Assembly: GCA_011391865.1 (NCBI GenBank)
Contig: JAABPV010000054.1
Coordinates: 1 to 63,147 of the forward strand
Reading direction: 5' to 3'
Source of the DNA: Desulfobulbaceae bacterium
Lineage (GTDB): Bacteria; Desulfobacterota; Desulfobulbia; Desulfobulbales; Desulfobulbaceae
Length of the DNA: 63,147 bases
Both the position numbers and the translations under genes were made by a program. This document shows positions 1-63,147 of this stretch, one piece after another; positions within the stretch are counted from its first letter, which is position 1; each line of letters begins with the position of its first letter. The notes under the pieces were generated by a model. It was given only the letters and a program-made list of their open reading frames with translations. It did no database searches and was not told where the DNA came from.

Positions 1-537
1 CGGCTGATTTTTTTTCTGAGGACCTATGAATTCCAGCTCGCCTCTGCCGTAGCCGGTCAGCACCAGCACCGGCGCGGCCCCGGCCTGAATGCCGCAGTCG
101 ATGTCCGACCAGCGGTCGCCGACCATGAAGGAGCGGGACAGATCAAGATGCAGCTCGGCTGCGGCCTGCTCCAGCAGACCGGGCAAGGGCTTGCGGCAGC
201 GGCAGGCCAAGCGGTGCTCCGCGACTTTGGCCTCTGGATGATGCGGGCAGACATAGATGCCGTCCAGCCGTGCGCCTTCTGCCGCCAGCCGCCGCTCCAT
301 TTCGGCATGAACCGCCTCCAGCAGGGACGGCGGGAAATAGCCCCGCGCCAAGCCGGACTGATTCGTCACCACCACTGCCGGAATCCCCTCCTCGTTGAGC
401 CTGCGGACCGCCTGCGCCGCGCCGAGCAGCAAAACAAAGCGGCTGAGATGGTTGATGTAGCCCATCTGCTCGTTGATCGTGCCGTCGCGGTCGAGAAAGA
501 CCGCAGGCCGCAACGTCTGTTCAGAATATGCAGTCAT
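1..537 (-). CDS. gmhB: D-glycero-D-manno-heptose 1,7-bisphosphate 7-phosphatase (C-terminus off window)
   Basis: HAD-family phosphatase that removes the C7 phosphate of heptose bisphosphate while ADP-heptose is made for the LPS inner core; cytosolic. I translated the minus strand from the ATG at 537 and the frame stays open to base 1 (179 codons), so the 3' end lies outside the window. The HAD nucleophile motif FLDRDGT is near residue 14, NQSG near 59 and VGDRWSD near 141. The zinc-site pattern typical of GmhB (CPHH followed by CRCRKP) is present. It lies downstream of mazG on the same strand. Residues after about 160 look normal up to the edge. Confidence 0.93.
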   Translation of the reverse strand, partial: MTAYSEQTLRPAVFLDRDGTINEQMGYINHLSRFVLLLGAAQAVRRLNEEGIPAVVVTNQSGLARGYFPPSLLEAVHAEMERRLAAEGARLDGIYVCPHHPEAKVAEHRLACRCRKPLPGLLEQAAAELHLDLSRSFMVGDRWSDIDCGIQAGAAPVLVLTGYGRGELEFIGPQKKNQP

Positions 538-620
538 GCCAGAGAAATGACGAGTCCTTACAAAAAAAGCGACGCGGCTGCCTTCCTCCGCGCCGGAGTC
601 TTCGCATTGCATTGTACAGC

Positions 621-653
621 AGCGCAGGCGGTTACGCATCATCCGCCTGCGCT
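621..653. other. Perfect 11-bp stem-loop between gmhB and the OmpA remnant
   Basis: AGCGCAGGCGG (621-631) pairs perfectly with CCGCCTGCGCT (643-653) around an 11-nt loop. On the minus strand no U-tract follows, so this is not a classical terminator for the upstream gene; on the plus strand a T-run begins about 10 nt later. It may be an RNA-stabilising hairpin or a repeat element. Confidence 0.6.
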
Positions 654-660
654 TGGCGCG

Positions 661-783
661 TTATTTTTTCATCCAGATCTCAACGCGCCGATTCTTTTCC
701 CGGCCTGTCTCGGTTGCGCTGGAGGCGGTGGGCACTTCTTGGCCGAGGCAGAGCACCTCGGATTCCAAAACTGCCATGGTCAT
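661..783 (-). pseudogene. Remnant of an OmpA/MotB-type C-terminal domain
   Basis: A 40-codon minus-strand frame opens at an ATG overlapping the mazG stop (ATGA). It ends in TETGREKNRRVEIWMKK, the signature end of OmpA-like peptidoglycan-binding domains (usually GRxxNRRVEI). Only the last part of that roughly 100-residue domain is left: no signal peptide, no barrel or linker, and none of the preceding domain. I read it as the tail of a gene whose 5' part was lost when mazG or neighbouring DNA was joined here. Translation coupled to mazG is possible but the product could not fold as an OmpA domain. Confidence 0.7.
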
Positions 784-1217
784 GCTCCGGTAGCCGCCTT
801 CTCCTCAGCCTTGATCCGCTCCCACTGCGCCCGGAGCTGCTCGTCTGAAGGCATAGGCTCGCCATCGGCGGCAAAGACGTGCGGATGCCGCCGATGCATT
901 TTCTCGCAGATGGAGCTGAGGGCGGCGGCGGACGAGCAGCGGCCCTGTTCTTCGCAGATATGCAGCAGCAGGGCAAGGACGAAATAGAGATCGCCCGCTT
1001 CCTCGGCGATATGCTGGCCGTCGTCGCGGTCAATGGCCTCAGCCAGCTCCGCCGCCTCTTCGAGCAGGTATTGCTTCAGACTGGCGGCGGTCTGCCGCTG
1101 ATCCCAAGGGCAGCCGCGCTCCGAGCGCAGGACTTGGACTATGGCTTCAAGCTGCTGAAAGAGCTTGACAGACTGCGCCGCTTCCGGTTCAGTAGGGTGC
1201 TGATCAGCTGAATTCAA
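780..1217 (-). CDS. mazG: MazG-type nucleoside triphosphate pyrophosphohydrolase
   Basis: Hydrolyses NTPs or dNTPs to NMP and PPi, a housekeeping or stress function in the cytosol. The MazG core is visible: RGCPWDQRQT, LLEEAAELAEAI with the metal-binding EExxE pattern, and EEAGDLYFVL. It has one MazG domain, about half the length of the two-domain E. coli protein. I choose the TTG at 1217 because GGAG lies 8 nt upstream and because an in-frame ATG at 1289 would overlap the opposite gene at 1230 by 60 bp. The resulting 145-aa protein starts 12 bp from that divergent gene, so their promoters must lie inside each other's coding DNA. Confidence 0.88.
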   Translation of the reverse strand: MNSADQHPTEPEAAQSVKLFQQLEAIVQVLRSERGCPWDQRQTAASLKQYLLEEAAELAEAIDRDDGQHIAEEAGDLYFVLALLLHICEEQGRCSSAAALSSICEKMHRRHPHVFAADGEPMPSDEQLRAQWERIKAEEKAATGA

Positions 1218-1229
1218 CAGGATGTCTCC

Positions 1230-1478
1230 ATGAGCGAGCAAGTGATCTTTTTCCGGCCCTATCCCTTTGCGCCGGGGCAGAAAATTCATATCGAGGACGG
1301 CCCGCGCCGGGGCGACTGGCTGGTCATCGGCATTGACGAACGCAAAGTGACCCTCCGCTGCCCGGTTTCAGGCCGGGAATTTGTTTGGGACCGCTTCTGC
1401 TACTTCACCGAAGAGCGGGAGGCGGAGTTCCCCGCCCGCAGCAATCACTCCGCGACGTTGAGCAATTTCACCGTGTAA
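1230..1478 (+). CDS. Small conserved-looking cytosolic protein of unknown function
   Basis: 82 residues with no signal peptide or membrane segment. The sequence is rich in beta-forming and aromatic residues (IFFRPYPFAPGQ, GDWLVIGIDERKVTLRC, EFVWDRFCYF), which suggests a small beta-barrel or SH3-like fold; I do not recognise the family. AGGA is placed 8 nt upstream of the ATG. It is divergent from mazG (12-bp gap), and its last 34 bp run antisense to the end of the FKBP gene, so the two stop codons cross. The coherent amino-acid composition argues that it is a real gene. Confidence 0.7.
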   Translation: MSEQVIFFRPYPFAPGQKIHIEDGPRRGDWLVIGIDERKVTLRCPVSGREFVWDRFCYFTEEREAEFPARSNHSATLSNFTV

Positions 1479-1879
1479 ACAATCACCTGTCCGGCCAGCG
1501 GATGGTTGTAATCCACTGTGACCACGTCATTTGCGACAGCGGTCACGGTCGCAGGTACCGGGCAGGCGTGGCCTTCACGCTGCACGTTCAGCGAAAGGAT
1601 CATGCCGGGCTTGGGATCAATCCGGCCATTGAAGGCCGCGAGCGGGATATTCTGCACCAGCTCCGGCTGCCGCAGGCCGTAGGCATCTTCCGGCTGCACG
1701 CAGATTACTCTGGTCTGGCCCGGCTCCATGCCGAACAGGCAGGCTTCCACCGCCCGGCAGACGGCCCCGCTGCCGATGGACAGCGTCAGCGGCTTCTCAG
1801 CGGCTTCGATCACTTCGCCGTTTTCAAGCGCGGCAGTATAGGTTATGGTGACGGTGTCGGTCAGGGCGACAGGGGGCAT
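1445..1879 (-). CDS. slyD: SlyD-like FKBP-type peptidyl-prolyl isomerase
   Basis: 144-aa FKBP with the inserted chaperone flap of the SlyD class. It catalyses cis-trans isomerisation of prolyl bonds and acts as a folding chaperone in the cytosol. Visible landmarks are the start strand VTITYTAALENGEVIEA, the GSGAVCRAVEACLFGM helix, the insert from PEDAYG to NIPLAAF, and the terminal VTVDYNHPLAGQ, which is diagnostic for this class. The metal-binding His-rich tail of E. coli SlyD is absent, as in many short SlyD proteins. It overlaps the convergent small gene by 34 bp. The symbol is by class, not proven orthology. Confidence 0.88.
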   Translation of the reverse strand: MPPVALTDTVTITYTAALENGEVIEAAEKPLTLSIGSGAVCRAVEACLFGMEPGQTRVICVQPEDAYGLRQPELVQNIPLAAFNGRIDPKPGMILSLNVQREGHACPVPATVTAVANDVVTVDYNHPLAGQVIVYTVKLLNVAE

Positions 1880-2018
1880 GGTCAGTCCTTGGCTGTGGTT
1901 GGTCGGCGTGTTTGCCTCTCCTATATAAAAGAATCTTGGCCGTCTGGCAAGGCCGCCTGCGCGAAGATGCTTGACAAAGCCCGCCTGAAGGCATAAAAGT
2001 GACCTTTCCTGCTCAGAA

Positions 2019-2189
2019 ATGATGGAACTGGAATGCGCGAAATACGGCGAGAAGATGGACTCCGCTGATGCGGCGTGCAGGCATCCGGGTGATTACTGCC
2101 AGCACCGGAAATCTTGCATGATTCAGTTTGTTGAGCGGGAGAACAGGGGGATCAGGACGGAAGCGGCGAAGGCTGAAAAGAAGGATTGA
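2019..2189 (+). CDS. Small four-cysteine protein
   Basis: A 56-codon frame in the gap after the FKBP gene. It contains C6, C20, C27 and C33 in a pattern CxxxG...AxCxHPxDYCxxxxxC, followed by a charged tail ending EKKD. The cysteine spacing with HPGDYC suggests a metal-binding or Fe-S knuckle; I recall similar short proteins near sulfate-reducer genes but cannot name a family. The tandem ATGATG start has no clear Shine-Dalgarno sequence, so expression is uncertain. A 37-nt gap separates it from the next small gene. Confidence 0.5.
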   Translation: MMELECAKYGEKMDSADAACRHPGDYCQHRKSCMIQFVERENRGIRTEAAKAEKKD

Positions 2190-2225
2190 TCTTCTAAAAA
2201 ATGTTTATCCAAGAAGGAAAAAACT

Positions 2226-2375
2226 ATGAATCTTCACCTGCATTTCACTGTTGAATATCTGCTTGCCATTATTGCGGGAGTTGCTATTTTAATCACACCA
2301 AAGCTGCTGAATTATATTGTGGCAATTTACCTGATTGCGGTTGGCGTGATTGGAATTCTGGGGCTTAAAATATAG
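2226..2375 (+). CDS. DUF3096-type 49-aa membrane protein
   Basis: The 49-residue protein is one hydrophobic unit: YLLAIIAGVAILI, then TPKLLNYIVAIYLIAVGVIGI. This matches the small DUF3096 family, which has two short helices around a P-x-LLNYIVA motif. Function is unknown. AAGGA stands upstream of the ATG at a suitable distance. The gene is AT-richer than its neighbours. Confidence 0.8.
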   Translation: MNLHLHFTVEYLLAIIAGVAILITPKLLNYIVAIYLIAVGVIGILGLKI

Positions 2376-2431
2376 CCCTGAAGGAAAAGCTGCCGCTCGC
2401 TGCCAGCACGGAAAACTGCCTGAAGCAGCTT

Positions 2432-2974
2432 ATGTGTTTTCTTGGCAAGCTCTTTGACCGCAGAACCAAGCAGGCTGAGCCGCCCGTGGAGCGGCCTCCG
2501 CGTCCAGACGGCTGGAATCTCACCTATGCTGATTTGATGGCTGAGATGAAAGCCGGAAAGCGGAACTCGGTCGGGCAGCCGGAGATGGACTGGGCGCGTG
2601 ACTACGAACGCAGCCTGATTCCGGCGGCAATGCGGTTTCCGCAAAAAGGCGATCTGTACGAAGTCCTTCAGGATATGGAAGTGGAGTTCATGACCGCATG
2701 GGCTGCGCCGTTCACGGGCGGCGGCAAGGGAATGCTCATTTAGGGCGAGCGGGTGATTGTGCATTTTCAGCCTGCTGAGGCAAAGCCGATTGGGGCGTAT
2801 GCGAAGGCGGTGGAATACAAGGCAGTTGAAGAGCGCATGGTTCCTGCAAGCGAACGGACTTCGCGGAAGTATGGAGGATTTTATTTTTACTTCAGCACGG
2901 TTGAGTTGAATACAAAGTTTGCCCTTGTGCAGACGAGATACAGAAAAGGGCTGGCAGGTATTTTCTCTCGTTAG
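2432..2974 (+). pseudogene. Unknown protein gene interrupted by an in-frame amber codon
   Basis: Two frames, 2432-2743 (103 codons) and 2753-2974, are in the same reading frame and are separated only by a TAG at 2741-2743. Ignoring the TAG gives one 180-residue protein; the sequence flows across the break (GGGKGMLI, stop, GERVIVHFQP). A one-base change from CAG or AAG explains it. The N-terminal half carries WNLTYADLMAEMKAG and the C-terminal half GGFYFYFSTVELNTKFALV. I do not recognise the family. Alternatives are a sequencing error, suppression, or re-initiation at the GTG at 2753. There is no membrane segment. Confidence 0.65.
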
Positions 2975-3016
2975 GTTGAGTCAATAAGGAAGTATTGATA
3001 AGACGAAACGCTGTTT

Positions 3017-3442
3017 GTGTCAGAATTAAGAATTGGGATGAGTGACAATAAATCTAAGGATAGCGACAAACAGCCATTATTTGAGCAACTTGATTTAGTT
3101 GATCGAGTCTGTTTGAATGTCAAACAATCCGTTATCGTTACAACTGAGGATAAGATTCGACTTTCATTGGGAAATTATCTGCAAAACGAGAAACGACGAG
3201 CAGAATGGATTACCCCATTCTCTCTTCTCGTAGCGATTATTACAACGCTTGTAACATCTACGTTCAACAAATTTATTCTTAGCGGGGCAACATGGCAAGC
3301 TGTCTTCATTATTACTGGCGTATTGGCAGTAATTTGGCTGGCTCGTGCTTTACTGTTCTTGCGTAACAACAGTTCAATTGAATGTTTGATAGAGGAAATC
3401 AAGACTGGTCATCGCCCTTCTGATGCAGGAGGGGTATTATAA
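3017..3442 (+). CDS. AT-rich two-helix membrane protein of unknown function
   Basis: 141 residues (134 if the ATG at 3038 is used). The first 65 residues are polar; two membrane segments follow (about residues 68-90, PFSLLVAIITTLVTSTF, and 93-113, WQAVFIITGVLAVIWLARALLFL), then a short polar tail. The DNA is visibly AT-richer than the flanking genes. Its stop overlaps the start of the TPR gene (TAATG), so the two form a translationally coupled pair. This resembles accessory pairs of a membrane protein and a TPR protein, but nothing shows an actual defence or signalling role. Confidence 0.65.
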   Translation: MSELRIGMSDNKSKDSDKQPLFEQLDLVDRVCLNVKQSVIVTTEDKIRLSLGNYLQNEKRRAEWITPFSLLVAIITTLVTSTFNKFILSGATWQAVFIITGVLAVIWLARALLFLRNNSSIECLIEEIKTGHRPSDAGGVL

Positions 3443-3996
3443 TGGCATTTCAGAAGAAACTCGAAACAGCATTAGCGACCGAAAGTTATAACGAAGCGGA
3501 ATTGCAATTACAGGAGTTATTGGAGACACAAAGCCAACATCTTGGCGAGGCACATCCACAATTTGCGACCACGCTGAACAACCTTGCCGCGCTTTATAAG
3601 GCGCAAAACCGGTATCAAGAGGCCGAGCAGCTTTACCGCCGCTCTCTCGAAATCCGTAAGCGTCGGCTCCCTCAAGATACGCCAGAGGTTGCGACCACGC
3701 TGAACAACCTTGCCGCGCTCTATGAGGCGCAAGGCCGGTATCAAGAGGCCGAGCAGCTTTACCGCCGCTCTCTCGAAATCCGTGAGCGTCTGCTCCCTCA
3801 AGACACGCCAGAGGTTGCGACCACGCTGAACAACCTTGCCGGACTATATAGTTCTATGGGATTGCAAAAAAAAGCTGTGATGTTCTATGATAGAAGTTTA
3901 GAAATAATGGTAAGAATTTTTGGAGCAGAACATCCATCCACCGTGATTGTTCGGGCAAATCGAGATACATGTCTGCAACCAGTGCCAAAAAATTAA
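3442..3996 (+). CDS. TPR protein with kinesin-light-chain-type 42-residue repeats
   Basis: 184 aa with three tetratricopeptide repeats of the type ATTLNNLAALYxAQ-RYQEAEQLYRRSLEIR, each 42 codons. The DNA copies starting near 3566 and 3692 are almost identical over 126 bp, so recombination could change the repeat number. The ends are AT-richer and the central repeats GC-richer, a mosaic that suggests repeat homogenisation or capture. It has no signal peptide, so a cytosolic scaffold is expected. It is coupled to the upstream two-helix membrane protein. Confidence 0.8.
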   Translation: MAFQKKLETALATESYNEAELQLQELLETQSQHLGEAHPQFATTLNNLAALYKAQNRYQEAEQLYRRSLEIRKRRLPQDTPEVATTLNNLAALYEAQGRYQEAEQLYRRSLEIRERLLPQDTPEVATTLNNLAGLYSSMGLQKKAVMFYDRSLEIMVRIFGAEHPSTVIVRANRDTCLQPVPKN

Positions 3997-4389
3997 ATGT
4001 TACCTAAAAAAATGCTGGAACTTAACTTCACAAAATCCCCTGACAGCCTCCTCCCCGCCATCGCCCAAGACGCAGCCACCGGCGAAGTGCTGATGCTGGC
4101 CTATATCAACGAAGAATCGTGGCGGAAAACCATCGAGACCGGCAAGGCGCATTACTGGAGCCGCTCTCGCAACAAGCTCTGGCTCAAAGGCGAATCCTCC
4201 GGCCATGTGCAGATGGTGAAGGAAATCTTAGTGGACTGCGACTTGGACACCGTGGTGTTCAAGGTCGAGCAGCTTGGCGGCGCGGCCTGTCACACCGGCC
4301 ATAAAAGCTGCTTCTACCGCCAAGTGCAGGGCGACACGCTGGAAGTCCAAGGCGAGCCGGTCTTTGATCCGGCCAAAGTGTACGGTTAA
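3997..4389 (+). CDS. hisI: Phosphoribosyl-AMP cyclohydrolase
   Basis: Opens the adenine ring of PR-AMP, the third step of histidine biosynthesis, in the cytosol. The single-domain 130-aa form lacks the HisE pyrophosphohydrolase. Motifs are [23 protein letters not shown], the metal ligand cluster DCDLDTVVF and the zinc pattern [11 protein letters not shown]. The first ATG directly abuts the TPR stop; a second ATG at 4012 is an equal candidate because neither has a clear Shine-Dalgarno sequence. hisG follows on the same strand. Confidence 0.95.
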
Positions 4390-4401
4390 TTATATTTCAT
4401 C

Positions 4402-4426
4402 AGGGGCACGGCATATCATTGCCCCT
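4402..4426 (+). other. Stem-loop between hisI and hisG
   Basis: AGGGGCA (4402-4408) pairs with TGCCCCT (4420-4426). The loop contains GGCATATCAT, which is repeated exactly at 4439-4448 over the hisG ribosome binding site and start. There is no T-run. The hairpin loosely resembles the palindrome at 7704-7731 (GGGCAAT.../ATTGCCC), so it may be a dispersed repeat or a translational control element for hisG. Confidence 0.45.
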
Positions 4427-4446
4427 ACGATATTTTGAGGCATATC

Positions 4447-5319
4447 ATGAGCGTATTGAAAGTGGGCTTGCCTAAAGGCAGTCTGGAGCAGGCGACCGTC
4501 GAGCTGTTTAAGAAGGCGGGCTGGAAGATCAGTATGACTTCCCGCAACTATTTCCCTGAAGTGGACGACCCGGAGCTGTCCATCTACATCTGCCGCCCGC
4601 AGGAGATGTCCCGCTACGTCGAGGACGGAATGCTCGACGCAGGCATCACCGGCAAGGACTGGACGCTGGAGAACGGCTCCGACGTGGAAGTGATTGAGGA
4701 CTTGGTTTATTCCAAGGTCAGCCGCAAACCCACCCGCTGGGTCATCGCTGTGCCGGGCGACTCGCCCATCACCACAGTGGAGCAGTTAGACGGCAAGAAG
4801 ATCGCCACTGAGCTGGTCAACGTCACCCGCAGCTTCTTTGAGGGACGCGGCCTGAAGGTGGACATCGCCTTTTCTTGGGGCGCGACTGAGGCCAAGGCGG
4901 TTTCCGGGCTGGCCGATGCCATCGTGGAAGTGACCGAGACTGAGGCGACGATCCGGGCGCACGGCCTGCGGGTCATCCACGAGCTGATGCAGTCGAACAC
5001 CCAGCTCATCGCCAGCAAGCAGGCCCTTGCTGACCCGTGGAAGAAGGAGAAGATCGAGCACTTGGCCATGCTCCTGCAAGGCTCGCTGCGGGCGGACAAG
5101 ATCGTCGGTCTGAAGATGAACGTGCCTGAGGAAGACTTTGACGCGGTGTTGGCTATACTGCCCAGCGTCACTGCGCCCACGGTCGCCCGCCTGCACAAGC
5201 AGCCGTGGTTCTCGGTGGAGACTGTCATCTCCGAGCATCAGGTGCGCGACCTCATCCCCAAGCTGAAGAAGCTGGGCGCGCAGGGAATCATTGAGTATTC
5301 GCTCAATAAAGTGATATGA
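4447..5319 (+). CDS. hisG: ATP phosphoribosyltransferase, long form
   Basis: Catalyses the first, feedback-inhibited step of histidine biosynthesis (ATP + PRPP). The 290-residue length and the C-terminal regulatory ACT-like part (from about residue 215, RLHKQPWFSVETVISEHQVRDL) identify the long, HisZ-independent form. Other landmarks are the start KVGLPKGSLEQAT, GITGKDW, and the PRPP-binding stretch EVTETEATIRAHGLRVI. I take the ATG at 4447 because GAGG lies at 4437-4440. The stop overlaps the engB start (ATGA). Confidence 0.96.
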   Translation: MSVLKVGLPKGSLEQATVELFKKAGWKISMTSRNYFPEVDDPELSIYICRPQEMSRYVEDGMLDAGITGKDWTLENGSDVEVIEDLVYSKVSRKPTRWVIAVPGDSPITTVEQLDGKKIATELVNVTRSFFEGRGLKVDIAFSWGATEAKAVSGLADAIVEVTETEATIRAHGLRVIHELMQSNTQLIASKQALADPWKKEKIEHLAMLLQGSLRADKIVGLKMNVPEEDFDAVLAILPSVTAPTVARLHKQPWFSVETVISEHQVRDLIPKLKKLGAQGIIEYSLNKVI

Positions 5320-5909
5320 TCGAATTCACTAAGGTAGCATTCGTTGATTCGGTCTATGACCTACGCAAGCTGCCGGAGCAGCTTATCCCGGAGATCGCCT
5401 TTGCTGGGCGCTCCAACGTCGGCAAGTCGAGTCTGATCAACACCCTTGTTAACCGCAAGAACTTGGTCAAGACCAGCTCCAAGCCGGGCAAGACCGAGAG
5501 TCTGAACTTCTTCAAAGTGGAAGGTGGGCTGTATCTGGTTGACTTGCCCGGCTACGGCTTTGCCAAGAAGAATCAGCAGACCCGCGAGGGCTGGCTGGAC
5601 TTGATCAACGGTTACATCATCAGCCGGACTGCACTGGCTTGCGTGGTGGTGATCATTGATCTGCGCCACGAGCTGAAGCAGCTGGACCGCGAGATGATCG
5701 ACTGGTTAGACACCAACGGCAAGCCCTTCCTCATCGTCTACACCAAGGCGGACAAGCTCTCCAACAACGAGCAGGCCAAGCAGGCCGCCGCCTTGGACGC
5801 GGCCCTCAGCATCCGCCCGGCAGACCGCCTGCTCTTCTCCTCCCAGACCAAGCAGGGCTGCGAGCAGCTGCGGCTGCGGCTGGCAGCCTTTGCCGGGCAG
5901 GCCGACTAA
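5316..5909 (+). CDS. engB: Ribosome-assembly GTPase EngB/YihA
   Basis: TRAFAC GTPase needed for large ribosomal subunit assembly. G1 is GRSNVGKS (near residue 31), G3 is DLPGYG (near 76), G4 is TKAD (near 143) and G5 contains SSQTKQG. The 197-aa length is normal. The ATG overlaps the hisG stop by 4 bp, so the two are translated as a coupled pair although their functions are unrelated. It converges on nifA with a 20-bp gap and no obvious terminator between. Confidence 0.95.
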   Translation: MIEFTKVAFVDSVYDLRKLPEQLIPEIAFAGRSNVGKSSLINTLVNRKNLVKTSSKPGKTESLNFFKVEGGLYLVDLPGYGFAKKNQQTREGWLDLINGYIISRTALACVVVIIDLRHELKQLDREMIDWLDTNGKPFLIVYTKADKLSNNEQAKQAAALDAALSIRPADRLLFSSQTKQGCEQLRLRLAAFAGQAD

Positions 5910-5929
5910 ACTGTCGGCTGTGCCGCCCC

Positions 5930-7537
5930 TTACTGCCGTGCGAAATCTGGCCTGACCAGTCCGAACTTCTGGATTTTGTAGCCGATCTGCCGCTGGGTCA
6001 GCCCCAGCTCGCGCGCGGCCCGCGCCTGCACCCAGCCGTGGCGGAGCAAGGCCGTCTCCACTTGCTCGCGCTCCATGTCCTCCAGCTTGCGCCGCTGCTG
6101 CGGCTGCGCGGGCTGGCTTGCTGGTGCCGTCTGCGCAGGCACGGCAGGAGCGGGCTGCGCCACTGCTTTCGGGGCGAAGAAGCAGTCGGGTAGGTCATCC
6201 ACACGCAGCAGGTCATCGGCGGAGAGGATCACTAAGCGCTCGATCAGGTTCTGCAGCTCGCGGACATTGCCCGGCCAGTCGTAGGCGCTCATCGCATCAA
6301 GGAAGTCGCGGCTCATGCGGAGCTGCTTCTTGTTGCGCAGGTTGCTCTGCTTGAGGAAGTAATCCACCAAGAGCGGGATGTCATCGCGCCGCTCTTTCAG
6401 CGGAGGCAGGACAATCGGCACCACGTTGAGCCGGTAGTAGAGATCGTTGCGGAAGCTGCCTGCGGCCACGGCCTGCTCCAGGCTGACGTTGGTGGCCGCA
6501 ATGATCCGCACATCGACGCTGATGGTGCGGTTGGAGCCGAGCCGCTCAAACTGCTGCTCCTGCAAGACGCGCAGCAGTTTGGACTGAAGCAGCAAAGGCA
6601 TTTCGCCGATCTCATCCAAGAAGAGCGAACCCTTGTCCGCCATCTCGAAGCGGCCTATGCGCGTACCGCCTGCGCCGGTGAAGGCACCCTTCTCATGACC
6701 GAACAACTCGCTCTCCAGCAGGGCCTCTGGCAGGGCGGCGCAGTTGATCTTCACAAACGGCCTGTCGCGGCGCGGGCTGGCCTCGTGGATGGCCTGCGCC
6801 GCCATCTCCTTGCCCGTGCCTGAATCCCCCAGCAATAGCACCGTGGCCTGACTGGGCGCGACCCGCTCGATACTCCAGAAGACCTCCTGCATGGCCTTGC
6901 AATGGCCGATGATGCGGTGCTTGCGGTGCCGCTCGTGCAGCTGGGCCTTGAGGCTGATGTTCTCCTGCACCAATTGCTGGCGGTCGCGCCGTATGGCCTG
7001 ATTGAGGCTGAGGAACTGGGCGATCAGCGTGGCCAGCACCGTGAGGAAGCGCACGTCCTCTTCCAAAGAGACCTCCATGCCGAAGAGGCGGTCCACACTG
7101 AGCACGCCGACCGGCTTCTCCCCAAGCAGTACCGGCACGCCGATGAAGGCGAGCTTGGTCTTGCTGTACATGGAGCGCGCGCCGGTGCGGTTGAGGAAGA
7201 GCGGCTCGCTGCTCACATCCGGGACAATAAAGGGCGATGCCGAGCTGAAGATCTTGCCGCAAACCCCCTCGTCCAAGCGGTACACGCCGCGCTGTTCTTC
7301 CTCGACCGTCAGGCCATAGGAAGCGCGGATGGCCAGCCGCTCGCCGCCTTCATCCAGCAAGGCGAGCGTGGCCCGCTCCATGCGCAGGGTGTCGTGCAAG
7401 ACCTTGAGGATGGCAGAAAGCACGCTGTCCAAATGCACGGCTGAGTCTATCAGCTTGACGATGCGGTGCAGCGCCTCGACCTCAAGCACCTCAGTGGTGA
7501 AGCGGGAGCAAGGAACTACGCAGGTATTTTTCTTCAT
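5930..7537 (-). CDS. nifA: NifA-type sigma-54-dependent activator of nitrogen fixation
   Basis: 535-aa enhancer-binding protein: GAF domain (about 20-180), AAA+ domain (about 208-440) with Walker A GDSGTGKE (237-244), sigma-54 contact loop GAFTGA (284-289) and Walker B LFLDEIGE (305-312), a Pro/Ala/Gln-rich linker (455-482), and a Fis-type HTH at the C-terminus (500-527, [20 protein letters not shown]), which is the NifA-type DNA-reading helix. The cysteine motif of oxygen-sensing rhizobial NifA is absent from the linker, so oxygen control probably works through another protein. It lies downstream of nifV. No structural nif genes are in the window. Confidence 0.9.
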
Positions 7538-7565
7538 GACTGAGAGGGTTTGTCAAAGGTCTATG

Positions 7566-7703
7566 GTGTGCAGCCACGCTGCATACTGGTGTCCAGCCGC
7601 GCTGCATACCAGTGTCCAGCCGCGCCGCACACTGGTGTCCAGCCGCGCTGCACACTGGTGTCCAGCCGCGCTGCACACTGGTGTCCAGCCACGCCGCGCA
7701 CTG
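7566..7703. repeat. Tandem array, six 23-bp units, between nifV and nifA
   Basis: Six head-to-tail units start at 7566, 7589, 7612, 7635, 7658 and 7681, each exactly 23 bp and differing at a few positions. Within a unit GTGTCCAGC and GCTGCACAC flank a 3-bp centre, so each unit is an imperfect dyad. There are no spacers, which excludes CRISPR. The array sits in the leader region of nifA on the minus strand and abuts a 28-bp palindrome. Confidence 0.92.
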
Positions 7704-7731
7704 GTAAGGGCAATTCATGAATTGCCCTTAC
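7704..7731. repeat. Perfect 28-bp palindrome without loop
   Basis: GTAAGGGCAATTCA followed at once by its exact reverse complement. It joins the end of the 23-bp array (7703) and lies 4 bp from the nifV stop. As RNA it could fold into a 12-13-bp hairpin in either direction, but there is no U-tract, so it is not a standard terminator. Similar GGGCAATTCATGAATTGCCC elements are, to my recollection, dispersed repeats in several genomes. Confidence 0.85.
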
Positions 7732-7735
7732 GTGG

Positions 7736-8848
7736 TCACGCGCTGTTAGCTGTCGCGAAATGGAGCAGCTCATTTACACTGAGAGCTGTGCTGCTGTTGC
7801 GGAGCTGCTGGGTCAGCCGCCGGATTTCATGCTCATTATAGCGCAGGCCGTGCTTTTCCAGCTGAAGCGCCACGGCCCGGAAGCCGGTTTTCGCCCCGAA
7901 GCGCAGGCTGCGCTTGCCGCCGACCCGCTCCGGCGCATACGGCTCGTAGGTCTCTGGGCAGACAGACAGGCCGTGCTGGTGCAGGCCGGTCTCGCAGGTG
8001 AAGATCTCCGCGCCGACAAGGGGATGGCTGGCCGCGATGCTCCTGCCACTGGCTTTGGCCACCATCTGGCAGAGTGCAGGCAGGTGCTCAGGCTTATAGC
8101 GGCGGTCGCCCTGCACTAAGGCAAGATAGCCTGCGGCCTCTTCCAAACGGCAGCACCCTGCCCGCTCGCCAAGGCCAAGTACGGTTGCGTCAAGGCTCGT
8201 TGCGCCTGCCTCTAAGGCGGCGATGGAATTCGCTGTGGCCATGCCGAAGTCATTGTGGCAATGCACGCCCACTGGCAGGCTGACCGCGCCTGTCACGGCC
8301 TGCACCAGCGTGGCGATGCTGCCCGGTGAGCAGATACCGACCGTATCTGCCAGACGGACGCGCTCTGCCCCGCTGGCTGCGGCAATCGTGGCCAGCTCGA
8401 TGATAAAGTCCAGCTCGGCCCGCGAGGCATCTTCCAGCCCGACAGAAATGTGCGCAATGCCCAGCGACAAGGCCAGCCGGACAGAGTGCGCCAGCGTCTG
8501 CCGCGCCCAGCTGCGGTCTTTGCGCAGCCGCTCGGCAAGGTGGCGGTCAGAGGCGGGCAACGAGAGCGAGAGCAGATCGGGACGGCAGGCAGCGGCAAAG
8601 GCGATGTCCTCATCCTTGCAGCGGCACCAGAGCGCAAGCCGACAGCTATCGCCAACGATGGCGCGGGCTTTCTCGGTCAGCTCCGGCAGCCAGCCATGCA
8701 GCGGCGAGGCCGTGCCCAGCTCGATCTCGTCCACACCGGCCTTCTTCAGCCACGCGACTATGGCCAGCTTGACCGCAGGCGTGAAGTTCACGCCCGGCGC
8801 CTGCGCTCCTTCGCGCAGGGTGGTGTCTATGATGTGCGGATGGTTCAT
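7736..8848 (-). CDS. nifV: Homocitrate synthase NifV
   Basis: Condenses acetyl-CoA with 2-oxoglutarate to homocitrate, the organic ligand of the nitrogenase iron-molybdenum cofactor. 370 aa of the DRE-TIM metallolyase fold: IDTTLREGAQAPGV at the N-terminus (active-site Arg and metal Asp), the GLGERAG loop and the metal ligands HCHNDFGMA near residue 197. The divergent homologues (isopropylmalate, citramalate and Re-citrate synthases) share these motifs; the NifV call rests on the adjacent nifA. TAAGG precedes the ATG closely. An NifA-like site and a sigma-54-like promoter lie upstream. Confidence 0.88.
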   Translation of the reverse strand: MNHPHIIDTTLREGAQAPGVNFTPAVKLAIVAWLKKAGVDEIELGTASPLHGWLPELTEKARAIVGDSCRLALWCRCKDEDIAFAAACRPDLLSLSLPASDRHLAERLRKDRSWARQTLAHSVRLALSLGIAHISVGLEDASRAELDFIIELATIAAASGAERVRLADTVGICSPGSIATLVQAVTGAVSLPVGVHCHNDFGMATANSIAALEAGATSLDATVLGLGERAGCCRLEEAAGYLALVQGDRRYKPEHLPALCQMVAKASGRSIAASHPLVGAEIFTCETGLHQHGLSVCPETYEPYAPERVGGKRSLRFGAKTGFRAVALQLEKHGLRYNEHEIRRLTQQLRNSSTALSVNELLHFATANSA

Positions 8849-8916
8849 GCCTTACTTGGCTAAGAGGATGATGCTGACAAAAACGGCACTATACAGTAAG
8901 AGAGTATTCAAAAGAT

Positions 8917-8932
8917 GTGCCAAGTTGGACAA
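8917..8932. promoter_or_regulatory. NifA upstream activating sequence (TGT-N10-ACA)
   Basis: TGT GCCAAGTTGG ACA matches the NifA binding consensus exactly. It lies 69 bp upstream of nifV. Relative to the sigma-54-like element at 9011-9026 it is downstream, an unusual order for an activator site, so it may serve repression, a second promoter, or be a chance match. Confidence 0.45.
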
Positions 8933-9010
8933 ATTCGACATGCCCAGTGCCGTGACATTGAAATCACAGGGTTGCAGCGACAGAGATAAGAGGTGCAGAC
9001 GGCCGCTTAT

Positions 9011-9026
9011 TGCAACTTTGTCACCT
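9011..9026 (-). promoter_or_regulatory. Sigma-54-like promoter reading toward nifV
   Basis: On the minus strand AGGTGACAAAGTTGCA has the essential GG-N10-GC spacing (GG at 9025-9024, GC at 9013-9012) and TTGC at the -12 element. Transcription would begin near 9000, leaving a leader of about 150 nt before nifV. The -24 element deviates from TGGCAC. Confidence 0.45.
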
Positions 9027-9087
9027 TTGCGCCAAAATAGCCGACAAAATTGTCCTGCCCTCTATCAGCCCTCAGTCATTGATGCTG

Positions 9088-9117
9088 TTGACAGGAGCGC
9101 CGCCTGCGCGGTACAGT
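9088..9117 (+). promoter_or_regulatory. Sigma-70-type promoter for the 9205 gene
   Basis: A perfect -35 TTGACA (9088-9093) is followed after 18 bp by TACAGT (9112-9117). The start codon at 9205 lies about 80 nt downstream. The rest of the 356-bp nifV-to-9205 gap shows nothing else beyond the nif-type sites. Confidence 0.5.
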
Positions 9118-9204
9118 GTGGTGCGCAGCTAAGTGTCCGGCTGGAGCAGGAAAGAGCGTCTGCTCCGCCGTCCCTTCTCATCCGCCGCCGCATCATCAGC
9201 CGTC

Positions 9205-10086
9205 ATGAACATTCTCATCTCCGGCGCGTCCGGCCTTGTGGGCCGCGAGCTGACGCAGTCTCTGACCAAGCAGGGCCATCACGTCACCGCACTGAGCCGC
9301 GATCCCTGCGTCTTGCCTTTCTGGGACATCCAGCGGCAGGTTGTCGGCCTGCCATTGCAGCAGCACGTTGACGCAGTCATCCATTTGGCCGGGGAAAGCG
9401 TCTCTGGTGGCTGCTGGACAGCAGAGCGCAAGGAGCGCATCCGGCGCAGCAGGGTGGACGGCACCCGCCTGCTGGCTGAGTTCTTCGCCGCTGCCAAGCA
9501 GAAGCCGAAGCTGATCATCGCTGCCTCGGCAGTCGGCTATTACGGCGACCAAGGCGATGAGGAACTGACTGAGGCCAGCCCGGCAGGCAGAGGCTTTCTT
9601 GCCGAGGTAGCGCAAGACTGGGAGGCGGCACTCCAGCCTGCGGCGGAGGCGGGCATCCGCACCGTCAGTGCCCGCTTCGGTATAGTCCTCAGCTCGTCTG
9701 GCGGTGCGCTGGCCAAGATGCTGCCGCCGTTCAAGCTGGGCATGGGCGGTGTGCTGGGCAGCGGCAGACAGTGGATGAGCTGGATCAGCCTGAACGAGGT
9801 GTCCTCGGTCATCAGCCACCTTCTTGCGCATGAAGCGCTGTCCGGCCCGGTCAACCTCACGTCTCCCTTTCCAGTCACCAACAGAGAATTCACGCAGAGC
9901 TTGGCCAAAGCTCTCCGCCGCCCTGCCTTCCTGCCTGCGCCGCGCTTCCTGCTGGAAACACTCTTCGGCGACATGGCCAGAGAGCTGCTCCTTGCCAGCG
10001 CAAAGGTCAGGCCCGCCAAGCTGCTGGAGTCTGGCTATGTCTTCCGTGAGCCGGAGCTGGCCGCTGTCCTGCGCGGCCTGCTCTGA
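9205..10086 (+). CDS. TIGR01777/YfcH-family NAD(P)-dependent epimerase-like protein
   Basis: 293-aa extended SDR protein. The N-terminal dinucleotide-binding motif is ISGASGLVGREL (GxxGxxG, residues 4-15). The family's SAVGYYGDQGDE with the active-site Tyr replaces the usual YxxxK region. The C-terminal helices (ANREFTQSLAKALRRP-like, residues about 228-260) match the DUF1731 domain of this family. The physiological substrate of YfcH proteins is not known. An in-frame start at 9133 exists, but the conserved domain begins at the ATG at 9205. Confidence 0.88.
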   Translation: MNILISGASGLVGRELTQSLTKQGHHVTALSRDPCVLPFWDIQRQVVGLPLQQHVDAVIHLAGESVSGGCWTAERKERIRRSRVDGTRLLAEFFAAAKQKPKLIIAASAVGYYGDQGDEELTEASPAGRGFLAEVAQDWEAALQPAAEAGIRTVSARFGIVLSSSGGALAKMLPPFKLGMGGVLGSGRQWMSWISLNEVSSVISHLLAHEALSGPVNLTSPFPVTNREFTQSLAKALRRPAFLPAPRFLLETLFGDMARELLLASAKVRPAKLLESGYVFREPELAAVLRGLL

Positions 10087-10107
10087 TCCCTTCCATATGA
10101 GAACGCC

Positions 10108-11889
10108 ATGAGCCGCCCTGATCCGGTTGCTGAGTTCTACATCAAGCACCTGCCCGGCGCCAAGCTGAAGAACAGCTATCTCACTGCCCCTTGCCCCTTC
10201 TGCAAAGAGCAGGGCAAGAGCAGCGCAACCACGCCGCGTCTGCTCGTTGTGGCGATCAACCCGGAAAGTGCCTTTCACGGCTACTACCGCTGTCTGCACC
10301 GCTGCGTGGCGGGCGGCTTTCCCCTCCATTTCGCCCGCCAGAGCCGCATCAACCTGAACCTCGCGCCCGGCTTCGACCCTGACCGCGACTACATGACGGT
10401 CAAGATCAATTACCCGCCCAAGAACATCAACACAGAAGTGATCAGTTTCATGGAGAAGATGACCGCTGATCTCTTTATCCGCTTTGCCAGCCAGGGCATC
10501 TCCAAGGCGGTGCTGGAGGAGATGCGCATCGGCTTCAACGGTCGCTATTTAGTCTATCCGTATTTCCAAGAGGACGGCAACTGCTACGCGGCCCGCTGCG
10601 TGCACCCCGAACGGCCTGATGATTTCTTCTGGCACGGCAACGAGGACTTCTCCGCGCCGAGCTTCCGCATCTTCAACAAGCAGGAGATCATGCGCTGCGA
10701 GAACGGCAGCCTGGTCATCGTTGAAGGCGAGGACAACCTGCTTGCCCTGCGCCAGCTCGGCCTGCCCGGCATCGCCGTGGTCTCCGCGTCGGATCTGGCG
10801 CATTTAGATGCGGAACGGCTGGCGTGGGTGCGGATCGTCTTTGTCTGTGTCAGCAAAAGTCCTGAATCAGAGGCGGCAGCGCGGGATTTCGCCGAGCGGC
10901 TGGGCTTCAAGGTGCGGATGATACGCTGGCCGGACTCCGCGCCTAAGCAGTACTGCCTGACCAAAATGGCCGCCGAGCTGGGCGATGGCTTCCAGAAGGC
11001 GGTTTTCAATCTGATCAAGGAGGCAAAGTCCTTCTCGCCCTTCAGCTCGCCGGAGCGGGAATTCCTTCATTTTGAAGAGCAGCTCCGCCGCGACAGCGGC
11101 GACGGTGCTGCGGCCATGCGCTCCGGCTTTCCCAAGTTGGACAAGGTCTTAGGCGGAATGCACGGGATCAGTATCATGGGCGGCCTGCCCAAGGCAGGCA
11201 AGTCCTGCTTCTTCATCCAGATTGCCAGCGAGATGGCCCGCCGCAAGATTCCGGTGATTTACTACGATTTCGAGAATGGCCGTCAGAAAATCTACCAACG
11301 CACCTTCTGCCGCTTGAGCAAGCTCTCTGTCGATCAAATCCGCTACGGCGAGCTGAACGAGGAGGAGGCCAGCAGGCTGAAAGCAGCCAAAGCCGAGCTG
11401 CAAAAACTCCTGCCTTGGCTGCGGGTAGTGACAGACCGCAGGCTGACCCCGGAGCTGATGCGCAGCCACATTGATTTTCTCCGCCATGAGTGCAATTCTG
11501 ACTACATCATGGTGGTGATCGACAGTCTGCACAAGCTGCCTTTCAAGGACTTCGCCGAGCGGCGCACCGGCATTGACGCTTGGCTACGCCAGCTGGAGGC
11601 TCTCCGTGATGAATTCAACGCCTCTTTCCTTGTCGTCTCTGAACTGACCCGCCGCGAGGATGGAAAATACGATCAGCAGCCGCAGCTCGGTGCCTTCAAA
11701 GGCTCCGGCGACATTGAATATTCCGCCGACAACGCGATGGTACTGCTGCCGCAGTGGGATCCCTTCAACCGTGAGCCTGCCGAGCTGCGCCGCAACGACC
11801 TCTGGCTGGTGGCCAGCCGCGAGCGCAGTCCGGGCCTCATCGCCAGCTATCAGCTAGATTATCCCTACTGGGGCTTCGTGGAGAGGTAG
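10108..11889 (+). CDS. Phage-type primase-helicase with a degenerate Toprim site
   Basis: 593 aa in the order of T7 gp4-like proteins: zinc ribbon (C29-P-F-C32 ... C62-L-H-R-C66), Toprim-like region with the catalytic Glu in IVEGEDN (E206), then a RecA/DnaB-type ATPase with Walker A GLPKAGKS (359-366), YYDFENG and Walker B VVIDSLHK. The second Toprim motif, normally DxD, reads FVCVSKS near residue 246, so the metal site looks lost and primase chemistry is doubtful; the helicase half looks intact. No phage genes surround it. It follows the SDR gene by 21 bp and may be a domesticated replication or repair ATPase. Confidence 0.8.
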   Translation: MSRPDPVAEFYIKHLPGAKLKNSYLTAPCPFCKEQGKSSATTPRLLVVAINPESAFHGYYRCLHRCVAGGFPLHFARQSRINLNLAPGFDPDRDYMTVKINYPPKNINTEVISFMEKMTADLFIRFASQGISKAVLEEMRIGFNGRYLVYPYFQEDGNCYAARCVHPERPDDFFWHGNEDFSAPSFRIFNKQEIMRCENGSLVIVEGEDNLLALRQLGLPGIAVVSASDLAHLDAERLAWVRIVFVCVSKSPESEAAARDFAERLGFKVRMIRWPDSAPKQYCLTKMAAELGDGFQKAVFNLIKEAKSFSPFSSPEREFLHFEEQLRRDSGDGAAAMRSGFPKLDKVLGGMHGISIMGGLPKAGKSCFFIQIASEMARRKIPVIYYDFENGRQKIYQRTFCRLSKLSVDQIRYGELNEEEASRLKAAKAELQKLLPWLRVVTDRRLTPELMRSHIDFLRHECNSDYIMVVIDSLHKLPFKDFAERRTGIDAWLRQLEALRDEFNASFLVVSELTRREDGKYDQQPQLGAFKGSGDIEYSADNAMVLLPQWDPFNREPAELRRNDLWLVASRERSPGLIASYQLDYPYWGFVER

Positions 11890-11906
11890 GCGGTTTTTTG
11901 CTGACT

Positions 11907-13907
11907 ATGAACAAGCTCAATTATATCCAAGGCGTTGATGGCCTGCGTGCGGCGGCGGTGCTGGCCGTGCTGCTGTTTCACCTTAATCCGGCTATGCTGC
12001 CGGGCGGCTTCTCCGGGGTTGACATCTTTTTTGTCATCTCTGGCTATGTGGTGAGCGCGTCGCTGCTCCGTCATGCCGACTCTCATTTCCTTCAATTCGC
12101 AGGCAGTTTTTACGCCAGAAGAATCCTCAGAATCTTTCCTGCCCTGATTGTTTGTCTGCTTTTCTCCAGCCTTGCAGCCTCGCTTTTCATTCCCGCCTCT
12201 TGGCTGAGTCAGACCAACAGCAAAACTGCGCTGGCCGCCCTTTTTGGCCTTGGCAATTTTGCTCTCATCATGTTCAATGACAGCTATTTTTCACCACGAA
12301 CTGATTTCAATCCCTTCACGCACACGTGGTCGCTTGGTGTTGAAGAACAGTTTTACCTGCTCTTTCCGGTAATCTTTTTTGTCTGGATGAAATACCGCAG
12401 CAGAGGAGGATTGATTGGCGCGGCAGACCGGCACTTGCTTGCGGTTCTGCTGCTTCTGTCCTTGGCCTATGCTGCCTATGCAACATCAATAACACCTGAT
12501 GCCGCTTTTTATCTGCTGCCTGCCAGATTCTGGGAACTGGCGGCAGGAGCTTTTTTGCTGCAACTTCATTGGCAGGGCAAGATGATGCCCCGCTCTTCGC
12601 TGGAGACAAATCTGTATCTTGCCGCCGGAGTCTTGCTCATTGGTGCCGGATTTATTCTTTCCGATAAAAAAGCCTTTCCTTTTCCTTGGGCGGTTCTGCC
12701 TGTCTGCGGCACGGTCAGTTTGATTTCCGGTCTGTTGGGCCACCAAACTGAAACGAAGCCGTTTGTCAAACAGCTACTTGAATCATCAGTCGTTGTTTAT
12801 ATTGGCAAGATTTCCTACTCCTTGTATCTCTGGCACTGGCCCGTGTATGTGCTGCTCCGCTGGACCAGCGGTCTGCAAACTGCGGCAGAATACTGCCTTG
12901 CAATCACCTGTTCTTTACTGTTCGCTATCTGCTCATACCATTTTATTGAGCAACCTTTCAGAACCGCAAAAATTCGCAGCGCGTATCCAGCCAAACAGAT
13001 CATCCGTGCTGGACTTGCCGCGATAACCGCCGCTTTTGTTTTTGCAGGAGCGATTTTCGCGGCGCAACCGCTGATTAGCCTCAGTGTCACTAAAGACAGA
13101 AAAACATGGTATCCAAATCCTTGGCCAGAGGAAAAAACAGATGCGGAGAAAATTTTTACGGATAGGAAAATTTTTGCCATAGGGGATTCGCATGCAGGAG
13201 CATATTCGACCATGCTACAAAAATTTTCTGACGAGCATGGAGCGAAAATAATAAACATGTCTGCGGCTGGATGCGGCATCGCAAATCTTCTTAAGCCAAA
13301 AATAGCCAAGGGAAAACGATGCGCCGATGTGTTTGACAGCTATCTTGATGAAATAAAGGAAACAGCATCAGAGGGAGACATCGTTTTCTTCGCCTCTTTG
13401 CGGATGAACAGGCTCTGTGACCAATGGGAAATTTTCCAAAAGGAAGAAGTTATCAAGAGTCAGCAGGCTGAAAATGCGTTGCAAGCATACGAAGCAGCAC
13501 TTGTTGAAACAGAAATAATAATAAAGCGGCTCAATGCACTGCGCCTAAATGTCATTATTGACGCGCCAAAACCTATATTCGCATCACCAGCCTTCCGCTG
13601 TTCTGACTGGTTTAATAAAGATAATCCAGTCTGCTCCGCTGGGTTCGCGATGGATCGAAATTTCCTGATAGAGCATCGCCAGCCCGTTATGAACTCGCTA
13701 TCATCACTGTCTGCACAGTTTCCAGATCTGACCGTGTGGGATCCATTTCCAATTCTTTGCGATGCGGGAGCAACTTGTTCAGCTTTTGATCCTCAAAGCG
13801 GACAGCCTCTTTTTTTTGACGGAGATCATTTAAGCGCACACGGCAACAGATTACTATATCCTTCTTTTGCATCGTTGATACGATCAATATGGATTGCTGA
13901 TCAATAG
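11907..13907 (+). CDS. Membrane O-acyltransferase with SGNH domain (OafA/YrhL type)
   Basis: 666 aa. Residues 1-370 are the polytopic acyltransferase-3 domain: GVDGLRAAAVLAVLLFH at the start, RILRIFPAL, and the TWSLGVEEQFYLLFP signature. The C-terminal third is a periplasmic SGNH hydrolase-like domain with FAIGDSHAG near residue 427 and the terminal DHLSAHG that supplies the catalytic Asp-His. Such proteins acetylate LPS O-antigen or other surface sugars. DNA from about 13100 to the stop is markedly AT-richer than the membrane half, so the SGNH part may have a separate history. The ATG at 11907 is preferred over an in-frame TTG at 11898. Confidence 0.88.
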   Translation: MNKLNYIQGVDGLRAAAVLAVLLFHLNPAMLPGGFSGVDIFFVISGYVVSASLLRHADSHFLQFAGSFYARRILRIFPALIVCLLFSSLAASLFIPASWLSQTNSKTALAALFGLGNFALIMFNDSYFSPRTDFNPFTHTWSLGVEEQFYLLFPVIFFVWMKYRSRGGLIGAADRHLLAVLLLLSLAYAAYATSITPDAAFYLLPARFWELAAGAFLLQLHWQGKMMPRSSLETNLYLAAGVLLIGAGFILSDKKAFPFPWAVLPVCGTVSLISGLLGHQTETKPFVKQLLESSVVVYIGKISYSLYLWHWPVYVLLRWTSGLQTAAEYCLAITCSLLFAICSYHFIEQPFRTAKIRSAYPAKQIIRAGLAAITAAFVFAGAIFAAQPLISLSVTKDRKTWYPNPWPEEKTDAEKIFTDRKIFAIGDSHAGAYSTMLQKFSDEHGAKIINMSAAGCGIANLLKPKIAKGKRCADVFDSYLDEIKETASEGDIVFFASLRMNRLCDQWEIFQKEEVIKSQQAENALQAYEAALVETEIIIKRLNALRLNVIIDAPKPIFASPAFRCSDWFNKDNPVCSAGFAMDRNFLIEHRQPVMNSLSSLSAQFPDLTVWDPFPILCDAGATCSAFDPQSGQPLFFDGDHLSAHGNRLLYPSFASLIRSIWIADQ

Positions 13908-13945
13908 AGAATCTGAGACATTTTCCACCACCGTGGTGAGGTCAT

Positions 13946-14659
13946 ATGCGGAAAACTGTCATGACCGCCAGCGCGGTGCTTTGTTTGATTTTCGTTTCCG
14001 CCGCTCATGAAGCCGGAGCCGTGACTGCTGACGACATCCTGCCGCTGATCGGGCCAAATGATGTGCATTTTGCGGCGCACCAAGAGGACGAGGAGAAGGC
14101 TGTGCAGCTCTGCGCTCAGGGCAGCTATTCTGAGGCGGAGGTGCTGTTCCAGCGGCTTCTGTCGGTCAAGGAAAACATGCTCGGCGCAGATCATCCAGAG
14201 CTGATTTCCGTGTTGGATAATTTCGCTTGGTGTTTTTTCAAACAGAGACGGCACGCGCAGGCGGCGGTCTTGTTCAAACGCATTTTGGCCATCGAAGAGC
14301 ACGTGCTGTGCAAGGATTATCCCGGTTTGGCCAACACATTGGACAACTTGGCCGCTGTGGCGGTCGAGCAGGGAAGCTACGAGGAGGCTGAATCCCTTTA
14401 CCGCCGAGCTTTGGCGGTGCGCGAGAAAACTCTGGGTAAAATCCATCTTGACGTGGCGACATCGCTGAACAATTTGGCTGTGCTGCATCATGTGCGGAAC
14501 CGCGCGGCGGATGCAGTCCCCCTACTGCGCCGAGCCTTGGCCATTCTCAAAAAGCAGCTTCCTGCCGGGCATCCTAAACTGAAGCTGTATCAGAAAAATT
14601 ACGACGAGCTGCGGAAACGGCAGAAGCAGGAGCGGCGGCAGCTTCAGGAAAGCGGCTGA
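13946..14659 (+). CDS. Exported TPR-repeat protein
   Basis: 237 aa with a signal peptide (MRKTVMTASAVLCLIFVSAA, cleavage probably before HEAGA or VTADD) followed by about four 42-residue TPRs of kinesin-light-chain type (LLSVKENMLGADHPELISVLDN; LAIEEHVLCKDYPGLANTLDN; LAVREKTLGKIHLDVATSLNN). The C-terminus is Lys/Arg/Gln-rich. It is probably a periplasmic protein-protein scaffold. GTGAGG lies 6 nt upstream of the ATG. The short gap upstream contains the dyad ACCACCGTGGT. Confidence 0.82.
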   Translation: MRKTVMTASAVLCLIFVSAAHEAGAVTADDILPLIGPNDVHFAAHQEDEEKAVQLCAQGSYSEAEVLFQRLLSVKENMLGADHPELISVLDNFAWCFFKQRRHAQAAVLFKRILAIEEHVLCKDYPGLANTLDNLAAVAVEQGSYEEAESLYRRALAVREKTLGKIHLDVATSLNNLAVLHHVRNRAADAVPLLRRALAILKKQLPAGHPKLKLYQKNYDELRKRQKQERRQLQESG

Positions 14660-14712
14660 GCCGCCGCAGTCGGAACTTCGCCTGCGCAAAACCTTGACAG
14701 AGCATTCCTCAG

Positions 14713-14792
14713 TTGCCGAACCTGCTGTTTTTGTGTTATGATGCGGCCCTAAAGAGAGCAGCAGTCTGCCGCCTGTCATGTCTGTGGCGGCA
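14713..14792 (+). promoter_or_regulatory. purDE promoter and leader stem-loop
   Basis: TTGCCG (14713-14718), an 18-bp spacer and TATGAT (14737-14742) form a plausible sigma-70 promoter. The leader holds a 7-bp stem, TGCCGCC (14767-14773) with GGCGGCA (14786-14792). It does not resemble a purine riboswitch core, so no regulatory mechanism is claimed. Confidence 0.45.
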
Positions 14793-14822
14793 ATCGCGTA
14801 AACACCCAGCAAGGAGGTTTTG

Positions 14823-16616
14823 ATGAAGGTTCTGGTCATCGGTTCAGGCGGCAGAGAACATGCCCTAGTCTGGAAATTGAGCCAGTCGGAGAAAATGAAG
14901 GCCATCTACTGCGCCCCTGGCAATGCCGGAATACGGAAGCTGGCTACCTGCGTCAAGATCGCGGCGGACGATGTGGACGGGCTGCTCGACTTTGCCATCA
15001 GGGAAAGCATCTGTCTGACTGTGGTCGGGCCAGAAAGTGCGCTCGCCGCAGGCATTGTGGACCGTTTTCAGGCTAAAGACCTGCGCATCTTCGGCCCGAC
15101 CGCAGCGGCGGCGGAGCTGGAGGGCAGCAAGGTCTTCTGTAAGGATTTTCTCAAGAAATACAATATTCCGACAGCTGAATACGAGACCTTTGACCGGCCC
15201 GACCCAGCCAAACGCTTCATTGACAAGATCGGTGCTCCCTGCGTGGTCAAGGCCGACGGCTTAGCCGCAGGCAAGGGCGTGATGGTCTGCCAGACCAAGA
15301 CCGAAGCCAAGCAGGCGGTTGACTTGATCATGAAAGATCGGGCCTTTGGCGAGGCAGGCAGCCGGGTGGTGGTCGAGGAGTTCCTTTCCGGCGAGGAGGC
15401 CTCCTTCATCGCCTTTGTGGACGGCGAGAACGTCCTGCCGCTGCCCTCGTCGCAAGATCACAAGGCGATCTTCGAGGGCGACCGAGGGCCGAACACCGGC
15501 GGCATGGGGGCCTATTCGCCCGCGCCAGTGCTGGATGATTCCATGACCATGCGAGTGATGAACGAGGTCATGCTGCCCGCCGTGCGCGGCATGGCTGCGG
15601 AAGGCCGCCCGTACAAAGGGATGCTCTACGCGGGCCTGATGATTGAGGGCGAGAAAATCAATGTCTTGGAGTTCAACTGCCGTTTCGGCGACCCGGAATG
15701 CCAGCCCCTGCTGATGCGCTTGCAGACCGATTTGATTGATATATTTGAAAAGGCTATTGACGGCGCACTGGACGAAATCGAGCTGGAAATTGACCCGCGC
15801 CCGGCGGTCTGCGTGGTCATGGCCTCGGAGGGCTATCCGGGCAGCTACAAGGCGGGCAAGCCGATCACCGGCTTGGTCAATGCGGCCAAGCTGAAAGATG
15901 TCATGGTGTTCCACGCTGGCACGACCATCGAAAACCAGACCACCCTGACAGCAGGCGGGCGAGTCCTCGGCGTGACGGCAATGGACATCTCCATCGCCAA
16001 GGCCATCGAGCGGGCCTATAAGGCTGTGGATAAAATCAAATGGAAGGGCAGCTACTTCCGCCGCGACATCGGTCACCGTGCCCTGCGCCGTCTCCAAAAG
16101 CACACCGGCCCGGCAGTGAGCATCGTCATGGGGTCAGACTCCGACTTGCCGGTGATGCAGGCGGCGGCGGATTTCCTCACCAGCGTCGGCATCAAGCACG
16201 AAATGCTCATTTCCTCAGCACACCGCACCCCGGAGCAGACTGCCGAGTACGCCCGCACCGCAGCCCGGCGCGGCCTGAAGATCATCATCGCCGGGGCAGG
16301 CATGTCCGCGCATCTGGCCGGGGTGATTGCCGCGCACACCACGCTGCCGGTGATCGGCGTGCCGATAGACGCTTCACCGCTCAACGGTCTTGATGCACTA
16401 CTTTCAACCGTGCAGATGCCGCCCGGCATCCCGGTGGCGACGATGGGCATCGGTAAATCAGGGGCCAAAAACGCGGCGGTGCTCGCAGCCCGGATTCTCG
16501 CCATTAACGATCAGGAAATCAGCGAGGCCCTGCGCCAGTTCGTCCAAGAGATGGAGGAGCAAGTCGCAGCGAAAAATCTGGCCCTCCAGCAGGCCAAGGG
16601 CCAGACAAGCGCGTGA
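14823..16616 (+). CDS. purD-purE: PurD-PurE fusion: GAR synthetase and AIR mutase
   Basis: 597-aa bifunctional enzyme of purine synthesis. Residues 1 to about 425 are phosphoribosylamine-glycine ligase (ATP-grasp): KVLVIGSGGREHALVWKL, VVKADGLAAGKGV, FEGDRGPNTGGMGAYSP, EFNCRFGDPE. Residues from about 432 are N5-CAIR mutase (class I PurE): VMGSDSDLPVMQAA, ISSAHRTPE, AGAGMSAHLAGVIAAHT and PVIGVPI. The enzymes catalyse steps 2 and 6 (or 6b) of the pathway, so they are not consecutive; a fusion would coordinate amounts rather than channel substrate. AAGGAGG lies 5 nt upstream of the ATG. The stop overlaps tsaC. Confidence 0.96.
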   Translation: MKVLVIGSGGREHALVWKLSQSEKMKAIYCAPGNAGIRKLATCVKIAADDVDGLLDFAIRESICLTVVGPESALAAGIVDRFQAKDLRIFGPTAAAAELEGSKVFCKDFLKKYNIPTAEYETFDRPDPAKRFIDKIGAPCVVKADGLAAGKGVMVCQTKTEAKQAVDLIMKDRAFGEAGSRVVVEEFLSGEEASFIAFVDGENVLPLPSSQDHKAIFEGDRGPNTGGMGAYSPAPVLDDSMTMRVMNEVMLPAVRGMAAEGRPYKGMLYAGLMIEGEKINVLEFNCRFGDPECQPLLMRLQTDLIDIFEKAIDGALDEIELEIDPRPAVCVVMASEGYPGSYKAGKPITGLVNAAKLKDVMVFHAGTTIENQTTLTAGGRVLGVTAMDISIAKAIERAYKAVDKIKWKGSYFRRDIGHRALRRLQKHTGPAVSIVMGSDSDLPVMQAAADFLTSVGIKHEMLISSAHRTPEQTAEYARTAARRGLKIIIAGAGMSAHLAGVIAAHTTLPVIGVPIDASPLNGLDALLSTVQMPPGIPVATMGIGKSGAKNAAVLAARILAINDQEISEALRQFVQEMEEQVAAKNLALQQAKGQTSA

Positions 16617-17260
16617 TCGTCCCTGCGTCTCAAGCTGTCTACCAAGAGGCCGCCCGGCTGCTTCGGCAGGGCGGCCTGATCGCCTTTCCCACGGAAACGT
16701 ATTACGGCCTCGGTGTTGACCCTTTCAATACCGAGGCGTTGAGGCGGCTCTTCACGGTCAAGCGGCGGGCGACAGAGAAGCCGGTTTTGGTTTTGGTTGC
16801 CGATCAAAGCCAAGTGCCACAACTGGCCGAGGAAACGCCGGAGCCGCTGCGCCTGCTCATGAACCGCTTCTGGCCCGGCCCGCTGACCTTGGTTTTTCCG
16901 GCGAAAAAAAATCTGCCGGATCTGCTCACCGGCGGCAGCGGCACAGTCGGCATACGCCAGTCGCCGGAGCCGACAGCGGCGCAACTGCTGGCCGCCTTTG
17001 GCGGGCCTGTCACCGCCACCAGTGCCAACCGTTCCGGCAACGCAGCGGCAATCACGGCGGCGGAAGTTGAAGCCGCTTTTGGTTCAGAAATTGACCTGAT
17101 CCTTGACGGAGGCAGAACGCCGGGCGGCGCAGGCTCGACCTTGGTCGGCTGGAATGGGCAGGAGCTGCGCTGTTTTCGGGAGGGCCGTATTTCTTTTGCC
17201 GAAACTGCCCGCTTTCTTGCCGCAGCAAACAATGAGGAGCATTTTTTTTCACCTGCATGA
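16613..17260 (+). CDS. tsaC: L-threonylcarbamoyladenylate synthase (Sua5/YciO/YrdC)
   Basis: 215-aa protein that makes threonylcarbamoyl-AMP from Thr, bicarbonate and ATP for the t6A37 modification of ANN-decoding tRNAs. Motifs: GGLIAFPTETYYGLGVD, the KRRATEKPV motif (usually KxRP), FWPGPLTLVF and the ATSANRSG loop. It has the single YrdC domain without the Sua5 extension. A GTG start overlaps the purDE stop (GTGA). Confidence 0.92.
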   Translation: MIVPASQAVYQEAARLLRQGGLIAFPTETYYGLGVDPFNTEALRRLFTVKRRATEKPVLVLVADQSQVPQLAEETPEPLRLLMNRFWPGPLTLVFPAKKNLPDLLTGGSGTVGIRQSPEPTAAQLLAAFGGPVTATSANRSGNAAAITAAEVEAAFGSEIDLILDGGRTPGGAGSTLVGWNGQELRCFREGRISFAETARFLAAANNEEHFFSPA

Positions 17261-17269
17261 AAAAAGAGC

Positions 17270-17383
17270 TTGCTTCCTCCTCCAGATCGGCTACTATAGA
17301 GTTATGTTGTGCAGTCACTTTAGCAGTTCACGAACGATGAATACAACCGCTCAGCCTCCTTCTCAGAGGCGTGCGGTTTTTTT
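17270..17383 (+). ncRNA. Candidate short RNA or attenuated leader upstream of the csp genes
   Basis: TTGCTT (17270-17275) and TACTAT (17292-17297), 16 bp apart, could start a transcript that ends at a good rho-independent terminator: CCGC/GCGG and GCCTC/GAGGC stems (17347-17376) followed by seven T (17377-17383). The product would be about 80 nt with no convincing gene inside. It could be an sRNA or an attenuated leader of the first cold-shock gene, whose ATG is 100 nt further on. There are no family features I can name. Confidence 0.4.
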
Positions 17384-17406
17384 GTTTGTGCTGCGGCGGC
17401 TGCCTG

Positions 17407-17426
17407 CCGACAGCTTTCGCTGTCGG
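17407..17426 (+). other. Perfect 8-bp stem-loop in the csp leader
   Basis: CCGACAGC (17407-17414), loop TTTC, GCTGTCGG (17419-17426). It lies 58 bp before the first csp ATG and lacks a T-run, so an RNA thermosensor or stability element in the cold-shock leader is more likely than termination. Confidence 0.5.
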
Positions 17427-17483
17427 AATTGAATGATTTAAGCGGCGCAATCAGCTGCCGCGCACAATGAGGAAAGGTTTAAA

Positions 17484-17684
17484 ATGGCGCAGGGCACAGT
17501 GAAGTGGTTCAACGATGCCAAGGGGTTCGGTTTCATTCAGCAGGACGGCGGGCCGGACGTGTTCGTTCATCATTCTGCGATTCGGGCGGAGGGTTTCAAA
17601 TCCCTTCAGGAAGGCGCGCGGGTCAGCTTTGAAGTGGTTCAAGGCCCCAAAGGTCCGGCAGCGGACAAAGTGGTCAAGCTGTAA
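17484..17684 (+). CDS. CspA-family cold-shock protein, copy 1
   Basis: 66-aa OB-fold RNA chaperone. RNP1 is KGFGFIQ and RNP2 is VFVHHSAI; the protein starts [16 protein letters not shown]. It melts RNA secondary structure in the cytosol, especially in the cold. A long structured leader (hairpin at 17407-17426) and GGAAAGG upstream of the ATG are seen. A close paralogue follows at 17797. Confidence 0.95.
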
Positions 17685-17796
17685 GCAGCCCTGTGTTTCT
17701 TGATACAGCGCAGCACGAATGAAATAATGCCGGGCGGCGCGCCGCTGTCCGGCAGGCAAATGCAGAAGATGTTCAGCAAGCAAGGAGAGCAGCAAA

Positions 17797-18000
17797 ATGG
17801 CAGAAGGCACAGTGAAGTGGTTCAACGACGCCAAGGGCTTCGGTTTCATTCAGCAGGACGGCGGAAACGACGTGTTCGTCCATCATTCCGCGATTAAGGC
17901 GGATGGCTTCAAATCCCTCCAGGAGGGCGCGCGCGTTTCTTTTGACGTGGTCAACGGCCCGAAAGGCTTGGCCGCAGAGAACGTTGTTCAGCAGAAGTAA
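17797..18000 (+). CDS. CspA-family cold-shock protein, copy 2
   Basis: 67 aa, clearly a duplicate of the previous gene: the first 45 residues differ at only a few places (E for Q at 3, N for P, K for R in the [11 protein letters not shown] region) and the ends diverge (ENVVQQK against DKVVKL). It has its own AAGGAGAG ribosome binding site. The 112-bp gap between the copies has no clear promoter, so they may be co-transcribed. A strong terminator follows. Confidence 0.95.
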
Positions 18001-18024
18001 GAGCTGAACCCGGGCAGTGCCGAC

Positions 18025-18058
18025 AAGACCCCGTGCAGGCTGCGGGGTCTTTTTTTTT
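18025..18058 (+). terminator. Rho-independent terminator after the csp pair
   Basis: AAGACCCCG (18025-18033) pairs with CGGGGTCTT (18043-18051) and runs into an uninterrupted T-tract to 18058. Confidence 0.92.
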
Positions 18059-18084
18059 GATTATTTTTCATGAAGGAGCATTTC

Positions 18085-18246
18085 TTGGCGAGAACAAACT
18101 ATTCCTTTGAGAAACGCCAGCGGGAACTGGCAAAAAAGAAGAAAAAGGAAGAAAAGCAGCAGCAGAAGCTGGCAAAAAAGACAACGACAGATGACGACGG
18201 CAGGGAGGATGCAGCTGCCGGGAACGACGCGCCGCCGTCTGAATAA
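18085..18246 (+). CDS. Small Lys/Gln-rich charged protein
   Basis: 53 aa starting ARTNYSFEKRQRELAKKKKK after the initiator, then KEEKQQQKLAKK and an acidic tail. The YSFEKRQRELAKKKKKEEK pattern is one I know from short proteins in Desulfuromonas- and Geobacter-like genomes; function unknown, possibly nucleic-acid binding. I choose the TTG at 18085 since AAGGAG ends 6 nt before it; an in-frame ATG at 18070 would place that sequence inside the gene. An 8-bp stem-loop (AGGCCGGA 18269-18276 with TCCGGCCT 18282-18289) follows. Confidence 0.7.
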   Translation: MARTNYSFEKRQRELAKKKKKEEKQQQKLAKKTTTDDDGREDAAAGNDAPPSE

Positions 18247-18348
18247 CTGAGCTGCGCCCTTCCGGCGGAGGCCGGATGCTCTCCGGCCTTCCCTCCTCTC
18301 TCCCTGCGGCTCCCTTTTTTTCAATTTCCCTTATTTATTCGCACCGCC

Positions 18349-19959
18349 ATGATCACTGCAACCAATATCGGCCTTTCTTACGGCAAGAGAATTATTTTCA
18401 AAGACGTGAACATCAAGTTCACTCCCGGCAACTGCTACGGTCTGATCGGGGCCAACGGCGCGGGCAAGTCCACCTTTCTCAAGATACTCTCCGGTGAGCT
18501 GGAAGCCCAGCAGGGCCAGGTTTCGATTGACCCAGGCAAACGCCTTACCGTGCTCCGCCAAGACCAATTTGCTTTTGACGAGCATACGGTCATTGACACC
18601 GTGATCATGGGCCATCAAAAGCTCTACGAGGTGATGGCCGAGCGGGAGAAAATCTACGCCAAGACCGAATTCACCGAAGAGGACGGCATCCGCTCCGGCG
18701 AGCTGGAAATGCTCTTTGGCGAGATGAACGGCTACGAGTCAGAGTCAGAGGCGGCAGTGCTGCTCAATGGCGTGGGCATTGGCGAGGAGCTACGGCAGAA
18801 GAAAATGAAAGAACTGGAAGGCACCGACAAGGTGCGCGTCCTGCTTGCCCAAGCCCTGTTCGGCAACCCGGACATTCTTCTCCTCGATGAGCCGACCAAC
18901 CAATTAGATATTGCTACCATCACTTGGCTGGAGAATTTCCTTGTCCGCTTCCAGAACACGGTGATCATCGTCTCGCATGACCGGCATTTCCTCAATCAGG
19001 TCTGCACGCACATGGCCGACATTGATTACGGCAAGATTCAGGTCTTTGTCGGCAACTATGATTTCTGGCAGCAGGCCAGCCAGCTGCAAATCCGCCAGAA
19101 AGAGACAGAGAACAAGAAGACCAAGGCTAAGGAGCAGGAGCTGAAGGACTTCATCCGCCGCTTCAGTTCAAACGCCTCCAAGGCCAAGCAAGCCACCTCC
19201 CGCAAAAAGCTGCTGGAGAAGCTGACGATTGAAGACATGCCCATGTCTTCGCGCAAGTATCCGTATATTGATTTCAAGCCAGAGCGGCCCAGCGGCGACA
19301 TTATTTTAGAGATCGAGCATCTGAGCAAAAGCATAGACGGGGTGCAGATGTTCAAGGATTTCAGCCTGAGCGTGGGCAAAGGCGACAAAATCGCGTTTGT
19401 CGGCTCCAACGGCCTGGCGAAAACAACCCTCTTTCAGATTCTTGCCGGCGAGCTGGAGCCTGACAGCGGCACGGTGCGCTGGGGCGTGACCATCAGCAAA
19501 GCCTATTTCCCCAAGGAAAACAATTCCTACTTCAAAGACACGGACATGAACATCGTCACCTGGCTGCGGCAGTATGCGCCGCCGCAGGAGACCGAGAGCT
19601 TTGTCCGGGGCTTTTTAGGGCGGATGCTGTTCTCCGGCGAGGAGGCCTTGAAAAAAGTCTCGGTGCTCTCCGGCGGCGAGCGCGTGCGCTGCATGTTGTC
19701 GCGGATGATGCTTTCCGGGGCCAACGTCCTGATGCTCGACGAGCCGACCAACCATCTCGACCTCGAGTCCATCACCTCCCTCAACAACGCCCTGACCGCC
19801 TACCCGGAGGCGATGCTTTTCTCCTCGCACGACCACCAGCTCGTCTCAACCGTGGCCAACCGGATCATTGAATTCCTGCCTGACCGCATTGCTGACGCGC
19901 GGATGAGCTTTGACGACTACCTGACCAACTGCTGCGGCTTGGAGCTGGAGGCAGCGTAA
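18349..19959 (+). CDS. ABC-F family ATPase, YbiT/YkpA type
   Basis: 536-aa cytosolic protein with two ABC domains and no membrane part; ABC-F proteins act on the ribosome to relieve stalled or difficult translation. Domain 1: Walker A GANGAGKST (near 39), a non-canonical signature region LEGTDKVRVLLAQAL, Walker B ILLLDEP. The linker helix (about 240-300) is Lys/Glu-rich. Domain 2: Walker A GSNGLAKTT, in which Ala replaces the usual Gly before Lys; signature LSGGERVR and VLMLDEP are normal. The degenerate first signature is usual in YbiT; the GLAKTT variant resembles YkpA-type proteins and may slow hydrolysis. Confidence 0.92.
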   Translation: MITATNIGLSYGKRIIFKDVNIKFTPGNCYGLIGANGAGKSTFLKILSGELEAQQGQVSIDPGKRLTVLRQDQFAFDEHTVIDTVIMGHQKLYEVMAEREKIYAKTEFTEEDGIRSGELEMLFGEMNGYESESEAAVLLNGVGIGEELRQKKMKELEGTDKVRVLLAQALFGNPDILLLDEPTNQLDIATITWLENFLVRFQNTVIIVSHDRHFLNQVCTHMADIDYGKIQVFVGNYDFWQQASQLQIRQKETENKKTKAKEQELKDFIRRFSSNASKAKQATSRKKLLEKLTIEDMPMSSRKYPYIDFKPERPSGDIILEIEHLSKSIDGVQMFKDFSLSVGKGDKIAFVGSNGLAKTTLFQILAGELEPDSGTVRWGVTISKAYFPKENNSYFKDTDMNIVTWLRQYAPPQETESFVRGFLGRMLFSGEEALKKVSVLSGGERVRCMLSRMMLSGANVLMLDEPTNHLDLESITSLNNALTAYPEAMLFSSHDHQLVSTVANRIIEFLPDRIADARMSFDDYLTNCCGLELEAA

Positions 19960-20024
19960 GCGGATTCACGCCGGAAACTTTGCTGGCTGCGGGGAAAAAT
20001 CTTCCCGCAGCAGCGAGGAAGTTT

Positions 20025-20132
20025 CTGGGTTGAACCCTGAACGTTTCTGGTTCAAGCCAGGCGCGGTCTGGTTTGAACCCAGAAAACTGCTGGTTCAAGC
20101 CAGAAAGTTTCTGGGTTCAAACCAGAAAGTTC
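20025..20132. repeat. Tandem array, five 21-22-bp dyad units
   Basis: Units begin with CTGGG or CTGGT at 20025 and then every 21-22 bp; each contains a near-palindrome such as CTGGTTTGAACCCAG or CTGGGTTCAAACCAG. Copies are degenerate. The 264-bp gap between the ABC-F gene and the DEAD-box gene also holds an 8-bp stem-loop at 19986-20011 (GCTGCGGG with CCCGCAGC), possibly the end of the ABC-F transcript though it lacks a T-run. Confidence 0.85.
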
Positions 20133-20223
20133 CTTTATAGAAAAAGAAGGCCGCCAACATGCAGGGGGCGGTCTCCTGCGTCATCGTGCGCCTGCCTCAT
20201 TTGTTTCCGCATCACCTCTGAAT

Positions 20224-21672
20224 ATGATCAAAGCCTTTTTCGCTCAAGTAGGAAGACATTTCAAACAAGCCTGGTCAGGCAGAAAGCAGCATGAGACCGC
20301 GCCTGAACCCAAGCCAGTCGAAGCTGTCGCCAGCCCGACGCAGCAGCCTGCGGAAAGCCAGCAGCCAGCCCGCCGCCGCAGGCCGGAACGGCCTAAAAAG
20401 CCGCAGCCGCCAGCATGGAGCGTGGCCGATTTTCCGGTTGATCCGGTCGAGGGCCGCAGCCGTTTTCATGATTTCGCCCTGCCTGCGGAGCTGATGCGCG
20501 GCATTGCCGACCTTAACTTCAAATACTGCACGCCAATCCAGGAGCAGGCCCTGCCCGCCGCGCTGGAGGGCAAAGATATCATCGGCAGAGCAGGCACCGG
20601 CACCGGTAAGAGCGCGGTTTTCTTGGTCGCGCTCTTCACCCGCCTGCTCAAGGGCCAGCAGACCCCGCGCAAGCCCGGCCTGCCCCGCGCTCTGATCATT
20701 GCCCCGACCCGCGAGCTGGTGGCGCAGATCGCCAAGGACGGCAAGGCACTGGGCAAATATCTCCCGCTGCGCGTCGTCGCGGTCTTTGGCGGCACCGAGT
20801 ACCAGAAGCAGGAGCAGCTTCTCAGCAGCCAGCCGGTGGATGTGATCGCGGCCACGCCGGGCCGTCTCTTAGACTATGTTTCTAAGGGCGTGATCAGCCT
20901 GGAGCAGGTTGCAATCATGGTGATTGATGAGGCCGACCGGATGCTGGACATGGGCTTCATCCCAGATGTGCGCCGGATCATTTCCCGCCTCCCGCCCAAG
21001 GAGCAGCGGCAGACCCTGCTCTTCTCGGCCACAGTCAACGAGGATGTCAAGCATCTCGCCGCGCAGTGGTGCGTCAAACCGGTCTCGATTGAGAGCGACC
21101 CGGAGCAGGTGGCGGTGGAGACGGTTAGGCAGGTGATTTACACCGTCACCAGCGAAGAAAAATACACCATTCTCTACAACCTGCTTGCCGAGCAGGAGTC
21201 TGGCCGGGTGATGGTTTTTGTCAACATGAAGCACGAAGCAGCCAGACTGCACGAGCGTCTGCGTGGCAACGGCATAGAAGCGGTACTTCTCAGCGGCGAT
21301 GTGCCGCAGGAAAAACGCATGTCGCGCTTAGAGCGGTTCCGCGACGGCAAGGTCAAGGTGATGATCGCCACAGACGTGGCTGGGCGGGGCATCCACATTG
21401 ACTGCATCAGTCACGTCGTCAACTACACTCTGCCCTACGAGCCGGAGGATTATGTCCACCGCATCGGCAGAACAGGCCGGGCCGGAGAAAGCGGCATCGC
21501 GGTCAGCTTTGCCTGCGAGGAAGGCGCGTTCCAGCTCCCGGCCATTGAAGAATACATCGGCAAGGCGCTGCCATGCGTTGTGCCGGAAGAGGAGCTGCTC
21601 GTTCCCCCGCCGCCGCCGTCTGCTGCCGCAGCACCTCCGGCTCAAGGGGAAAAACGGCGCAGGCGGAGGTAA
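20224..21672 (+). CDS. DEAD-box RNA helicase, RhlB/RhlE-like
   Basis: 482 aa. A polar Pro/Gln/Arg-rich N-terminus (1-70) precedes a full DEAD-box core: Q motif FKYCTPIQEQALPAAL, motif I AGTGTGKS (Ser instead of the usual Thr), PTRELVAQI, TPGRLLDY, DEAD, SAT, ATDVAGRGIH and HRIGRTGRAG. The tail is Pro/Ala-rich and ends in five arginines. It unwinds short RNA duplexes in mRNA decay or ribosome assembly. Subfamily assignment is approximate. It is isolated from the neighbours by intergenic repeats on both sides. Confidence 0.92.
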   Translation: MIKAFFAQVGRHFKQAWSGRKQHETAPEPKPVEAVASPTQQPAESQQPARRRRPERPKKPQPPAWSVADFPVDPVEGRSRFHDFALPAELMRGIADLNFKYCTPIQEQALPAALEGKDIIGRAGTGTGKSAVFLVALFTRLLKGQQTPRKPGLPRALIIAPTRELVAQIAKDGKALGKYLPLRVVAVFGGTEYQKQEQLLSSQPVDVIAATPGRLLDYVSKGVISLEQVAIMVIDEADRMLDMGFIPDVRRIISRLPPKEQRQTLLFSATVNEDVKHLAAQWCVKPVSIESDPEQVAVETVRQVIYTVTSEEKYTILYNLLAEQESGRVMVFVNMKHEAARLHERLRGNGIEAVLLSGDVPQEKRMSRLERFRDGKVKVMIATDVAGRGIHIDCISHVVNYTLPYEPEDYVHRIGRTGRAGESGIAVSFACEEGAFQLPAIEEYIGKALPCVVPEEELLVPPPPPSAAAAPPAQGEKRRRRR

Positions 21673-21729
21673 AGCCCCGCTTTCCCTTTGCAGTCCGTCT
21701 GCCAGCGGAGTATGCTTCAAGCTCGCCTG

Positions 21730-21810
21730 AGGAATTGCCTCAAGGCGGTTGAGGAACGGCCTTGAGGCGGTTGAGCGGAGCCGAAACCGCCGCCGCCTTC
21801 GGCTCCGCTC
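21730..21810. repeat. Palindromic REP-like element
   Basis: GAGCGGAGCCGAA (21773-21785) pairs perfectly with TTCGGCTCCGCTC (21798-21810). Upstream, CCTCAAGGCGGTTGAGG and CCTTGAGGCGGTTGAG are two near copies of a smaller dyad. No T-run follows. It looks like a dispersed extragenic palindrome. On the minus strand it reads through as a low-complexity frame, which I do not treat as a gene. Confidence 0.7.
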
Positions 21811-21858
21811 AGGCGGCTTTCGACTGCCGCTGAACAGTATTTCTCCAAGGAGGAGATC

Positions 21859-22101
21859 ATGGGACTGATCATTTTTCTCTGCATCGGCGCGCTGGCCGGC
21901 TGGATAGCCGGGCGGCTGATGAAAGGCTCCGGCTTCGGCCTGCTCGGCAACATGGCCGTGGGCATCATCGGCGCAGTCATCGGCGGCTGGACCTTCAGCC
22001 AGCTTGGCATTTCTGTCGCCAACGGCTTCATCGGCTCGTTAGTCACGTCCGTGGCCGGGGCTTCAATCCTGCTTTTTTTTGTCGGACTATTTAAGAAGTG
22101 A
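21859..22101 (+). CDS. GlsB/YeaQ/YmgE-family stress membrane protein
   Basis: 80-aa protein with three hydrophobic helices and the family's glycine pattern: IFLCIGALAGWIAGRLMKG, LLGNMAVGIIGAVIGGW, and the C-terminal VTSVAGASILLFFVGLFKK. It is an inner-membrane protein induced by stress in other bacteria; the molecular role is unknown. AAGGAGGAG is well placed before the ATG. A terminator follows directly. Confidence 0.92.
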   Translation: MGLIIFLCIGALAGWIAGRLMKGSGFGLLGNMAVGIIGAVIGGWTFSQLGISVANGFIGSLVTSVAGASILLFFVGLFKK

Positions 22102-22105
22102 GCGC

Positions 22106-22140
22106 GCCGCTGGCCTTTGGCTGGCGGCCTCATTTTTTTT
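22106..22140 (+). terminator. Terminator after the GlsB-type gene
   Basis: GCCGC (22106-22110) and GCGGC (22124-22128), extended by inner TGG/CC pairs, precede a run of eight T at 22133-22140. Confidence 0.75.
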
Positions 22141-22254
22141 CAAGCGGCATGAAATTGCCCTGCGGTTTTTTGCTGGCTATCCCTTATAATGCTCCTGTGC
22201 AATGCAGCGGCAGGAAGGGGAGCCTGCGCTGACATCAAACCGCAAATAAAAAAT

Positions 22255-23274
22255 ATGTGGAAAATCATTGTGGCAGCCTTGCTGGCGGCGTGTCTGCCCT
22301 CTGGCTGCGCTGTGGCGGCCAAGTATCAGGCAGCAGAAGAACGGCGGGCCGAAGCATCTGGGCGAACGGCGTTCTGCTGGCCGCTGGCTGATTTCAGGTA
22401 TTCTCTCAACAAACCCACCGGTGCTTGGCTGGCACCGAGAGGCAGGAATTCGCAGCATCTCGGCGTGGACATGTTCGCCCCCGTTGGGCGGCCTGTGCGG
22501 GCAATCGCCGACGGCGTGGTGCATGACATCTCCACCAGCGGCTGGGGCGGCGGCAATGTCGCCATTATGATCAAGCACCGGCTGGCTGATGGCCGCTGGT
22601 TCATCGCTCTGTACGGCCATATCAGGAACATCTACGGGCTGCGAAAAGGCAGCAGAGTGCAAAGCTGCGGCACAGTCGGCTTGATCGGGCCGTACCGCTG
22701 CGGCTCTCATGTTCATTTCGGGGTCATCACGCCGGGCAAACTGCCGCACGCGCCCTACGGCACCAGCAAAAAACCGAATCGCAACAATTTCATCAACCCG
22801 GTGCGCTTCCTTCAAACTGGCCAGCCGGAAGAGCCGGGCAAAGACGCGGATCCGCCGCCTGAGAACAGTGGCGAGACTGCGGGGGTGGCTCCTCAGTGCG
22901 CAAGCGAAAATTTAGCTGAAGGCTCACCGGAAGAAGACGAGCTGCTTGAAAGCGTCCTCGGTACTGAAGAGCCACCGCTCAAGGACACAAAGGCGACGGC
23001 CAAGGCTCCGAAGAAAGCGGAGCAGAAGAAGTCGCGCCGTCACGAGGCCAAGGCGGATAATAATAAAAAGAAACGTGCGGCAAAGAAAAAAGCGGGCAAA
23101 AGCAAGGTCAGGGTTCTTCAGGCGAGCAAAGGCAGTGCCAAGCGGCCCGGATCTGCTCCTGCACTGAAGAAACAGACTGCGAAGCGTCAACCCGCCGCAG
23201 CCAAGAGTCAGAAGAAAACGAAGCAAAAATCTCGGAAACCCGCCGCAGGTAAGCGAGCTGCTCGAAAGCGTTGA
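22255..23274 (+). CDS. Exported M23 (LytM-type) peptidase with a long basic tail antisense to tmk
   Basis: 339 aa. The signal peptide ends near LPSGCAVAA (C18 might be lipidated, though the box is atypical). The peptidase domain (about 55-190) has all zinc and catalytic positions: H68-x3-D72 in QHLGVDMF, H122 in ALYGH and H152-V-H154 in SHVHFG, so it should cleave peptidoglycan cross-bridges in the periplasm. From about residue 240 the protein is Lys/Ala/Arg-rich, like histone H1 or cell-wall-binding tails. Its last 55 codons (23108-23274) lie opposite the 3' end of tmk. The ATG at 22255 is preferred to one at 22189 because the signal peptide begins there. Confidence 0.85.
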   Translation: MWKIIVAALLAACLPSGCAVAAKYQAAEERRAEASGRTAFCWPLADFRYSLNKPTGAWLAPRGRNSQHLGVDMFAPVGRPVRAIADGVVHDISTSGWGGGNVAIMIKHRLADGRWFIALYGHIRNIYGLRKGSRVQSCGTVGLIGPYRCGSHVHFGVITPGKLPHAPYGTSKKPNRNNFINPVRFLQTGQPEEPGKDADPPPENSGETAGVAPQCASENLAEGSPEEDELLESVLGTEEPPLKDTKATAKAPKKAEQKKSRRHEAKADNNKKKRAAKKKAGKSKVRVLQASKGSAKRPGSAPALKKQTAKRQPAAAKSQKKTKQKSRKPAAGKRAARKR

Positions 23275-23731
23275 GCTGTTCGCCCCGGCTGCTGATCCGC
23301 TCGGCGGACAGCTCCGGCGGCATAGTCAGGAGAATGACCATATCGGGCCTCGGAGCAAAACGGTTGCGGGCAAGGATATCCTGCGGATCAAGGCCGTTCG
23401 CGCCCTGATAGGCGGCCGTGGAATAGTAGTAACGGTCCGTAAGGACAATCTGCCCGGCCTTCAGCGCAGGCCTAATCAGCTCCTTAACATGCAGCTGGCG
23501 GTCTTGAAGAAACAGCTCCAGCTCCTCTTCCGGTGTGACACCGGCCCGACTGAGGTACAGCTCGCGGATGCGGCGGCCATATGCGCTGTCGGTTGGCTCG
23601 CGGGTTGCAACCACATCCTCGCCTTGCGCCCGCAGCCAATCAGCCAGCAGGCTGATCTGTGTTGATTTGCCTGTGCCGTCGATTCCCTCAAAGGCGACCA
23701 GCAGGCCGTTCCGCGCATTCCTCATCGTCAT
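23108..23731 (-). CDS. tmk: Thymidylate kinase
   Basis: Phosphorylates dTMP to dTDP. P-loop FEGIDGTGKST (near residue 14), the DR motif DRYYYSTAAYQG, and LILLTMPPE-like strand. At 207 aa it has the normal length, and the C-terminus (RVDASQSVSSVQEQI) matches the family, so the antisense overlap with the M23 gene does not come from a tmk extension. The ATG at 23731 overlaps the pdxA stop (ATGA). A lid region with EEELELFLQDR is present. Confidence 0.95.
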   Translation of the reverse strand: MTMRNARNGLLVAFEGIDGTGKSTQISLLADWLRAQGEDVVATREPTDSAYGRRIRELYLSRAGVTPEEELELFLQDRQLHVKELIRPALKAGQIVLTDRYYYSTAAYQGANGLDPQDILARNRFAPRPDMVILLTMPPELSAERISSRGEQLNAFEQLAYLRRVSEIFASFSSDSWLRRVDASQSVSSVQEQIRAAWHCLCSPEEP

Positions 23732-24717
23732 AGTGTCCTGTTTTTTGCAATTTCCAGTGCCAGCAGCCAAGCCGAGCGCAGACTGGCCGCATCGGCGAGG
23801 CCTTTTCCGGCGATGTCGTATGCCGTGCCGTGATCAACTGAGGTGCGGACGATGGGCAGGCCCAGCGTCACATTCACCCCGTCCTTGAAATGCAGGAGCT
23901 TGAAAGGAATCAGCCCCTGATCGTGGTACATGCTGACCACCGCGTCAAAATCTCCGTTCGCCGCTTTGTAAAAAATCGTGTCCGGTGGCCACGGCCCGCT
24001 GACCATTGCCTCGCCTGCATACTGCCGCACAGCAGGCTCGATAATTTCAATTTCCTCTCGGCCAAACATGCCTTGCTCGCCGCTGTGCGGATTGAAGCCC
24101 GCCACGGCGATGCGCGGCTTTTCCACGGCAAAATCGCGGCGCAGCGCGTCTGCGGTCATGCGGATGCAGCCGAGAATATTTTCAGTAGTCAGCAGATGAC
24201 TGACCTCGGCTAACGGTTCATGGATGGTGACAAGCACCACCCGCAGCCGCGTTCCGGCCATCATCATCCGGTAGCGGCTTGCTCCGGTCAACGCCGCGAG
24301 CATCTCGGTGTGGCCAGGATGCCAAATGCCCGCCTCACACAGGGCCATTTTCGAGATCGGGCAGGTGATGATAGCCGAAAAGTCTCCAGCCAGCGCACCT
24401 GCGGCAGCCCGGCGGATGTACTCTGCCATTGCCGTCGCGCTTTCCTTGGTCGGCTGGCCCCAATGCAGCGTGCTGCTGTCTAACTGCGACAGCTCCAGCA
24501 CCGGCACCGTGCCAGGTGTGATGTCCTCTCCCAATTGCCAAGCCACGGGCTGACTCTTGCTACCCAGCAGGGCGGCAGAGCGGGCCATCACGCCAAGATC
24601 GCCCAGCACCACTGGCGCGGCTGGCACCTCGGCCTCGCTCAGGCTGTCAAAAAAACGGAGGATGATTTCTGGGCCGATCCCTACCGGACAGCCCATCGTG
24701 ATTGCGGCGGGTTTCAT
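23728..24717 (-). CDS. pdxA: 4-hydroxythreonine-4-phosphate dehydrogenase
   Basis: NAD-dependent oxidation and decarboxylation in pyridoxal 5'-phosphate synthesis. Motifs: TMGCPVGIGPEI at the start, ITCPISK, the metal ligand HPGHTEML, GFNPHSGEQGMFGREE and YHDQGLIPFK. The ATG at 24717 gives 329 aa, the usual size. An ATG at 24744 sits inside the T-tract of the preceding terminator and is less likely. The gene is coupled to tmk by a 4-bp overlap, with no functional link between the two. Confidence 0.93.
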   Translation of the reverse strand: MKPAAITMGCPVGIGPEIILRFFDSLSEAEVPAAPVVLGDLGVMARSAALLGSKSQPVAWQLGEDITPGTVPVLELSQLDSSTLHWGQPTKESATAMAEYIRRAAAGALAGDFSAIITCPISKMALCEAGIWHPGHTEMLAALTGASRYRMMMAGTRLRVVLVTIHEPLAEVSHLLTTENILGCIRMTADALRRDFAVEKPRIAVAGFNPHSGEQGMFGREEIEIIEPAVRQYAGEAMVSGPWPPDTIFYKAANGDFDAVVSMYHDQGLIPFKLLHFKDGVNVTLGLPIVRTSVDHGTAYDIAGKGLADAASLRSAWLLALEIAKNRTL

Positions 24718-24744
24718 GGTTGATGCGGAGGCGGAATGTTTCAT

Positions 24745-24773
24745 AAAAAAGCAAGGCAGGCCAAAGACCTGCC
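24745..24773 (-). terminator. Terminator after the 24795 gene
   Basis: On the minus strand GGCAGG, a 7-nt loop and CCTGCC (24773-24755) lead into TTGC and six T (to 24745). Confidence 0.8.
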
Positions 24774-24794
24774 CCGCGCTTGATTCAGTGCTGA

Positions 24795-25406
24795 TTAATA
24801 CGAGCGGTAGTGCCAATCTCTGCGGTCATCATGGCCTCTGTCCCGCCAGCGGTTATGATCATCGCGGAAATCGGACCGATCAGACCGATGATGCCGACGG
24901 CCAGGTTTGAGCCGCAGGGCAAAATAAGGCATGAAATAGACCTCGCGGTGCCGCCTATATTCTGAGCTTCTGTCCCGATACTCAATCACTCCGGCTTTGA
25001 ACTCGACCGGGCCGGTGAGCAGGATCTGCGCACCCGCGACTTTGCTGCCAAGCAGATCTCGGATGGTCTCAATGCCGAAACGCCGCGCTTCGCGCTGCTC
25101 GTCCCGGCTGAAGCCATCCGCCGCCCAAGGGCCAAGATCATGCACCATCATCGCAACTGCCTGCCGGAGCAGCGAATCTGCCCATGTTCTGAGTGTCTCC
25201 CGATCGCTGCGGTGAAGAGAGACGTGAAAATCCACCTCGCCCCGTTCCGCTTCGCGCTCGGTCAGTTCCCTGCCGTAGGCGACATGCCAGCCGCCGGCCT
25301 CAACCTCCTCTTTTGCCAGCCAGCGCCGCTGGGCAAAAACATTTTGCGCCGTCGCCGCCACCAGCAGCAGAGACAGCGCAGCCAGCACTATTCTTGATGC
25401 TCTCAT
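24795..25406 (-). CDS. Exported protein of unknown function with an Arg/His/Asp-rich tail
   Basis: 203 aa. The signal peptide MRASRIVLAALSLLLVAATAQNVFA is clear. The mature part contains LTEREAERGEVDFHVSLHRSD, WADSLLRQAVAMMVHDLGPWA and GAQILLTGPVEF; the last 35 residues are almost only R, H, D, S and Y. I do not recognise a family. AGGAGAACAGGAA sits before the ATG. It lies downstream of lptC but after a stem-loop, so it may or may not belong to that operon. Confidence 0.7.
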   Translation of the reverse strand: MRASRIVLAALSLLLVAATAQNVFAQRRWLAKEEVEAGGWHVAYGRELTEREAERGEVDFHVSLHRSDRETLRTWADSLLRQAVAMMVHDLGPWAADGFSRDEQREARRFGIETIRDLLGSKVAGAQILLTGPVEFKAGVIEYRDRSSEYRRHREVYFMPYFALRLKPGRRHHRSDRSDFRDDHNRWRDRGHDDRRDWHYRSY

Positions 25407-25434
25407 TTCCTGTTCTCCTGTTGTTTTTTATTTT

Positions 25435-25453
25435 CAGCCTGCGCCGCAGGCTG
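25435..25453. other. Stem-loop between lptC and the 24795 gene
   Basis: CAGCCTGC (25435-25442), loop GCC, GCAGGCTG (25446-25453): a perfect 8-bp stem. On the minus strand an A-rich tract follows rather than T, so it is not a clear terminator. Confidence 0.5.
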
Positions 25454-25471
25454 CTAATGCGCTGAAAAACT

Positions 25472-26038
25472 TCACATCACCACATGCACACGTCCGCCGA
25501 AATCGTAGTCCTTGTTGGACAGATCATATTCCATGCCGCCACCCTGCAAATTGAAACTGGGGCTGTCGATCCGCAGTTTGTCCGGGCTGACCAGCATCTT
25601 GTCGGCATCGTAATAATGGAGCAGCTCAGTGTGCAGTTCTTCCTGCTGGACCGGCTTGACCAGCACCACATCCTCAATCAGGGTCAGGTGCTTTTCATTC
25701 ATCCGGTAAATGCCTTTGCGGCTGGTCACAGTGATTGGATCATCGCCTTGCTTGCTGTACAAGGCATCCACGTCGGCCATGTCAATCTCGCGGTCGGTCT
25801 TGCCGGTGCGGGCTTGCGCCGCCTTCACCGTCCATGTTCGCTGGCCTTTGGAATAAAAGGTAAGGACGATGTTCTCCATGACAAAATCCTGCCGCTCTTG
25901 GCTGTATGCCTGCTCCGCTGCCGCATCGTAGCCGCCGCGCGGTTTGAGGAACTCCGCCGCAGGTGCTTGCCAGAGCGGGCTGGTGATGAGCAGGCCGAGC
26001 GGGATGAGCCAGAGCAGGTTGCGGAGGCCGCCGCTCAT
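25472..26038 (-). CDS. lptC: LPS-transport bridge protein LptC
   Basis: 188 aa: one N-terminal membrane helix (NLLWLIPLGLLITSPLW, about 6-22), then a periplasmic beta-jellyroll domain. Typical strands include FVMENIVLTFYSKGQRTWTV, ITVTSRKGIYRMNEKHLTLIEDVVL and LHTELLHYYDADKMLVSPD. It carries LPS from the LptB2FG pump to LptA. lptA and lptB, which often follow, are not here. It overlaps kdsC by 4 bp. Confidence 0.88.
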   Translation of the reverse strand: MSGGLRNLLWLIPLGLLITSPLWQAPAAEFLKPRGGYDAAAEQAYSQERQDFVMENIVLTFYSKGQRTWTVKAAQARTGKTDREIDMADVDALYSKQGDDPITVTSRKGIYRMNEKHLTLIEDVVLVKPVQQEELHTELLHYYDADKMLVSPDKLRIDSPSFNLQGGGMEYDLSNKDYDFGGRVHVVM

Positions 26039-26667
26039 CGCACTCCTCCGCCGAGGTGTTTCGCCAAAATGGCCGCCAGCAGGCCCTTGGCCTCCAGAAT
26101 CAGCTCGCAGACTTCACGCACCGCGCCGTGGCCGCCGCACCGCGCCGTGACATAATCCGCCCGCTGTCGCAGCTCCGGCGCGGCGTTGGCCGGAGCAAAA
26201 GCGCAGCCCGCCCGCAGCAGCATGGGCAGATCCAGCCAGTCATCGCCCATGCAGGCGACCTGCTCCGGCTTCAAGCCGGTTTTGGCCAGCATTTCGGCAA
26301 AAGCGGTTCCTTTGTCCGAGCAGCCAGCGCAGACATGCTCAATTTTTAAATCCTTGGCCCTTCTGCTCACCGCCTCGGCGTTGCGAGCCGTAATCAGGCC
26401 GACCTTGATGCCCGCCTCCTGCAAAATGCGCAGACCAAAGCCGTCTTGGGTGTTGAAGCCCTTGATCTCTCCTGCGTCAGGGGTGTAAAACACCGTGCCG
26501 TCGGTCAGCACACCGTCCACATCCAAAAGCAGCAGCTCGACTTTTTTCGCCTTGCTCAAGGCATCTTTCCACGCCGCACTGCGCGACACCGGTTTTTCCC
26601 GCTCCATCGCCCGCTCGCGCAAGGTGCAGTCAGAATAACCGCTGACCGGACAAGCGTCATGATTCAT
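26035..26667 (-). CDS. kdsC: 3-deoxy-D-manno-octulosonate 8-phosphate phosphatase
   Basis: HAD phosphatase that dephosphorylates KDO-8-P. Nucleophile motif [33 protein letters not shown], and the metal motif [11 protein letters not shown]. From the ATG at 26667 it has 210 aa and overlaps the kdsA stop by 11 bp; the first 35 residues are not conserved, and an ATG at 26607 would give the compact 190-aa form. It lies between kdsA and lptC on one transcript. Confidence 0.93.
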
Positions 26668-27508
26668 TGGCGAACTTGCTCACAGTCTTGCGGATCTCCA
26701 GCAGCTGCCGCAACAGCGACTCCACTTTGTCCAAAGGGATGGTGTTGGGGCCGTCACAAAGGGCCTTGTCTGGCTCAGGGTGCACCTCCATGAAGAGTCC
26801 GTCAATGCCTGCGGCCATCGCCGCTCTGGTCAGCGTGGGAATAAACTTGCGCTGGCCGCCGGAGCTGCCGCCCATGCCGCCCGGCAGCTGCACCGAATGC
26901 GTTGCGTCAAAGATCACCGGGCAGCCAAAGGAGCGCATCACCGGCAGGGAGCGCATGTCCACCACCAGATTGTTGTAGCCGAAGCAGGCACCGCGCTCAG
27001 TGAGCAGAATGCGCTCGCAGCCGGAAGCGCGCACCTTGTCCACCGCATGTTTCATGTCCCACGGCGAAAGAAACTGGCCTTTTTTCAGATTGACCACCCG
27101 GCCTGATTTGGCCGCCGCTGTCAGCAGGTCGGTCTGGCGGCAGAGAAAGGCGGGTATCTGGATGATGTCCAAGCATTCCATGGCCAGATCAACCTGATTG
27201 GCTTCATGCACGTCAGAGACCACTGGCACGCCGATCTCCTGCCGGATGCGGCAGAGCTGGCGTAGCCCTTTCTTCAGGCCAGGCCCTCGGAAGGCGTTGA
27301 GGGAGGTGCGGTTGGCTTTGTCAAAAGAAGCCTTGAAGACATACGAAATTTCCAGCCGCTCGCAGATGGCCTTCATCTCCCAAGCGATCTGCCAGCAGAG
27401 GTCGCCTGACTCCAAGGCGCAGGGGCCAGCCATCAGGAGCAGCGGTTGGCCAGGGCCAATCTGAATGGCCTTGCCGCCTGGCAGGGTGTTTATTTCAACG
27501 TTTTTCAT
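26657..27508 (-). CDS. kdsA: 3-deoxy-8-phosphooctulonate (KDO-8-P) synthase
   Basis: Condenses PEP with arabinose-5-phosphate. 283 aa with [47 protein letters not shown] and the terminal [16 protein letters not shown] cysteine and metal-site pattern (C41 in GPCALES; the [10 protein letters not shown] strand) fits either metallo class; I do not assign it. First gene of kdsA-kdsC-lptC, with a good promoter at 27560-27588. The ATG at 27508 begins the conserved region; an earlier in-frame ATG at 27535 is unlikely. Confidence 0.95.
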
Positions 27509-27559
27509 GAAAGTGCGGTGAGGGAGTGAGATCAATCCGGGACTGCGCCGGAAAACAAC

Positions 27560-27588
27560 ACTATACCGCGTTTGCTCCGCGCAGGCAA
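27560..27588 (-). promoter_or_regulatory. Sigma-70 promoter of the kdsA operon
   Basis: On the minus strand TTGCCT (27588-27583), a 17-bp spacer and TATAGT (27565-27560), about 50 nt before the kdsA ATG. Confidence 0.6.
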
Positions 27589-27678
27589 GCGGACGAGGAA
27601 AGGAAAACAGAAAAGAGCTGAACTCCGACCGGCGCAGCGGAGGCGGCGCAGATCCTCACCGCCCTCGACATGCGCTAA

Positions 27679-28551
27679 TCAGTGTCTGCGCCTGCCTCCC
27701 CGATCATCGCGCTCGCTGCTGCCGTCTTCTTCCCAGTTGCCGTCGTCCCTGTCATGCCGGGGCGGCGGCGGAACAAAGCCGTCATTATCCCATAAACGAT
27801 TTTCCTCCCGGCGGAAGACGGGTGGGCCGCAGGAGATGATGTTCTTCCGGCAGAGCGTCTCCTTCCATTCGTACTTCAGGAAATGCTTTTCCATGGGATG
27901 GGATTCCGGCCTGAACTCCACCCGCACTGAGGAGGAATGTTCCACCTCGCCAAAGCCAGTACCTATTGATTCATCCGCTGCGCTGTATTCGCTGTCGCTG
28001 TAGGGCGCAGGGGCGGAGTGCCGCTCGCCGCCGTCACGGTGGGAATACATGGGCGGACGCGGGCGGCGGATGACAGGCGGCCTGCGCTCGGCATACGCGG
28101 CAATGGCAATCACGCCCATCGCGCTGTAGTCATCCCACGCGCCTGCGTAGGAGTCGCCCTCATTGGTGAAGTAAAAACGGTTGACTCTGTCTCTGCCCGT
28201 GCGCCAGCCGTTGTATGTGGCGGAGCCGTGGGGATCGAGGACGTACATGCGCTCCGAGCTGCTCAGGTGCGAGCGGTCGCCGGAAATGATGTTGCGCCCG
28301 TCTACAGCGACAACCAAGCCGATCCTGCGGTCAGTGTTGTTGACCACTTGGATGCCGTAGCGGGAATTGCGGCGCGCCTCGACATAGGAACGCCAGTTGC
28401 CCTCACGGGAGCCTTTGGCCGGATAGGCTGAAAAAACCCAGCCGTCATCTGAAACGACTTCCACCTGCACGCTTTGCGCCGCCGCCTGCCCGCTTGGCAG
28501 CAACAGGCAAGCACCTACCAACGACGCAAAAAACGACTTCAGCCACCTCAT
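27679..28551 (-). CDS. Exported protein with a conserved N-terminal beta domain and a low-complexity tail
   Basis: 290 aa. The signal peptide ends at SGQAAAQS. The N-terminal domain (about 28-155) has YGIQVVNNTDRRIGLVVAVDGRNIISG and ERMYVLDPHGSATYNGWRT, a pattern I have seen in exported proteins of proteobacteria without a named function. The C-terminal half is rich in R, D, E, P and H with EKHFLKYEWKETLCRKNIIS in the middle. AAGGAGGT lies 8 nt before the ATG at 28551. It follows a terminator, so it is probably monocistronic. Confidence 0.72.
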   Translation of the reverse strand: MRWLKSFFASLVGACLLLPSGQAAAQSVQVEVVSDDGWVFSAYPAKGSREGNWRSYVEARRNSRYGIQVVNNTDRRIGLVVAVDGRNIISGDRSHLSSSERMYVLDPHGSATYNGWRTGRDRVNRFYFTNEGDSYAGAWDDYSAMGVIAIAAYAERRPPVIRRPRPPMYSHRDGGERHSAPAPYSDSEYSAADESIGTGFGEVEHSSSVRVEFRPESHPMEKHFLKYEWKETLCRKNIISCGPPVFRREENRLWDNDGFVPPPPRHDRDDGNWEEDGSSERDDRGGRRRH

Positions 28552-28580
28552 GATGCGTACCTCCTTGAATGATGCGAAGT

Positions 28581-28613
28581 AAAAAAGAAAGGCGGCCCGC
28601 AACGGGCCGCCTT
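28581..28613 (-). terminator. Terminator after algH
   Basis: AAGGCGGCCCG (28613-28603 on the minus strand), loop TTG, CGGGCCGCCTT (28599-28589), then TCTTTTTT to 28581. An 11-bp perfect stem. Confidence 0.92.
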
Positions 28614-28635
28614 GACGCGCTGTGTTTGGTTTTCC

Positions 28636-29187
28636 TTAGGCATTGCCGACGATGCCGCTGAACATGGCGATGTCAATGCCGAAGCTGCGGGCCGCCTTTT
28701 TCCATTTCTGCTCGTCCGGGGTATGAAAGAGCACGCTGACATCGCTCGGCACAGTCAGCCAAGAGTTGTCCATCAGCTCTACCTCCAGCTGACCCGGCCC
28801 CCAGCCCGCGTAGCCGAGCAGGAAGAGGAAATCCTTCGGCCCCCGGCCCTTTGATATATCCTCCAGCATTTTGGATTCACGAGACAAGCCTATGTTTGGC
28901 GTGACAGCCAAGCCGCTACCGATCTGCTGATCCGATCTGTACAGAATGAAACCCGATTCCATCTCCACCGGCCCGCCGGTGTAGACCGGCGGCAGCGGCC
29001 CTTCCGGCAGGGGAATATTGGTGCTGAGGAGGATTTCCAACATGGTGATTTCCTGACTCGGATTGTTGATGGCCACGCCCATCGACCCGTCCTGGCTGTG
29101 CGCGCAGATGTAAATCACCTGCTCCCTAAAACGGGGGTCAGGCATCTGCGGGGTGGCGACAAGAAAGTGTCCTGTCAGGTTTTCCAT
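28636..29187 (-). CDS. algH: AlgH/YqgE (UPF0301) family protein
   Basis: 183-aa cytosolic protein of the YqgE fold. Landmarks: GHFLVATPQMPDPRFREQVIYICAHSQ (only part quoted: LVATPQMPDPRF), GVAINNP, the VYTGGPVEMESGFIL region and FLLGYAGWGPGQLE, which are diagnostic. Its role is unsettled; in Pseudomonas it was named as an alginate regulator. AAGGAGGC precedes the ATG, and a good promoter lies just upstream. Confidence 0.92.
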   Translation of the reverse strand: MENLTGHFLVATPQMPDPRFREQVIYICAHSQDGSMGVAINNPSQEITMLEILLSTNIPLPEGPLPPVYTGGPVEMESGFILYRSDQQIGSGLAVTPNIGLSRESKMLEDISKGRGPKDFLFLLGYAGWGPGQLEVELMDNSWLTVPSDVSVLFHTPDEQKWKKAARSFGIDIAMFSGIVGNA

Positions 29188-29211
29188 TATGTTTTGCCTC
29201 CTTATACCTTT

Positions 29212-29241
29212 ATTTTAGCATTGCTTCTTATTGACAGTCAA
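29212..29241 (-). promoter_or_regulatory. Sigma-70 promoter of algH
   Basis: On the minus strand TTGACT (29241-29236), an 18-bp spacer and TAAAAT (29217-29212). The overlapping plus-strand TTGACA (29231-29236) could start a divergent transcript toward the 29402 gene, but its -10 is weak. Confidence 0.6.
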
Positions 29242-29401
29242 GGAGGAACTTGTCAAGATGCAGAGCGGAGAACATTTACGCCAGAAGCGGAAAGCAGCAG
29301 TCTGGCACAGCAAGGCGGCCTGAGCGGCGCGGCGGAAACACTGTTCCTGTGGCAGTTCTGCAAAGACGCTTTTTCAATTTTCACTCAAAGGAGACAAGGC
29401 T

Positions 29402-30574
29402 ATGAAACGTTGGTTTGCTGCGCTCTGCGCGCTGGCATTGTGCTGTTCGGTGGCATCCTGCCGCTCCGAGCGGCAGACGGTGATCAAAATTGGTGTCAAC
29501 GCGCCGATCACCGGCGACATCCCCAAGGTCGGCGAGGGCACCAAGTATGCGGCGGAGCTGTGGCTGGAAGAAGTCAATAAGGCGGGCGGCATCGAGGTCG
29601 GCGGCAAGAAGTATCCGGTCGCGCTGGTGGTTGAGGACAGCGAGGCCAAGGCCGAGTCAGCGGTGAAGGCCAACACCAAGCTGATCACGCAAGACGAGGT
29701 GCTGGCGATTGTCGGGCCGCAGTCCTCGAAGGAGGCCATTCCGGCGGGCGCGGTGGCCAATGATAAGCAGACCCCGATGATCAGCCCGTGGTCGACCAAC
29801 CCAGACACCACCGCTGGGCGGCCCTACGTCTTCCGCGCCTGCTTCCTCGACCCTTTCCAAGGGCCAGTGCTGGCGAACTTCATCAGCGAGGAGTTCAAGT
29901 TCACCAAGGCGGCGGTGCTGTATGATGTGGCCAGCGATTATCCCAAAGGGCTGGCTGAGTTCTTCAAGAAGGCATGGGAGGCCAAGCACGGCGCAGGCTC
30001 GGTGGTTGCCTACGAGAGCTTCACTACCAAGGATGCCGATTTCAGCGCCCAGCTGACCAAGATCCTGCACTCCGGCGCAGAAGTACTCTTCACTCCGCAG
30101 TATTACAACGAGGTGGCGTTGATTGTCCAGCAGGCCAAGGCGCTTGGCTGGAAAGGGCCGATAGTCGGCAGCGACAGCTGGGGTTCCGCCGAGACCGTGC
30201 AACTCTGCGGCGAGGCCTGCTACGGCCAGTTCTTCAGCACCCACTACGCCGCTGCCGGAGCGCAGGGAGCCACCAAGGCCTTCATTGACCGCTACAAAGC
30301 CAAATACGGCTACGTGCCAGACGACGTGGCCGCGCTGACCTGGGACGCTTTAGGCTTGGCGCAGCAGGCGATCTCCTCGCTCCCGCAACTGAGCGGCAGT
30401 ATCCAGAAAGACCGGACAGCGGTGCGCGACGCGCTGGCCAAGATTCAGGACTTTGACGGCATCACCGGCAAGATGACCTTCTCCGGCAGTGGTGATCCAA
30501 AGAAGTGTGCTGTGATCGTCAAGATTAGCGACAAGGGCGAGTACGAGTTCTACAAGTCGGTTTGCCCGAACTGA
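29402..30574 (+). CDS. LivJ-type branched-chain amino-acid-binding lipoprotein, orphan
   Basis: 390 aa. A lipoprotein signal with lipobox VASC (C20) is followed by a type I periplasmic binding fold: KIGVNAPITGDIPKVGEGTKYAAELWLEEVN, GIVGPQSSKE-like LAIVGPQSSKEA, AVLYDVASDYPKGLAEFFK and VGSDSWGSAETVQL. It would bind an amino acid or small amide outside the inner membrane. No permease or ATPase genes are nearby, so it either serves a distant transporter or acts as a sensor. AAGGAGACAAGG lies upstream of the ATG. Confidence 0.9.
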   Translation: MKRWFAALCALALCCSVASCRSERQTVIKIGVNAPITGDIPKVGEGTKYAAELWLEEVNKAGGIEVGGKKYPVALVVEDSEAKAESAVKANTKLITQDEVLAIVGPQSSKEAIPAGAVANDKQTPMISPWSTNPDTTAGRPYVFRACFLDPFQGPVLANFISEEFKFTKAAVLYDVASDYPKGLAEFFKKAWEAKHGAGSVVAYESFTTKDADFSAQLTKILHSGAEVLFTPQYYNEVALIVQQAKALGWKGPIVGSDSWGSAETVQLCGEACYGQFFSTHYAAAGAQGATKAFIDRYKAKYGYVPDDVAALTWDALGLAQQAISSLPQLSGSIQKDRTAVRDALAKIQDFDGITGKMTFSGSGDPKKCAVIVKISDKGEYEFYKSVCPN

Positions 30575-30698
30575 GCCGTCCGCTTCCCTCCAGCCGCAAC
30601 ACAGGCCGCCTGCGCTCCAGCGCACGGCGGCCTTCCTGTCCTCACCGCCAGCACATCAACCAGCCTGCTGCTGCTCACTGCTGCTGCACGCTTTCGCA

Positions 30699-30839
30699 GC
30701 GCACGAATGCATGGTCGGAGTCCGATCAAATGCATGGTTTCGATCCGATCAAATGCATGGTTTCGATCCGATCAAATGCGTGGTTTCGATCCGATCAAAT
30801 GCATGGTTTCGATCCAATCAAATGCGTGCATTCGTGCGC
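30699..30839. repeat. Tandem array of 23-bp units inside 13-bp inverted repeats
   Basis: Five full units start at 30707, 30730, 30753, 30776 and 30799, with a partial sixth at 30822; each begins ATGCATGG or ATGCGTGG and contains TTTCGATCCGATCAA. Apart from the first, copies differ at one or two bases. The array is bracketed by GCGCACGAATGCA (30699-30711) and its exact reverse complement TGCATTCGTGCGC (30827-30839). GATC and ATGCAT occur in nearly every unit. Confidence 0.93.
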
Positions 30840-30922
30840 CGAGACCGCGCCGTCTCTGCAAGCAGGAGAAAGTGCTTGTCATGCGAGCGCGTCTGTCCCT
30901 GAAACTGTTTCCCGCCCCACCT

Positions 30923-30984
30923 TTTACAAAGCCTTTACAATTCATCCTGCCGCTGACAAAATCCCTTTACATGAACAGGGTAAA
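30923..30984 (+). promoter_or_regulatory. Cpx-like boxes and promoter upstream of the Spy-like gene
   Basis: TTTAC-N6-TTTAC (30923-30938) is, on the reverse strand, GTAAA-N6-GTAAA, close to the CpxR consensus (GTAAA-N5-GTAAA). A further TTTAC at 30966-30970 faces GTAAA at 30980-30984. TTTACA (30934-30939), 17 bp and CAAAAT (30957-30962) could form the promoter, with the boxes overlapping it. The gene begins at 31049. Confidence 0.5.
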
Positions 30985-31048
30985 GTATCCTTGAAAGCAG
31001 GGGGAACAGCTTCCCGCAACTGAGACAAGACTTCCACAGGAGACACAA

Positions 31049-31660
31049 ATGAACGCAAACATCCGCAAGAAAATCGGCACCGGCATCATGGCAGTTCTGC
31101 TCGCAGCAGCCATTGTCCCCAGCATCGCTGAAGCCCGCCGGGGCAACTGCAACAAAGGCGGCGGTCAAGGCATGGGCATGAATTGCGACATGAAGGGTGG
31201 GCGCGGCGGCGCAGCCTTCGGCATCTGGCAGAATTCGCAGGCTGTGCAGGATTTAGGTCTGAGCGCGGACCAGGTGAAGAAACTGAAAGAGGCCGAGTTC
31301 GCCTCCCGTGAGAAGCAGCTGCCGCTGATGAGCGAGCTGGACGGTCTGCGGCTGAAGATGGATCAGGCCTTTGCCGCCGACCCGGTGGATGAGAAGGCGG
31401 TGCTGGAGCTGACCGAGAAGATCTCGACGGTCAAAGGCAAGCTGGCTGTGCAGCGGGCCGAGGACCAGCTGGCTTTGGGCAAAGTCCTCACCCCGGAGCA
31501 GATGGACAAGATGAAGACCATGCGCGGCATGGGCTGCAACGGCAAGGGCGGCAGCAAGCCCTGCGCCATGAACGGCCAAGGCAACGGCGGCGGCAAGCCC
31601 TGCCAGATGAATGGCAAAGGCGGCGGTCAAGGCATGGGCATGGGCAAAGCGCAGAATTAG
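31049..31660 (+). CDS. Spy/CpxP/ZraP-like periplasmic protein with a Cys/Met-rich metal tail
   Basis: 203 aa. Signal peptide (cleavage after SIAEA). The central helical part carries two LTxxQ-type motifs, DLGLSADQVKKLKE and VLTPEQMDKMK, characteristic of the envelope-stress chaperones Spy, CpxP and ZraP. The flanks are Gly/Met/Cys/Lys-rich (GQGMGMNCDMKGG; SKPCAMNGQGNGGGKPCQM), a likely soft-metal (Cu, Zn, Ag) binding tail. AGGAGACAC precedes the ATG. Cpx-like sites are upstream. No two-component genes are adjacent. Confidence 0.82.
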   Translation: MNANIRKKIGTGIMAVLLAAAIVPSIAEARRGNCNKGGGQGMGMNCDMKGGRGGAAFGIWQNSQAVQDLGLSADQVKKLKEAEFASREKQLPLMSELDGLRLKMDQAFAADPVDEKAVLELTEKISTVKGKLAVQRAEDQLALGKVLTPEQMDKMKTMRGMGCNGKGGSKPCAMNGQGNGGGKPCQMNGKGGGQGMGMGKAQN

Positions 31661-31686
31661 CAACGAAGGGCTGGACTTGATTCAAT

Positions 31687-31728
31687 TTGTCCGGTATGTT
31701 GTCCTGTTGAAGGAATCATGCCGGACAA
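31687..31728. promoter_or_regulatory. Dyad between the Spy-like and Cache-channel genes
   Basis: TTGTCCGGTATG (31687-31698) and CATGCCGGACAA (31717-31728) form a 12-bp inverted repeat with one mismatch and an 18-bp centre. No T-run follows. Operator or hairpin; the dyad lies 88 bp before the Cache-channel ATG. Confidence 0.5.
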
Positions 31729-31815
31729 GGACCGTCTGCTGCCAGATGCGGACAGCAACCTTGTCAGTGCAGTTACGATCAAACTAGGGTGCCTGACTGC
31801 AAGGAGGAGGTTGTC

Positions 31816-33921
31816 ATGAAATTTTCTGCTGTGAAATCCAAATGGTTTTATTTTTTGCTGCTGATCAATCTGATTTTTGGAGCGGCACTGGCAAAGACAC
31901 TGCTTCAATATCGTCAATTTATTTCTTCAGAAGAACAAAGTGAAAAAGAACGGGTTGTTTCTTTAACCCAAAAAGCGGCCAGAGATTTAGGGGAAATTGT
32001 TGAGAGGGTAGAAAATCAGGCGCAAGAATTGGCTGACACCTTTTCAGCTCAACAGAATCTTTCTCCTGAGGCCATTGAAAAGCAGCTCTCTGGTGCGCTG
32101 GACAACAATACGGATTTGTTAGGCAGCAGCGTCTTTTATGGCCCCTATGCCTACAGCAAGGACAAATATTTGTTTGGACCATATCTCCATATCAAAGATG
32201 ATGGAGGACGAGAAATCGTTGACGTTGGTTCATTGTATGATTACACGCAAGAAGATAAAAAATCAAACTTTTTTCATCTCCCGTTTAATGAAAACAAGGC
32301 GATGTGGACAGTTCCTTTCTGGGGTGAGGCAAGCAAATCCCTTCTTTTGACATATAGTGTTCCGTTTTATATCGATGCAAAAAAAGAATCTCCTTCAGGA
32401 GTTATCGTGCTGTCAATTTCTCTTGATAAAATCAAAGAAATAGTAGGGTCTCTTGATGTAGGCACGAATGGACTTTCTGCTCTGACGACAAAAGAAGGAA
32501 ATTACATATATTATCATATTTATGAATATGTCACAAAAATGCGCAATCTAACTGATGTCGCGAAGGAAGAGGACGACAAAGACAGGATGTTTATTGCGCA
32601 GCAGGCAAGGGAGTTGAAAGGAGGAATTCTTGACCACATCAGCGTCTCCACGCGCAAGCCTGCTTGGTTAGTCTGGGAGCCGGTGCCGTTCTCTGGCTGG
32701 TCGCTACAAGTGACCTTTTTAAAAGAGGATATGATCGGAGACCCAAATATAATAAAACGGAAAAAGATCATTATCCTTGTCAGTGTCATTCTTCTTTCTG
32801 TGGCATTATGCGCTTTGATTCTTCAAGCTGCACCAGCGGACGCGCACAAGAAACAAGGGATTTTCTCTGCTGTCTCATCGTTGTTGCTGCTGTCTGGAAT
32901 TGGGTTTATTTGGGGGATATATCTTAATAATTACAAATTAGTCCGCAACGATATCGTAGAAGTCACTTCATACGGGAAACGTGAAAAAATAAAACAGGAA
33001 TATCATGTGCTTTGCCGTGACAACAATCTTGAACGTCCTCGTTATTTGCCAACAGGAATTTACATTGAAACAATTAAATTTATTAATCAAAATGAAATTG
33101 AGCTGACAGGATATGTATGGCAGAAATATGAAAAAGGAGAGCATGACGACCTGTCTCGAGGAATAGCTTTCACCAGAGTTTCTTCGTCAAAAATAACAGA
33201 AGTCCTAAAACAGCAGCAAGGGAACCAAGAAGTTGTTCGATGGTCATTCTCAGCGTCAATCAGGCAAAATATCGATTATTCAAGATATCCAATAGACCAT
33301 GGACGAATTTCGTTGAAAATTGTTCATAAAGATTTGAATCACAATGTTGTTCTTGTTCCAGATTTTGAGTCTTACCACAGGATAGTACCGATATTAAAGC
33401 CTGGTGTTGATAAGAAAGCATTTGTTCCAGGATGGATCATCACCGGAAGCAGGTTTGAGCTTCAAAAGAAAGATAATGATACAAACTTCGGTGTCAAAGA
33501 AACTATCTCAAAGCAAAATTTTCCTGTGCTTGCATTTTCAGTCTCTATAAAGAGATTGTTTGTTAATGCATTCATTTCAAACCTTGTTCCAATGATTGTT
33601 GTCTATGTGATGCTTTTTGCTTTTATCTCTATAAAAGCTGACGTAAAAAGTTTATTAAGCATGTGCAGCGGCATGTTCTTTGCCATAGTTGTCGCCCATG
33701 TCAACGCAAGAAAGGACATAGCCGTTTATGAAATATTTTATCTGGAATATTTTTATATAGTTACGTATTTAATACTGATATTTCTTGTTTCTGCATCTAT
33801 AAAGTTTCATCATAAAGATGAAATATATGAAAAAAAGCTGTTGAGCACAGCAAGACTGCTCTATTGGCCTGTTGTAAGCAGTTCTTTTTTTGTCATTACA
33901 GCAATTTTGTTTTACAGGTAA
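31816..33921 (+). CDS. Cache sensor fused to a pentameric ligand-gated ion-channel-like protein
   Basis: 701 aa. TM1 (10-29) is followed by a periplasmic double-Cache-like domain (30-310; SVFYGPYAYSKDKYLFGPY, AMWTVPFWGEASKSLLLTYSV, GVIVLSISLDKIKEIV). A helical hairpin (TM2 317-338, TM3 349-370) leads to a second periplasmic domain (372-578) resembling the pLGIC ligand-binding domain: GIYIETIKFINQNEIELTGYVW, the Pro-loop YPIDHGRISLKI (491-502; consensus YPFDxQxL) and GWIITG (539-544). Four helices follow: M1 586-606 with the conserved VPM, M2 608-628, M3 637-662, M4 681-700. GGAGGAGG precedes the ATG. The gene is much AT-richer than its surroundings, which suggests acquisition. The channel assignment rests on motif order, not alignment. 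Confidence 0.62.
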   Translation: MKFSAVKSKWFYFLLLINLIFGAALAKTLLQYRQFISSEEQSEKERVVSLTQKAARDLGEIVERVENQAQELADTFSAQQNLSPEAIEKQLSGALDNNTDLLGSSVFYGPYAYSKDKYLFGPYLHIKDDGGREIVDVGSLYDYTQEDKKSNFFHLPFNENKAMWTVPFWGEASKSLLLTYSVPFYIDAKKESPSGVIVLSISLDKIKEIVGSLDVGTNGLSALTTKEGNYIYYHIYEYVTKMRNLTDVAKEEDDKDRMFIAQQARELKGGILDHISVSTRKPAWLVWEPVPFSGWSLQVTFLKEDMIGDPNIIKRKKIIILVSVILLSVALCALILQAAPADAHKKQGIFSAVSSLLLLSGIGFIWGIYLNNYKLVRNDIVEVTSYGKREKIKQEYHVLCRDNNLERPRYLPTGIYIETIKFINQNEIELTGYVWQKYEKGEHDDLSRGIAFTRVSSSKITEVLKQQQGNQEVVRWSFSASIRQNIDYSRYPIDHGRISLKIVHKDLNHNVVLVPDFESYHRIVPILKPGVDKKAFVPGWIITGSRFELQKKDNDTNFGVKETISKQNFPVLAFSVSIKRLFVNAFISNLVPMIVVYVMLFAFISIKADVKSLLSMCSGMFFAIVVAHVNARKDIAVYEIFYLEYFYIVTYLILIFLVSASIKFHHKDEIYEKKLLSTARLLYWPVVSSSFFVITAILFYR

Positions 33922-33958
33922 TCATACCCTGTTGTAAATTCCATCAAGGAGAAAAGCA

Positions 33959-34444
33959 ATGAGCATCAAACGCGAATGGACCACCCCGATCACCGCAGGC
34001 GCATTCCTGATTCTTGCCGTCACCGGCGTGTTCATGTTTTTCCATGCCGCGCCCGGCTTGGCAACAGAGGCGCATGAATGGGTGAGCTGGATTTTCCTTG
34101 CCGCCGCTGCTCTGCATTTAGCAGTGAACTTCTCCGCTTTCAAGACGTATCTGACCCAGCGCAAAGGCCAAGTGCTGCTGGGTGTATTCGTTTTGGTGCT
34201 GCTGATCAGCTTTGCGCCGATTGGCGGCAGCGGCGAGCCTCCTTTTGTCGCACCACTGCGTGCTTTGGGCAAGGCTCCGTTGACCGTTGTGGCTCAAGTC
34301 GCGGAAAGCAGCCCGGAGCAGGTGATTGAGCGGCTGAAGAAAGAGGGACTGGCTGTGCAGTCGGCCCAGCAGAGCCTGAGCGAGCTGGTCGGCGAGGACG
34401 TGCGCAAGCAGGTGCGCTTTCTGAAGATGCTGATGGACAAATAA
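33959..34444 (+). CDS. DUF4405-type cytochrome-b561-like membrane protein
   Basis: 161 aa with three hydrophobic helices: ITAGAFLILAVTGVFMFFH, HEWVSWIFLAAAALHLAVNF and VLLGVFVLVLLISF. His residues placed at helix ends and centres (FFH, AHEW, LHL) suggest haem-b or quinone-linked electron transfer, as in DUF4405 proteins. The C-terminal 60 residues are soluble (VIERLKKEGLAVQSAQQSLSELVG) and look like a short helical helix-hairpin domain. AAGGAG precedes the ATG. It lies 25 bp before macA but a shared function is not evident. Confidence 0.8.
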   Translation: MSIKREWTTPITAGAFLILAVTGVFMFFHAAPGLATEAHEWVSWIFLAAAALHLAVNFSAFKTYLTQRKGQVLLGVFVLVLLISFAPIGGSGEPPFVAPLRALGKAPLTVVAQVAESSPEQVIERLKKEGLAVQSAQQSLSELVGEDVRKQVRFLKMLMDK

Positions 34445-34469
34445 ATCCTTTTCATACTAAGGACACGCC

Positions 34470-35792
34470 ATGAGCGCCAGCCCGAAGCAGCAGGTGGAGA
34501 TTGATCCAGCCCTGCTCCTTGATCCGCCCCGCAGACGACGCGGCTTCGGCTGCTTGTTCTGGCTGCTCCTCCTCGGCGGGCTGGCTGCTGGCGGCTATTA
34601 TTTCTATCTGGAGCGGCAGAAGCAGAGCAGCCAGCCAGCCGCGCCGCAGATTGAGTACAAAACCGAGAAAGTCCGCATCGGTGACGTGATTGTAACCGTC
34701 ACCGCCACCGGCGCGCTTCAGCCCACCAATCAGGTGGATGTGGGCAGCGAGCTGTCCGGCAGCATTGAAGAAGTGCTGGTGGATTACAACGATGTGGTCA
34801 AGGCCGGGCAGGTGCTGGTGCGGCTGGATGTCACCAAGCTGCTGGCGCAGGTCAAGCAGAATGAAGCCTCGCTGGCGGCAGCCAAAGCCAAGGTGCTGTC
34901 AGCGGCGGCCACTATTCAGGAGACAGCCAGCAAGCTCGGTCAGCTCCGCAAGATCCGCGAACTGAGTGGCGGCAGGAATCCCTCTCAGTTTGACATTGAC
35001 GCGGCAGAGGCGGCGGCAGCGCGGGCGCGGGCGGAAAAGACTGGGGCGGAGGCGGGTGTGGCGGAGGTGCAGGCCAAGCTGAACATGACCCTGACCGATC
35101 TGAGCAAGGCGGAAATCCTCTCGCCGGTCAATGGCATCGTCCTCAGCCGGAGCATTGAGCCGGGCCAGACTGTGGCCGCTTCCTTGTCCGCACCGGTGCT
35201 GTTCAAACTGGCTGAAGACCTGACCAAGATGGAGCTGCACGTGGATGTGGACGAGGCGGACATCGGCCAGGTCAAAGAGGGGCAGAAGGCCCGTTTCACC
35301 GTGGACGCATACCCGGAGCGCAAGTTCTCCGCCGTGATCCGGCAGGTGCGTTTCGCCTCCACTGTCACCAACGGCGTGGTCACGTATAAAACCGTGCTGA
35401 TGGTGGACAATGCCGATTTAGCTCTGCGGCCCGGCATGACCGCCACAGCGGAAATCACAGTGCAAAAGGCAGAGAACGCTTTGATTGTGCCGACAGCGGC
35501 CCTGCGCTTCAGCCCGCAGGCGCAGGAGCAGACGCGGAAGAAAGCCTCCTTCATTGATTCGATCATGGCCCCGCCCCGCTTTCCCCGCAGCGAGAAGCGG
35601 ATGAAGCAGAAAGGCGATAGCCGGGGCGAGCAGCAGCTCTGGCTGCTGGGCGATGACGGCCAGCCCAAGCCGGTGCAGGTGAAGATCGGCCTCAGCGACG
35701 GCAGCAACGCCGAGGTGCTGGAAGGCGGTCTCAAGGCGGATGATGTGGTGATCATCTCCTCTGTCAGCAATGGTGGCGGACGAGGACGATGA
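34470..35792 (+). CDS. macA: MacA-like periplasmic adaptor of an ABC exporter
   Basis: 440 aa. One N-terminal helix (about 28-47), then a membrane-fusion protein: lipoyl/barrel half-motif TVTATGALQPTNQVDVGSELSG, alpha-helical hairpin (about 120-205, Ala/Lys/Glu-rich), second half-motif LSPVNGIVLSRSIEPGQTVA, and beta-barrel region ELHVDVDEADIGQVKEGQ. The C-terminus has a poorly conserved insert of about 30 residues (RKKASFIDSIMAPPRFPRS). It connects the inner-membrane ABC pump to an outer-membrane channel. It overlaps the ATPase gene by 4 bp. Confidence 0.9.
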   Translation: MSASPKQQVEIDPALLLDPPRRRRGFGCLFWLLLLGGLAAGGYYFYLERQKQSSQPAAPQIEYKTEKVRIGDVIVTVTATGALQPTNQVDVGSELSGSIEEVLVDYNDVVKAGQVLVRLDVTKLLAQVKQNEASLAAAKAKVLSAAATIQETASKLGQLRKIRELSGGRNPSQFDIDAAEAAAARARAEKTGAEAGVAEVQAKLNMTLTDLSKAEILSPVNGIVLSRSIEPGQTVAASLSAPVLFKLAEDLTKMELHVDVDEADIGQVKEGQKARFTVDAYPERKFSAVIRQVRFASTVTNGVVTYKTVLMVDNADLALRPGMTATAEITVQKAENALIVPTAALRFSPQAQEQTRKKASFIDSIMAPPRFPRSEKRMKQKGDSRGEQQLWLLGDDGQPKPVQVKIGLSDGSNAEVLEGGLKADDVVIISSVSNGGGRGR

Positions 35793-36496
35793 GCGCGGCA
35801 GCGGAGCAGAGCCAGGCGCTGATCCGGCTGCGCGGCATCAGCAAGGCCTACGGCAGCGGCGATGCCTTGACCTATGCTCTGCACGGCGTTGATCTCGACA
35901 TCGCCAAGGGGGATTTCGTCTCCATCATGGGGCCGAGCGGTTCCGGCAAATCCACCTGCATGAACATCCTCGGCTGCTTAGACACGCCCACGTCCGGCCA
36001 GTATGTTTTTGGCAATGTCGAAGTCAGCCGGATGAGCCGCCAAGAGCTGGCCAAATTGCGCCGCTACTATCTCGGCTTTGTCTTCCAAGGTTTCAACTTA
36101 CTCAACCGCACCTCGGCTCTTGAAAATGTCGAGCTACCGCTGATGTACCGGGGTACACCGGCCCGCAAACGGCGGCAGCTTGCCCGCCACGCCCTGAAGA
36201 TCGTCGGTTTGGAAGGCCGCGAGTCGCACACGCCGGGCGAGCTGTCCGGCGGCCAGCAACAGCGGGTGGCCATTGCCCGCGCCATTGTCACCAGCCCAGC
36301 AGTGCTCTTTGCCGACGAGCCCACCGGCAACCTCGACACCGCCCGCAGCCACGAGATCATGGAGCTGCTCTCCGGCCTGAATCAGGAAAAGGGGATCACC
36401 ATCGTCATGGTCACGCACGAGCCGGACATGGCCGCCTACACCAAGCGGATCATCCGTTTTGTGGACGGCAAAGTGGCCGAGGAGCAGCACTCATAA
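35789..36496 (+). CDS. MacB/LolD-type ABC ATPase
   Basis: 235-aa ATP-binding subunit: Walker [11 protein letters not shown]-loop in [10 protein letters not shown], signature LSGGQQQR, Walker [14 protein letters not shown]-loop VTHEPDMA. This is the N-terminal half of MacB as a separate protein. Its permease partner would be the FtsX-like gene at 39648, now 3.15 kb downstream behind minus-strand genes. A strong bidirectional terminator follows the stop. Confidence 0.93.
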
Positions 36497-36525
36497 CGTT
36501 CTGCGCACTCGTCATTGGCTGCGTT

Positions 36526-36565
36526 GCAAAAGCCCTGCGTCCTCTGACGGATGCAGGGCTTTTGC
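36526..36565. terminator. Bidirectional terminator
   Basis: GCAAAAGCCCTGC (36526-36538) pairs over 13 bp with GCAGGGCTTTTGC (36553-36565). A- and T-tracts inside the stem serve both the ATPase gene and the converging 36590 gene. Confidence 0.85.
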
Positions 36566-36589
36566 GTTTATGCCGGAGCGGGGGCGGCT

Positions 36590-37798
36590 TTACTTCTTGC
36601 CCTTGCCTGCCGCAAAGTTTTCTTGCGTGGCATCGTATTTCTGCCCGCTGTCCACCGCGTCGCAGCCATTCTGATTATGCGGCACCCGGACTGGCAGCTG
36701 CATCGTTGCCTCGCCGCCTCTGCCGTCGCTGGCAACAAAGGTGATGACATACACCCTGCCGTCACCGTGGACATCGCGTTCTTGTCGCAGCCAAGCAGTG
36801 TCTGTACCGATGCCTGAGGCATCATACGGATCCTTGCCGACAGGCTCATCGCTGGTGATGGAAAGAATCCGTGCCGTCACCGCATCGCCGTCCGGGTCGC
36901 AGACAAAGCCTGTTAAAGGAACAAGCGTGTAGCCTTTGTGATTCGGCGACCAGAGGCACTGGAACGCCGCCGCGTCGCACAGCACCGGCGGATGATTGGC
37001 GATGAAGATCACCTCTTCGTAAACGCCGCACTGCTCGCCGCCCCCTGCGAGATGGGCGTTGAAGGTGATCGACACGTCGTTGGTCTCATTCGGCGGGCTG
37101 GTGACATTGACGACATGCTCCTCGTCAATGCTCACGTTCCAGCCTGCTGGCACCGGAGAAGTCGACCAGACCACATTGTTGAACCAGTTGCCAGCCGGGT
37201 GGAAGCTGATGTAGTCGTCCAGATCAAAGGGCGGGAAGCCGAAGCTGTATTTTTGATCCGGGACGTTCACGGTCATGGTTAGCTGAGTAAAGTCTGGGAT
37301 ATTATCATTATCTATACCACTTGGCAACCCTGCTATCTGCCTCAAACGATCTACTTTAGCATTTTGTTTCTTTGCTTCTCCTGAACATAGTTTTTCTTGT
37401 CCTAACTTTTCCTTCTCAATGGCAAGCTCTTTTAATATTTCAACCTCTTTTTCAGCCCATTTCTTAGCATCTGCATCATCTAATGTCGCAGATAGATAAC
37501 GAAGCATAAATATTCTTTCGTCACCTTGCTTGGCTAATGTGTTGTTTATTATTTCAAATTCTTGTTTTTGCTTGGAATCAGTATTGCCAAGATGTAAAGA
37601 CTCTGTTTTTTGTTTGGCAATCTCGATGTCTTGCTGTTTACTCAGATAGTTGCCTACTATATCGGGCACAGTCAGAAAAATACTGACGATTCCTGCTATA
37701 GCTGTAAGCCATGCAGGGCTATGCCAGATAGGCATGTTTTTTTGTTCTAACTTTTGTGAAGCAGCTTCTTCCTGTGTCGAAGTCTTATCTTGATTCAT
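36590..37798 (-). CDS. Chimeric single-TM protein: AT-rich coiled-coil front, GC-rich Ig-like back
   Basis: 402 aa. Residues 1-28 polar; one membrane helix (about 31-50, WLTAIAGIVSIFLTVPDIVG); a long charged helical region (55-160, ERIFMLRYLSATLDDADAKKW...). From about residue 170 the sequence changes to beta-rich Ig/cadherin-like modules (NWFNNVVWSTSPVPAGWNV; VCDPDGDAVTARILSIT; VYVITFVASDGRGGEATM), ending in a Lys/Gly tail. Base composition changes at the same place (near 37290). Just upstream an isolated signal-peptide frame remains (37785-37934). I infer that an exported Ig-like protein lost its own N-terminus and gained a new membrane anchor. Confidence 0.65.
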   Translation of the reverse strand: MNQDKTSTQEEAASQKLEQKNMPIWHSPAWLTAIAGIVSIFLTVPDIVGNYLSKQQDIEIAKQKTESLHLGNTDSKQKQEFEIINNTLAKQGDERIFMLRYLSATLDDADAKKWAEKEVEILKELAIEKEKLGQEKLCSGEAKKQNAKVDRLRQIAGLPSGIDNDNIPDFTQLTMTVNVPDQKYSFGFPPFDLDDYISFHPAGNWFNNVVWSTSPVPAGWNVSIDEEHVVNVTSPPNETNDVSITFNAHLAGGGEQCGVYEEVIFIANHPPVLCDAAAFQCLWSPNHKGYTLVPLTGFVCDPDGDAVTARILSITSDEPVGKDPYDASGIGTDTAWLRQERDVHGDGRVYVITFVASDGRGGEATMQLPVRVPHNQNGCDAVDSGQKYDATQENFAAGKGKK

Positions 37799-37934
37799 GT
37801 AATCTCAGACCCAAGAATGTTCCAAGAGTGTTCTCCTGAAAAACGCTCTCCTTGCAGAGAGCGTTTTTGCCGATGCCGGGCAGAATGGCCGCCGCCAGCA
37901 TCAGTGTGAATGGCAACTTTTTCCGCGTTTTCAT
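37785..37934 (-). pseudogene. Detached signal-peptide fragment
   Basis: 49 codons starting MKTRKKLPFTLMLAAAILPG, a textbook Sec signal with an AAGAGGTGAG ribosome binding site, running into meaningless sequence and a stop inside the start of the 36590 gene. It contains a 12-bp stem-loop (37839-37868). It is probably the original start of the Ig-like protein. The rest of the 37.8-38.1 kb gap shows nothing else. Confidence 0.55.
37839..37868. terminator. Perfect 12-bp bidirectional stem-loop with T-tracts
   Basis: AAAAACGCTCTC (37839-37850), loop CTTGCA, GAGAGCGTTTTT (37857-37868). It would terminate transcription from the 38 kb genes before they reach the 36590 gene, which then needs its own promoter. 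Confidence 0.75.
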
Positions 37935-38085
37935 GCTCACCTCTTAGGGTTGTGGAATGATGAAATCCGTTGCCCTCCTTTTTTGCCATTTGCTTTAGCG
38001 CGGTTTGCAGCCGCTGTCAATGCAAATATTTCTGGAAAAGACGGCGGGGCGGACTGCTCCCTTTCCCGCCGCTGTCCAACTGCTG

Positions 38086-38736
38086 TCATTCCAGCAGTTC
38101 CTCCTCCAGCAGGTCAATCAATTCAATGATGCTCATGACCGCGCCGGGGATTACCTTGATTTCACTGGCCACATGGATGTGATGCGGAAAATTGGCCAGC
38201 TCAGGAAAATGGCGGGCGTTATCCCACCGCCTGATGAGCTGCGTTTTCGCGCTGTCCATCCATTGATGCCGGTATTCAATCGTTGCGCATCCGTTCGGCC
38301 CGGCAAGGAAATATTCCGACACTTCAAGAAAATCGCCGTTGGCAAGACTGATGCGGGCGCGGAAATAACCGCGATTGTCCAAGGCGCGTTCAGCAGTAAC
38401 TTCAATGGAACTGGCCACGTCGGACAGTATGAGCTTGGCCAGTCTTTCCTGAACAGACCGGCAGATGTCATATATCGCGCTCCATTCAAAAAAATCTGCG
38501 TCATCGCCCAACTCTCCCCGCCGGAACCGCTCAAAAAACAGCACGGACGGCATCTGGTGACGCTCTTCAAAAGACCGCAAGACTTCCTGATATTCCAGCA
38601 GCTCGCGCTGCGCTTTGTCGTGCTCCAGCGCAATAAGTTTGTCAAGCACACGATCTGCAATGTCAGAATGATAATCCTGTTGATACACCTCTTGCAGAAT
38701 ATGAATTCTGGTCAACGTCTCCGCCTGTGCTGCCAT
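38086..38736 (-). CDS. Apparent antitoxin-toxin fusion (TumA-like region plus TumE/DUF6516)
   Basis: 216 aa. Residues 1-98 (LDKLIALEHDKAQRELLEYQ; FFERFRRGELGDDADFFEWS; ICRSVQERLAKL) are a helical protein that I know as a separate small gene directly upstream of DUF6516 genes. Residues 99-216 match DUF6516 (TumE family): TAERALDNRGYFRARISL, GDFLEVSEYF, YRHQWMD, LIRRWDNARHFPEL (167-180) and FPHHIH (183-188). Here both are one open frame with no internal stop. The ATG at 38736 has AAGGAGGAAAGCT before it. Whether the toxin part is active is unknown; fusion may silence it. Confidence 0.65.
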   Translation of the reverse strand: MAAQAETLTRIHILQEVYQQDYHSDIADRVLDKLIALEHDKAQRELLEYQEVLRSFEERHQMPSVLFFERFRRGELGDDADFFEWSAIYDICRSVQERLAKLILSDVASSIEVTAERALDNRGYFRARISLANGDFLEVSEYFLAGPNGCATIEYRHQWMDSAKTQLIRRWDNARHFPELANFPHHIHVASEIKVIPGAVMSIIELIDLLEEELLE

Positions 38737-38834
38737 AGCTTTCCTCCTTGCTGTCACGCATTCATTTCTTTGAGCCGCACCGCAGGAGCACGGCCAGCCG
38801 CGCCCCTGCGCCGCCTGCTGTCCGCTGCCGCAAG

Positions 38835-39209
38835 TTATGGGTTGCCGCCGCCTCCCTCTTCCTCCGGTGGCGTGCTCGGATGATAGTCAATGTCGCTGGT
38901 GCGGGTGCCGCCCGCCATCTCGTACTCGTTGCTGTCCTTACCGTAGTATGCGCCCACTCCGGCCAGCATCCGCGCCGACATAGTCCGCACATCCTTCTCG
39001 TCCTCGCCGAAATTGTTGCCCGACGCATCTGCCTGCGCAAGCAGGGAGTTGTAGGCATCCAGCGAGGCCTGCGCCGTGGTGATCATGGCATCAAATGCCG
39101 CCACGTTGAGGCCGCCGCCCAAATCTAAGGCCGGGTCAATTGTTTTCAGATTGCCGGAACGCTGCCGCGCGTCGGCGATGATCTGTGACATTCTGCGCTT
39201 GTACGACAT
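38835..39209 (-). CDS. Unrecognised 124-aa soluble protein
   Basis: Starts MSYKRRMSQIIADARQRSGN, continues with an Ala-rich helical part (FDAMITTAQASLDAYNSLLAQADA) and a Gly/Pro/Glu tail ending EEEGGGGNP. No signal peptide or membrane helix. AGGAGGAAAGCTC before the ATG at 39209 is nearly identical to the sequence before the downstream fusion gene, which suggests a shared or duplicated expression unit. Upstream lies a 21-bp tandem array. No function assigned. Confidence 0.65.
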   Translation of the reverse strand: MSYKRRMSQIIADARQRSGNLKTIDPALDLGGGLNVAAFDAMITTAQASLDAYNSLLAQADASGNNFGEDEKDVRTMSARMLAGVGAYYGKDSNEYEMAGGTRTSDIDYHPSTPPEEEGGGGNP

Positions 39210-39258
39210 GAGCTTTCCTCCTGAGAAAAGTTGCTGCTCCATGTGGAGCGGTGCGCTG

Positions 39259-39426
39259 CGGATCTCCACTGCCAAGCCGGGGACGTTCCCAAGTCAGCAG
39301 CGGATGTTCAGGGCTTGGCTGGGAATCTTCGCGGCGCGGCAAGGGACGTTCCTTGCTTGGCCACGAATATTCTCGGCTCGCTTTTGGATGTTCTTGGCCG
39401 AGCTGCGGACATCCGCTGCCTGACAC
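39259..39426. repeat. Tandem array, eight degenerate 21-bp units
   Basis: Units start at 39259 and every 21 bp to 39406, each opening with a form of (C/G)GGA(T/C)(G/C)TTC and ending around GGC. Divergence is high but the period is exact. On the minus strand it reads as heptapeptide-like repeats, but no start or coding logic supports a gene. It lies between the 38835 gene and the exporter permease gene. Confidence 0.8.
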
Positions 39427-39647
39427 GGCTGCCTGTTCCGCCATTGTCTGCCCGGTATAGCTCACTTTTTCCAAACCGTCAAGTGCAATGAATAGGGGCC
39501 GTCAGGACTGATGTGCGGCATTGCGCTGTCATAATGTGGACAGCATGGCAATGTTTTGTTATGCTGTCTGAAACTGGAGATTCCAGCAACGTGCAGCGAG
39601 GCGGGCGCGGAACGCCGCTCCTGCGAAAAGCAGCCTTGGAGGCGCGC

Positions 39648-40853
39648 ATGTTCTTCAACACTATCCTGCTCGCCCTGCGCGACATCCGACGCAACGTCCT
39701 GCGCTCTTTTCTCACCATCCTCGGCATCATCATTGGTGTCGGCGCGGTCATCACCTTGGTCACGGTCGGCAACGGCAGCACAGCGCGGATTGCAGGCCAA
39801 ATCGCCAGCATGGGCACCAATGTTCTCATGATTCAGCCGGGCCAGCACCGGGGGCCGGGATCGGATTCCGCCGCACCCAGCTTCACCCTTGCTGATGTGC
39901 AAGCCATCCGCCGGGAAATCAGCCCGCTGAAAGCCGTGGCCCCGTCCGCCAACGCCAACGCCACGGCAGTGGTCGGCAACCGCAACTGGTCAACCAGCAT
40001 CACCGGCAGCAGCAACGAATTTTTCACCGTCCGTAACTGGGTGATTGCAGGCGGCAGGATCTTCGAGCCGCTGGAGCTGTCGGCAGGCAAGGCGGTCTGT
40101 TTGATCGGCCAGACCGTGCGCAAAAACCTTTTTCAGGAAGAAGACCCGCTGGAACGGAGCATCCGCCTTGGCAAGGTTTCCTGCCGGGTGATCGGCTTGC
40201 TGCAAGAAAAAGGGCAATCAAGCATGGGCCGCGATCAGGACGACCTGATCGTTATGCCTTTGCTGGCCGTGCAGCGGCGGTTCACCGGCAAGCGGGACGT
40301 GACGCTGATTCAGCTTTCGGTGGAAGACGGCGGCTCAACCACGCAAGTTTCTGAGGACGTGACCAATTTGCTGCGAAAACGCAGGCGGCTGGCGGAAAAC
40401 GAGGAGGACAATTTCAGCATCCGCGACACCAAGGAGCTGGCCGCGATGCTCACCGGCACTACCAAAACCATGACCGCCCTGCTCAGTTCGGTGGCAGCGG
40501 TGAGCCTGCTGGTCGGCGGCATCGGTATTATGAACATCATGCTGGTCTCTGTCACCGAGCGCACCCGCGAGATCGGCATCCGCCTCGCCATCGGTGCCTT
40601 CGAGCACGAGGTGATGCTGCAATTCCTCACCGAGTCGGTGGTGCTGTCCTCGCTCGGCGGCATTATTGGCATTATCATTGCCTTGGCCTCCTCCTACGGC
40701 CTCAGCGGCGTGCTGGACATCCCGTTCCTGCCGGATGTAAAAATTATCGTCATCGCGTTCCTCTTTTCAGCGGCGGTCGGAGTGATCTTCGGCTATTTTC
40801 CGGCCTTGAAGGCGGCGCGGCTTGATCCGATTGATGCCTTGCGGCATGAGTGA
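39648..40853 (+). CDS. MacB-type FtsX-like ABC permease
   Basis: 401 aa. N-terminal helix (about 21-43, LRSFLTILGIIIGVGAVITLV), a large periplasmic MacB-PCD domain (45-265; GNGSTARIAGQIASMGTNVLMI), then three helices: LLSSVAAVSLLVGGIGIMNIML, the SSLGGIIGIIIALASSYGL region and IVIAFLFSAAVGVIFGYFPAL. The terminal LKAARLDPIDALRHE is the family signature. GGAGG precedes the ATG. It pairs logically with the adaptor and ATPase genes at 34470-36496. Confidence 0.92.
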   Translation: MFFNTILLALRDIRRNVLRSFLTILGIIIGVGAVITLVTVGNGSTARIAGQIASMGTNVLMIQPGQHRGPGSDSAAPSFTLADVQAIRREISPLKAVAPSANANATAVVGNRNWSTSITGSSNEFFTVRNWVIAGGRIFEPLELSAGKAVCLIGQTVRKNLFQEEDPLERSIRLGKVSCRVIGLLQEKGQSSMGRDQDDLIVMPLLAVQRRFTGKRDVTLIQLSVEDGGSTTQVSEDVTNLLRKRRRLAENEEDNFSIRDTKELAAMLTGTTKTMTALLSSVAAVSLLVGGIGIMNIMLVSVTERTREIGIRLAIGAFEHEVMLQFLTESVVLSSLGGIIGIIIALASSYGLSGVLDIPFLPDVKIIVIAFLFSAAVGVIFGYFPALKAARLDPIDALRHE

Positions 40854-40906
40854 AATTAATGTGAATCAATCAGATGCAATTTGTAAAACACGGAAATATA
40901 GATTTC

Positions 40907-40985
40907 ATTTGATCAATATATAATTATTTATTGATCAAATATAGTTTTCTTGTTGAATCTATCACTAAATTCCCTTTAGTGTTTT
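40907..40985 (+). terminator. Hairpins after the permease gene, followed by AT-rich spacer
   Basis: ATTTGATCAATA (40907-40918) pairs with TATTGATCAAAT (40929-40940) over 12 bp; CACTAAA (40963-40969) pairs with TTTAGTG (40975-40981) and runs into TTTTATATTTC, the likely terminator. The remaining AT-rich 40986-41361 stretch holds no gene, repeat or promoter that I can defend. Confidence 0.65.
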
Positions 40986-41361
40986 ATATTTCTTTTGCCA
41001 TGAAAAACTGACCGCCCCGCAGACAGACCGAAAACGATTCAAAACTGCAATGCCATAGCACTTACCCTCCTGATTTATTTGTCAAAATATCCTCTACAGT
41101 GCTTTGCTCAACCCATTTTCAGCGCAGGAATCAGACCGCCACTGCACCGTCCCTTTAAACCTGTCGAATTTTTTCGCCGTTTCAGGGTTTCTTTTGCCAC
41201 CCGGCTCTTGTATAATTCGTTTCTTCCGTTCAGGCTTTTTCATGTTATAGCTGGAGCGTGATAACTTGACATTATATTTAACAGGTATCACCTTGTTAAG
41301 ATTGGACAATATCAACACAAGTTCTGTCTCATTTTATCCTGCTTCAGCTATACATACCGTA

Positions 41362-41697
41362 ATGATGCAAAAATATTTCATCCTCGTCCTTCCGGTGCTT
41401 TTTTCAGCGGCGGCCCAGCTGCTTATCAAACAGGCCGCGTTGAAGGAATGGAAAAGCGCAGCTTGGCTGCTGACCATGGGCGGCAGCATCACCGCATATC
41501 TGCTCGCTTTTGCCGCCTATTCGGTCACGGTCAAATATTTCCCCATCAGCGTCGCCAGTCCGGTCAACACGATATTGGTCATGCTGCTGGTCATATCCGG
41601 CGGCGCGGTGTTCTGGAACGAGCCTTTTGGCCTGCGGCAGGCGGCAGGGGTTGTCTTGGGCATTTCATCTCTTTTTTTCCTGCTTTCTGGCGAGTGA
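41362..41697 (+). CDS. EmrE/ArnE-like four-helix transporter subunit
   Basis: 111-aa four-TM protein of the small multidrug resistance superfamily: KYFILVLPVLFSAAAQLLIKQA, SAAWLLTMGGSITAYLLAFAAY, FPISVASPVNTILVMLLVISGG and LRQAAGVVLGISSLFFLL. The Glu of true drug exporters is not in helix 1, and it precedes a dolichyl-phosphate-type glycosyltransferase, as ArnE/ArnF-type flippases do. It probably flips an undecaprenyl-phosphate sugar to the periplasm. The start (ATGATG) lacks a clear ribosome binding site. Confidence 0.8.
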   Translation: MMQKYFILVLPVLFSAAAQLLIKQAALKEWKSAAWLLTMGGSITAYLLAFAAYSVTVKYFPISVASPVNTILVMLLVISGGAVFWNEPFGLRQAAGVVLGISSLFFLLSGE

Positions 41698-41704
41698 GGA
41701 GATC

Positions 41705-42664
41705 ATGCCGCAGCGTCCCGTTCCTGCAAAAATATCGGTTGTCGTTCCAGTGTGCAATGAAGAAAAGAATGTCGCCGATCTGGCCGCTGCTGTGCTGGCC
41801 CAGCTGGCCGCAGCAGATGCTGAGTCTGAGCTTATTTTTATTGATGACGGCAGCATCGACAACACGCTTGCGGAGATAAAACGGATCGAGATCGAACAGG
41901 AAAACATTTTCTATCTATCTCTTTCTCGAAATTTTGGCCATCAAAATGCCTTGCGGGCCGGACTTGACATAGCTACCGGCGACGCGGTCGTCACTATGGA
42001 TGGCGACATGCAGCATCCGCCGGAAATTCTGCCGGATATGATTGAAAAATGGCGGGATGGAAATGATATTGTCTGCACCGTCCGGCGCGATACAAACGAA
42101 ACTTCTTGGTTTAAGCGTAATACTTCGGCGGTATTTTACTGGCTGATGAATCAGATGACCGGCATCAAGATGCACAAAGGTTCGGCTGATTTCAGACTGC
42201 TGGACAGAAAAGCCGTTGACGCGCTGAAATCCATACGCGAAAACAACATCTTTTATCGTGGTCTGATTTCGTGGGCAGGATTCAGGCAGTGCGGCATTGA
42301 ATATGTCCCCTCAGCGCGGATGCATGGCCGCAGCAAATATTCCCTCCGCAAGATGTTCAGGCTCGCTTTGGACGGCATCACGGCCTTCAGTTTTCTGCCG
42401 CTGCGTTTAGCCGCAGCCGCAGGCTTTTTCATAGCCTTCCTATCGTTTCTTTATGTTCTTTATGCCATTTTTATCAAAATGTTCACTGCGCAGGCGGTGT
42501 CTGGATGGGTATCGCTTATGGCCGGAGTTTATTTTTTAGGCGGCGTGCAGCTCATCTTCATAGGTCTGTGCGGTGAGTATATTGGCAGAATTTTCATGGA
42601 AGTGAAAGGAAGACCGCATTATTTAGTTGCTGAGGCGAAAATGCCCAATAATCCCCCATTATGA
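41705..42664 (+). CDS. Polyprenyl-phosphate glycosyltransferase (GT2, DPM1/ArnC-like)
   Basis: 319 aa. GT-A domain: ISVVVPVCNEEKNVADL, LIFIDDGSID (nucleotide-sugar Asp), LSRNFGHQNALRAGLD, the catalytic DxD MDGDMQHPPE, and the GSADFRLLDRKAVDAL loop; two C-terminal helices (about 235-262 and 275-297). It transfers a sugar to undecaprenyl phosphate at the inner face of the inner membrane. GAGGAG is 5 nt before the ATG. It overlaps the next gene by 4 bp. Confidence 0.92.
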   Translation: MPQRPVPAKISVVVPVCNEEKNVADLAAAVLAQLAAADAESELIFIDDGSIDNTLAEIKRIEIEQENIFYLSLSRNFGHQNALRAGLDIATGDAVVTMDGDMQHPPEILPDMIEKWRDGNDIVCTVRRDTNETSWFKRNTSAVFYWLMNQMTGIKMHKGSADFRLLDRKAVDALKSIRENNIFYRGLISWAGFRQCGIEYVPSARMHGRSKYSLRKMFRLALDGITAFSFLPLRLAAAAGFFIAFLSFLYVLYAIFIKMFTAQAVSGWVSLMAGVYFLGGVQLIFIGLCGEYIGRIFMEVKGRPHYLVAEAKMPNNPPL

Positions 42665-44415
42665 ATAAGCTGTTTCGATATATTGGCCTTGCTGCAATTA
42701 TCCTGTGCATCACAAGCTGGCTCTTCCATTTTCACAGCTTTGCCGTGGATAAAACCTTGCGCTACCGCCCGTTAGCCAACGGCTGGGTTTCTTATCAAGC
42801 AGACATTTTTCTGCAAAACGAAGGCAAGCTGCTTGGCAAAATGCGGCAGTCAATTGCGGATGATCTGAATCATGGCCGTTTCAGACCCGCGTTCACCTTG
42901 TATGTCAGTCTGCCGTATGCTATTTCTCCGCTTGCGCACGGCAGAAGCGTGACTGAAGAAGGACGGCCGTATGACAAACTCTCGACAGGCGATCTCCGCC
43001 TTTTTTCTTTTATCTTGCTGGGCACTGTGGCCGCCTCCCTCATTTTGATGTCTCTTCTTATTCACAGTTACACAGGAGAGATTGTTTTCTCGCTGATCCC
43101 AGCCTTTTTCATACCTCTCTCTCCAGCATTGACAGAGAATCTGCTGCAAAATTATATTGACAGCCAAGAAATTCCCATGTTGCTCTGGCTGTGCGGCTGG
43201 ATTTTTTTCTTTTTTATCGCCTTGAAGCAAGAAAAATCTTTCCTCAGGACAAGCTGTTTGGCGGCATCCTTCTTTTTCCTGCTCCTCAGTTTTTTGGCGA
43301 AGGAAACAGCTGTTATTCTCAGCGTGGCCATTCCCGCCGCCGCTGCTGCGGCATGGCTCTTCAGCGGCAAAAAAGAAAATTGGATTCCCTTTATCACTTG
43401 CTCGCTGCTGGCTATATGTTGTTCAGGCGCAGTTTATTTAATTGTTTCAAGCCACACTAAAGGCTATGCGACGAGTTACAGCGCATTGAATCCTGCGGAA
43501 ATTCAAGACGCGCTGCAACGGCTCTGGACAGGCTTAACGAAATATTCTCTAAGCAACAAAATATACGGTTGGCTTCCTGTTGGATTTTTCTTCATCCTTG
43601 CCTTTATCAGCCGAAAAAAAACGCTGAACGGCATTCCGGTGAGCAAGCATGTCGCTCTGCTTGCGCTGCTCCTGCTGCTTTCCTCCGGCTTCCTTCTGAT
43701 CCTCGTTCCGTGGCGGCCAATCCTGATCAAGTATATCCTGCCCAGTATCTTTTTCTATCTCTTCGCTGTCGCGCTGTCGCTTTCTTTCACAGCAGCTTGG
43801 CTGAAAGAGCGGTACGGAAAAGCGGGATATCTTTTTCTCCTTATTCTTCCTTGTTATGCGATTCCCTTCAAAGGCTATTATCCCTCAGCCTGCTGGGAAC
43901 GGGATTATTGGGCAGATCAGGCGAACTACGGCGTGGCTGCCGCCGATCAGCTTGCGGGCAGCATTGACCGTGCCTTAAAGAAAGATGCAGAGGGAAATCA
44001 GGCTGTTTTTGTTGAATACGGAGCGGAAGTTCCTTGGGGCAAGCTCCATCTCATGCGCATTTTGAATCTTGATAAAAAATTCAATCTGCTTGATGCCAGC
44101 GGAAAAGAAATTCTCAATTACCAGATGCCGAAAGCGGAGCTGACCTCCTTCCGGCAGCACGAGCAGGGCAGGCGGCTTTATCTCAGCGATGAAAAGAACG
44201 ATCTGACGGCGCGGCGTTTTGATGCGGTATATAAGGTCGGAAAAATGAAAGAAAAGCCTGCGGCTGAATTTACCGTGCAGGCGCAGGAGACCAGCCTCTG
44301 CTACCGGATGACAGGCGAGCGGATTGACTGGGAGGGCAAGTCTAAATCATTTCCTGCTTTTTCGCTGCATGAGTATCTGCCGTTCGAGTGCGCCTCAGAA
44401 AAAGCAGCTGACTGA
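42661..44415 (+). CDS. Polytopic GT-C-like membrane protein
   Basis: 584 aa with about 10-11 membrane helices to residue 430, then a soluble periplasmic domain of 150 residues (QAVFVEYGAEVPWGKLHLMR...). The first periplasmic loop is long (RPLANGWVSYQADIFL...). With its position after a flippase-like and a polyprenyl-P-sugar synthase gene it is likely the glycosyltransferase that moves the sugar from the lipid carrier to a surface acceptor. No GT-C catalytic Asp motif can be assigned with certainty. The stop is 9 bp from the convergent Rieske gene. Confidence 0.75.
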   Translation: MNKLFRYIGLAAIILCITSWLFHFHSFAVDKTLRYRPLANGWVSYQADIFLQNEGKLLGKMRQSIADDLNHGRFRPAFTLYVSLPYAISPLAHGRSVTEEGRPYDKLSTGDLRLFSFILLGTVAASLILMSLLIHSYTGEIVFSLIPAFFIPLSPALTENLLQNYIDSQEIPMLLWLCGWIFFFFIALKQEKSFLRTSCLAASFFFLLLSFLAKETAVILSVAIPAAAAAAWLFSGKKENWIPFITCSLLAICCSGAVYLIVSSHTKGYATSYSALNPAEIQDALQRLWTGLTKYSLSNKIYGWLPVGFFFILAFISRKKTLNGIPVSKHVALLALLLLLSSGFLLILVPWRPILIKYILPSIFFYLFAVALSLSFTAAWLKERYGKAGYLFLLILPCYAIPFKGYYPSACWERDYWADQANYGVAAADQLAGSIDRALKKDAEGNQAVFVEYGAEVPWGKLHLMRILNLDKKFNLLDASGKEILNYQMPKAELTSFRQHEQGRRLYLSDEKNDLTARRFDAVYKVGKMKEKPAAEFTVQAQETSLCYRMTGERIDWEGKSKSFPAFSLHEYLPFECASEKAAD

Positions 44416-44423
44416 CGCTGCGG

Positions 44424-44864
44424 TCAGATCGTCACCACATAGCCGGTCACTGAGCCGGTCTCATCTTTTTGCAGCTCCACCGGAAACGCGGGCAGGTTTT
44501 TCTCCGCAGGCCCTGCCAGCCGCAGGCCCTGCGGGCTGAAGCGGCTCTGGTGGCAGGGGCACTCAATCATCTGCTTGTCTTCCAAGAAATTCACCCGGCA
44601 GCCGAGATGGGTACAGGTACGCGAAACCGCCCAAGCCGTCTGCCGGTCCGGCGAGGCGAAAAGAAAAAATTCCCGCTCGGCGTGCACCCCGCTGCGCGGC
44701 AGCGGAGCCGCGACCTTCACATAACGCGGCTTTGGTTTGACCGTAAAGCCGGTGAACTTGAGCAGCGGATGAATCAGTGCCAAGCCGGAAAAAGCGGCAG
44801 TCCAGCGGAGAACAGCTGTCAGCACGCTGCGGCGGTCATCGGAGGAGGCATGAGGGCAAGACAT
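44424..44864 (-). CDS. Rieske [2Fe-2S] protein of a quinol-oxidoreductase type complex
   Basis: 146 aa. N-terminal helix (about 14-35, VLTAVLRWTAAFSGLALIHPLL, possibly a Tat-type anchor though no twin Arg in the strict form; DDRRSVL precedes it). Cluster ligands are in CTHLGC and CPCHQSRF, so both Cys-His pairs and the disulfide cysteines are present. GLRLAGPAEKNLP is the Pro loop. It would pass electrons from menaquinol, but the matching cytochrome b gene is not in the window. Confidence 0.9.
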   Translation of the reverse strand: MSCPHASSDDRRSVLTAVLRWTAAFSGLALIHPLLKFTGFTVKPKPRYVKVAAPLPRSGVHAEREFFLFASPDRQTAWAVSRTCTHLGCRVNFLEDKQMIECPCHQSRFSPQGLRLAGPAEKNLPAFPVELQKDETGSVTGYVVTI

Positions 44865-45100
44865 AGCAATTGAGGCGGCAAGGACGAAAACATTGACCGG
44901 CAGCGGGCGGAAAATCTTTTGCTCCGCTGGCGTTGTGCAAGAAGTTTACTATATAGCACGAAACCGCAGCAAACAAGCTGATTTTTCATGCAGGCGGCCA
45001 GCGCAAGCGGCGCGCTTCTGCTGTTTTTTTCCGCTTGACAGCGCGTCGGTATCATGGGAAATTCTGCGGATAAGAACTTCAACGCCCAAGGAGGCGGCAC

Positions 45101-46690
45101 ATGAACTACGCTTGGTTTGAAAAAATTGCCCCGCATCTTGCTGGCAGCCCGCTGGTGCTGATCGGCTTTGTATTGCTGCTCGCCTTTGGCATTCACTCGC
45201 AGCTGATAAAATCCGGCCTGCTGTCTAAAGTGGACAAGAAAGACAGCGGTCTGATCATCCGGCTCTTTCTCCGCTACGGCTTCTGGCTGGCCTTGACCCT
45301 GCTGCTGGCGGGAGTGGGCTTGGAGGCGTGGAAAAGCTACGTGGCAAAGATTCCGCCCGTTGATGCGGCAAAGCTGGCGGCAAAGCTGATGGAGCCGCTG
45401 CAAGGCGAGCTGGCCACGAAGAACGAGCAGATCAAAGCCCTGACCGAAGCCATCACCGCCTTGTCGAAAGCCGATGCGCCTGCCAGCCGCATTGATGAAG
45501 CCCTGCAAGCCTTGCAGAGCGGCGATGCCAAGCAGGCCGAGGCCATTTTTGCTGAGGTGCTGAAAACAAAAGAGGCGCAAGGCCGCGCCGCGAACAAAGA
45601 AGCGGCAGCGGCGGCCCGGCATTTGGGCGCATTGGCGTACATGGACAACACCAAGGAAGCCCTTGCCGCCTACCAGAAGGCCGTAGAGCTTGACCCGGAC
45701 AATGCTGACGACTGGAATTGGCTTGGACTTCTGTTGTGCCGCACAGGAGAGCTTGCGCAGGCGGAGGCGGCATATCGCAAGGTGCTGGCCGCAGACAGGA
45801 CGGAAGAAGGGCGGGCAATTGTTGTCGGCAATCTGGGCAATGTATATAAGACACGCGGCGATTTGGCGCAGGCGGAAGAAATGTACAGGAAAGCTCTGTC
45901 GCTCAACGAAGCCTTGGGCCGCAAGGAGGGAATGGCGGCGAATTACTGCAATCTGGGCCTTGTGTATAAGACACGCGGCGACTTGGCGCAGGCGGAGGAG
46001 ATGCACAAAAAGGCTTTGGCACTCAATGAAGCCTTGGGCAGCAAAGAAGGCATGGCGCAGAATTACGGCAATCTGGGCATGGTGTACGAAACACGCGGCA
46101 ACTTGGCGCAGGCGGAGGAGATGCACAAGAAAGCTATGGTGCTCGCTGAAGCCTTGGGCAGCAAGGAAGGCATGGCGGCGAATTACGGCAATCTGGGCAA
46201 TGTGTATTTTAAACGCGGCGAGCTGGCGCAGGCGGAGGAAATGTACAAAAAAGCTCTGGTGCTGAATGAAACCTTGGGCAGCAAGGAAGGCTTGGCGGTG
46301 AATTATGGCAATCTGGGCTTGGTGTATGCAAGACGCGGCGACTTGGCGCAAGCGGAGGAGATGCACAAGAAGAGCCTTGCACTTGACGAAACCTTGGGCA
46401 GCAAGGAAGGAATGGCGGCGAATTACGGCAATCTGGGACTTTTGTATTCCACACGCGGGAACTTGGCGCAAGCGGAGGAGATGCACAAGAAAGCTCTGGC
46501 ACTCGACGAAGCCTTGGGCAGCAAGGAAGGAGTGGCGGCGAATTACGGCAATCTGGGCAATGTGTATAAAAAGCGCGGGGATTTGGCGCAGGCGGCGGAG
46601 CTGTGGAAGAAAAGCCTGCGGTTGTATCAGGAAATGGGACATCCTGATGCAAAGAAGATACAAAAATGGCTGGATGATTTGGCCAAATAG
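45101..46690 (+). CDS. Membrane-anchored TPR protein with eight near-identical 40-residue repeats
   Basis: 529 aa. Two N-terminal helices (about 16-35 and 54-74), a short coiled coil, two divergent TPRs, then about seven to eight 40-residue units of the form YGNLGxVYxxRGDLAQAEEMHKKAL followed by xLxEALGSKEGMAAN. The DNA repeats every 120 bp with very high identity, so unit number can change by recombination. AAGGAGGCGG precedes the ATG. The helix pair would anchor the TPR solenoid on the inner membrane. It is probably a scaffold; no partner is evident. Confidence 0.88.
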   Translation: MNYAWFEKIAPHLAGSPLVLIGFVLLLAFGIHSQLIKSGLLSKVDKKDSGLIIRLFLRYGFWLALTLLLAGVGLEAWKSYVAKIPPVDAAKLAAKLMEPLQGELATKNEQIKALTEAITALSKADAPASRIDEALQALQSGDAKQAEAIFAEVLKTKEAQGRAANKEAAAAARHLGALAYMDNTKEALAAYQKAVELDPDNADDWNWLGLLLCRTGELAQAEAAYRKVLAADRTEEGRAIVVGNLGNVYKTRGDLAQAEEMYRKALSLNEALGRKEGMAANYCNLGLVYKTRGDLAQAEEMHKKALALNEALGSKEGMAQNYGNLGMVYETRGNLAQAEEMHKKAMVLAEALGSKEGMAANYGNLGNVYFKRGELAQAEEMYKKALVLNETLGSKEGLAVNYGNLGLVYARRGDLAQAEEMHKKSLALDETLGSKEGMAANYGNLGLLYSTRGNLAQAEEMHKKALALDEALGSKEGVAANYGNLGNVYKKRGDLAQAAELWKKSLRLYQEMGHPDAKKIQKWLDDLAK

Positions 46691-47119
46691 TCCAGCATCT
46701 TCCTTTCGCCCGCAGCAGCACCTCTCCTCCCTGACCGGCAGCAAAACGCCAAATTCCCTGCGTCATCCCGCCAGAAAACACCTCGCCGCATTCCGCATCG
46801 CCTTGACGCGCTCAGAATTGCCTCGCTGCTGAACGCGATGAGCCGTTACGGAGATTTTCGACGCGCTGATTGACTCGGCGCGTTGCTGCCAAGCTCTTTG
46901 CCATGCCGCGCTGATCAACTGGCCGCTGCGTGCATAATCGGCCTACTGATGCAGATCGTACAGTAATGCGCATCAGAGCAGACCGTCTCCTTCCGCAACA
47001 GCAAAAAACATCTTGCATTATTGCATTCAGCGGCGTATCGTGAAAGTGCTGTGCGCGGCAGCGGGCTGGCCGCTGCTGTGTCGCAGAGAAACAGCGGACA
47101 TATCACAGGAGGCTGGATC
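46691..47119. other. Intergenic stretch without a gene
   Basis: 429 bp between the TPR and Fn3 genes. It contains three loosely similar stretches starting GCGCTCA or GCGCTGA (near 46809, 46864 and 46911) but no regular period, no strong hairpin and no convincing frame. Confidence 0.5.
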
Positions 47120-47731
47120 ATGGCGGAGTTCCCGAAAACAGAAGAAGGCATCATACAGCTGGCGCAAACGATGATCAGCGGCATGACGGATAATGCCGAT
47201 TATCCTGCGCCGCCAGTGTCGGCAGCCCAGCTGCAAGCGCTCTTGGATGAATTTGTCGGCGCAAGCAATGTCCAAGTTGCGGCATACGCTGCGGCGGAGC
47301 AGGCCACGCAAACCAAGCGCACGAAAAAAGAGGCCCTGACTGGCGGAATGCGGGCGGATTTGGGCTATGCCGAATATGCGGTGAACGGCGATGATGCCAA
47401 GCTGAATCAGATTGGCTGGAGCGGACGGATGCCGCCTTCGCCGATTGCCGCGCCGGGCCAGCCGCTGAATTTTCAGGTTGTCCGGCAAAGTCCGGGCGCA
47501 GTGAGCCTGCGCTGGAAGCGGTCTGCCGCTGACGGCGGCCCTGCCGCTTATTTTGTCATAAAACGACGGGGACGGGGCGACGGCGAGGAATGGACACCGG
47601 TTCACACGCTGACCGGCGTTGAGGCGGAACTGACAAATCAGGAGCGCAACAAAGAGCTGGAATATTGCGTCACTGCTGTCAATAGGTCAGGCGAAAGCCT
47701 GCCGAGCAACAGCGTGATGGTGGTGCTGTAA
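47120..47731 (+). CDS. Fibronectin type III domain protein
   Basis: 203 aa with no signal peptide. The N-terminal half is helical (EGIIQLAQTMISGMTD; LQALLDEFVGASNVQVAAYAAAEQATQTK), resembling structural proteins that carry repeated helices of unknown function. The C-terminal 95 residues form an Fn3 fold: PGQPLNFQVVRQSPGAVSLRW, AAYFVIKRRG, LEYCVTAVNRSGESLPSN. CACAGGAGG lies before the ATG at 47120. Possibly phage-tail-like or cytosolic adhesive; not established. Confidence 0.75.
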   Translation: MAEFPKTEEGIIQLAQTMISGMTDNADYPAPPVSAAQLQALLDEFVGASNVQVAAYAAAEQATQTKRTKKEALTGGMRADLGYAEYAVNGDDAKLNQIGWSGRMPPSPIAAPGQPLNFQVVRQSPGAVSLRWKRSAADGGPAAYFVIKRRGRGDGEEWTPVHTLTGVEAELTNQERNKELEYCVTAVNRSGESLPSNSVMVVL

Positions 47732-47754
47732 GGGGAGCGCGAAACGGCTTGGAC

Positions 47755-47777
47755 GAGGGCAAAAGGTTTTTGCCCTC
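47755..47777. terminator. Bidirectional stem-loop between convergent genes
   Basis: GAGGGCAAAA (47755-47764), loop GGT, TTTTGCCCTC (47768-47777): a perfect 10-bp stem whose A/T tracts can end both the Fn3 gene and coaD. Confidence 0.75.
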
Positions 47778-48255
47778 AATGCCCGAACTTCGCCTTCAGC
47801 GCGGCCAAGACATGCGCCGGAACCATGCCGCTGATGTCCCCGCCGTGCCGCGCCGCGTCTTTGATGATTGATGAGCTGATGTAAATCCAGCGGAAGCCGG
47901 TCATCAGGAAAACCGTTTCCACCCGCCGTTCCAGCTTGCGGTTCATCAGGGCGAGCTGGAGTTCATAATCAAAATCAGAGACCGCGCGCAGGCCGCGAAT
48001 AATGGCGCAGGCGTTTTTGCGCACGGCGTAATTCACAATCAGACCGCTGGCGGTGTCAACTTCCACGCATTCATTGGCCGCAAAGCATTGCTGAATCATG
48101 CTGATCCGCTCCTCCACGCTGAAGAGCGGGTTTTTGGAGGGATTGAGAGCAATAGTGACGACCACGCGCTCGAATATCCGCAGCGAGCGGGTGATGATGT
48201 CAACATGCCCGTTGGTGATGGGATCAAAGGTGCCGGGATAAATGGCGATCCTCAT
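47776..48255 (-). CDS. coaD: Phosphopantetheine adenylyltransferase
   Basis: Penultimate step of coenzyme A synthesis. 159 aa with the nucleotidyltransferase motif YPGTFDPITNGHVDII (T/HxGH), RGLRAVSDFDYE and ISSSIIKD. It begins inside the rsmD stop (ATGA overlap), the common rsmD-coaD order. Confidence 0.97.
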   Translation of the reverse strand: MRIAIYPGTFDPITNGHVDIITRSLRIFERVVVTIALNPSKNPLFSVEERISMIQQCFAANECVEVDTASGLIVNYAVRKNACAIIRGLRAVSDFDYELQLALMNRKLERRVETVFLMTGFRWIYISSSIIKDAARHGGDISGMVPAHVLAALKAKFGH

Positions 48256-48839
48256 TGCGCCAGCTCCTCTGTCCGCCGGTACAGCCAGAGGCCGGTTTCG
48301 CCGTAGCTGCGCTGATCAGTCAGCGACAGACTGCCGCAGCGCTCAGGCAGGCGGGCTGTTTTTCGTTCCTCGGCGATCAGCAGGCCGTCTTCTTGCAGCA
48401 GGCCGCTTGCCGCCGCTGCCGCCGCAGTTTTTTCCGCCAAATTTTTTTCATAGGGCGGATCAAGAAAGATCAGATCGAAGCGCATTCCGGCGGGCAGGCG
48501 GTTTTTCAATTTGGCGAGGCTGTCGGGTTTGGTCAAATCAAGCTGAAGCAGCGCGGCGTTCGCTCCGGCGGCGCAGCGGCTGAGGCTGTCCTGAATGAGC
48601 TGCAAGGATGTTTTGGACAGATCGGCGAAGACTGCCGCCGCCGCGCCCCGGCTCAGAGCCTCCAAGCCGAAAGAGCCGGTGCCTGCGTACAAATCCAGCA
48701 CCGCGCTGCCGGGAATTTCCGCCGCGATGATACTGAAGAGCGCCTCGCGCACGCGGTCGCTGGTGGGGCGAATAAGCGTGCAGCCAGATTTCGGCCCGCT
48801 AATGCTGCGGCCTCGCGCTGCGCCGCCGGTGATGCGCAT
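48252..48839 (-). CDS. rsmD: 16S rRNA m2G966 methyltransferase
   Basis: 195-aa class I methyltransferase: ITGGAARGR at the start, SAM motif VLDLYAGTGSFGLEALSRGA, and the catalytic DPPY in LIFLDPPYEK. It acts on the 30S subunit. It precedes coaD with a 4-bp overlap; pssA is 3 bp upstream, so three genes share a transcript. Confidence 0.95.
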   Translation of the reverse strand: MRITGGAARGRSISGPKSGCTLIRPTSDRVREALFSIIAAEIPGSAVLDLYAGTGSFGLEALSRGAAAAVFADLSKTSLQLIQDSLSRCAAGANAALLQLDLTKPDSLAKLKNRLPAGMRFDLIFLDPPYEKNLAEKTAAAAAASGLLQEDGLLIAEERKTARLPERCGSLSLTDQRSYGETGLWLYRRTEELAQ

Positions 48840-48842
48840 CGC

Positions 48843-49610
48843 TCAGGCCGCTCCGCTGTCTGACGACGGCGGCGACTGATTTTTCCGCCGCATCAGCCCG
48901 TACAGCTCCAGCAGCGGCCCGGAAGCGGCGTAGCTGAGGGCGGCGATGAACAGCGTCACCGGCGGCTCAGAGGCGAGTACCACCAAGATGAGAATAATGC
49001 CGACCAGCGCATGAAAACGCCGCTCGCGGGGAATGTGGATTTTCTTGAAGCTCCGGTAGCGGTGGTTGGAAATCATCAGGTAGGAGAGCAGATAGACCAG
49101 CAGCAGGATGGAGATGTGCCGCACGGTGCCCTCCGCGCCCAAGTGGCGGGAAAACATCACCGCTGTGGCTACGGCTCCGGCGGCGGCAGGGCACGGCAGG
49201 CCGACGAAATCATAATTCTTCTGTTTCTCCGGCTGCGGCGGCGCGGCGGCGAGAGTGTTGAAACGGGCCAGGCGCAGGGCGGTTGTCGCGACATAAAGAA
49301 AAGCGGCCAGCCAGCCGTAGCGGCCATAGGGTTTCAAAGCCCAGAGATAAGCGAGCAAACCCGGTGCCACGCCGAAAGAGACCATGTCGCAGAGCGAATC
49401 CAGCTGCATCCCGAAGTTGGAGGTCGAACCGGTCATTCGGGCAACCCTGCCGTCTAAGCCGTCAAAGATGGCCGCAATGATGATTGCCACCGCTGCGGTG
49501 TAAAACTGGCCGTTGATTGAGGCGACCATCGAATAAAAACCGCTGAAGAGGCTGGCGACGGTCAATGTGCAGGGGAGGAGAAAAGCGCGGCTGGGCTGGG
49601 GCAGTTCCAT
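48843..49610 (-). CDS. pssA: CDP-diacylglycerol-serine O-phosphatidyltransferase
   Basis: Membrane enzyme of phosphatidylserine and hence phosphatidylethanolamine synthesis, type II (Bacillus-like). 255 aa with about seven helices. The CDP-alcohol motif D-G-x2-A-R-x8-G-x3-D-x3-D is complete in FDGLDGRVARMTGSTSNFGM followed by QLDSLCD. The ATG at 49610 starts the conserved part; an upstream in-frame start at 49679 is not needed. No psd gene in the window. Confidence 0.93.
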   Translation of the reverse strand: MELPQPSRAFLLPCTLTVASLFSGFYSMVASINGQFYTAAVAIIIAAIFDGLDGRVARMTGSTSNFGMQLDSLCDMVSFGVAPGLLAYLWALKPYGRYGWLAAFLYVATTALRLARFNTLAAAPPQPEKQKNYDFVGLPCPAAAGAVATAVMFSRHLGAEGTVRHISILLLVYLLSYLMISNHRYRSFKKIHIPRERRFHALVGIILILVVLASEPPVTLFIAALSYAASGPLLELYGLMRRKNQSPPSSDSGAA

Positions 49611-49724
49611 TATGGCGGCTCGCTGGCAGGAGAAATCTGAGGCAGCAGGCGGACGCTCGGCCCGCCCTGCGCAGGGCAATATTATACCTGCAAGGCGGAG
49701 TTCTGCAACAGAATACGGCCCGGC

Positions 49725-50210
49725 TCAGAGCTGCCCGCGCAGCCAGAGTTCGACCTGCGCCGGAGAGGGCAGCAGGCCCGCGCATTTGATCGCGCCGTTG
49801 ATCATCAGGGTCGGAGTTTTGGTCACGCCGTGCCGCCCGATCTCGTCCGGGTCGTAAATCTGCTCCACGTCCGCCGCTATTTCCAGCCGGTCGAGCAGCT
49901 CGATCAGCATCGTATACAGGCGGTTGCAGCTGACGCAGCCCGTGCCGAAGATGCGGATGACTAAACCTTCCTCGCCGCCGGACTCCGTGCCGCAGTGCTT
50001 GCGCCAGGCGGCCAGCAGGGCTTCGCGGTACTGCGCCTCGCAGCCGGGCGGGATGTAGTTTTCGTCTTTGATTTTCGCGAAGAGAAAGTCCGCCGCCTCA
50101 GCATCAGCCAGCTGCTGTCTGGCGGCGGCGTACAACGCGGCATCAAGACCGACCAAGCCGACGCTGGCCTTGCCGATGCGGATGAAACGGGACGCGGGAA
50201 TGTCGGGCAT
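49725..50210 (-). CDS. Thioredoxin-like protein with CxxC
   Basis: 161 aa. The C-terminal 80 residues are a small thioredoxin fold (IRIFGTGCVSCNRLYTMLIE with CVSC, and the cis-Pro loop TKTPTLMING), like the thioredoxin_3 class. The N-terminal half (SRFIRIGKASVGLVGLDAAL; ENYIPPGCEAQYREALLAAW) is unusual and resembles C-terminal domains of other redox proteins. Cytosolic. It starts 2 bp past the stop of the DedA-like gene. Confidence 0.82.
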   Translation of the reverse strand: MPDIPASRFIRIGKASVGLVGLDAALYAAARQQLADAEAADFLFAKIKDENYIPPGCEAQYREALLAAWRKHCGTESGGEEGLVIRIFGTGCVSCNRLYTMLIELLDRLEIAADVEQIYDPDEIGRHGVTKTPTLMINGAIKCAGLLPSPAQVELWLRGQL

Positions 50211-50211
50211 C

Positions 50212-50844
50212 TCAGAGCGCAAATTTCATCAGGGCGAAGCCGCCGATGAGCAGAAGCAGAAAAACGATGGTCAGAATGTTGAAATATTTGCTGATGAAAT
50301 GCTGCACCGGCGCGCCGAACTTGTAGATAAGTGCCGCGACGAGGAAAAAGCGGGCCGCGCGCGAGACAATCGAGGCGAGTATGAAGGTGAGAAAATTGAC
50401 CTTGCACACCCCTGCCGTGATGGTGAAGAGCTTGTACGGCAGCGGCGTGAAGCCTGCGGCGGCCACGGCCAGCGCGTCATGCTGCTGATACATGTTTCGC
50501 ACCATGTCGTATTTTTCCGTCAGCCCGTACAGCGAGACGATTTTCATGCCGAGCGTGTCCATGAACGCTAGGCCGAGACCGTAGCCGAGCGCGCCGCCGA
50601 TGACCGAACCGACGGTGCAGACCGCCGCAAATTTGAACGACTTCTTCGGTGCGCCCACGCAGAGGGCGATGAGGAAGACATCCGGCGGGATGGGGAAAAA
50701 GGAGGACTCGGCCAAGGCGATGAAAAAAAAGACCCACAGTCCAGCAGGAGTCTGTATCCATTCCATGCAGCGGATGTAGACGCGCTGCATCAAGGACAAT
50801 CTTGCCGCCTCAGCGGCCTGCTGCTGTTTCTCAGGCTCACTCAT
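50212..50844 (-). CDS. DedA/VTT-family membrane protein (YqaA type)
   Basis: 210 aa with four to five helices. SSFFPIPPDVFLIALCVG and the re-entrant VAAAGFTPLPYKLFTITAG are the family's two half-repeats (F-x-P-x-P...). DedA proteins scramble or flip lipids, including the carrier lipid. It overlaps the BamE-like gene by 4 bp. Confidence 0.9.
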   Translation of the reverse strand: MSEPEKQQQAAEAARLSLMQRVYIRCMEWIQTPAGLWVFFFIALAESSFFPIPPDVFLIALCVGAPKKSFKFAAVCTVGSVIGGALGYGLGLAFMDTLGMKIVSLYGLTEKYDMVRNMYQQHDALAVAAAGFTPLPYKLFTITAGVCKVNFLTFILASIVSRAARFFLVAALIYKFGAPVQHFISKYFNILTIVFLLLLIGGFALMKFAL

Positions 50845-51218
50845 TTGACCGGCTCCCATTCGGCATCTTTTTTCCAGCTCAGATCATCCTTTTTCAGAAG
50901 GCGGAACTCGCAGCTGGTAACCTGATCGCCGTTCAGGATGACGATCACCATTTCCTGCCGCTCCGGGTCCGCCAGCTTACCCACCAACGGCAGGCTGCCT
51001 ATCTGGCCCTGTCGGCTTTCAGCATACAGAAACTCCTCCATGTCCGGCCCCACTGTGCGGCGGCCGTCCGGCTCGCCCAGATAGCGCAGCACATCCTTGC
51101 GGGTGGACTCTCCCGCCTTGATCAGAGCCGCGTCCGAGGCCAGATGGCGCACCGGCTTGTAAGAACAGCCGACAGGCAGGATAAGGCAGGCCAGCATTCC
51201 GATGATCATCCGCCGCAT
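50841..51218 (-). CDS. SmpA/OmlA (BamE)-like lipoprotein
   Basis: 125 aa. Signal with a Cys after LPVG (C18), then a single SmpA/OmlA domain: IKAGESTRKDVLRYLGEPDGRR, FLYAESRQGQIG, VIVILNGDQVTSCEF. In the Bam complex this fold helps insert outer-membrane proteins; related lipoproteins have other roles. GGAGG precedes the ATG at 51218. It shares a transcript with the DedA-like and thioredoxin-like genes. Confidence 0.78.
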   Translation of the reverse strand: MRRMIIGMLACLILPVGCSYKPVRHLASDAALIKAGESTRKDVLRYLGEPDGRRTVGPDMEEFLYAESRQGQIGSLPLVGKLADPERQEMVIVILNGDQVTSCEFRLLKKDDLSWKKDAEWEPVK

Positions 51219-51444
51219 GACAGAAACCTCCGCTGAATGGATTCGGAAAAAAATGAGCGGCTGAAGCGCGTTCAGCCACTGAATTGAAAACCGCTTCATC
51301 TTACACGGTCAGCGGCAAAGGTTCAACATGGGCCTGCGTTTTCATCCTTGTTCTCTTCCGGCGTTCCGCTTTACAGTTGCGCCGCCCGCCTGCTCCGGGT
51401 ACTCTTTCAGGAACGCTTCAGCCTCTTTTCTCTCCGTCTTAACC

Positions 51445-52191
51445 ATGCATAAAACCCATCAGGCCGTCAGCGGCAAAGGCTCGCCCTTGGCCAAATATCA
51501 GGATGTGATGGTCGGCAGCCGCTCTTGGGCCGCGCTGCTTTATTACGAGTGGTGCATGCTGCTGGGGCCGCTGCCCGGAGCCATTGGAATGCTGCTGCGG
51601 CAGCTCTTTTGGCCGCGCCTCTTCGCCGAATGCGGCAAGGGCTGCCTCTTCGCGCCCGGCATCATCCTCCGCCATCCGGGCCGCATCAGCCTTGGCTCGT
51701 CCGTGGTCATCAGCGAGGGCTGCGTCCTCGATGCCCGGCACAGCAGCGCGGCGGTCTCCATCCGTATCGGCGACAATGTAATTTTGTCCAGCAACGTCAT
51801 GCTCTCCTGCAAAAACGGCACGATAGATATCGGCGACAACTGCGGCTTCAATTCGCAGGCCATTATCCAGTCCTGCGGCGGCTGCCCGGTGAACATCGGC
51901 CCGGACTGCATTTTCGGCCAGCAGTGCTTTGTGATCGGCGGCGGCAGCTATCATCTTGACCGTTTGGATATTCCCATCTGGAAGCAGGGCAACCGTGTTG
52001 ACGGCGGCGTGCGGCTGGAAGGGGATGTCTGGCTGGGTGGAAAGGTCACGGTTTTGGGCGGCGTGACGATGGGCCGGGGCAGCGTGGCCGGAGCGGGCGC
52101 GGTGCTGACCAAATCCGTTGCGCCGTACACCATTTCCGCCGGGGTGCCTGCCAAGGTTATCAAAACTCGGACAGCGGAGCCGCAGGCATGA
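51445..52191 (+). CDS. Left-handed beta-helix acyltransferase
   Basis: 248 aa. Hexapeptide repeats occupy about residues 75-235: ISLGSSVVISEGCVLDA, VSIRIGDNVILSSNVML, GTIDIGDNCGFNSQAII, VRLEGDVWLGGKVTVLGGV, GRGSVAGAGAVLT. The C-terminal PYTISAGVPAKVIK is the usual trimer cap. It is an O-acetyl- or other acyltransferase acting on a sugar, first gene of the 51.4-59.5 kb operon. The ATG at 51445 has no clear ribosome binding site. It overlaps the next gene by 4 bp. Confidence 0.88.
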   Translation: MHKTHQAVSGKGSPLAKYQDVMVGSRSWAALLYYEWCMLLGPLPGAIGMLLRQLFWPRLFAECGKGCLFAPGIILRHPGRISLGSSVVISEGCVLDARHSSAAVSIRIGDNVILSSNVMLSCKNGTIDIGDNCGFNSQAIIQSCGGCPVNIGPDCIFGQQCFVIGGGSYHLDRLDIPIWKQGNRVDGGVRLEGDVWLGGKVTVLGGVTMGRGSVAGAGAVLTKSVAPYTISAGVPAKVIKTRTAEPQA

Positions 52192-53165
52192 GCCGGACAG
52201 CGAAACAATGGTTGCTGCTCGGCGGCAAAATGCTCTTCAGCGGCACGCTGATGTTCCTGCTCTATCGGAAGATTCCGGCGGGCGAGCTGACCGCGCTGCT
52301 GGCCTCGCTCGATCTCCGTTTTCTGCCGCTGATCCTGCTGCTGCTTTTTCTCAACACTGCGGCCAGCGCATGGAAATGGCGGCTTTTCCTGCTTGCGGAC
52401 GGGGTGAACATCCCGCTTGCAACGCTGACCGTCACGTACCTGATCGGCAGCTTTTACAACCTCTTTCTGCCCTCAAACATCGGCGGCGACTCCTACCGGA
52501 TTTACGACATCGCCAAGAAGAGCAGCAGCGGAGTCCGCTCCGCCGCTTCGGTTTTCGCCGACCGCTTTTCCGGCTTTCTCGCCTTGGTCATTCTCAGCCT
52601 GCTTTCTTCGGTACTAGTGGCCCGGCAGTTTGACAACATCTTCTTTTTTCTCGGCCCGCTGCTGATTCTGCTGATTCTGCTGGCCGTGCTGACCGCCTTG
52701 GTCAAAGAAAAACCGGTGCGGCTCTTTCTCGCCGCAACCCGCCTGAACCGCTTCCCGCTCCTTGTCAGCCTGACCGAGAAATTCTTCCTCTCTGTCCAGT
52801 GCTACGGAGCCGACCGCAGGTTGCTGCTCAAGGTGATGGCCATTTCCTTCGCCTTTCAGCTATCGGTGATCACCATCGTCTGGCTGCTGGCTCTTTCCCT
52901 TCATGCGCAGATTTCCTTCTTCTATTTCAGTGCCTTTGTCCCGCTGATAACCTTGCTGGAGGCGGTGCCGATCTCCATCTTCGGCCTCGGTCTGCGCGAC
53001 GCAGGCTACGTCTTTTTCTTCGGCTGGACTGGCATGACCGAACTGCAAACCCGCTCGCTGGCTCTGTTGTTTTTTGGGCTGGCCGTCAGCTATTCCCTTA
53101 TCGGCGGGCTGGCCTATCTGGGCCGGACTTTTGCCGCCGCCAGCAAGGAGAAACTCCCTTCATGA
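52188..53165 (+). CDS. LPG-synthase-TM/AglD2-family membrane protein 1
   Basis: 325 aa with about eight helices. FLPSNIGGDSYRIYDIAKKSS and VFADRFSGFLALVILSLLS are the family landmarks (fNnflPsniGGDvvR ... DRlsGl). The family includes MprF flippase domains and proteins that move glycolipids; no soluble transferase domain is attached here. It overlaps the LbH gene and the next gene, which carries a second copy of the same domain. Confidence 0.88.
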   Translation: MSRTAKQWLLLGGKMLFSGTLMFLLYRKIPAGELTALLASLDLRFLPLILLLLFLNTAASAWKWRLFLLADGVNIPLATLTVTYLIGSFYNLFLPSNIGGDSYRIYDIAKKSSSGVRSAASVFADRFSGFLALVILSLLSSVLVARQFDNIFFFLGPLLILLILLAVLTALVKEKPVRLFLAATRLNRFPLLVSLTEKFFLSVQCYGADRRLLLKVMAISFAFQLSVITIVWLLALSLHAQISFFYFSAFVPLITLLEAVPISIFGLGLRDAGYVFFFGWTGMTELQTRSLALLFFGLAVSYSLIGGLAYLGRTFAAASKEKLPS

Positions 53166-55216
53166 TCCACCGCCACATCCGCAACCTGCTCCTTTCGCTC
53201 GGCGTTTCCCTGCTGCTGCTCGGCCTGCTGCTGAACTGGATGAGCGGCTCGGCGGATCCTGCCCAGCAGCCGCGCCTGCTCTCCCTGCTGGCGGAGACCC
53301 TGCCGCTCTGCGTCGGCCTCTATGTGCTGACCAGCCTCAGCCAAGCGTTTTTCCGCGCCCTCCGCTACCAGCTGATTCTGCGGCATTCCAGCGGCGGGGC
53401 AGACGTGCCGGGCATAGGAAGAATGTTCATCGTCACCCTGAGCCGGAACATGTTTGTGGACATGCTGCCTGCCCGTTTGGGCGAACTGAGCTACATCGCC
53501 ATGCTCAACCGGGGCTTCAAGGTCAGCGCGGAAGCCTGCCTGTCCTCGCTGGCGATAGCCTTTCTTTTCGACCTGATCGCCCTTGCTGTGCTGCTGCTCG
53601 GCATCATGAGCTGGCAACTTGCGACCGCCGCTTTCCAGCCGTGGCTGATCGGCGTGTTTCTGATGATCCTCGCGGTCAGCGCGACCGGTTTGTTTTTCCT
53701 TTTCCCGCTGCTGCATTGGTTCAGCACGAAGCTGGCTCCGCTCCGCGCCCGGCCTTGGGCGGGCAAATTCGTCAAGCTGACGGAAGACACAGCCGCCGCC
53801 CTTGATCAGGCCAAGCAAGCGGGTATTGCAGGCCGGGTGCTCGCTCTCTCGCTGGCAGTGCGGCTGTTCAAATATCTTGGCCTGTACCTGCTCTTTTTCG
53901 GTGTAGCGTCCATCTCTTTCCCGGAGATGAACAAAGAGCTGGCTCCCGTGCTGGTCGCCTTGGTCAGCGCGGAGGCGGGCAGCGCCCTGCCCGTGCCGAC
54001 ATTCATGAGTTTCGGCACTTACGAGGCGGGCGGCGCGTTGGCCCTGACTGCCTTGGGCGCAGCCAAGACCGCCTCGGTGCTGGTCATGCTCGCCCTGCAT
54101 ATCTGGAGCCAAGCCGTTGATTACACGCTGGGCATCGTCGCTGTCGTGCTCTTTATTTTTCTTGTTGGCAGGCAGAATGCCGCGCCAGCGTCGCAGCGGA
54201 AAAAATGGCTGCTGCCGCTGGCCGCCTGCCTGTTCTGCGCCGGGCTGGCGGTGTTTACCCTGCAAGTCCGCAGCGTCAGCAAAATGGGTTCCTTCCGCCC
54301 GCCCAAGCCCGGCGAGCCGCTGCCTGCCGCTGAGGCGGAGCTGGCCGCTGATCCCATCCTTGCCAAACTGCGCGGTTTCGTCATCTGGAGCAGCAACCGC
54401 TTCGGCAGCCATGATTTGGTCATGCTCACCTTGCCGGAGAGAAAACTGAGCCGCTTGACCGACGACCCGCACACCGATTATTTCCCCCGCATCTCGCCGG
54501 ACGGCAGCAAGGTGGTCTTCGCCCGCTCGCAGGAGCCGTGGGTCTCGCAGCGCAACAAATATCCCTGGGATGTCTGGCTGCTCGATCTGCACAGCGGCGC
54601 GAGCCGTCTGCTGGCCAAAAACGGCAACACGCCCACTTGGTCGGCGGACGGCAGGAAGGTCTATTTTCTCCGGCAGGCGAACCAGTTCGTCGAATATGTC
54701 CTTGCCACCGGGAAGGAGACTGTGGTATTTGAAACAGGGAAGAACCTGCCGCTGCCCGCTGCAACGCATTTGGAAACGCCGGTCTGGAGCGAGGCCCGGC
54801 AGACGCTGGCGGTGACAATGCGTAAAAACGGGCCAGTTTACACGTATCTCATCGGGCCGGACAGAACGGTGCGCGAGGTGAACGAGGGCTGCGAGCTGAA
54901 CTGGTCGCCGGACTCCTCCTTCCTCTACCATGTCGGCCACAGCCAGGGCCGCCGCAATGTTTTCTACAAGATCAATCCCGACACGCTGGAGCGGGAGCTG
55001 TGGTTTGACGCGCCGGGCGAATACAGCCACGAGTATTTTCCCAAGCTGTCCAACACCGGCGAGGTGCTCGTCTATGGAGCCAGCACCGGCGGCCATGAGC
55101 ACGACACGGCAGATTACGAAATCTTCCTCTGGCCGATTGGCTCGCCGATGAGCAGCACGGCCCGCCTGAGCTTTCATACCGGCAACGACAACTGGCCGGA
55201 TGTGTTTTTGTATTGA
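53162..55216 (+). CDS. Fusion of LPG-synthase-TM domain and TolB-like beta-propeller
   Basis: 684 aa. Residues 1-325: a second, diverged flippase-like membrane domain (NMFVDMLPARLGELSYIAML; AFLFDLIALAVLLLGIMS; FMSFGTYEAGGALALTALG). After a helix at about 345-360 (WLLPLAACLFCAGLAVFTL) the C-terminal 300 residues form a TolB/WD40-like propeller: LTDDPHTDYFPRISPDGSKVVFARS, TPTWSADGRKVYFLR, ELNWSPDSSFLYHVG, HEYFPKLSNTGEVLVYG. The propeller would face the periplasm. I do not know this domain pair as a standard architecture. It overlaps the previous gene by 4 bp. Confidence 0.85.
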   Translation: MIHRHIRNLLLSLGVSLLLLGLLLNWMSGSADPAQQPRLLSLLAETLPLCVGLYVLTSLSQAFFRALRYQLILRHSSGGADVPGIGRMFIVTLSRNMFVDMLPARLGELSYIAMLNRGFKVSAEACLSSLAIAFLFDLIALAVLLLGIMSWQLATAAFQPWLIGVFLMILAVSATGLFFLFPLLHWFSTKLAPLRARPWAGKFVKLTEDTAAALDQAKQAGIAGRVLALSLAVRLFKYLGLYLLFFGVASISFPEMNKELAPVLVALVSAEAGSALPVPTFMSFGTYEAGGALALTALGAAKTASVLVMLALHIWSQAVDYTLGIVAVVLFIFLVGRQNAAPASQRKKWLLPLAACLFCAGLAVFTLQVRSVSKMGSFRPPKPGEPLPAAEAELAADPILAKLRGFVIWSSNRFGSHDLVMLTLPERKLSRLTDDPHTDYFPRISPDGSKVVFARSQEPWVSQRNKYPWDVWLLDLHSGASRLLAKNGNTPTWSADGRKVYFLRQANQFVEYVLATGKETVVFETGKNLPLPAATHLETPVWSEARQTLAVTMRKNGPVYTYLIGPDRTVREVNEGCELNWSPDSSFLYHVGHSQGRRNVFYKINPDTLERELWFDAPGEYSHEYFPKLSNTGEVLVYGASTGGHEHDTADYEIFLWPIGSPMSSTARLSFHTGNDNWPDVFLY

Positions 55217-55227
55217 CGGAACAAATT

Positions 55228-55803
55228 ATGTGCATAGGCAAAGAAAGTCAGAATATTTACGATTATGTTCATTCGCTCTCTTCAAAAGAGCATCAAATAT
55301 TATTTGAAAATGAAGAAATATATTCTGCTTATTATGTAAGTATGTATCTGATTCAAGATACATATGGAGCTATACTATCGCATCGAGAGAGAGGCTTCTC
55401 GATAGATCCGCTTATAGCTTATATTGAATTTTGGGGAATAATGCAGGCGATTATTATTCAACAAGATTCAATATCTGAGTTGTATCATAGTGTTACTTGG
55501 AGTAAACATTCAACTGAAAATCTAAAAAATTGGCAAGAAATAAGGCGATTACGAAATATCTGCGCCGGTCATCCAGCACGAAAAGATAGACCTAAAGGAG
55601 AACCATTAACTCGAACTTTTATGGGTAGAGGCTTCGGAAATTATTCTGAATTTGTTTATGAAAAATGGGAACATCCTGATAAAACCACTCATCCTCGTGT
55701 GAAATTGTCAGAATTAATTTCGTCATATGAGCATGAAGCTGAAAAAGAGTTAAATTGCATCTATCAACATATGCAAACATATATAACGTATAGTTTAAAA
55801 TGA
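55228..55803 (+). CDS. AT-rich HEPN-like protein inserted in the glycan operon
   Basis: 191 aa, all-helical by composition, with a candidate HEPN RNase motif R-x5-H in IRRLRNICAGHPARK (R109 to H115), preceded by NWQEIRR and followed by RPKGEPLTRTFMG. HEPN proteins are often RNases of toxin-antitoxin or abortive-infection systems, but this one lacks a recognisable partner. The gene is far AT-richer than both neighbours. Even so it fits tightly: 11 bp after the upstream stop and a 4-bp overlap with the next ATG. An in-frame TTG at 55213 would make it overlap upstream too. Confidence 0.6.
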   Translation: MCIGKESQNIYDYVHSLSSKEHQILFENEEIYSAYYVSMYLIQDTYGAILSHRERGFSIDPLIAYIEFWGIMQAIIIQQDSISELYHSVTWSKHSTENLKNWQEIRRLRNICAGHPARKDRPKGEPLTRTFMGRGFGNYSEFVYEKWEHPDKTTHPRVKLSELISSYEHEAEKELNCIYQHMQTYITYSLK

Positions 55804-56759
55804 TACTCTCCGTCGTCATCCCGATCTACAACGAAGAAGAAAACATCAATCCGCTCTACGACGAGCTGAAAGGTGTTTTGAAAACCATTGCCTGCGAGCA
55901 CGAAATCGTCTTTGTGGACGACGGCTCAAAGGACAGCAGCCTTGCTTTGCTGGAGAAAATCCAGCAGCAGGACGACAACGTGGTGGTGGTGTCCTTCCGC
56001 CGCAACTTCGGCCAGACCGCCGCCATGTCCGCCGGCTTCGCATACGCCAGCGGCGACGTGATCGCGACCATGGACGGCGACATGCAGAACGATCCGCACG
56101 ATCTGCCCAATTTTCTCGCCAAGATGGAGCAGGAGGGCTGCGATTTGGTCAGCGGCTGGCGGCACAAGCGGCAGGATCCCTTCCTCAACCGTCGCCTGCC
56201 CTCGATGATCGCCAACAAGATCATCTCCGTCGTCACCGGCGTGCATCTGCATGACTACGGCTGCACCCTGAAAACCTTCAGGAAAGAGATCACTCAAGGC
56301 ATTCATCTCTACGGCGAGATGCACCGCTTCATCCCGGCTATTGCCAGTGGCGTGGGCGGCAAAATCATGGAAATCCGCGCCAATCACCGGCCCCGGCGTT
56401 TCGGCAAATCGAAGTACGGCATCTCGCGGACGCTGCGGGTGGTGCTTGACCTGATGACGGTCAAATTCCTCCTCAGCTACGGCACCCGGCCCATCCATGT
56501 TTTCGGCATGTTGGGCATGATCAGCGGCGGCCTCGGCTTCGCCATCGCCCTGCTGATGACCATCCAGCGAACGTTCTTCGGGATGCCGATGTCTGACCGG
56601 CCCCTGCTCCTGCTGGCCGTGCTGCTCCTCTTCATGGGCATCCAGTTCGTTTCCATCGGCCTGCTGGGCGAATTGCAGGTTCGTACCTATCACGAATCGC
56701 AGGGCAAGCCGATCTACGTGGTGCGCAAGGTGCTGGGCGGCAGACAGGGCGAGCCGTGA
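55800..56759 (+). CDS. Polyprenyl-phosphate glycosyltransferase (GT2, DPM/GtrB-like)
   Basis: 319 aa. LSVVIPIYNEEENINPL, EIVFVDDGSKDSSL, FRRNFGQTAAMSAGF, DGDMQNDPHDLP and GWRHKRQDPFLNRRLPS mark the catalytic domain; two C-terminal helices (about 232-253 and 265-290) anchor it. It resembles, but is clearly distinct from, the 41705 gene. Makes a polyprenyl-P-sugar for the membrane transferase at 57810. It overlaps the following gene by 4 bp. Confidence 0.92.
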   Translation: MILSVVIPIYNEEENINPLYDELKGVLKTIACEHEIVFVDDGSKDSSLALLEKIQQQDDNVVVVSFRRNFGQTAAMSAGFAYASGDVIATMDGDMQNDPHDLPNFLAKMEQEGCDLVSGWRHKRQDPFLNRRLPSMIANKIISVVTGVHLHDYGCTLKTFRKEITQGIHLYGEMHRFIPAIASGVGGKIMEIRANHRPRRFGKSKYGISRTLRVVLDLMTVKFLLSYGTRPIHVFGMLGMISGGLGFAIALLMTIQRTFFGMPMSDRPLLLLAVLLLFMGIQFVSIGLLGELQVRTYHESQGKPIYVVRKVLGGRQGEP

Positions 56760-57802
56760 GCGACGTGCTGGAGGCGGTCAACATCGTCATCCCCAACTGG
56801 AACGGGCTGCGTTTCCTGCCCGACTGCTTGGCCTCCATCGAGCGGCAGCAGTGCTTAGACTGGCGGATCACGGTGGTGGACAACGGCTCCACTGACGGCT
56901 CAGTTGAGTATCTGCGCAAAGCGCATCCGAAAGTCCATCTTATCAGCCTGCCGGAAAACCGGGGCTTCAGCGCGGCGGTGAACGCAGGAATCCTCAGCAG
57001 CACCTGCCCTTTTGTCTTTCTGCTCAACAACGACACCGAGCTGTCCATGAGCTGCCTGCGGCGGCTGCTTACCGCCGCCCAAGACCTGCCAGATATCGCC
57101 TTCTTCGCCCCCAGAATGCTCTGCTTCCACAACCGCTCTGTGCTCGACGGGGCTGGCGATGCCTACTTGCGCGGCGGAGCGGGCTACCGGCTTGGCACGA
57201 TGGAGCTGAACAACGGCGCCTACAGCCAGCCTGGGCCGGTGTTCGGAGCCTGCGCAGGCGCGGCCCTGTACCGGCGCAGCCTCTTCGACAGCGTCGGTCT
57301 TTTTGACGAAGACTTTTTCGCCTACTTGGAGGATGTCGACTTCAACCTACGCCTGAACCGGGCGGGCTGCAAGGGCTGGTACGTCCCGACTGCAAAGGTC
57401 TACCACATCGGCAGCGCGACCAGCGGCTCCAAGTTCAATCCCTTCACCGTCCGGCTGTCAACGAGAAACTCCTTCTACATCCTGCTCAAGCATTACCCGC
57501 TTCCCCTTTTTCTCCGCTTTCTGCCGGTGATTGTGATCTATCAGCTCTGCTGGTTTTTCGTCATGGTGAAAAAGAAGCATCTCCGGGCCTACTGCGCCGG
57601 TGCCTGCCAAGCTCTGGCCGCGTCCGGCAGAATGCGGCGGAAAGGGCAGGAGCTGCGCCGCCATGACCGCCTGAGCGTGAGAGACTTCGCCGCTGTTCTG
57701 CTTCAGGCGGAACGTGCGGCGGTCGCCTCCATCATGCGGCGGCGGCTGGAGCAGGGCAAGGACAACTGGCTGCTGCGCCTGTACGGACTTCTTTTTCTGT
57801 AA
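56756..57802 (+). CDS. GT2 glycosyltransferase, rhamnosyltransferase-like
   Basis: 348 aa, GTG start overlapping the previous stop. NIVIPNWNGLRFLPDCL, VVDNGSTDGSVEYL, LPENRGFSAAVNAGI, LLNNDTELS (DxD equivalent), PVFGACAGAALYRR and DEDFFAYLEDVDFNLRL match the WcaA/RfbF-like family that adds rhamnose or similar sugars to surface polysaccharides. The C-terminus has one helix (FLRFLPVIVIYQLCWFFVMV). Confidence 0.92.
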   Translation: MSDVLEAVNIVIPNWNGLRFLPDCLASIERQQCLDWRITVVDNGSTDGSVEYLRKAHPKVHLISLPENRGFSAAVNAGILSSTCPFVFLLNNDTELSMSCLRRLLTAAQDLPDIAFFAPRMLCFHNRSVLDGAGDAYLRGGAGYRLGTMELNNGAYSQPGPVFGACAGAALYRRSLFDSVGLFDEDFFAYLEDVDFNLRLNRAGCKGWYVPTAKVYHIGSATSGSKFNPFTVRLSTRNSFYILLKHYPLPLFLRFLPVIVIYQLCWFFVMVKKKHLRAYCAGACQALAASGRMRRKGQELRRHDRLSVRDFAAVLLQAERAAVASIMRRRLEQGKDNWLLRLYGLLFL

Positions 57803-57809
57803 GCAGCAC

Positions 57810-59534
57810 ATGCGTTTTGATCCGGCAAAAGCAACCCTCCGTCTGGCTCTGGCTCTCTGGTTGGCGGTGACCTTCGCCGCTTTGGCAGGAATGTACCAGC
57901 TCTGGTGGCAGCGCGAGCGGGTGCTGTATCTCGGCAAAAGTCTTGCGCAGCAGCGGGAGACCGTCTTTCAGCGGGCGGGCATTCCCCCAGAGCTGGTTGG
58001 GCAGACCGCCGCGCTGGCGCAGCAGTGGCCGCAGGATCTCCGCTACAAGGGCAAGGGCGACGTCAATGCGCTCTCCTATGTCAAGTATTTGCTGATTCCC
58101 CGCATTCCAGTTCAAGACGCAGAGCATGTCCTCAGGGTGAAAGGGGCAGCACTGACTGTTCCTGACGGCCAGCTTGTTCCTGCGCCGCCTGCGGACGCGC
58201 CCGCAGCGGAACAGGCCACACCAAAGGGGCTGCTGCTCGCCTTCGCTGTTCTGCTCGGCTGGGCCGCGCTGCTGCGCAAAATCTGGCGTGGACGCACCAC
58301 TTGGCCCGAAGCCTTGGCCTTGGCCTGCCTGTTCGTCACACTCCTGACCCTGCCGACCCGCTTTTTCTTCCTCTCCGCTCAACCGGCCTTTGGCGGGGCG
58401 ATAGTCCTTGCCCTGGTTGGCTGGGCGACGCTGCTGGCGAACACGCTCCTCAGCATCATACAGAAGCAAGACAAGGCTGCGCCGCCTGCTGTCAGCGTGA
58501 GCAGAGGCGAGCGGCTATTCGCCACGGTGCTTGTCGGCATCATTGCTGCCGGGCTGCTCTGGAGCTTCCTCATGGCGGTCGTTGTCGTGCCTGATGACTG
58601 GGATGCGTGGGCGATCTGGGGCAGCAAGGCAAAGGTGCTGGCCCTTGGCAGCGGGCCGCTTGAGGACGTGACCCGTTTTGGCCATGCAGACTATCCGCTG
58701 CTCTGGCCGACCATCTGGGCCTTCTCTGGTTGGTTCGCTGGTGGTTGGGAGGAGTGCTGGAGCAAGGGTTGGGGCGCGGTGTTTCTTCTGCTCTGCGTCT
58801 GGGAAATGGCCAGCACAGTGACAGCGCAGAGCGGCAACCGCACTGCCGGGCTGCTGGCTGCCGCGCTCTTGGTCTCGGTCCCTAATGTGCCGCTGCTCGC
58901 CTCGTGGGCGTATGCCGAAGCCCCGCTCTGGCTGATGATGACCTGCGGCCTAGCCTGCTTCCTCCGCTGGCGGAGCAAAGAAGGCCGCAGGGCGGATGCC
59001 GTCCTTGCCGGACTGTTCGCCGCTGCTGCCGCGCACACGAAAAACGAGGGCCTGCTCTTCGCGGTGCTGCTTGGCCTGCTGCTGCTGTTGAGCGGGCGGC
59101 GGCGTAAAGATGTCCTGTTTGCGCTGCTCGCCTTCACGCTTTGCTACCTGCCGTGGTTCTGGTGGACACGGCTGCATCTTGATCTTGGCGCAGCCGTGCC
59201 GCAGCATTGGGATGCAAACAACCTGCGGCGGGCCGCCAGCCGGATTGCTCCGGCCATGGAAGCGATTTTCGGCATGTGGAAGGACGTGCGGCAATGGAAC
59301 ATTGTTGGCGCAGGGCTTGGTCTTGCCGTGCTTGGAACAGTGCTCAGGCGCAGACCAGACGCGGCTCTGCTGCTCCTGCCAACCGGGCTTCTCCTCGGCT
59401 GTTTCGCAGTTATTCTTTTCAATGCCAACGAGATATACTGGCAGATCGGGACAGCGTGGAACCGGCTGACCGTGCAGGCCTTGCCGCTGTTTTTAGTCGT
59501 GCTGACGGCAAGAGAAGGTAGAACGCAAGGGTGA
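57810..59534 (+). CDS. GT-C type membrane glycosyltransferase
   Basis: 574 aa with about 12 helices. A long first periplasmic loop (50-130) precedes the membrane core. DDWDAWAIW near residue 268 has the acidic pair in a periplasmic loop expected of GT-C catalysis, and HTKNEGLLFAVLLG near 405 matches conserved helix motifs of polyprenyl-P-sugar-dependent transferases (ArnT/PMT-like). It probably uses the lipid-linked sugar made by the 55800 gene product. Last gene of the operon; a 23-bp repeat array follows. Confidence 0.8.
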   Translation: MRFDPAKATLRLALALWLAVTFAALAGMYQLWWQRERVLYLGKSLAQQRETVFQRAGIPPELVGQTAALAQQWPQDLRYKGKGDVNALSYVKYLLIPRIPVQDAEHVLRVKGAALTVPDGQLVPAPPADAPAAEQATPKGLLLAFAVLLGWAALLRKIWRGRTTWPEALALACLFVTLLTLPTRFFFLSAQPAFGGAIVLALVGWATLLANTLLSIIQKQDKAAPPAVSVSRGERLFATVLVGIIAAGLLWSFLMAVVVVPDDWDAWAIWGSKAKVLALGSGPLEDVTRFGHADYPLLWPTIWAFSGWFAGGWEECWSKGWGAVFLLLCVWEMASTVTAQSGNRTAGLLAAALLVSVPNVPLLASWAYAEAPLWLMMTCGLACFLRWRSKEGRRADAVLAGLFAAAAAHTKNEGLLFAVLLGLLLLLSGRRRKDVLFALLAFTLCYLPWFWWTRLHLDLGAAVPQHWDANNLRRAASRIAPAMEAIFGMWKDVRQWNIVGAGLGLAVLGTVLRRRPDAALLLLPTGLLLGCFAVILFNANEIYWQIGTAWNRLTVQALPLFLVVLTAREGRTQG

Positions 59535-59537
59535 TCA

Positions 59538-59607
59538 AATCTACGCTAAATCCCTCGACCCAATCTACGCTAATCCCTCAACCTAATCTACGCTAATCCC
59601 TTGACCT
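59538..59607. repeat. Tandem array, three 23-24-bp units
   Basis: AATCTACGCTAATCCCT units start at 59538, 59562 and 59585 (spacing 24 and 23 bp); the first has one extra A. TTTTACG (59609-59615) and CGTAAAA (59634-59640) form a dyad immediately after the array. The rest of the gap to 59777 holds no gene that I can support. Confidence 0.85.
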
Positions 59608-59777
59608 GTTTTACGACCGTTGTTTTTATCGACCGTAAAATACATCTTTGGAAAGGCGGCGGCAGCTCATCCACAGGTTTGCGTCAGTGCCCATTCTCCG
59701 CTTGAACAAACAGCCCGCAAGGAGGATAATCTCTGCAAGCGGCGTGAATGCGGACGGAAACAGAGAGGAACCCAGCG

Positions 59778-61406
59778 ATGGCGAATGAAATCACCTGCAC
59801 CAGCAAAGAGAAATACATCGGTGAGCTGTCAGCGGACGGCAGGCGGCACGGTCACGGACTTTGCCTGTATCCTGACGGCAGCCAGTATGAAGGCGACTGG
59901 CTGAATGATCAGAAGCATGGGTACGGCACCTATTTTGACTCCAACGGCGGCAACTTTTCAGGCGAATGGCAGCACGACCGGAGGCATGGGCACGGCTGCA
60001 TTCAGTGGTCAGGAGAATACAGCGGCGAATGGAAAGATGGCCGCAGGCATGGCAAAGGCAGGCACACTGGTCTGGACGGCTCTTATGACGGCGGCTGGCA
60101 GGACGACAAGCGGCACGGCCACGGCATCCTCACCGGCCCGGACGGCTCGAAATACGATGGCGCATGGCTGGAGAACTGCAAGCACGGCCAAGGCAGCCTG
60201 ACCCTGCGCGACGGGACCAAATACGTCGGCTTATGGAAGAACGATGTCCGCCAAGGTCAGGGCACGATTTTCTTTGCGGACGGCTCCAAATATTTCGGTG
60301 CCTTTGACCAGGACAAGCGGCACGGCCACGGGGTCTTCAGCGCGCCGGACGGCTCGCAATACATCGGCAAATGGGCTGAGGACGAGCGCGGCGGCTGGGG
60401 TACCTGCACCTACGCCGATGGCAGCAAATACACTGGCTCGTGGGAGCGCAATCTGCGGCACGGCCAAGGTGTCTGCTCTTTTCCCGACGGCTCAAAATAT
60501 GACGGCCAATGGCGCGGCGACCTCAGGCACGGCAAAGGCACCTGCCTCTATCCCGGTGGCGATGAGTATGTCGGCGAATGGGCAAAGGGGCAGCGGCATG
60601 GTTACGGCGTGTACACATACGCCAACGGCGACCGCTACAGCGGCGAGTGGATGGACGGCATGAAGCATGGTGCCGGCACCTACACCACCGCCAGCGGCAG
60701 CAAGTATACCGGCGACTGGCGGCATGATCGGATGCACGGGCGAGGAGTGCATGTCTCCGCTGACGGCGAGCGGCACGACGGGCAGTTTCAGAACAATCAG
60801 CGGCACGGCTCCGGGGTCTTCACCTTCCTCTCCGGCAATGTTTACGCAGGCCAGTGGCTGCGCGGCATGATGGACGGCCACGGCACGCTGACCATGCCGG
60901 ACGGCACGGTGTATGAGGGCGACTGGCGCAGCGGCTACATGCACGGCGAAGGCTCGCTCTCCTTCCCGGACGGCACTGTGTATAAAGGTGAATGGAAGGA
61001 GGACAAGAAGCACGGCCAAGGTGCCTGCGTCTATCCTGATGGCAGGAAATACTCCGGCACGTGGCGGGATAACATGCAGAACGGCTACGGCACCTGCGCC
61101 TACCCGGACGGCTCTGTGTACAAAGGCAAATGGAAAGACGGCATCCGGCACGGCGAGGGCAGTCTCACCGACCCGGACGGCGACACCTACACCGGCGGCT
61201 GGCAGGACGACAAGCGGCACGGCAAGGGTTCTCTGACCGGTGCCAAGGGCCAGAGCAAGCAGGGCTGGTGGGCGAACGACAAGTATGTCGGCGCAAACCA
61301 GCCGGAACGCAAGGAGGAGAAGGACAAAGACTTCTTCGACACGCTGGGCGGCGATTTGGAGGATGCCGCCAACATGGTCAGCGACGAGGATGACGATGAT
61401 TTCTGA
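59778..61406 (+). CDS. Large MORN-repeat protein
   Basis: 542 aa, no signal peptide. I count about 21 consecutive 23-residue MORN units (YxGxWxxDxRHGxGxxxxxDGS), e.g. KYDGQWRGDLRHGKG, VYEGDWRSGYMHGEG, followed by an acidic tail (DFFDTLGGDLEDAANMVSDE). MORN stretches form extended beta-hairpin rods that bind proteins or membranes in eukaryotes; bacterial roles are little known. GAGAGGA is about 9 nt upstream of the ATG at 59778. It converges on the zinc-ribbon gene (6-bp gap). Confidence 0.9.
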   Translation: MANEITCTSKEKYIGELSADGRRHGHGLCLYPDGSQYEGDWLNDQKHGYGTYFDSNGGNFSGEWQHDRRHGHGCIQWSGEYSGEWKDGRRHGKGRHTGLDGSYDGGWQDDKRHGHGILTGPDGSKYDGAWLENCKHGQGSLTLRDGTKYVGLWKNDVRQGQGTIFFADGSKYFGAFDQDKRHGHGVFSAPDGSQYIGKWAEDERGGWGTCTYADGSKYTGSWERNLRHGQGVCSFPDGSKYDGQWRGDLRHGKGTCLYPGGDEYVGEWAKGQRHGYGVYTYANGDRYSGEWMDGMKHGAGTYTTASGSKYTGDWRHDRMHGRGVHVSADGERHDGQFQNNQRHGSGVFTFLSGNVYAGQWLRGMMDGHGTLTMPDGTVYEGDWRSGYMHGEGSLSFPDGTVYKGEWKEDKKHGQGACVYPDGRKYSGTWRDNMQNGYGTCAYPDGSVYKGKWKDGIRHGEGSLTDPDGDTYTGGWQDDKRHGKGSLTGAKGQSKQGWWANDKYVGANQPERKEEKDKDFFDTLGGDLEDAANMVSDEDDDDF

Positions 61407-61412
61407 GGCGGC

Positions 61413-62459
61413 TTAGGCGGCGAAGTCCGCCACTTCCTCGCCGTCAATGTGCACCGGCAGACTGGGCGCGTCTGGCTGCGGCGGCAGGCTGATCAGCACC
61501 GGGGCAATTTTCACCGTTTCAGGGCGTTCCTCCTGCCCGGCAGACTTGAGCAAGCCTGCCGCCGTGACCTGAAGGCCCAGCTCCGCCCAAGCGGCGACAT
61601 CTTCCGGCGGGCAGTCAGCCAAGCTGATCACCGTCCTGCGGTCAATTTCTTCCAGATGCGGCTGTAGAGCCGACGTGAGTTCCTGATCCTGCCAGAGCAG
61701 GAAGGCGTACAGCACCTTGGCCTCCAGCCAGCGTTTCTCCGCCTTGGCCTTGTGCGCCGCCGCTGTCAGCCGCCCGCTGATCTCCTTCCGCTTGGCCAGC
61801 AAGGCGAACAGCGGGGCCAGCTCCTGCTCTGTTTCTGGGAATTCGCTGATCAGCGCCTTCAGCTTTTCTTGGGCGGCGAAATATAGACTGCTGCCGAAGC
61901 AGTCCCGCACTTCCTGAATCCGGCTGCGCTTGACCTCCTCGATCTTGGCAAGCGCGGCGGCGGCTTCCTCCTTGTGCCGCTCGTCGCCGCTGATCTGCTG
62001 GAAGAGCGTCCGCGCCGCCGCGTGCTGATGCTGCTCAAGCAGAGCCGCCGCCTGCTCAAGTTTGCTGCTGTTGCCGATGTGCCGCTCGGCCCGGCGGCGC
62101 AGGGTGATGATCTTTTCCGACAGACCCGGATCAAAGGCCTTGATGTTGCGCAGCAGCAGAATAGTCTCGCTGTACTCGCCCTTGCTGAACAACGCCTGCG
62201 CCTGCCGGTATTTGTCGGCAATGCTGAGGTCGCGGTTGATATTGGAAATCAGCAGGATGAAGTCGCCTTTGCTGTCCGGGAACTCATTCGACAGCCGCTG
62301 CGCCAGCTCCTTGGCCTTTTCCAGCTCGCCCGCGCTGATCAGGCGATAGACCTGGCCGGTCTGCTCCTGCTTTTTCTGCTCATATTCGGCAAAAACGAGC
62401 TTGCAGGCACTGCATTGGCCGCCGTCAGTCTTCTGTTTGCATTTCGGACAGATTTTCAT
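61413..62459 (-). CDS. Zinc-ribbon protein with a long helical (TPR-like) domain
   Basis: 348 aa. The N-terminal ribbon CPKC-x8-CSAC (residues 4-21) is followed by about 290 residues of helical repeats with TPR-like spacing (EKAKELAQRLSNEFPDSKG; LFSKGEYSETILLLRNIKAFD; AAQEKLKALISEFPETEQEL). The C-terminus is acidic and Pro-rich. It overlaps the upstream gene's 3' end by 35 bp. Cytosolic adaptor-like; function unknown. Convergent with the MORN gene. Confidence 0.75.
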   Translation of the reverse strand: MKICPKCKQKTDGGQCSACKLVFAEYEQKKQEQTGQVYRLISAGELEKAKELAQRLSNEFPDSKGDFILLISNINRDLSIADKYRQAQALFSKGEYSETILLLRNIKAFDPGLSEKIITLRRRAERHIGNSSKLEQAAALLEQHQHAAARTLFQQISGDERHKEEAAAALAKIEEVKRSRIQEVRDCFGSSLYFAAQEKLKALISEFPETEQELAPLFALLAKRKEISGRLTAAAHKAKAEKRWLEAKVLYAFLLWQDQELTSALQPHLEEIDRRTVISLADCPPEDVAAWAELGLQVTAAGLLKSAGQEERPETVKIAPVLISLPPQPDAPSLPVHIDGEEVADFAA

Positions 62460-62877
62460 TGCTCGCAATTATTCCGTTTTCTTCAGAATATGGATAAATC
62501 GTCACTGAACACGTGGCGTTGACTGCCGCCATCGCTTGCAGCACCGCGTTCGGCAGGATGAAAGACGCTTCTTGCGGCCACTTGTTTGTTGCTTCATAGC
62601 CGATATTAAAATCACGCTTTGTCAGCCTGCGCCACTCTTCCTTTGCTGTTGCGCTCATCTTGCTGATGAGCTTGATCAATGGCAAGATGTCATCTTCAGG
62701 CCTGCGTTCTTTGTCCGAACTATAAGTCCGCTGCGATTCGATGCAGGCTGACCATGTCCCATTTTCTTCTTTCCCGTAATGCAGAATTGAGAAGGATCCA
62801 AGCTCCATCAGCACGGTGTTGAACGGCTCTTCACCAAGCAGGTCCAAATCAGTGTTGAGATAGCCGTTATATGGCAT
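62425..62877 (-). CDS. Unrecognised 150-aa protein
   Basis: No membrane helix or signal. Distinct segments are GYLNTDLDLLGEEPFNTVLM, SILHYGKEENGTWSACIES and FILPNAVLQAMAAVNATCS. AT-richer than its neighbours, with mixed alpha and beta composition. It overlaps the zinc-ribbon gene by 35 bp in another frame, so the two are likely co-transcribed. I do not recognise the family. Confidence 0.6.
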   Translation of the reverse strand: MPYNGYLNTDLDLLGEEPFNTVLMELGSFSILHYGKEENGTWSACIESQRTYSSDKERRPEDDILPLIKLISKMSATAKEEWRRLTKRDFNIGYEATNKWPQEASFILPNAVLQAMAAVNATCSVTIYPYSEENGIIASNENLSEMQTED

Positions 62878-62934
62878 ACACTTCTCCCGGTTCTGCCGCC
62901 TATCCTGTAATCACTGCCAGCGGCAGGGCGGGCT

Positions 62935-63147
62935 TCAGCGGTCGAGCATTTCCAGCAGGTCTGGGGCATCTTCGCAGGCCAGTTCTGCCAAGGCATAGAA
63001 TTCGGACATGGCACTGTCCAAGGCATCCATCTTCTCATCCCGCTCCTTAGTTGCCTGCTGGGCCTCGCCGGTCTCTTTGGCCTGAATGATGTTGGCCTGT
63101 TCCGCAGCATTGACCAGAGCCTTGGCCGCGTTGACGGCAGCCAACGG
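62935..63147 (-). CDS. C-terminus of an Ala/Glu-rich helical protein (5' end off window)
   Basis: 70 codons from the window edge to a TGA at 62935-62937; the frame is open at base 63147, so the start may be outside. Rich in Ala, Glu, Lys and Gln with coiled-coil-like spacing (VNAAKALVNAAEQANII; KERDEKMDALDSAMSEFYAL) and ending PDLLEMLDR. Not recognised. Confidence 0.55.
   Translation of the reverse strand, partial: PLAAVNAAKALVNAAEQANIIQAKETGEAQQATKERDEKMDALDSAMSEFYALAELACEDAPDLLEMLDR

Follow-up and report, generated by a model that had tools for sequence, protein, structure and literature searches.

A Desulfobulbaceae gene predicted to join a Cache sensor domain, through a membrane hairpin, to a pentameric channel core

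In a 63,147-nucleotide stretch of DNA from a Desulfobulbaceae bacterium (hereafter the window), we identified a gene for a protein in which a transmembrane (TM) helix, a double-Cache sensor, a TM hairpin and a pentameric channel (pLGIC) core with four helices follow one another in this order. Sequence and structure model support a subunit with seven predicted TM helices, and we infer that it very probably forms a homopentameric channel whose pore opening would change when the Cache domain binds a solute, either directly or by way of the hairpin and the linker behind it. A first-pass annotation, made from the sequence alone, had proposed the channel fold, the Cache sensor, the hairpin and the seven-helix subunit, and profile, structure-model and comparative evidence now stand behind each of these; the YPID motif at residues 491-494, W540, R580, P592 and the four C-terminal helices all lie where it had placed them. 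The open reading frame is intact (701 codons, zero internal stops), the reverse strand across it contains short frames only, and the gene is present in one copy in the source genome (Table 1).

Table 1. Positions in the window of the gene and of the predicted features of its product.
Feature	Position	Strand	Basis
Shine-Dalgarno AAGGAGG	31801..31807	+	8 nt upstream of ATG; sequence reading
Whole gene, Cache-hairpin-pLGIC protein, 701 aa	31816..33921	+	ATG at 31816, stop ending 33921
TM1, residues 12-30, N terminus predicted cytoplasmic	31849..31905	+	hydropathy; TPR repeats ahead of TM1 (L057)
Periplasmic double-Cache sensor, residues about 40-310	31933..32745	+	Pfam; model match 3lib
TM2, residues about 316-338, hairpin helix 1, from Cache to membrane	32761..32829	+	hydropathy; model
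TM3, residues 343-371, hairpin helix 2	32842..32928	+	model; same position as the single N-terminal anchor in minimal members
Helix 386-402, ahead of core strand 1	32971..33021	+	full-length and core-only models
pLGIC extracellular beta-sandwich domain, residues 404-580	33025..33555	+	profile; GLIC structure match
Pro-loop YPID, residues 491-494	33286..33297	+	conservation in 53 cores
Pre-M1 arginine R580	33553..33555	+	R in 52/53; aligned with GLIC pre-M1 Arg
M1, residues 582-606, conserved P592	33559..33633	+	model; conservation
M2, residues 610-634, predicted pore-lining	33643..33717	+	model; profile alignment to GLIC M2
M3, residues 642-665	33739..33810	+	model
M4, residues 669-700, invariant P685, C terminus predicted periplasmic	33820..33915	+	model; C-terminal fusions in L058/L060/L071

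The prediction that the N-terminal half is a Cache domain can be regarded as settled. In Pfam, the window protein matched PF22673 (MCP-like_PDC_1) above its cut-off (E 2.5e-13) and PF02743 (dCache_1), the model that the first-pass annotation had named as a check, with an E value of 6e-10 and a score of 39.4 bits, slightly below the 45-bit cut-off; a dCache_1 match was present in 51/51 full-length relatives. The phmmer matches were to the dCache sensor structures 3lic, 3li8 and 3lib, and an AlphaFold2 model of the full-length protein (51 sequences, monomer, mean pLDDT 88.7, pTM 0.85) superimposed on 3lib over 253 residues (Z 27.6, rmsd 3.3 A) and also matched many chemoreceptor Cache domains. 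Both the sensor fold and the TM helices on either side of it resemble those of the dCache_1 group of histidine kinases and chemoreceptors (3lib, 3lic, TlpQ, PctA), but the output of these receptors is a kinase or MCP signalling module, whereas the window protein has a channel core instead. We derive no ligand from the conserved positions inspected in the pocket region of the Cache domain.

In the model, as in most relatives, the two hairpin helices (310-338 and 343-371 in the model) join the Cache half to the core half. A hydropathy scan of 80 relatives counted precisely seven TM segments in 42 of them, and most of the others were minimal, had one near-threshold segment or had a missing N terminus. 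Fusions at both ends of related proteins bear on the orientation of the subunit. A Spirulina member (L057:3229-7101) has a long TPR-repeat region ahead of TM1, and three Anaerolineales proteins of 1314-1399 aa with Cache, hairpin and pLGIC core (L058:4849-8790, L060:4819-9009 and L071:4672-8868) have a family 5 extracellular solute-binding protein domain fused behind M4. Because the former region is of cytoplasmic type and the latter domain is extracellular, the N terminus is predicted to lie inside and the C terminus outside; a location of Cache and core that is outside for both fits with seven helices. At two loci (L009 and L018) the member has little or nothing of the Cache half and a Cache-coding ORF lies just upstream, so a frameshift or split gene is possible there.

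Some relatives have only part of this layout. In minimal relatives, about 370-400 aa long, a single anchor helix occupies the TM3 position and is followed by the core; 12 of these five-helix proteins without Cache (L059, L064, L069, L070, L073, L076, L077, L081, L082, L083, L086 and L087) form one supported clade in a quick tree, and the Pfam channel models are blind to them too. Two Chloroflexi members (L063 and L084) have a signal-like helix, the hairpin and the core without Cache (a Pfam scan of L063 found no Cache), which reads as a hairpin that can survive without its sensor. Since the minimal members keep one anchor and these two keep the hairpin, we propose that the hairpin is both the exit helix of the Cache domain and the anchor of the channel. 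The existence of minimal members without Cache, which form one clade, would also suit a channel that is gated by its extracellular domain alone (or, as in GLIC and DeCLIC, by protons or cations), with the Cache domain as a passive or assembly module. We consider this rather unlikely, as the Cache domain is present in all of the full-length members aligned, whose sequences are very divergent, and is joined to the core through a conserved hairpin.

The pLGIC fold predicted for the C-terminal half is likewise settled by profile and model. A profile built from 53 cores (the window protein and 52 relatives) matched GLIC, the proton-gated channel of Gloeobacter violaceus, with a best E value of 4.9e-6, and 60 of the 60 matches listed were GLIC or GLIC chimeras; this alignment extended from the middle of the sandwich to M4 and paired the Pro-loop, the pre-M1 Arg and the M1 Pro, which the two proteins have in common, each with its counterpart. 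Residues 404-701 of the full-length model superimposed on GLIC over 278 residues (Z 20.1, rmsd 2.8 A), and a core-only AlphaFold2 model (monomer, pLDDT 88.4) did so over 276 residues (Z 20.2, rmsd 3.2 A) and also matched GluCl and a GABA-A receptor (Z about 19). The pLGIC beta-sandwich core expected from the first reading of the sequence is thus recovered in the monomer model as the GLIC fold, with Z about 20. The whole core fold is alike at 13-15% identity, but GLIC has neither Cache nor hairpin, and its M2 chemistry is unlike that of the window protein.

The pattern of conservation across the 53 cores is consistent with this assignment. Position 492 is Pro and position 435 Trp in 53/53 cores, position 494 is Asp in 43 and Glu in 10, R580 is conserved in 52/53 and P592 in 47/53, and the Pro-Thr-Gly at 412-414 is near-invariant. 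A Pro-loop motif [F/Y]PxD with an invariant Pro, together with an arginine partner, are signatures of the superfamily (Jaiteh et al. 2016, PMC4795631). The Cys-loop cysteine pair around the Pro-loop is absent from the window protein, whose only cysteines are at 332, 400 and 617, as expected for a prokaryotic member.

The register of M2 is uncertain, as the profile alignment to GLIC has an 8-residue gap before this helix. In the best alignment, and subject to this uncertainty, GLIC 9' falls on S618, which is Ser in 21 and Ala in 17 of 53 cores and not the usual hydrophobic gate, and GLIC 13' falls on the near-invariant Phe622 (primed positions, including -2', follow the GLIC numbering). No conserved acidic residue in the 53 cores corresponds to the GLIC -2' Glu, and these cores have no conserved acidic selectivity ring. 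A call of cation versus anion selectivity from the M2 residues was dropped because the register is too insecure. The unusual M2 and the lack of an acidic ring are a point against a conducting pore, and would be compatible with a protein that has kept the pLGIC fold as a non-conducting chemoreceptor, with a core that merely reports ligand binding to partner signalling proteins; some relatives also adjoin MCP, cyclase or other Cache genes. Such a receptor is improbable, however, because the M1-M4 bundle, the Pro-loop Asp/Glu and the pre-M1 Arg are strongly conserved, which is hard to explain without gating, and because a cytoplasmic signalling domain is absent.

The channel models of Pfam and NCBIfam matched the core of neither the window protein nor its 52 relatives, and the Neur_chan_LBD and Neur_chan_memb matches to which the first-pass annotation had looked were found in none of the 53 members. 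PF02931 also had no match in the genome of Saccharophagus degradans (formerly Microbulbifer degradans), whose member was named a pLGIC in 2004. Since PF02931 misses even a member described then, we attribute the failure to the limited reach of the models and do not take it as a refutation. When the single sequence was searched against the PDB, the matches were to Cache only, plus a weak match to a GLIC chimera (E 0.22), so the channel assignment rests on the profile and the fold. The silence of the Pfam and NCBIfam channel models would be expected if the protein were a Cache receptor whose C-terminal membrane domain was unrelated and whose motifs arose by chance, but this reading is refuted at the fold level by GLIC profile and fold matches across the whole core and by the invariant Pro of the Pro-loop, and we give it almost no credence.

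In the homopentameric channel that we favor, each subunit has, by sequence and model, an N-terminal helix, the periplasmic double-Cache domain, a hairpin that reaches the cytoplasmic side and returns, the pLGIC extracellular domain and M1-M4, and the M2 helices of five identical subunits would line the pore. The Cache domain would bind a small solute, for which the subunit-interface site of the channel itself may be a second place of binding; the resulting change may reach the channel along the hairpin and the linker at 372-402, or because the periplasmic domains touch one another, and would open or tune the pore such that a nutrient or chemical cue becomes an ion flux. dCache receptors usually act as dimers, and the mismatch of this with five-fold symmetry is a point against the pentamer. 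A more specific version, in which a Cache-gated pentamer of 35 helices receives its signal via the membrane hairpin and the near-invariant Phe at or near 13' is the gate, is offered tentatively, as a possibility that we think less likely than not. We know of no solved pLGIC that is gated via a membrane helix hairpin.

Proteins that combine Cache and pLGIC domains have been described before. The passages of Tasneem et al. 2004 (PMC549065) that concern these proteins report MCP-N/Cache domains fused to prokaryotic pLGICs in Methanosarcina, Cytophaga and M. degradans, speak of a signal peptide, further domains and a 4-TM unit, and place the M. degradans gene in a predicted operon with a Na+/H+ symporter; the fusions described there are N-terminal only, plus operon partners, and neither a hairpin between Cache and core nor a seven-helix subunit is mentioned. 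The S. degradans genome contains a single member, of 977 aa, with Cache, hairpin, core and seven helices, which aligned with the window protein across all three parts (E 2e-44). Its gene is followed in the operon by genes for a family 3 solute-binding protein and then an SDF (sodium:dicarboxylate) symporter, which hints at dicarboxylates or amino acids as the cue for that member only. This protein, one of the Cache/MCP-N-fused ART-LGICs of 2004, has the same Cache-then-core order and seven helices as the window protein; it differs in its longer N-terminal region and its set of operon partners, which the window locus does not have. Because the S. degradans member is homologous, has the same layout and lies in a described operon, we assign the window gene to the branch first seen in 2004. 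It is a further member of an architecture known since then and not a new system. Phrase searches for Cache together with Cys-loop channels, in papers outside subscription, returned Tasneem et al. alone, and full-text literature searches of the same scope returned no experimental study of a Cache-bearing member and no later work.

Two other kinds of channel invite comparison. DeCLIC, from a Desulfofustis relative, had been put forward in the first-pass annotation as a precedent for a Cache-like N-terminal module. Like the window protein, it has a pLGIC core (a Foldseek match) and a large N-terminal periplasmic domain, but the lobes at its N terminus are calcium-binding domains with a jelly-roll fold (PMC12664993) and not Cache, whereas the N-terminal domain of the window protein is Cache and not jelly-roll; the right precedent is the set of Cache fusions in the passages of Tasneem et al. 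2004. A second small-molecule sensor also precedes the core in pLGICs fused to a type I periplasmic-binding-protein domain, which those passages report from Magnetospirillum and Bradyrhizobium. At L007:214-2400 the fusion joins such a domain, instead of Cache, to a distant pLGIC-like core that contains YPFDRQ; this core is 21% identical to that of the window protein and has no Pfam channel match.

The gene neighbours vary between lineages, with no common operon partner. A rhodanese-type gene lies directly downstream, sometimes overlapping the channel gene by a few bases, at 11 Thiotrichales-type loci (L017, L024, L028, L031, L032, L035, L040, L041, L045, L053 and L056; three were Pfam-scanned), and four proteobacterial loci have one unnamed downstream gene in common; the window locus has neither of these genes. 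A periplasmic-binding-protein gene at 29402-30574 was rejected as a partner, since another gene and about 1.2 kb lie between. Between this gene and a metal-resistance-like gene there are 5 copies of a 23-bp tandem repeat (AATGCATGGTTTCGATCCGATCA) at 30706-30825. Elsewhere in the window, a coding tandem repeat with a 120-bp unit, present in about 6.5 copies (45826-46600), probably belongs to a TPR-type protein.

Pattern scanning across 84,980 species genomes yielded 91 confirmed related loci, of which 80 were kept. The family is therefore represented by 91 or more loci from at least ten phyla, among them Acidobacteria, Planctomycetes, Bacteroidota, Chloroflexota, Cyanobacteria, Pseudomonadota, Bacillota, Elusimicrobia, Zixiibacteria and Armatimonadota; no relative was found on viral contigs. 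In the order of the source organism a match was found in 8/194 genomes, one of the matches being distant, and there was none in the three genus-mates sampled or the family-mates listed. The GC content of the gene is 38.4%, as opposed to 57.3% for the whole window. This low GC content and the absence from sampled genus- and family-mates make a recent transfer into the source genome likely, in line with what the first-pass annotation had suggested from the AT-rich gene. In a quick tree, which points to no particular donor lineage, the window protein is a long branch within mixed Acidobacteria, Bacteroidota and other members. A second AT-rich gene lies nearby, on the minus strand at 36590-37798 (402 aa; Pfam gave nothing above the cut-off).

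As of 2025, DeCLIC had been described as the only pLGIC with an extra N-terminal domain that was even partly characterised (PMC12664993). The window protein is a bacterial relative of the neurotransmitter receptors of nerve cells, equipped with another chemical sensor and with two additional membrane helices. Its family is missed by standard domain models and occurs in at least ten bacterial phyla. The ligands of Cache-type sensors are often easily found by thermal shift, and the family may offer a direct route to what prokaryotic pLGICs sense and to how a second sensor controls the pore.
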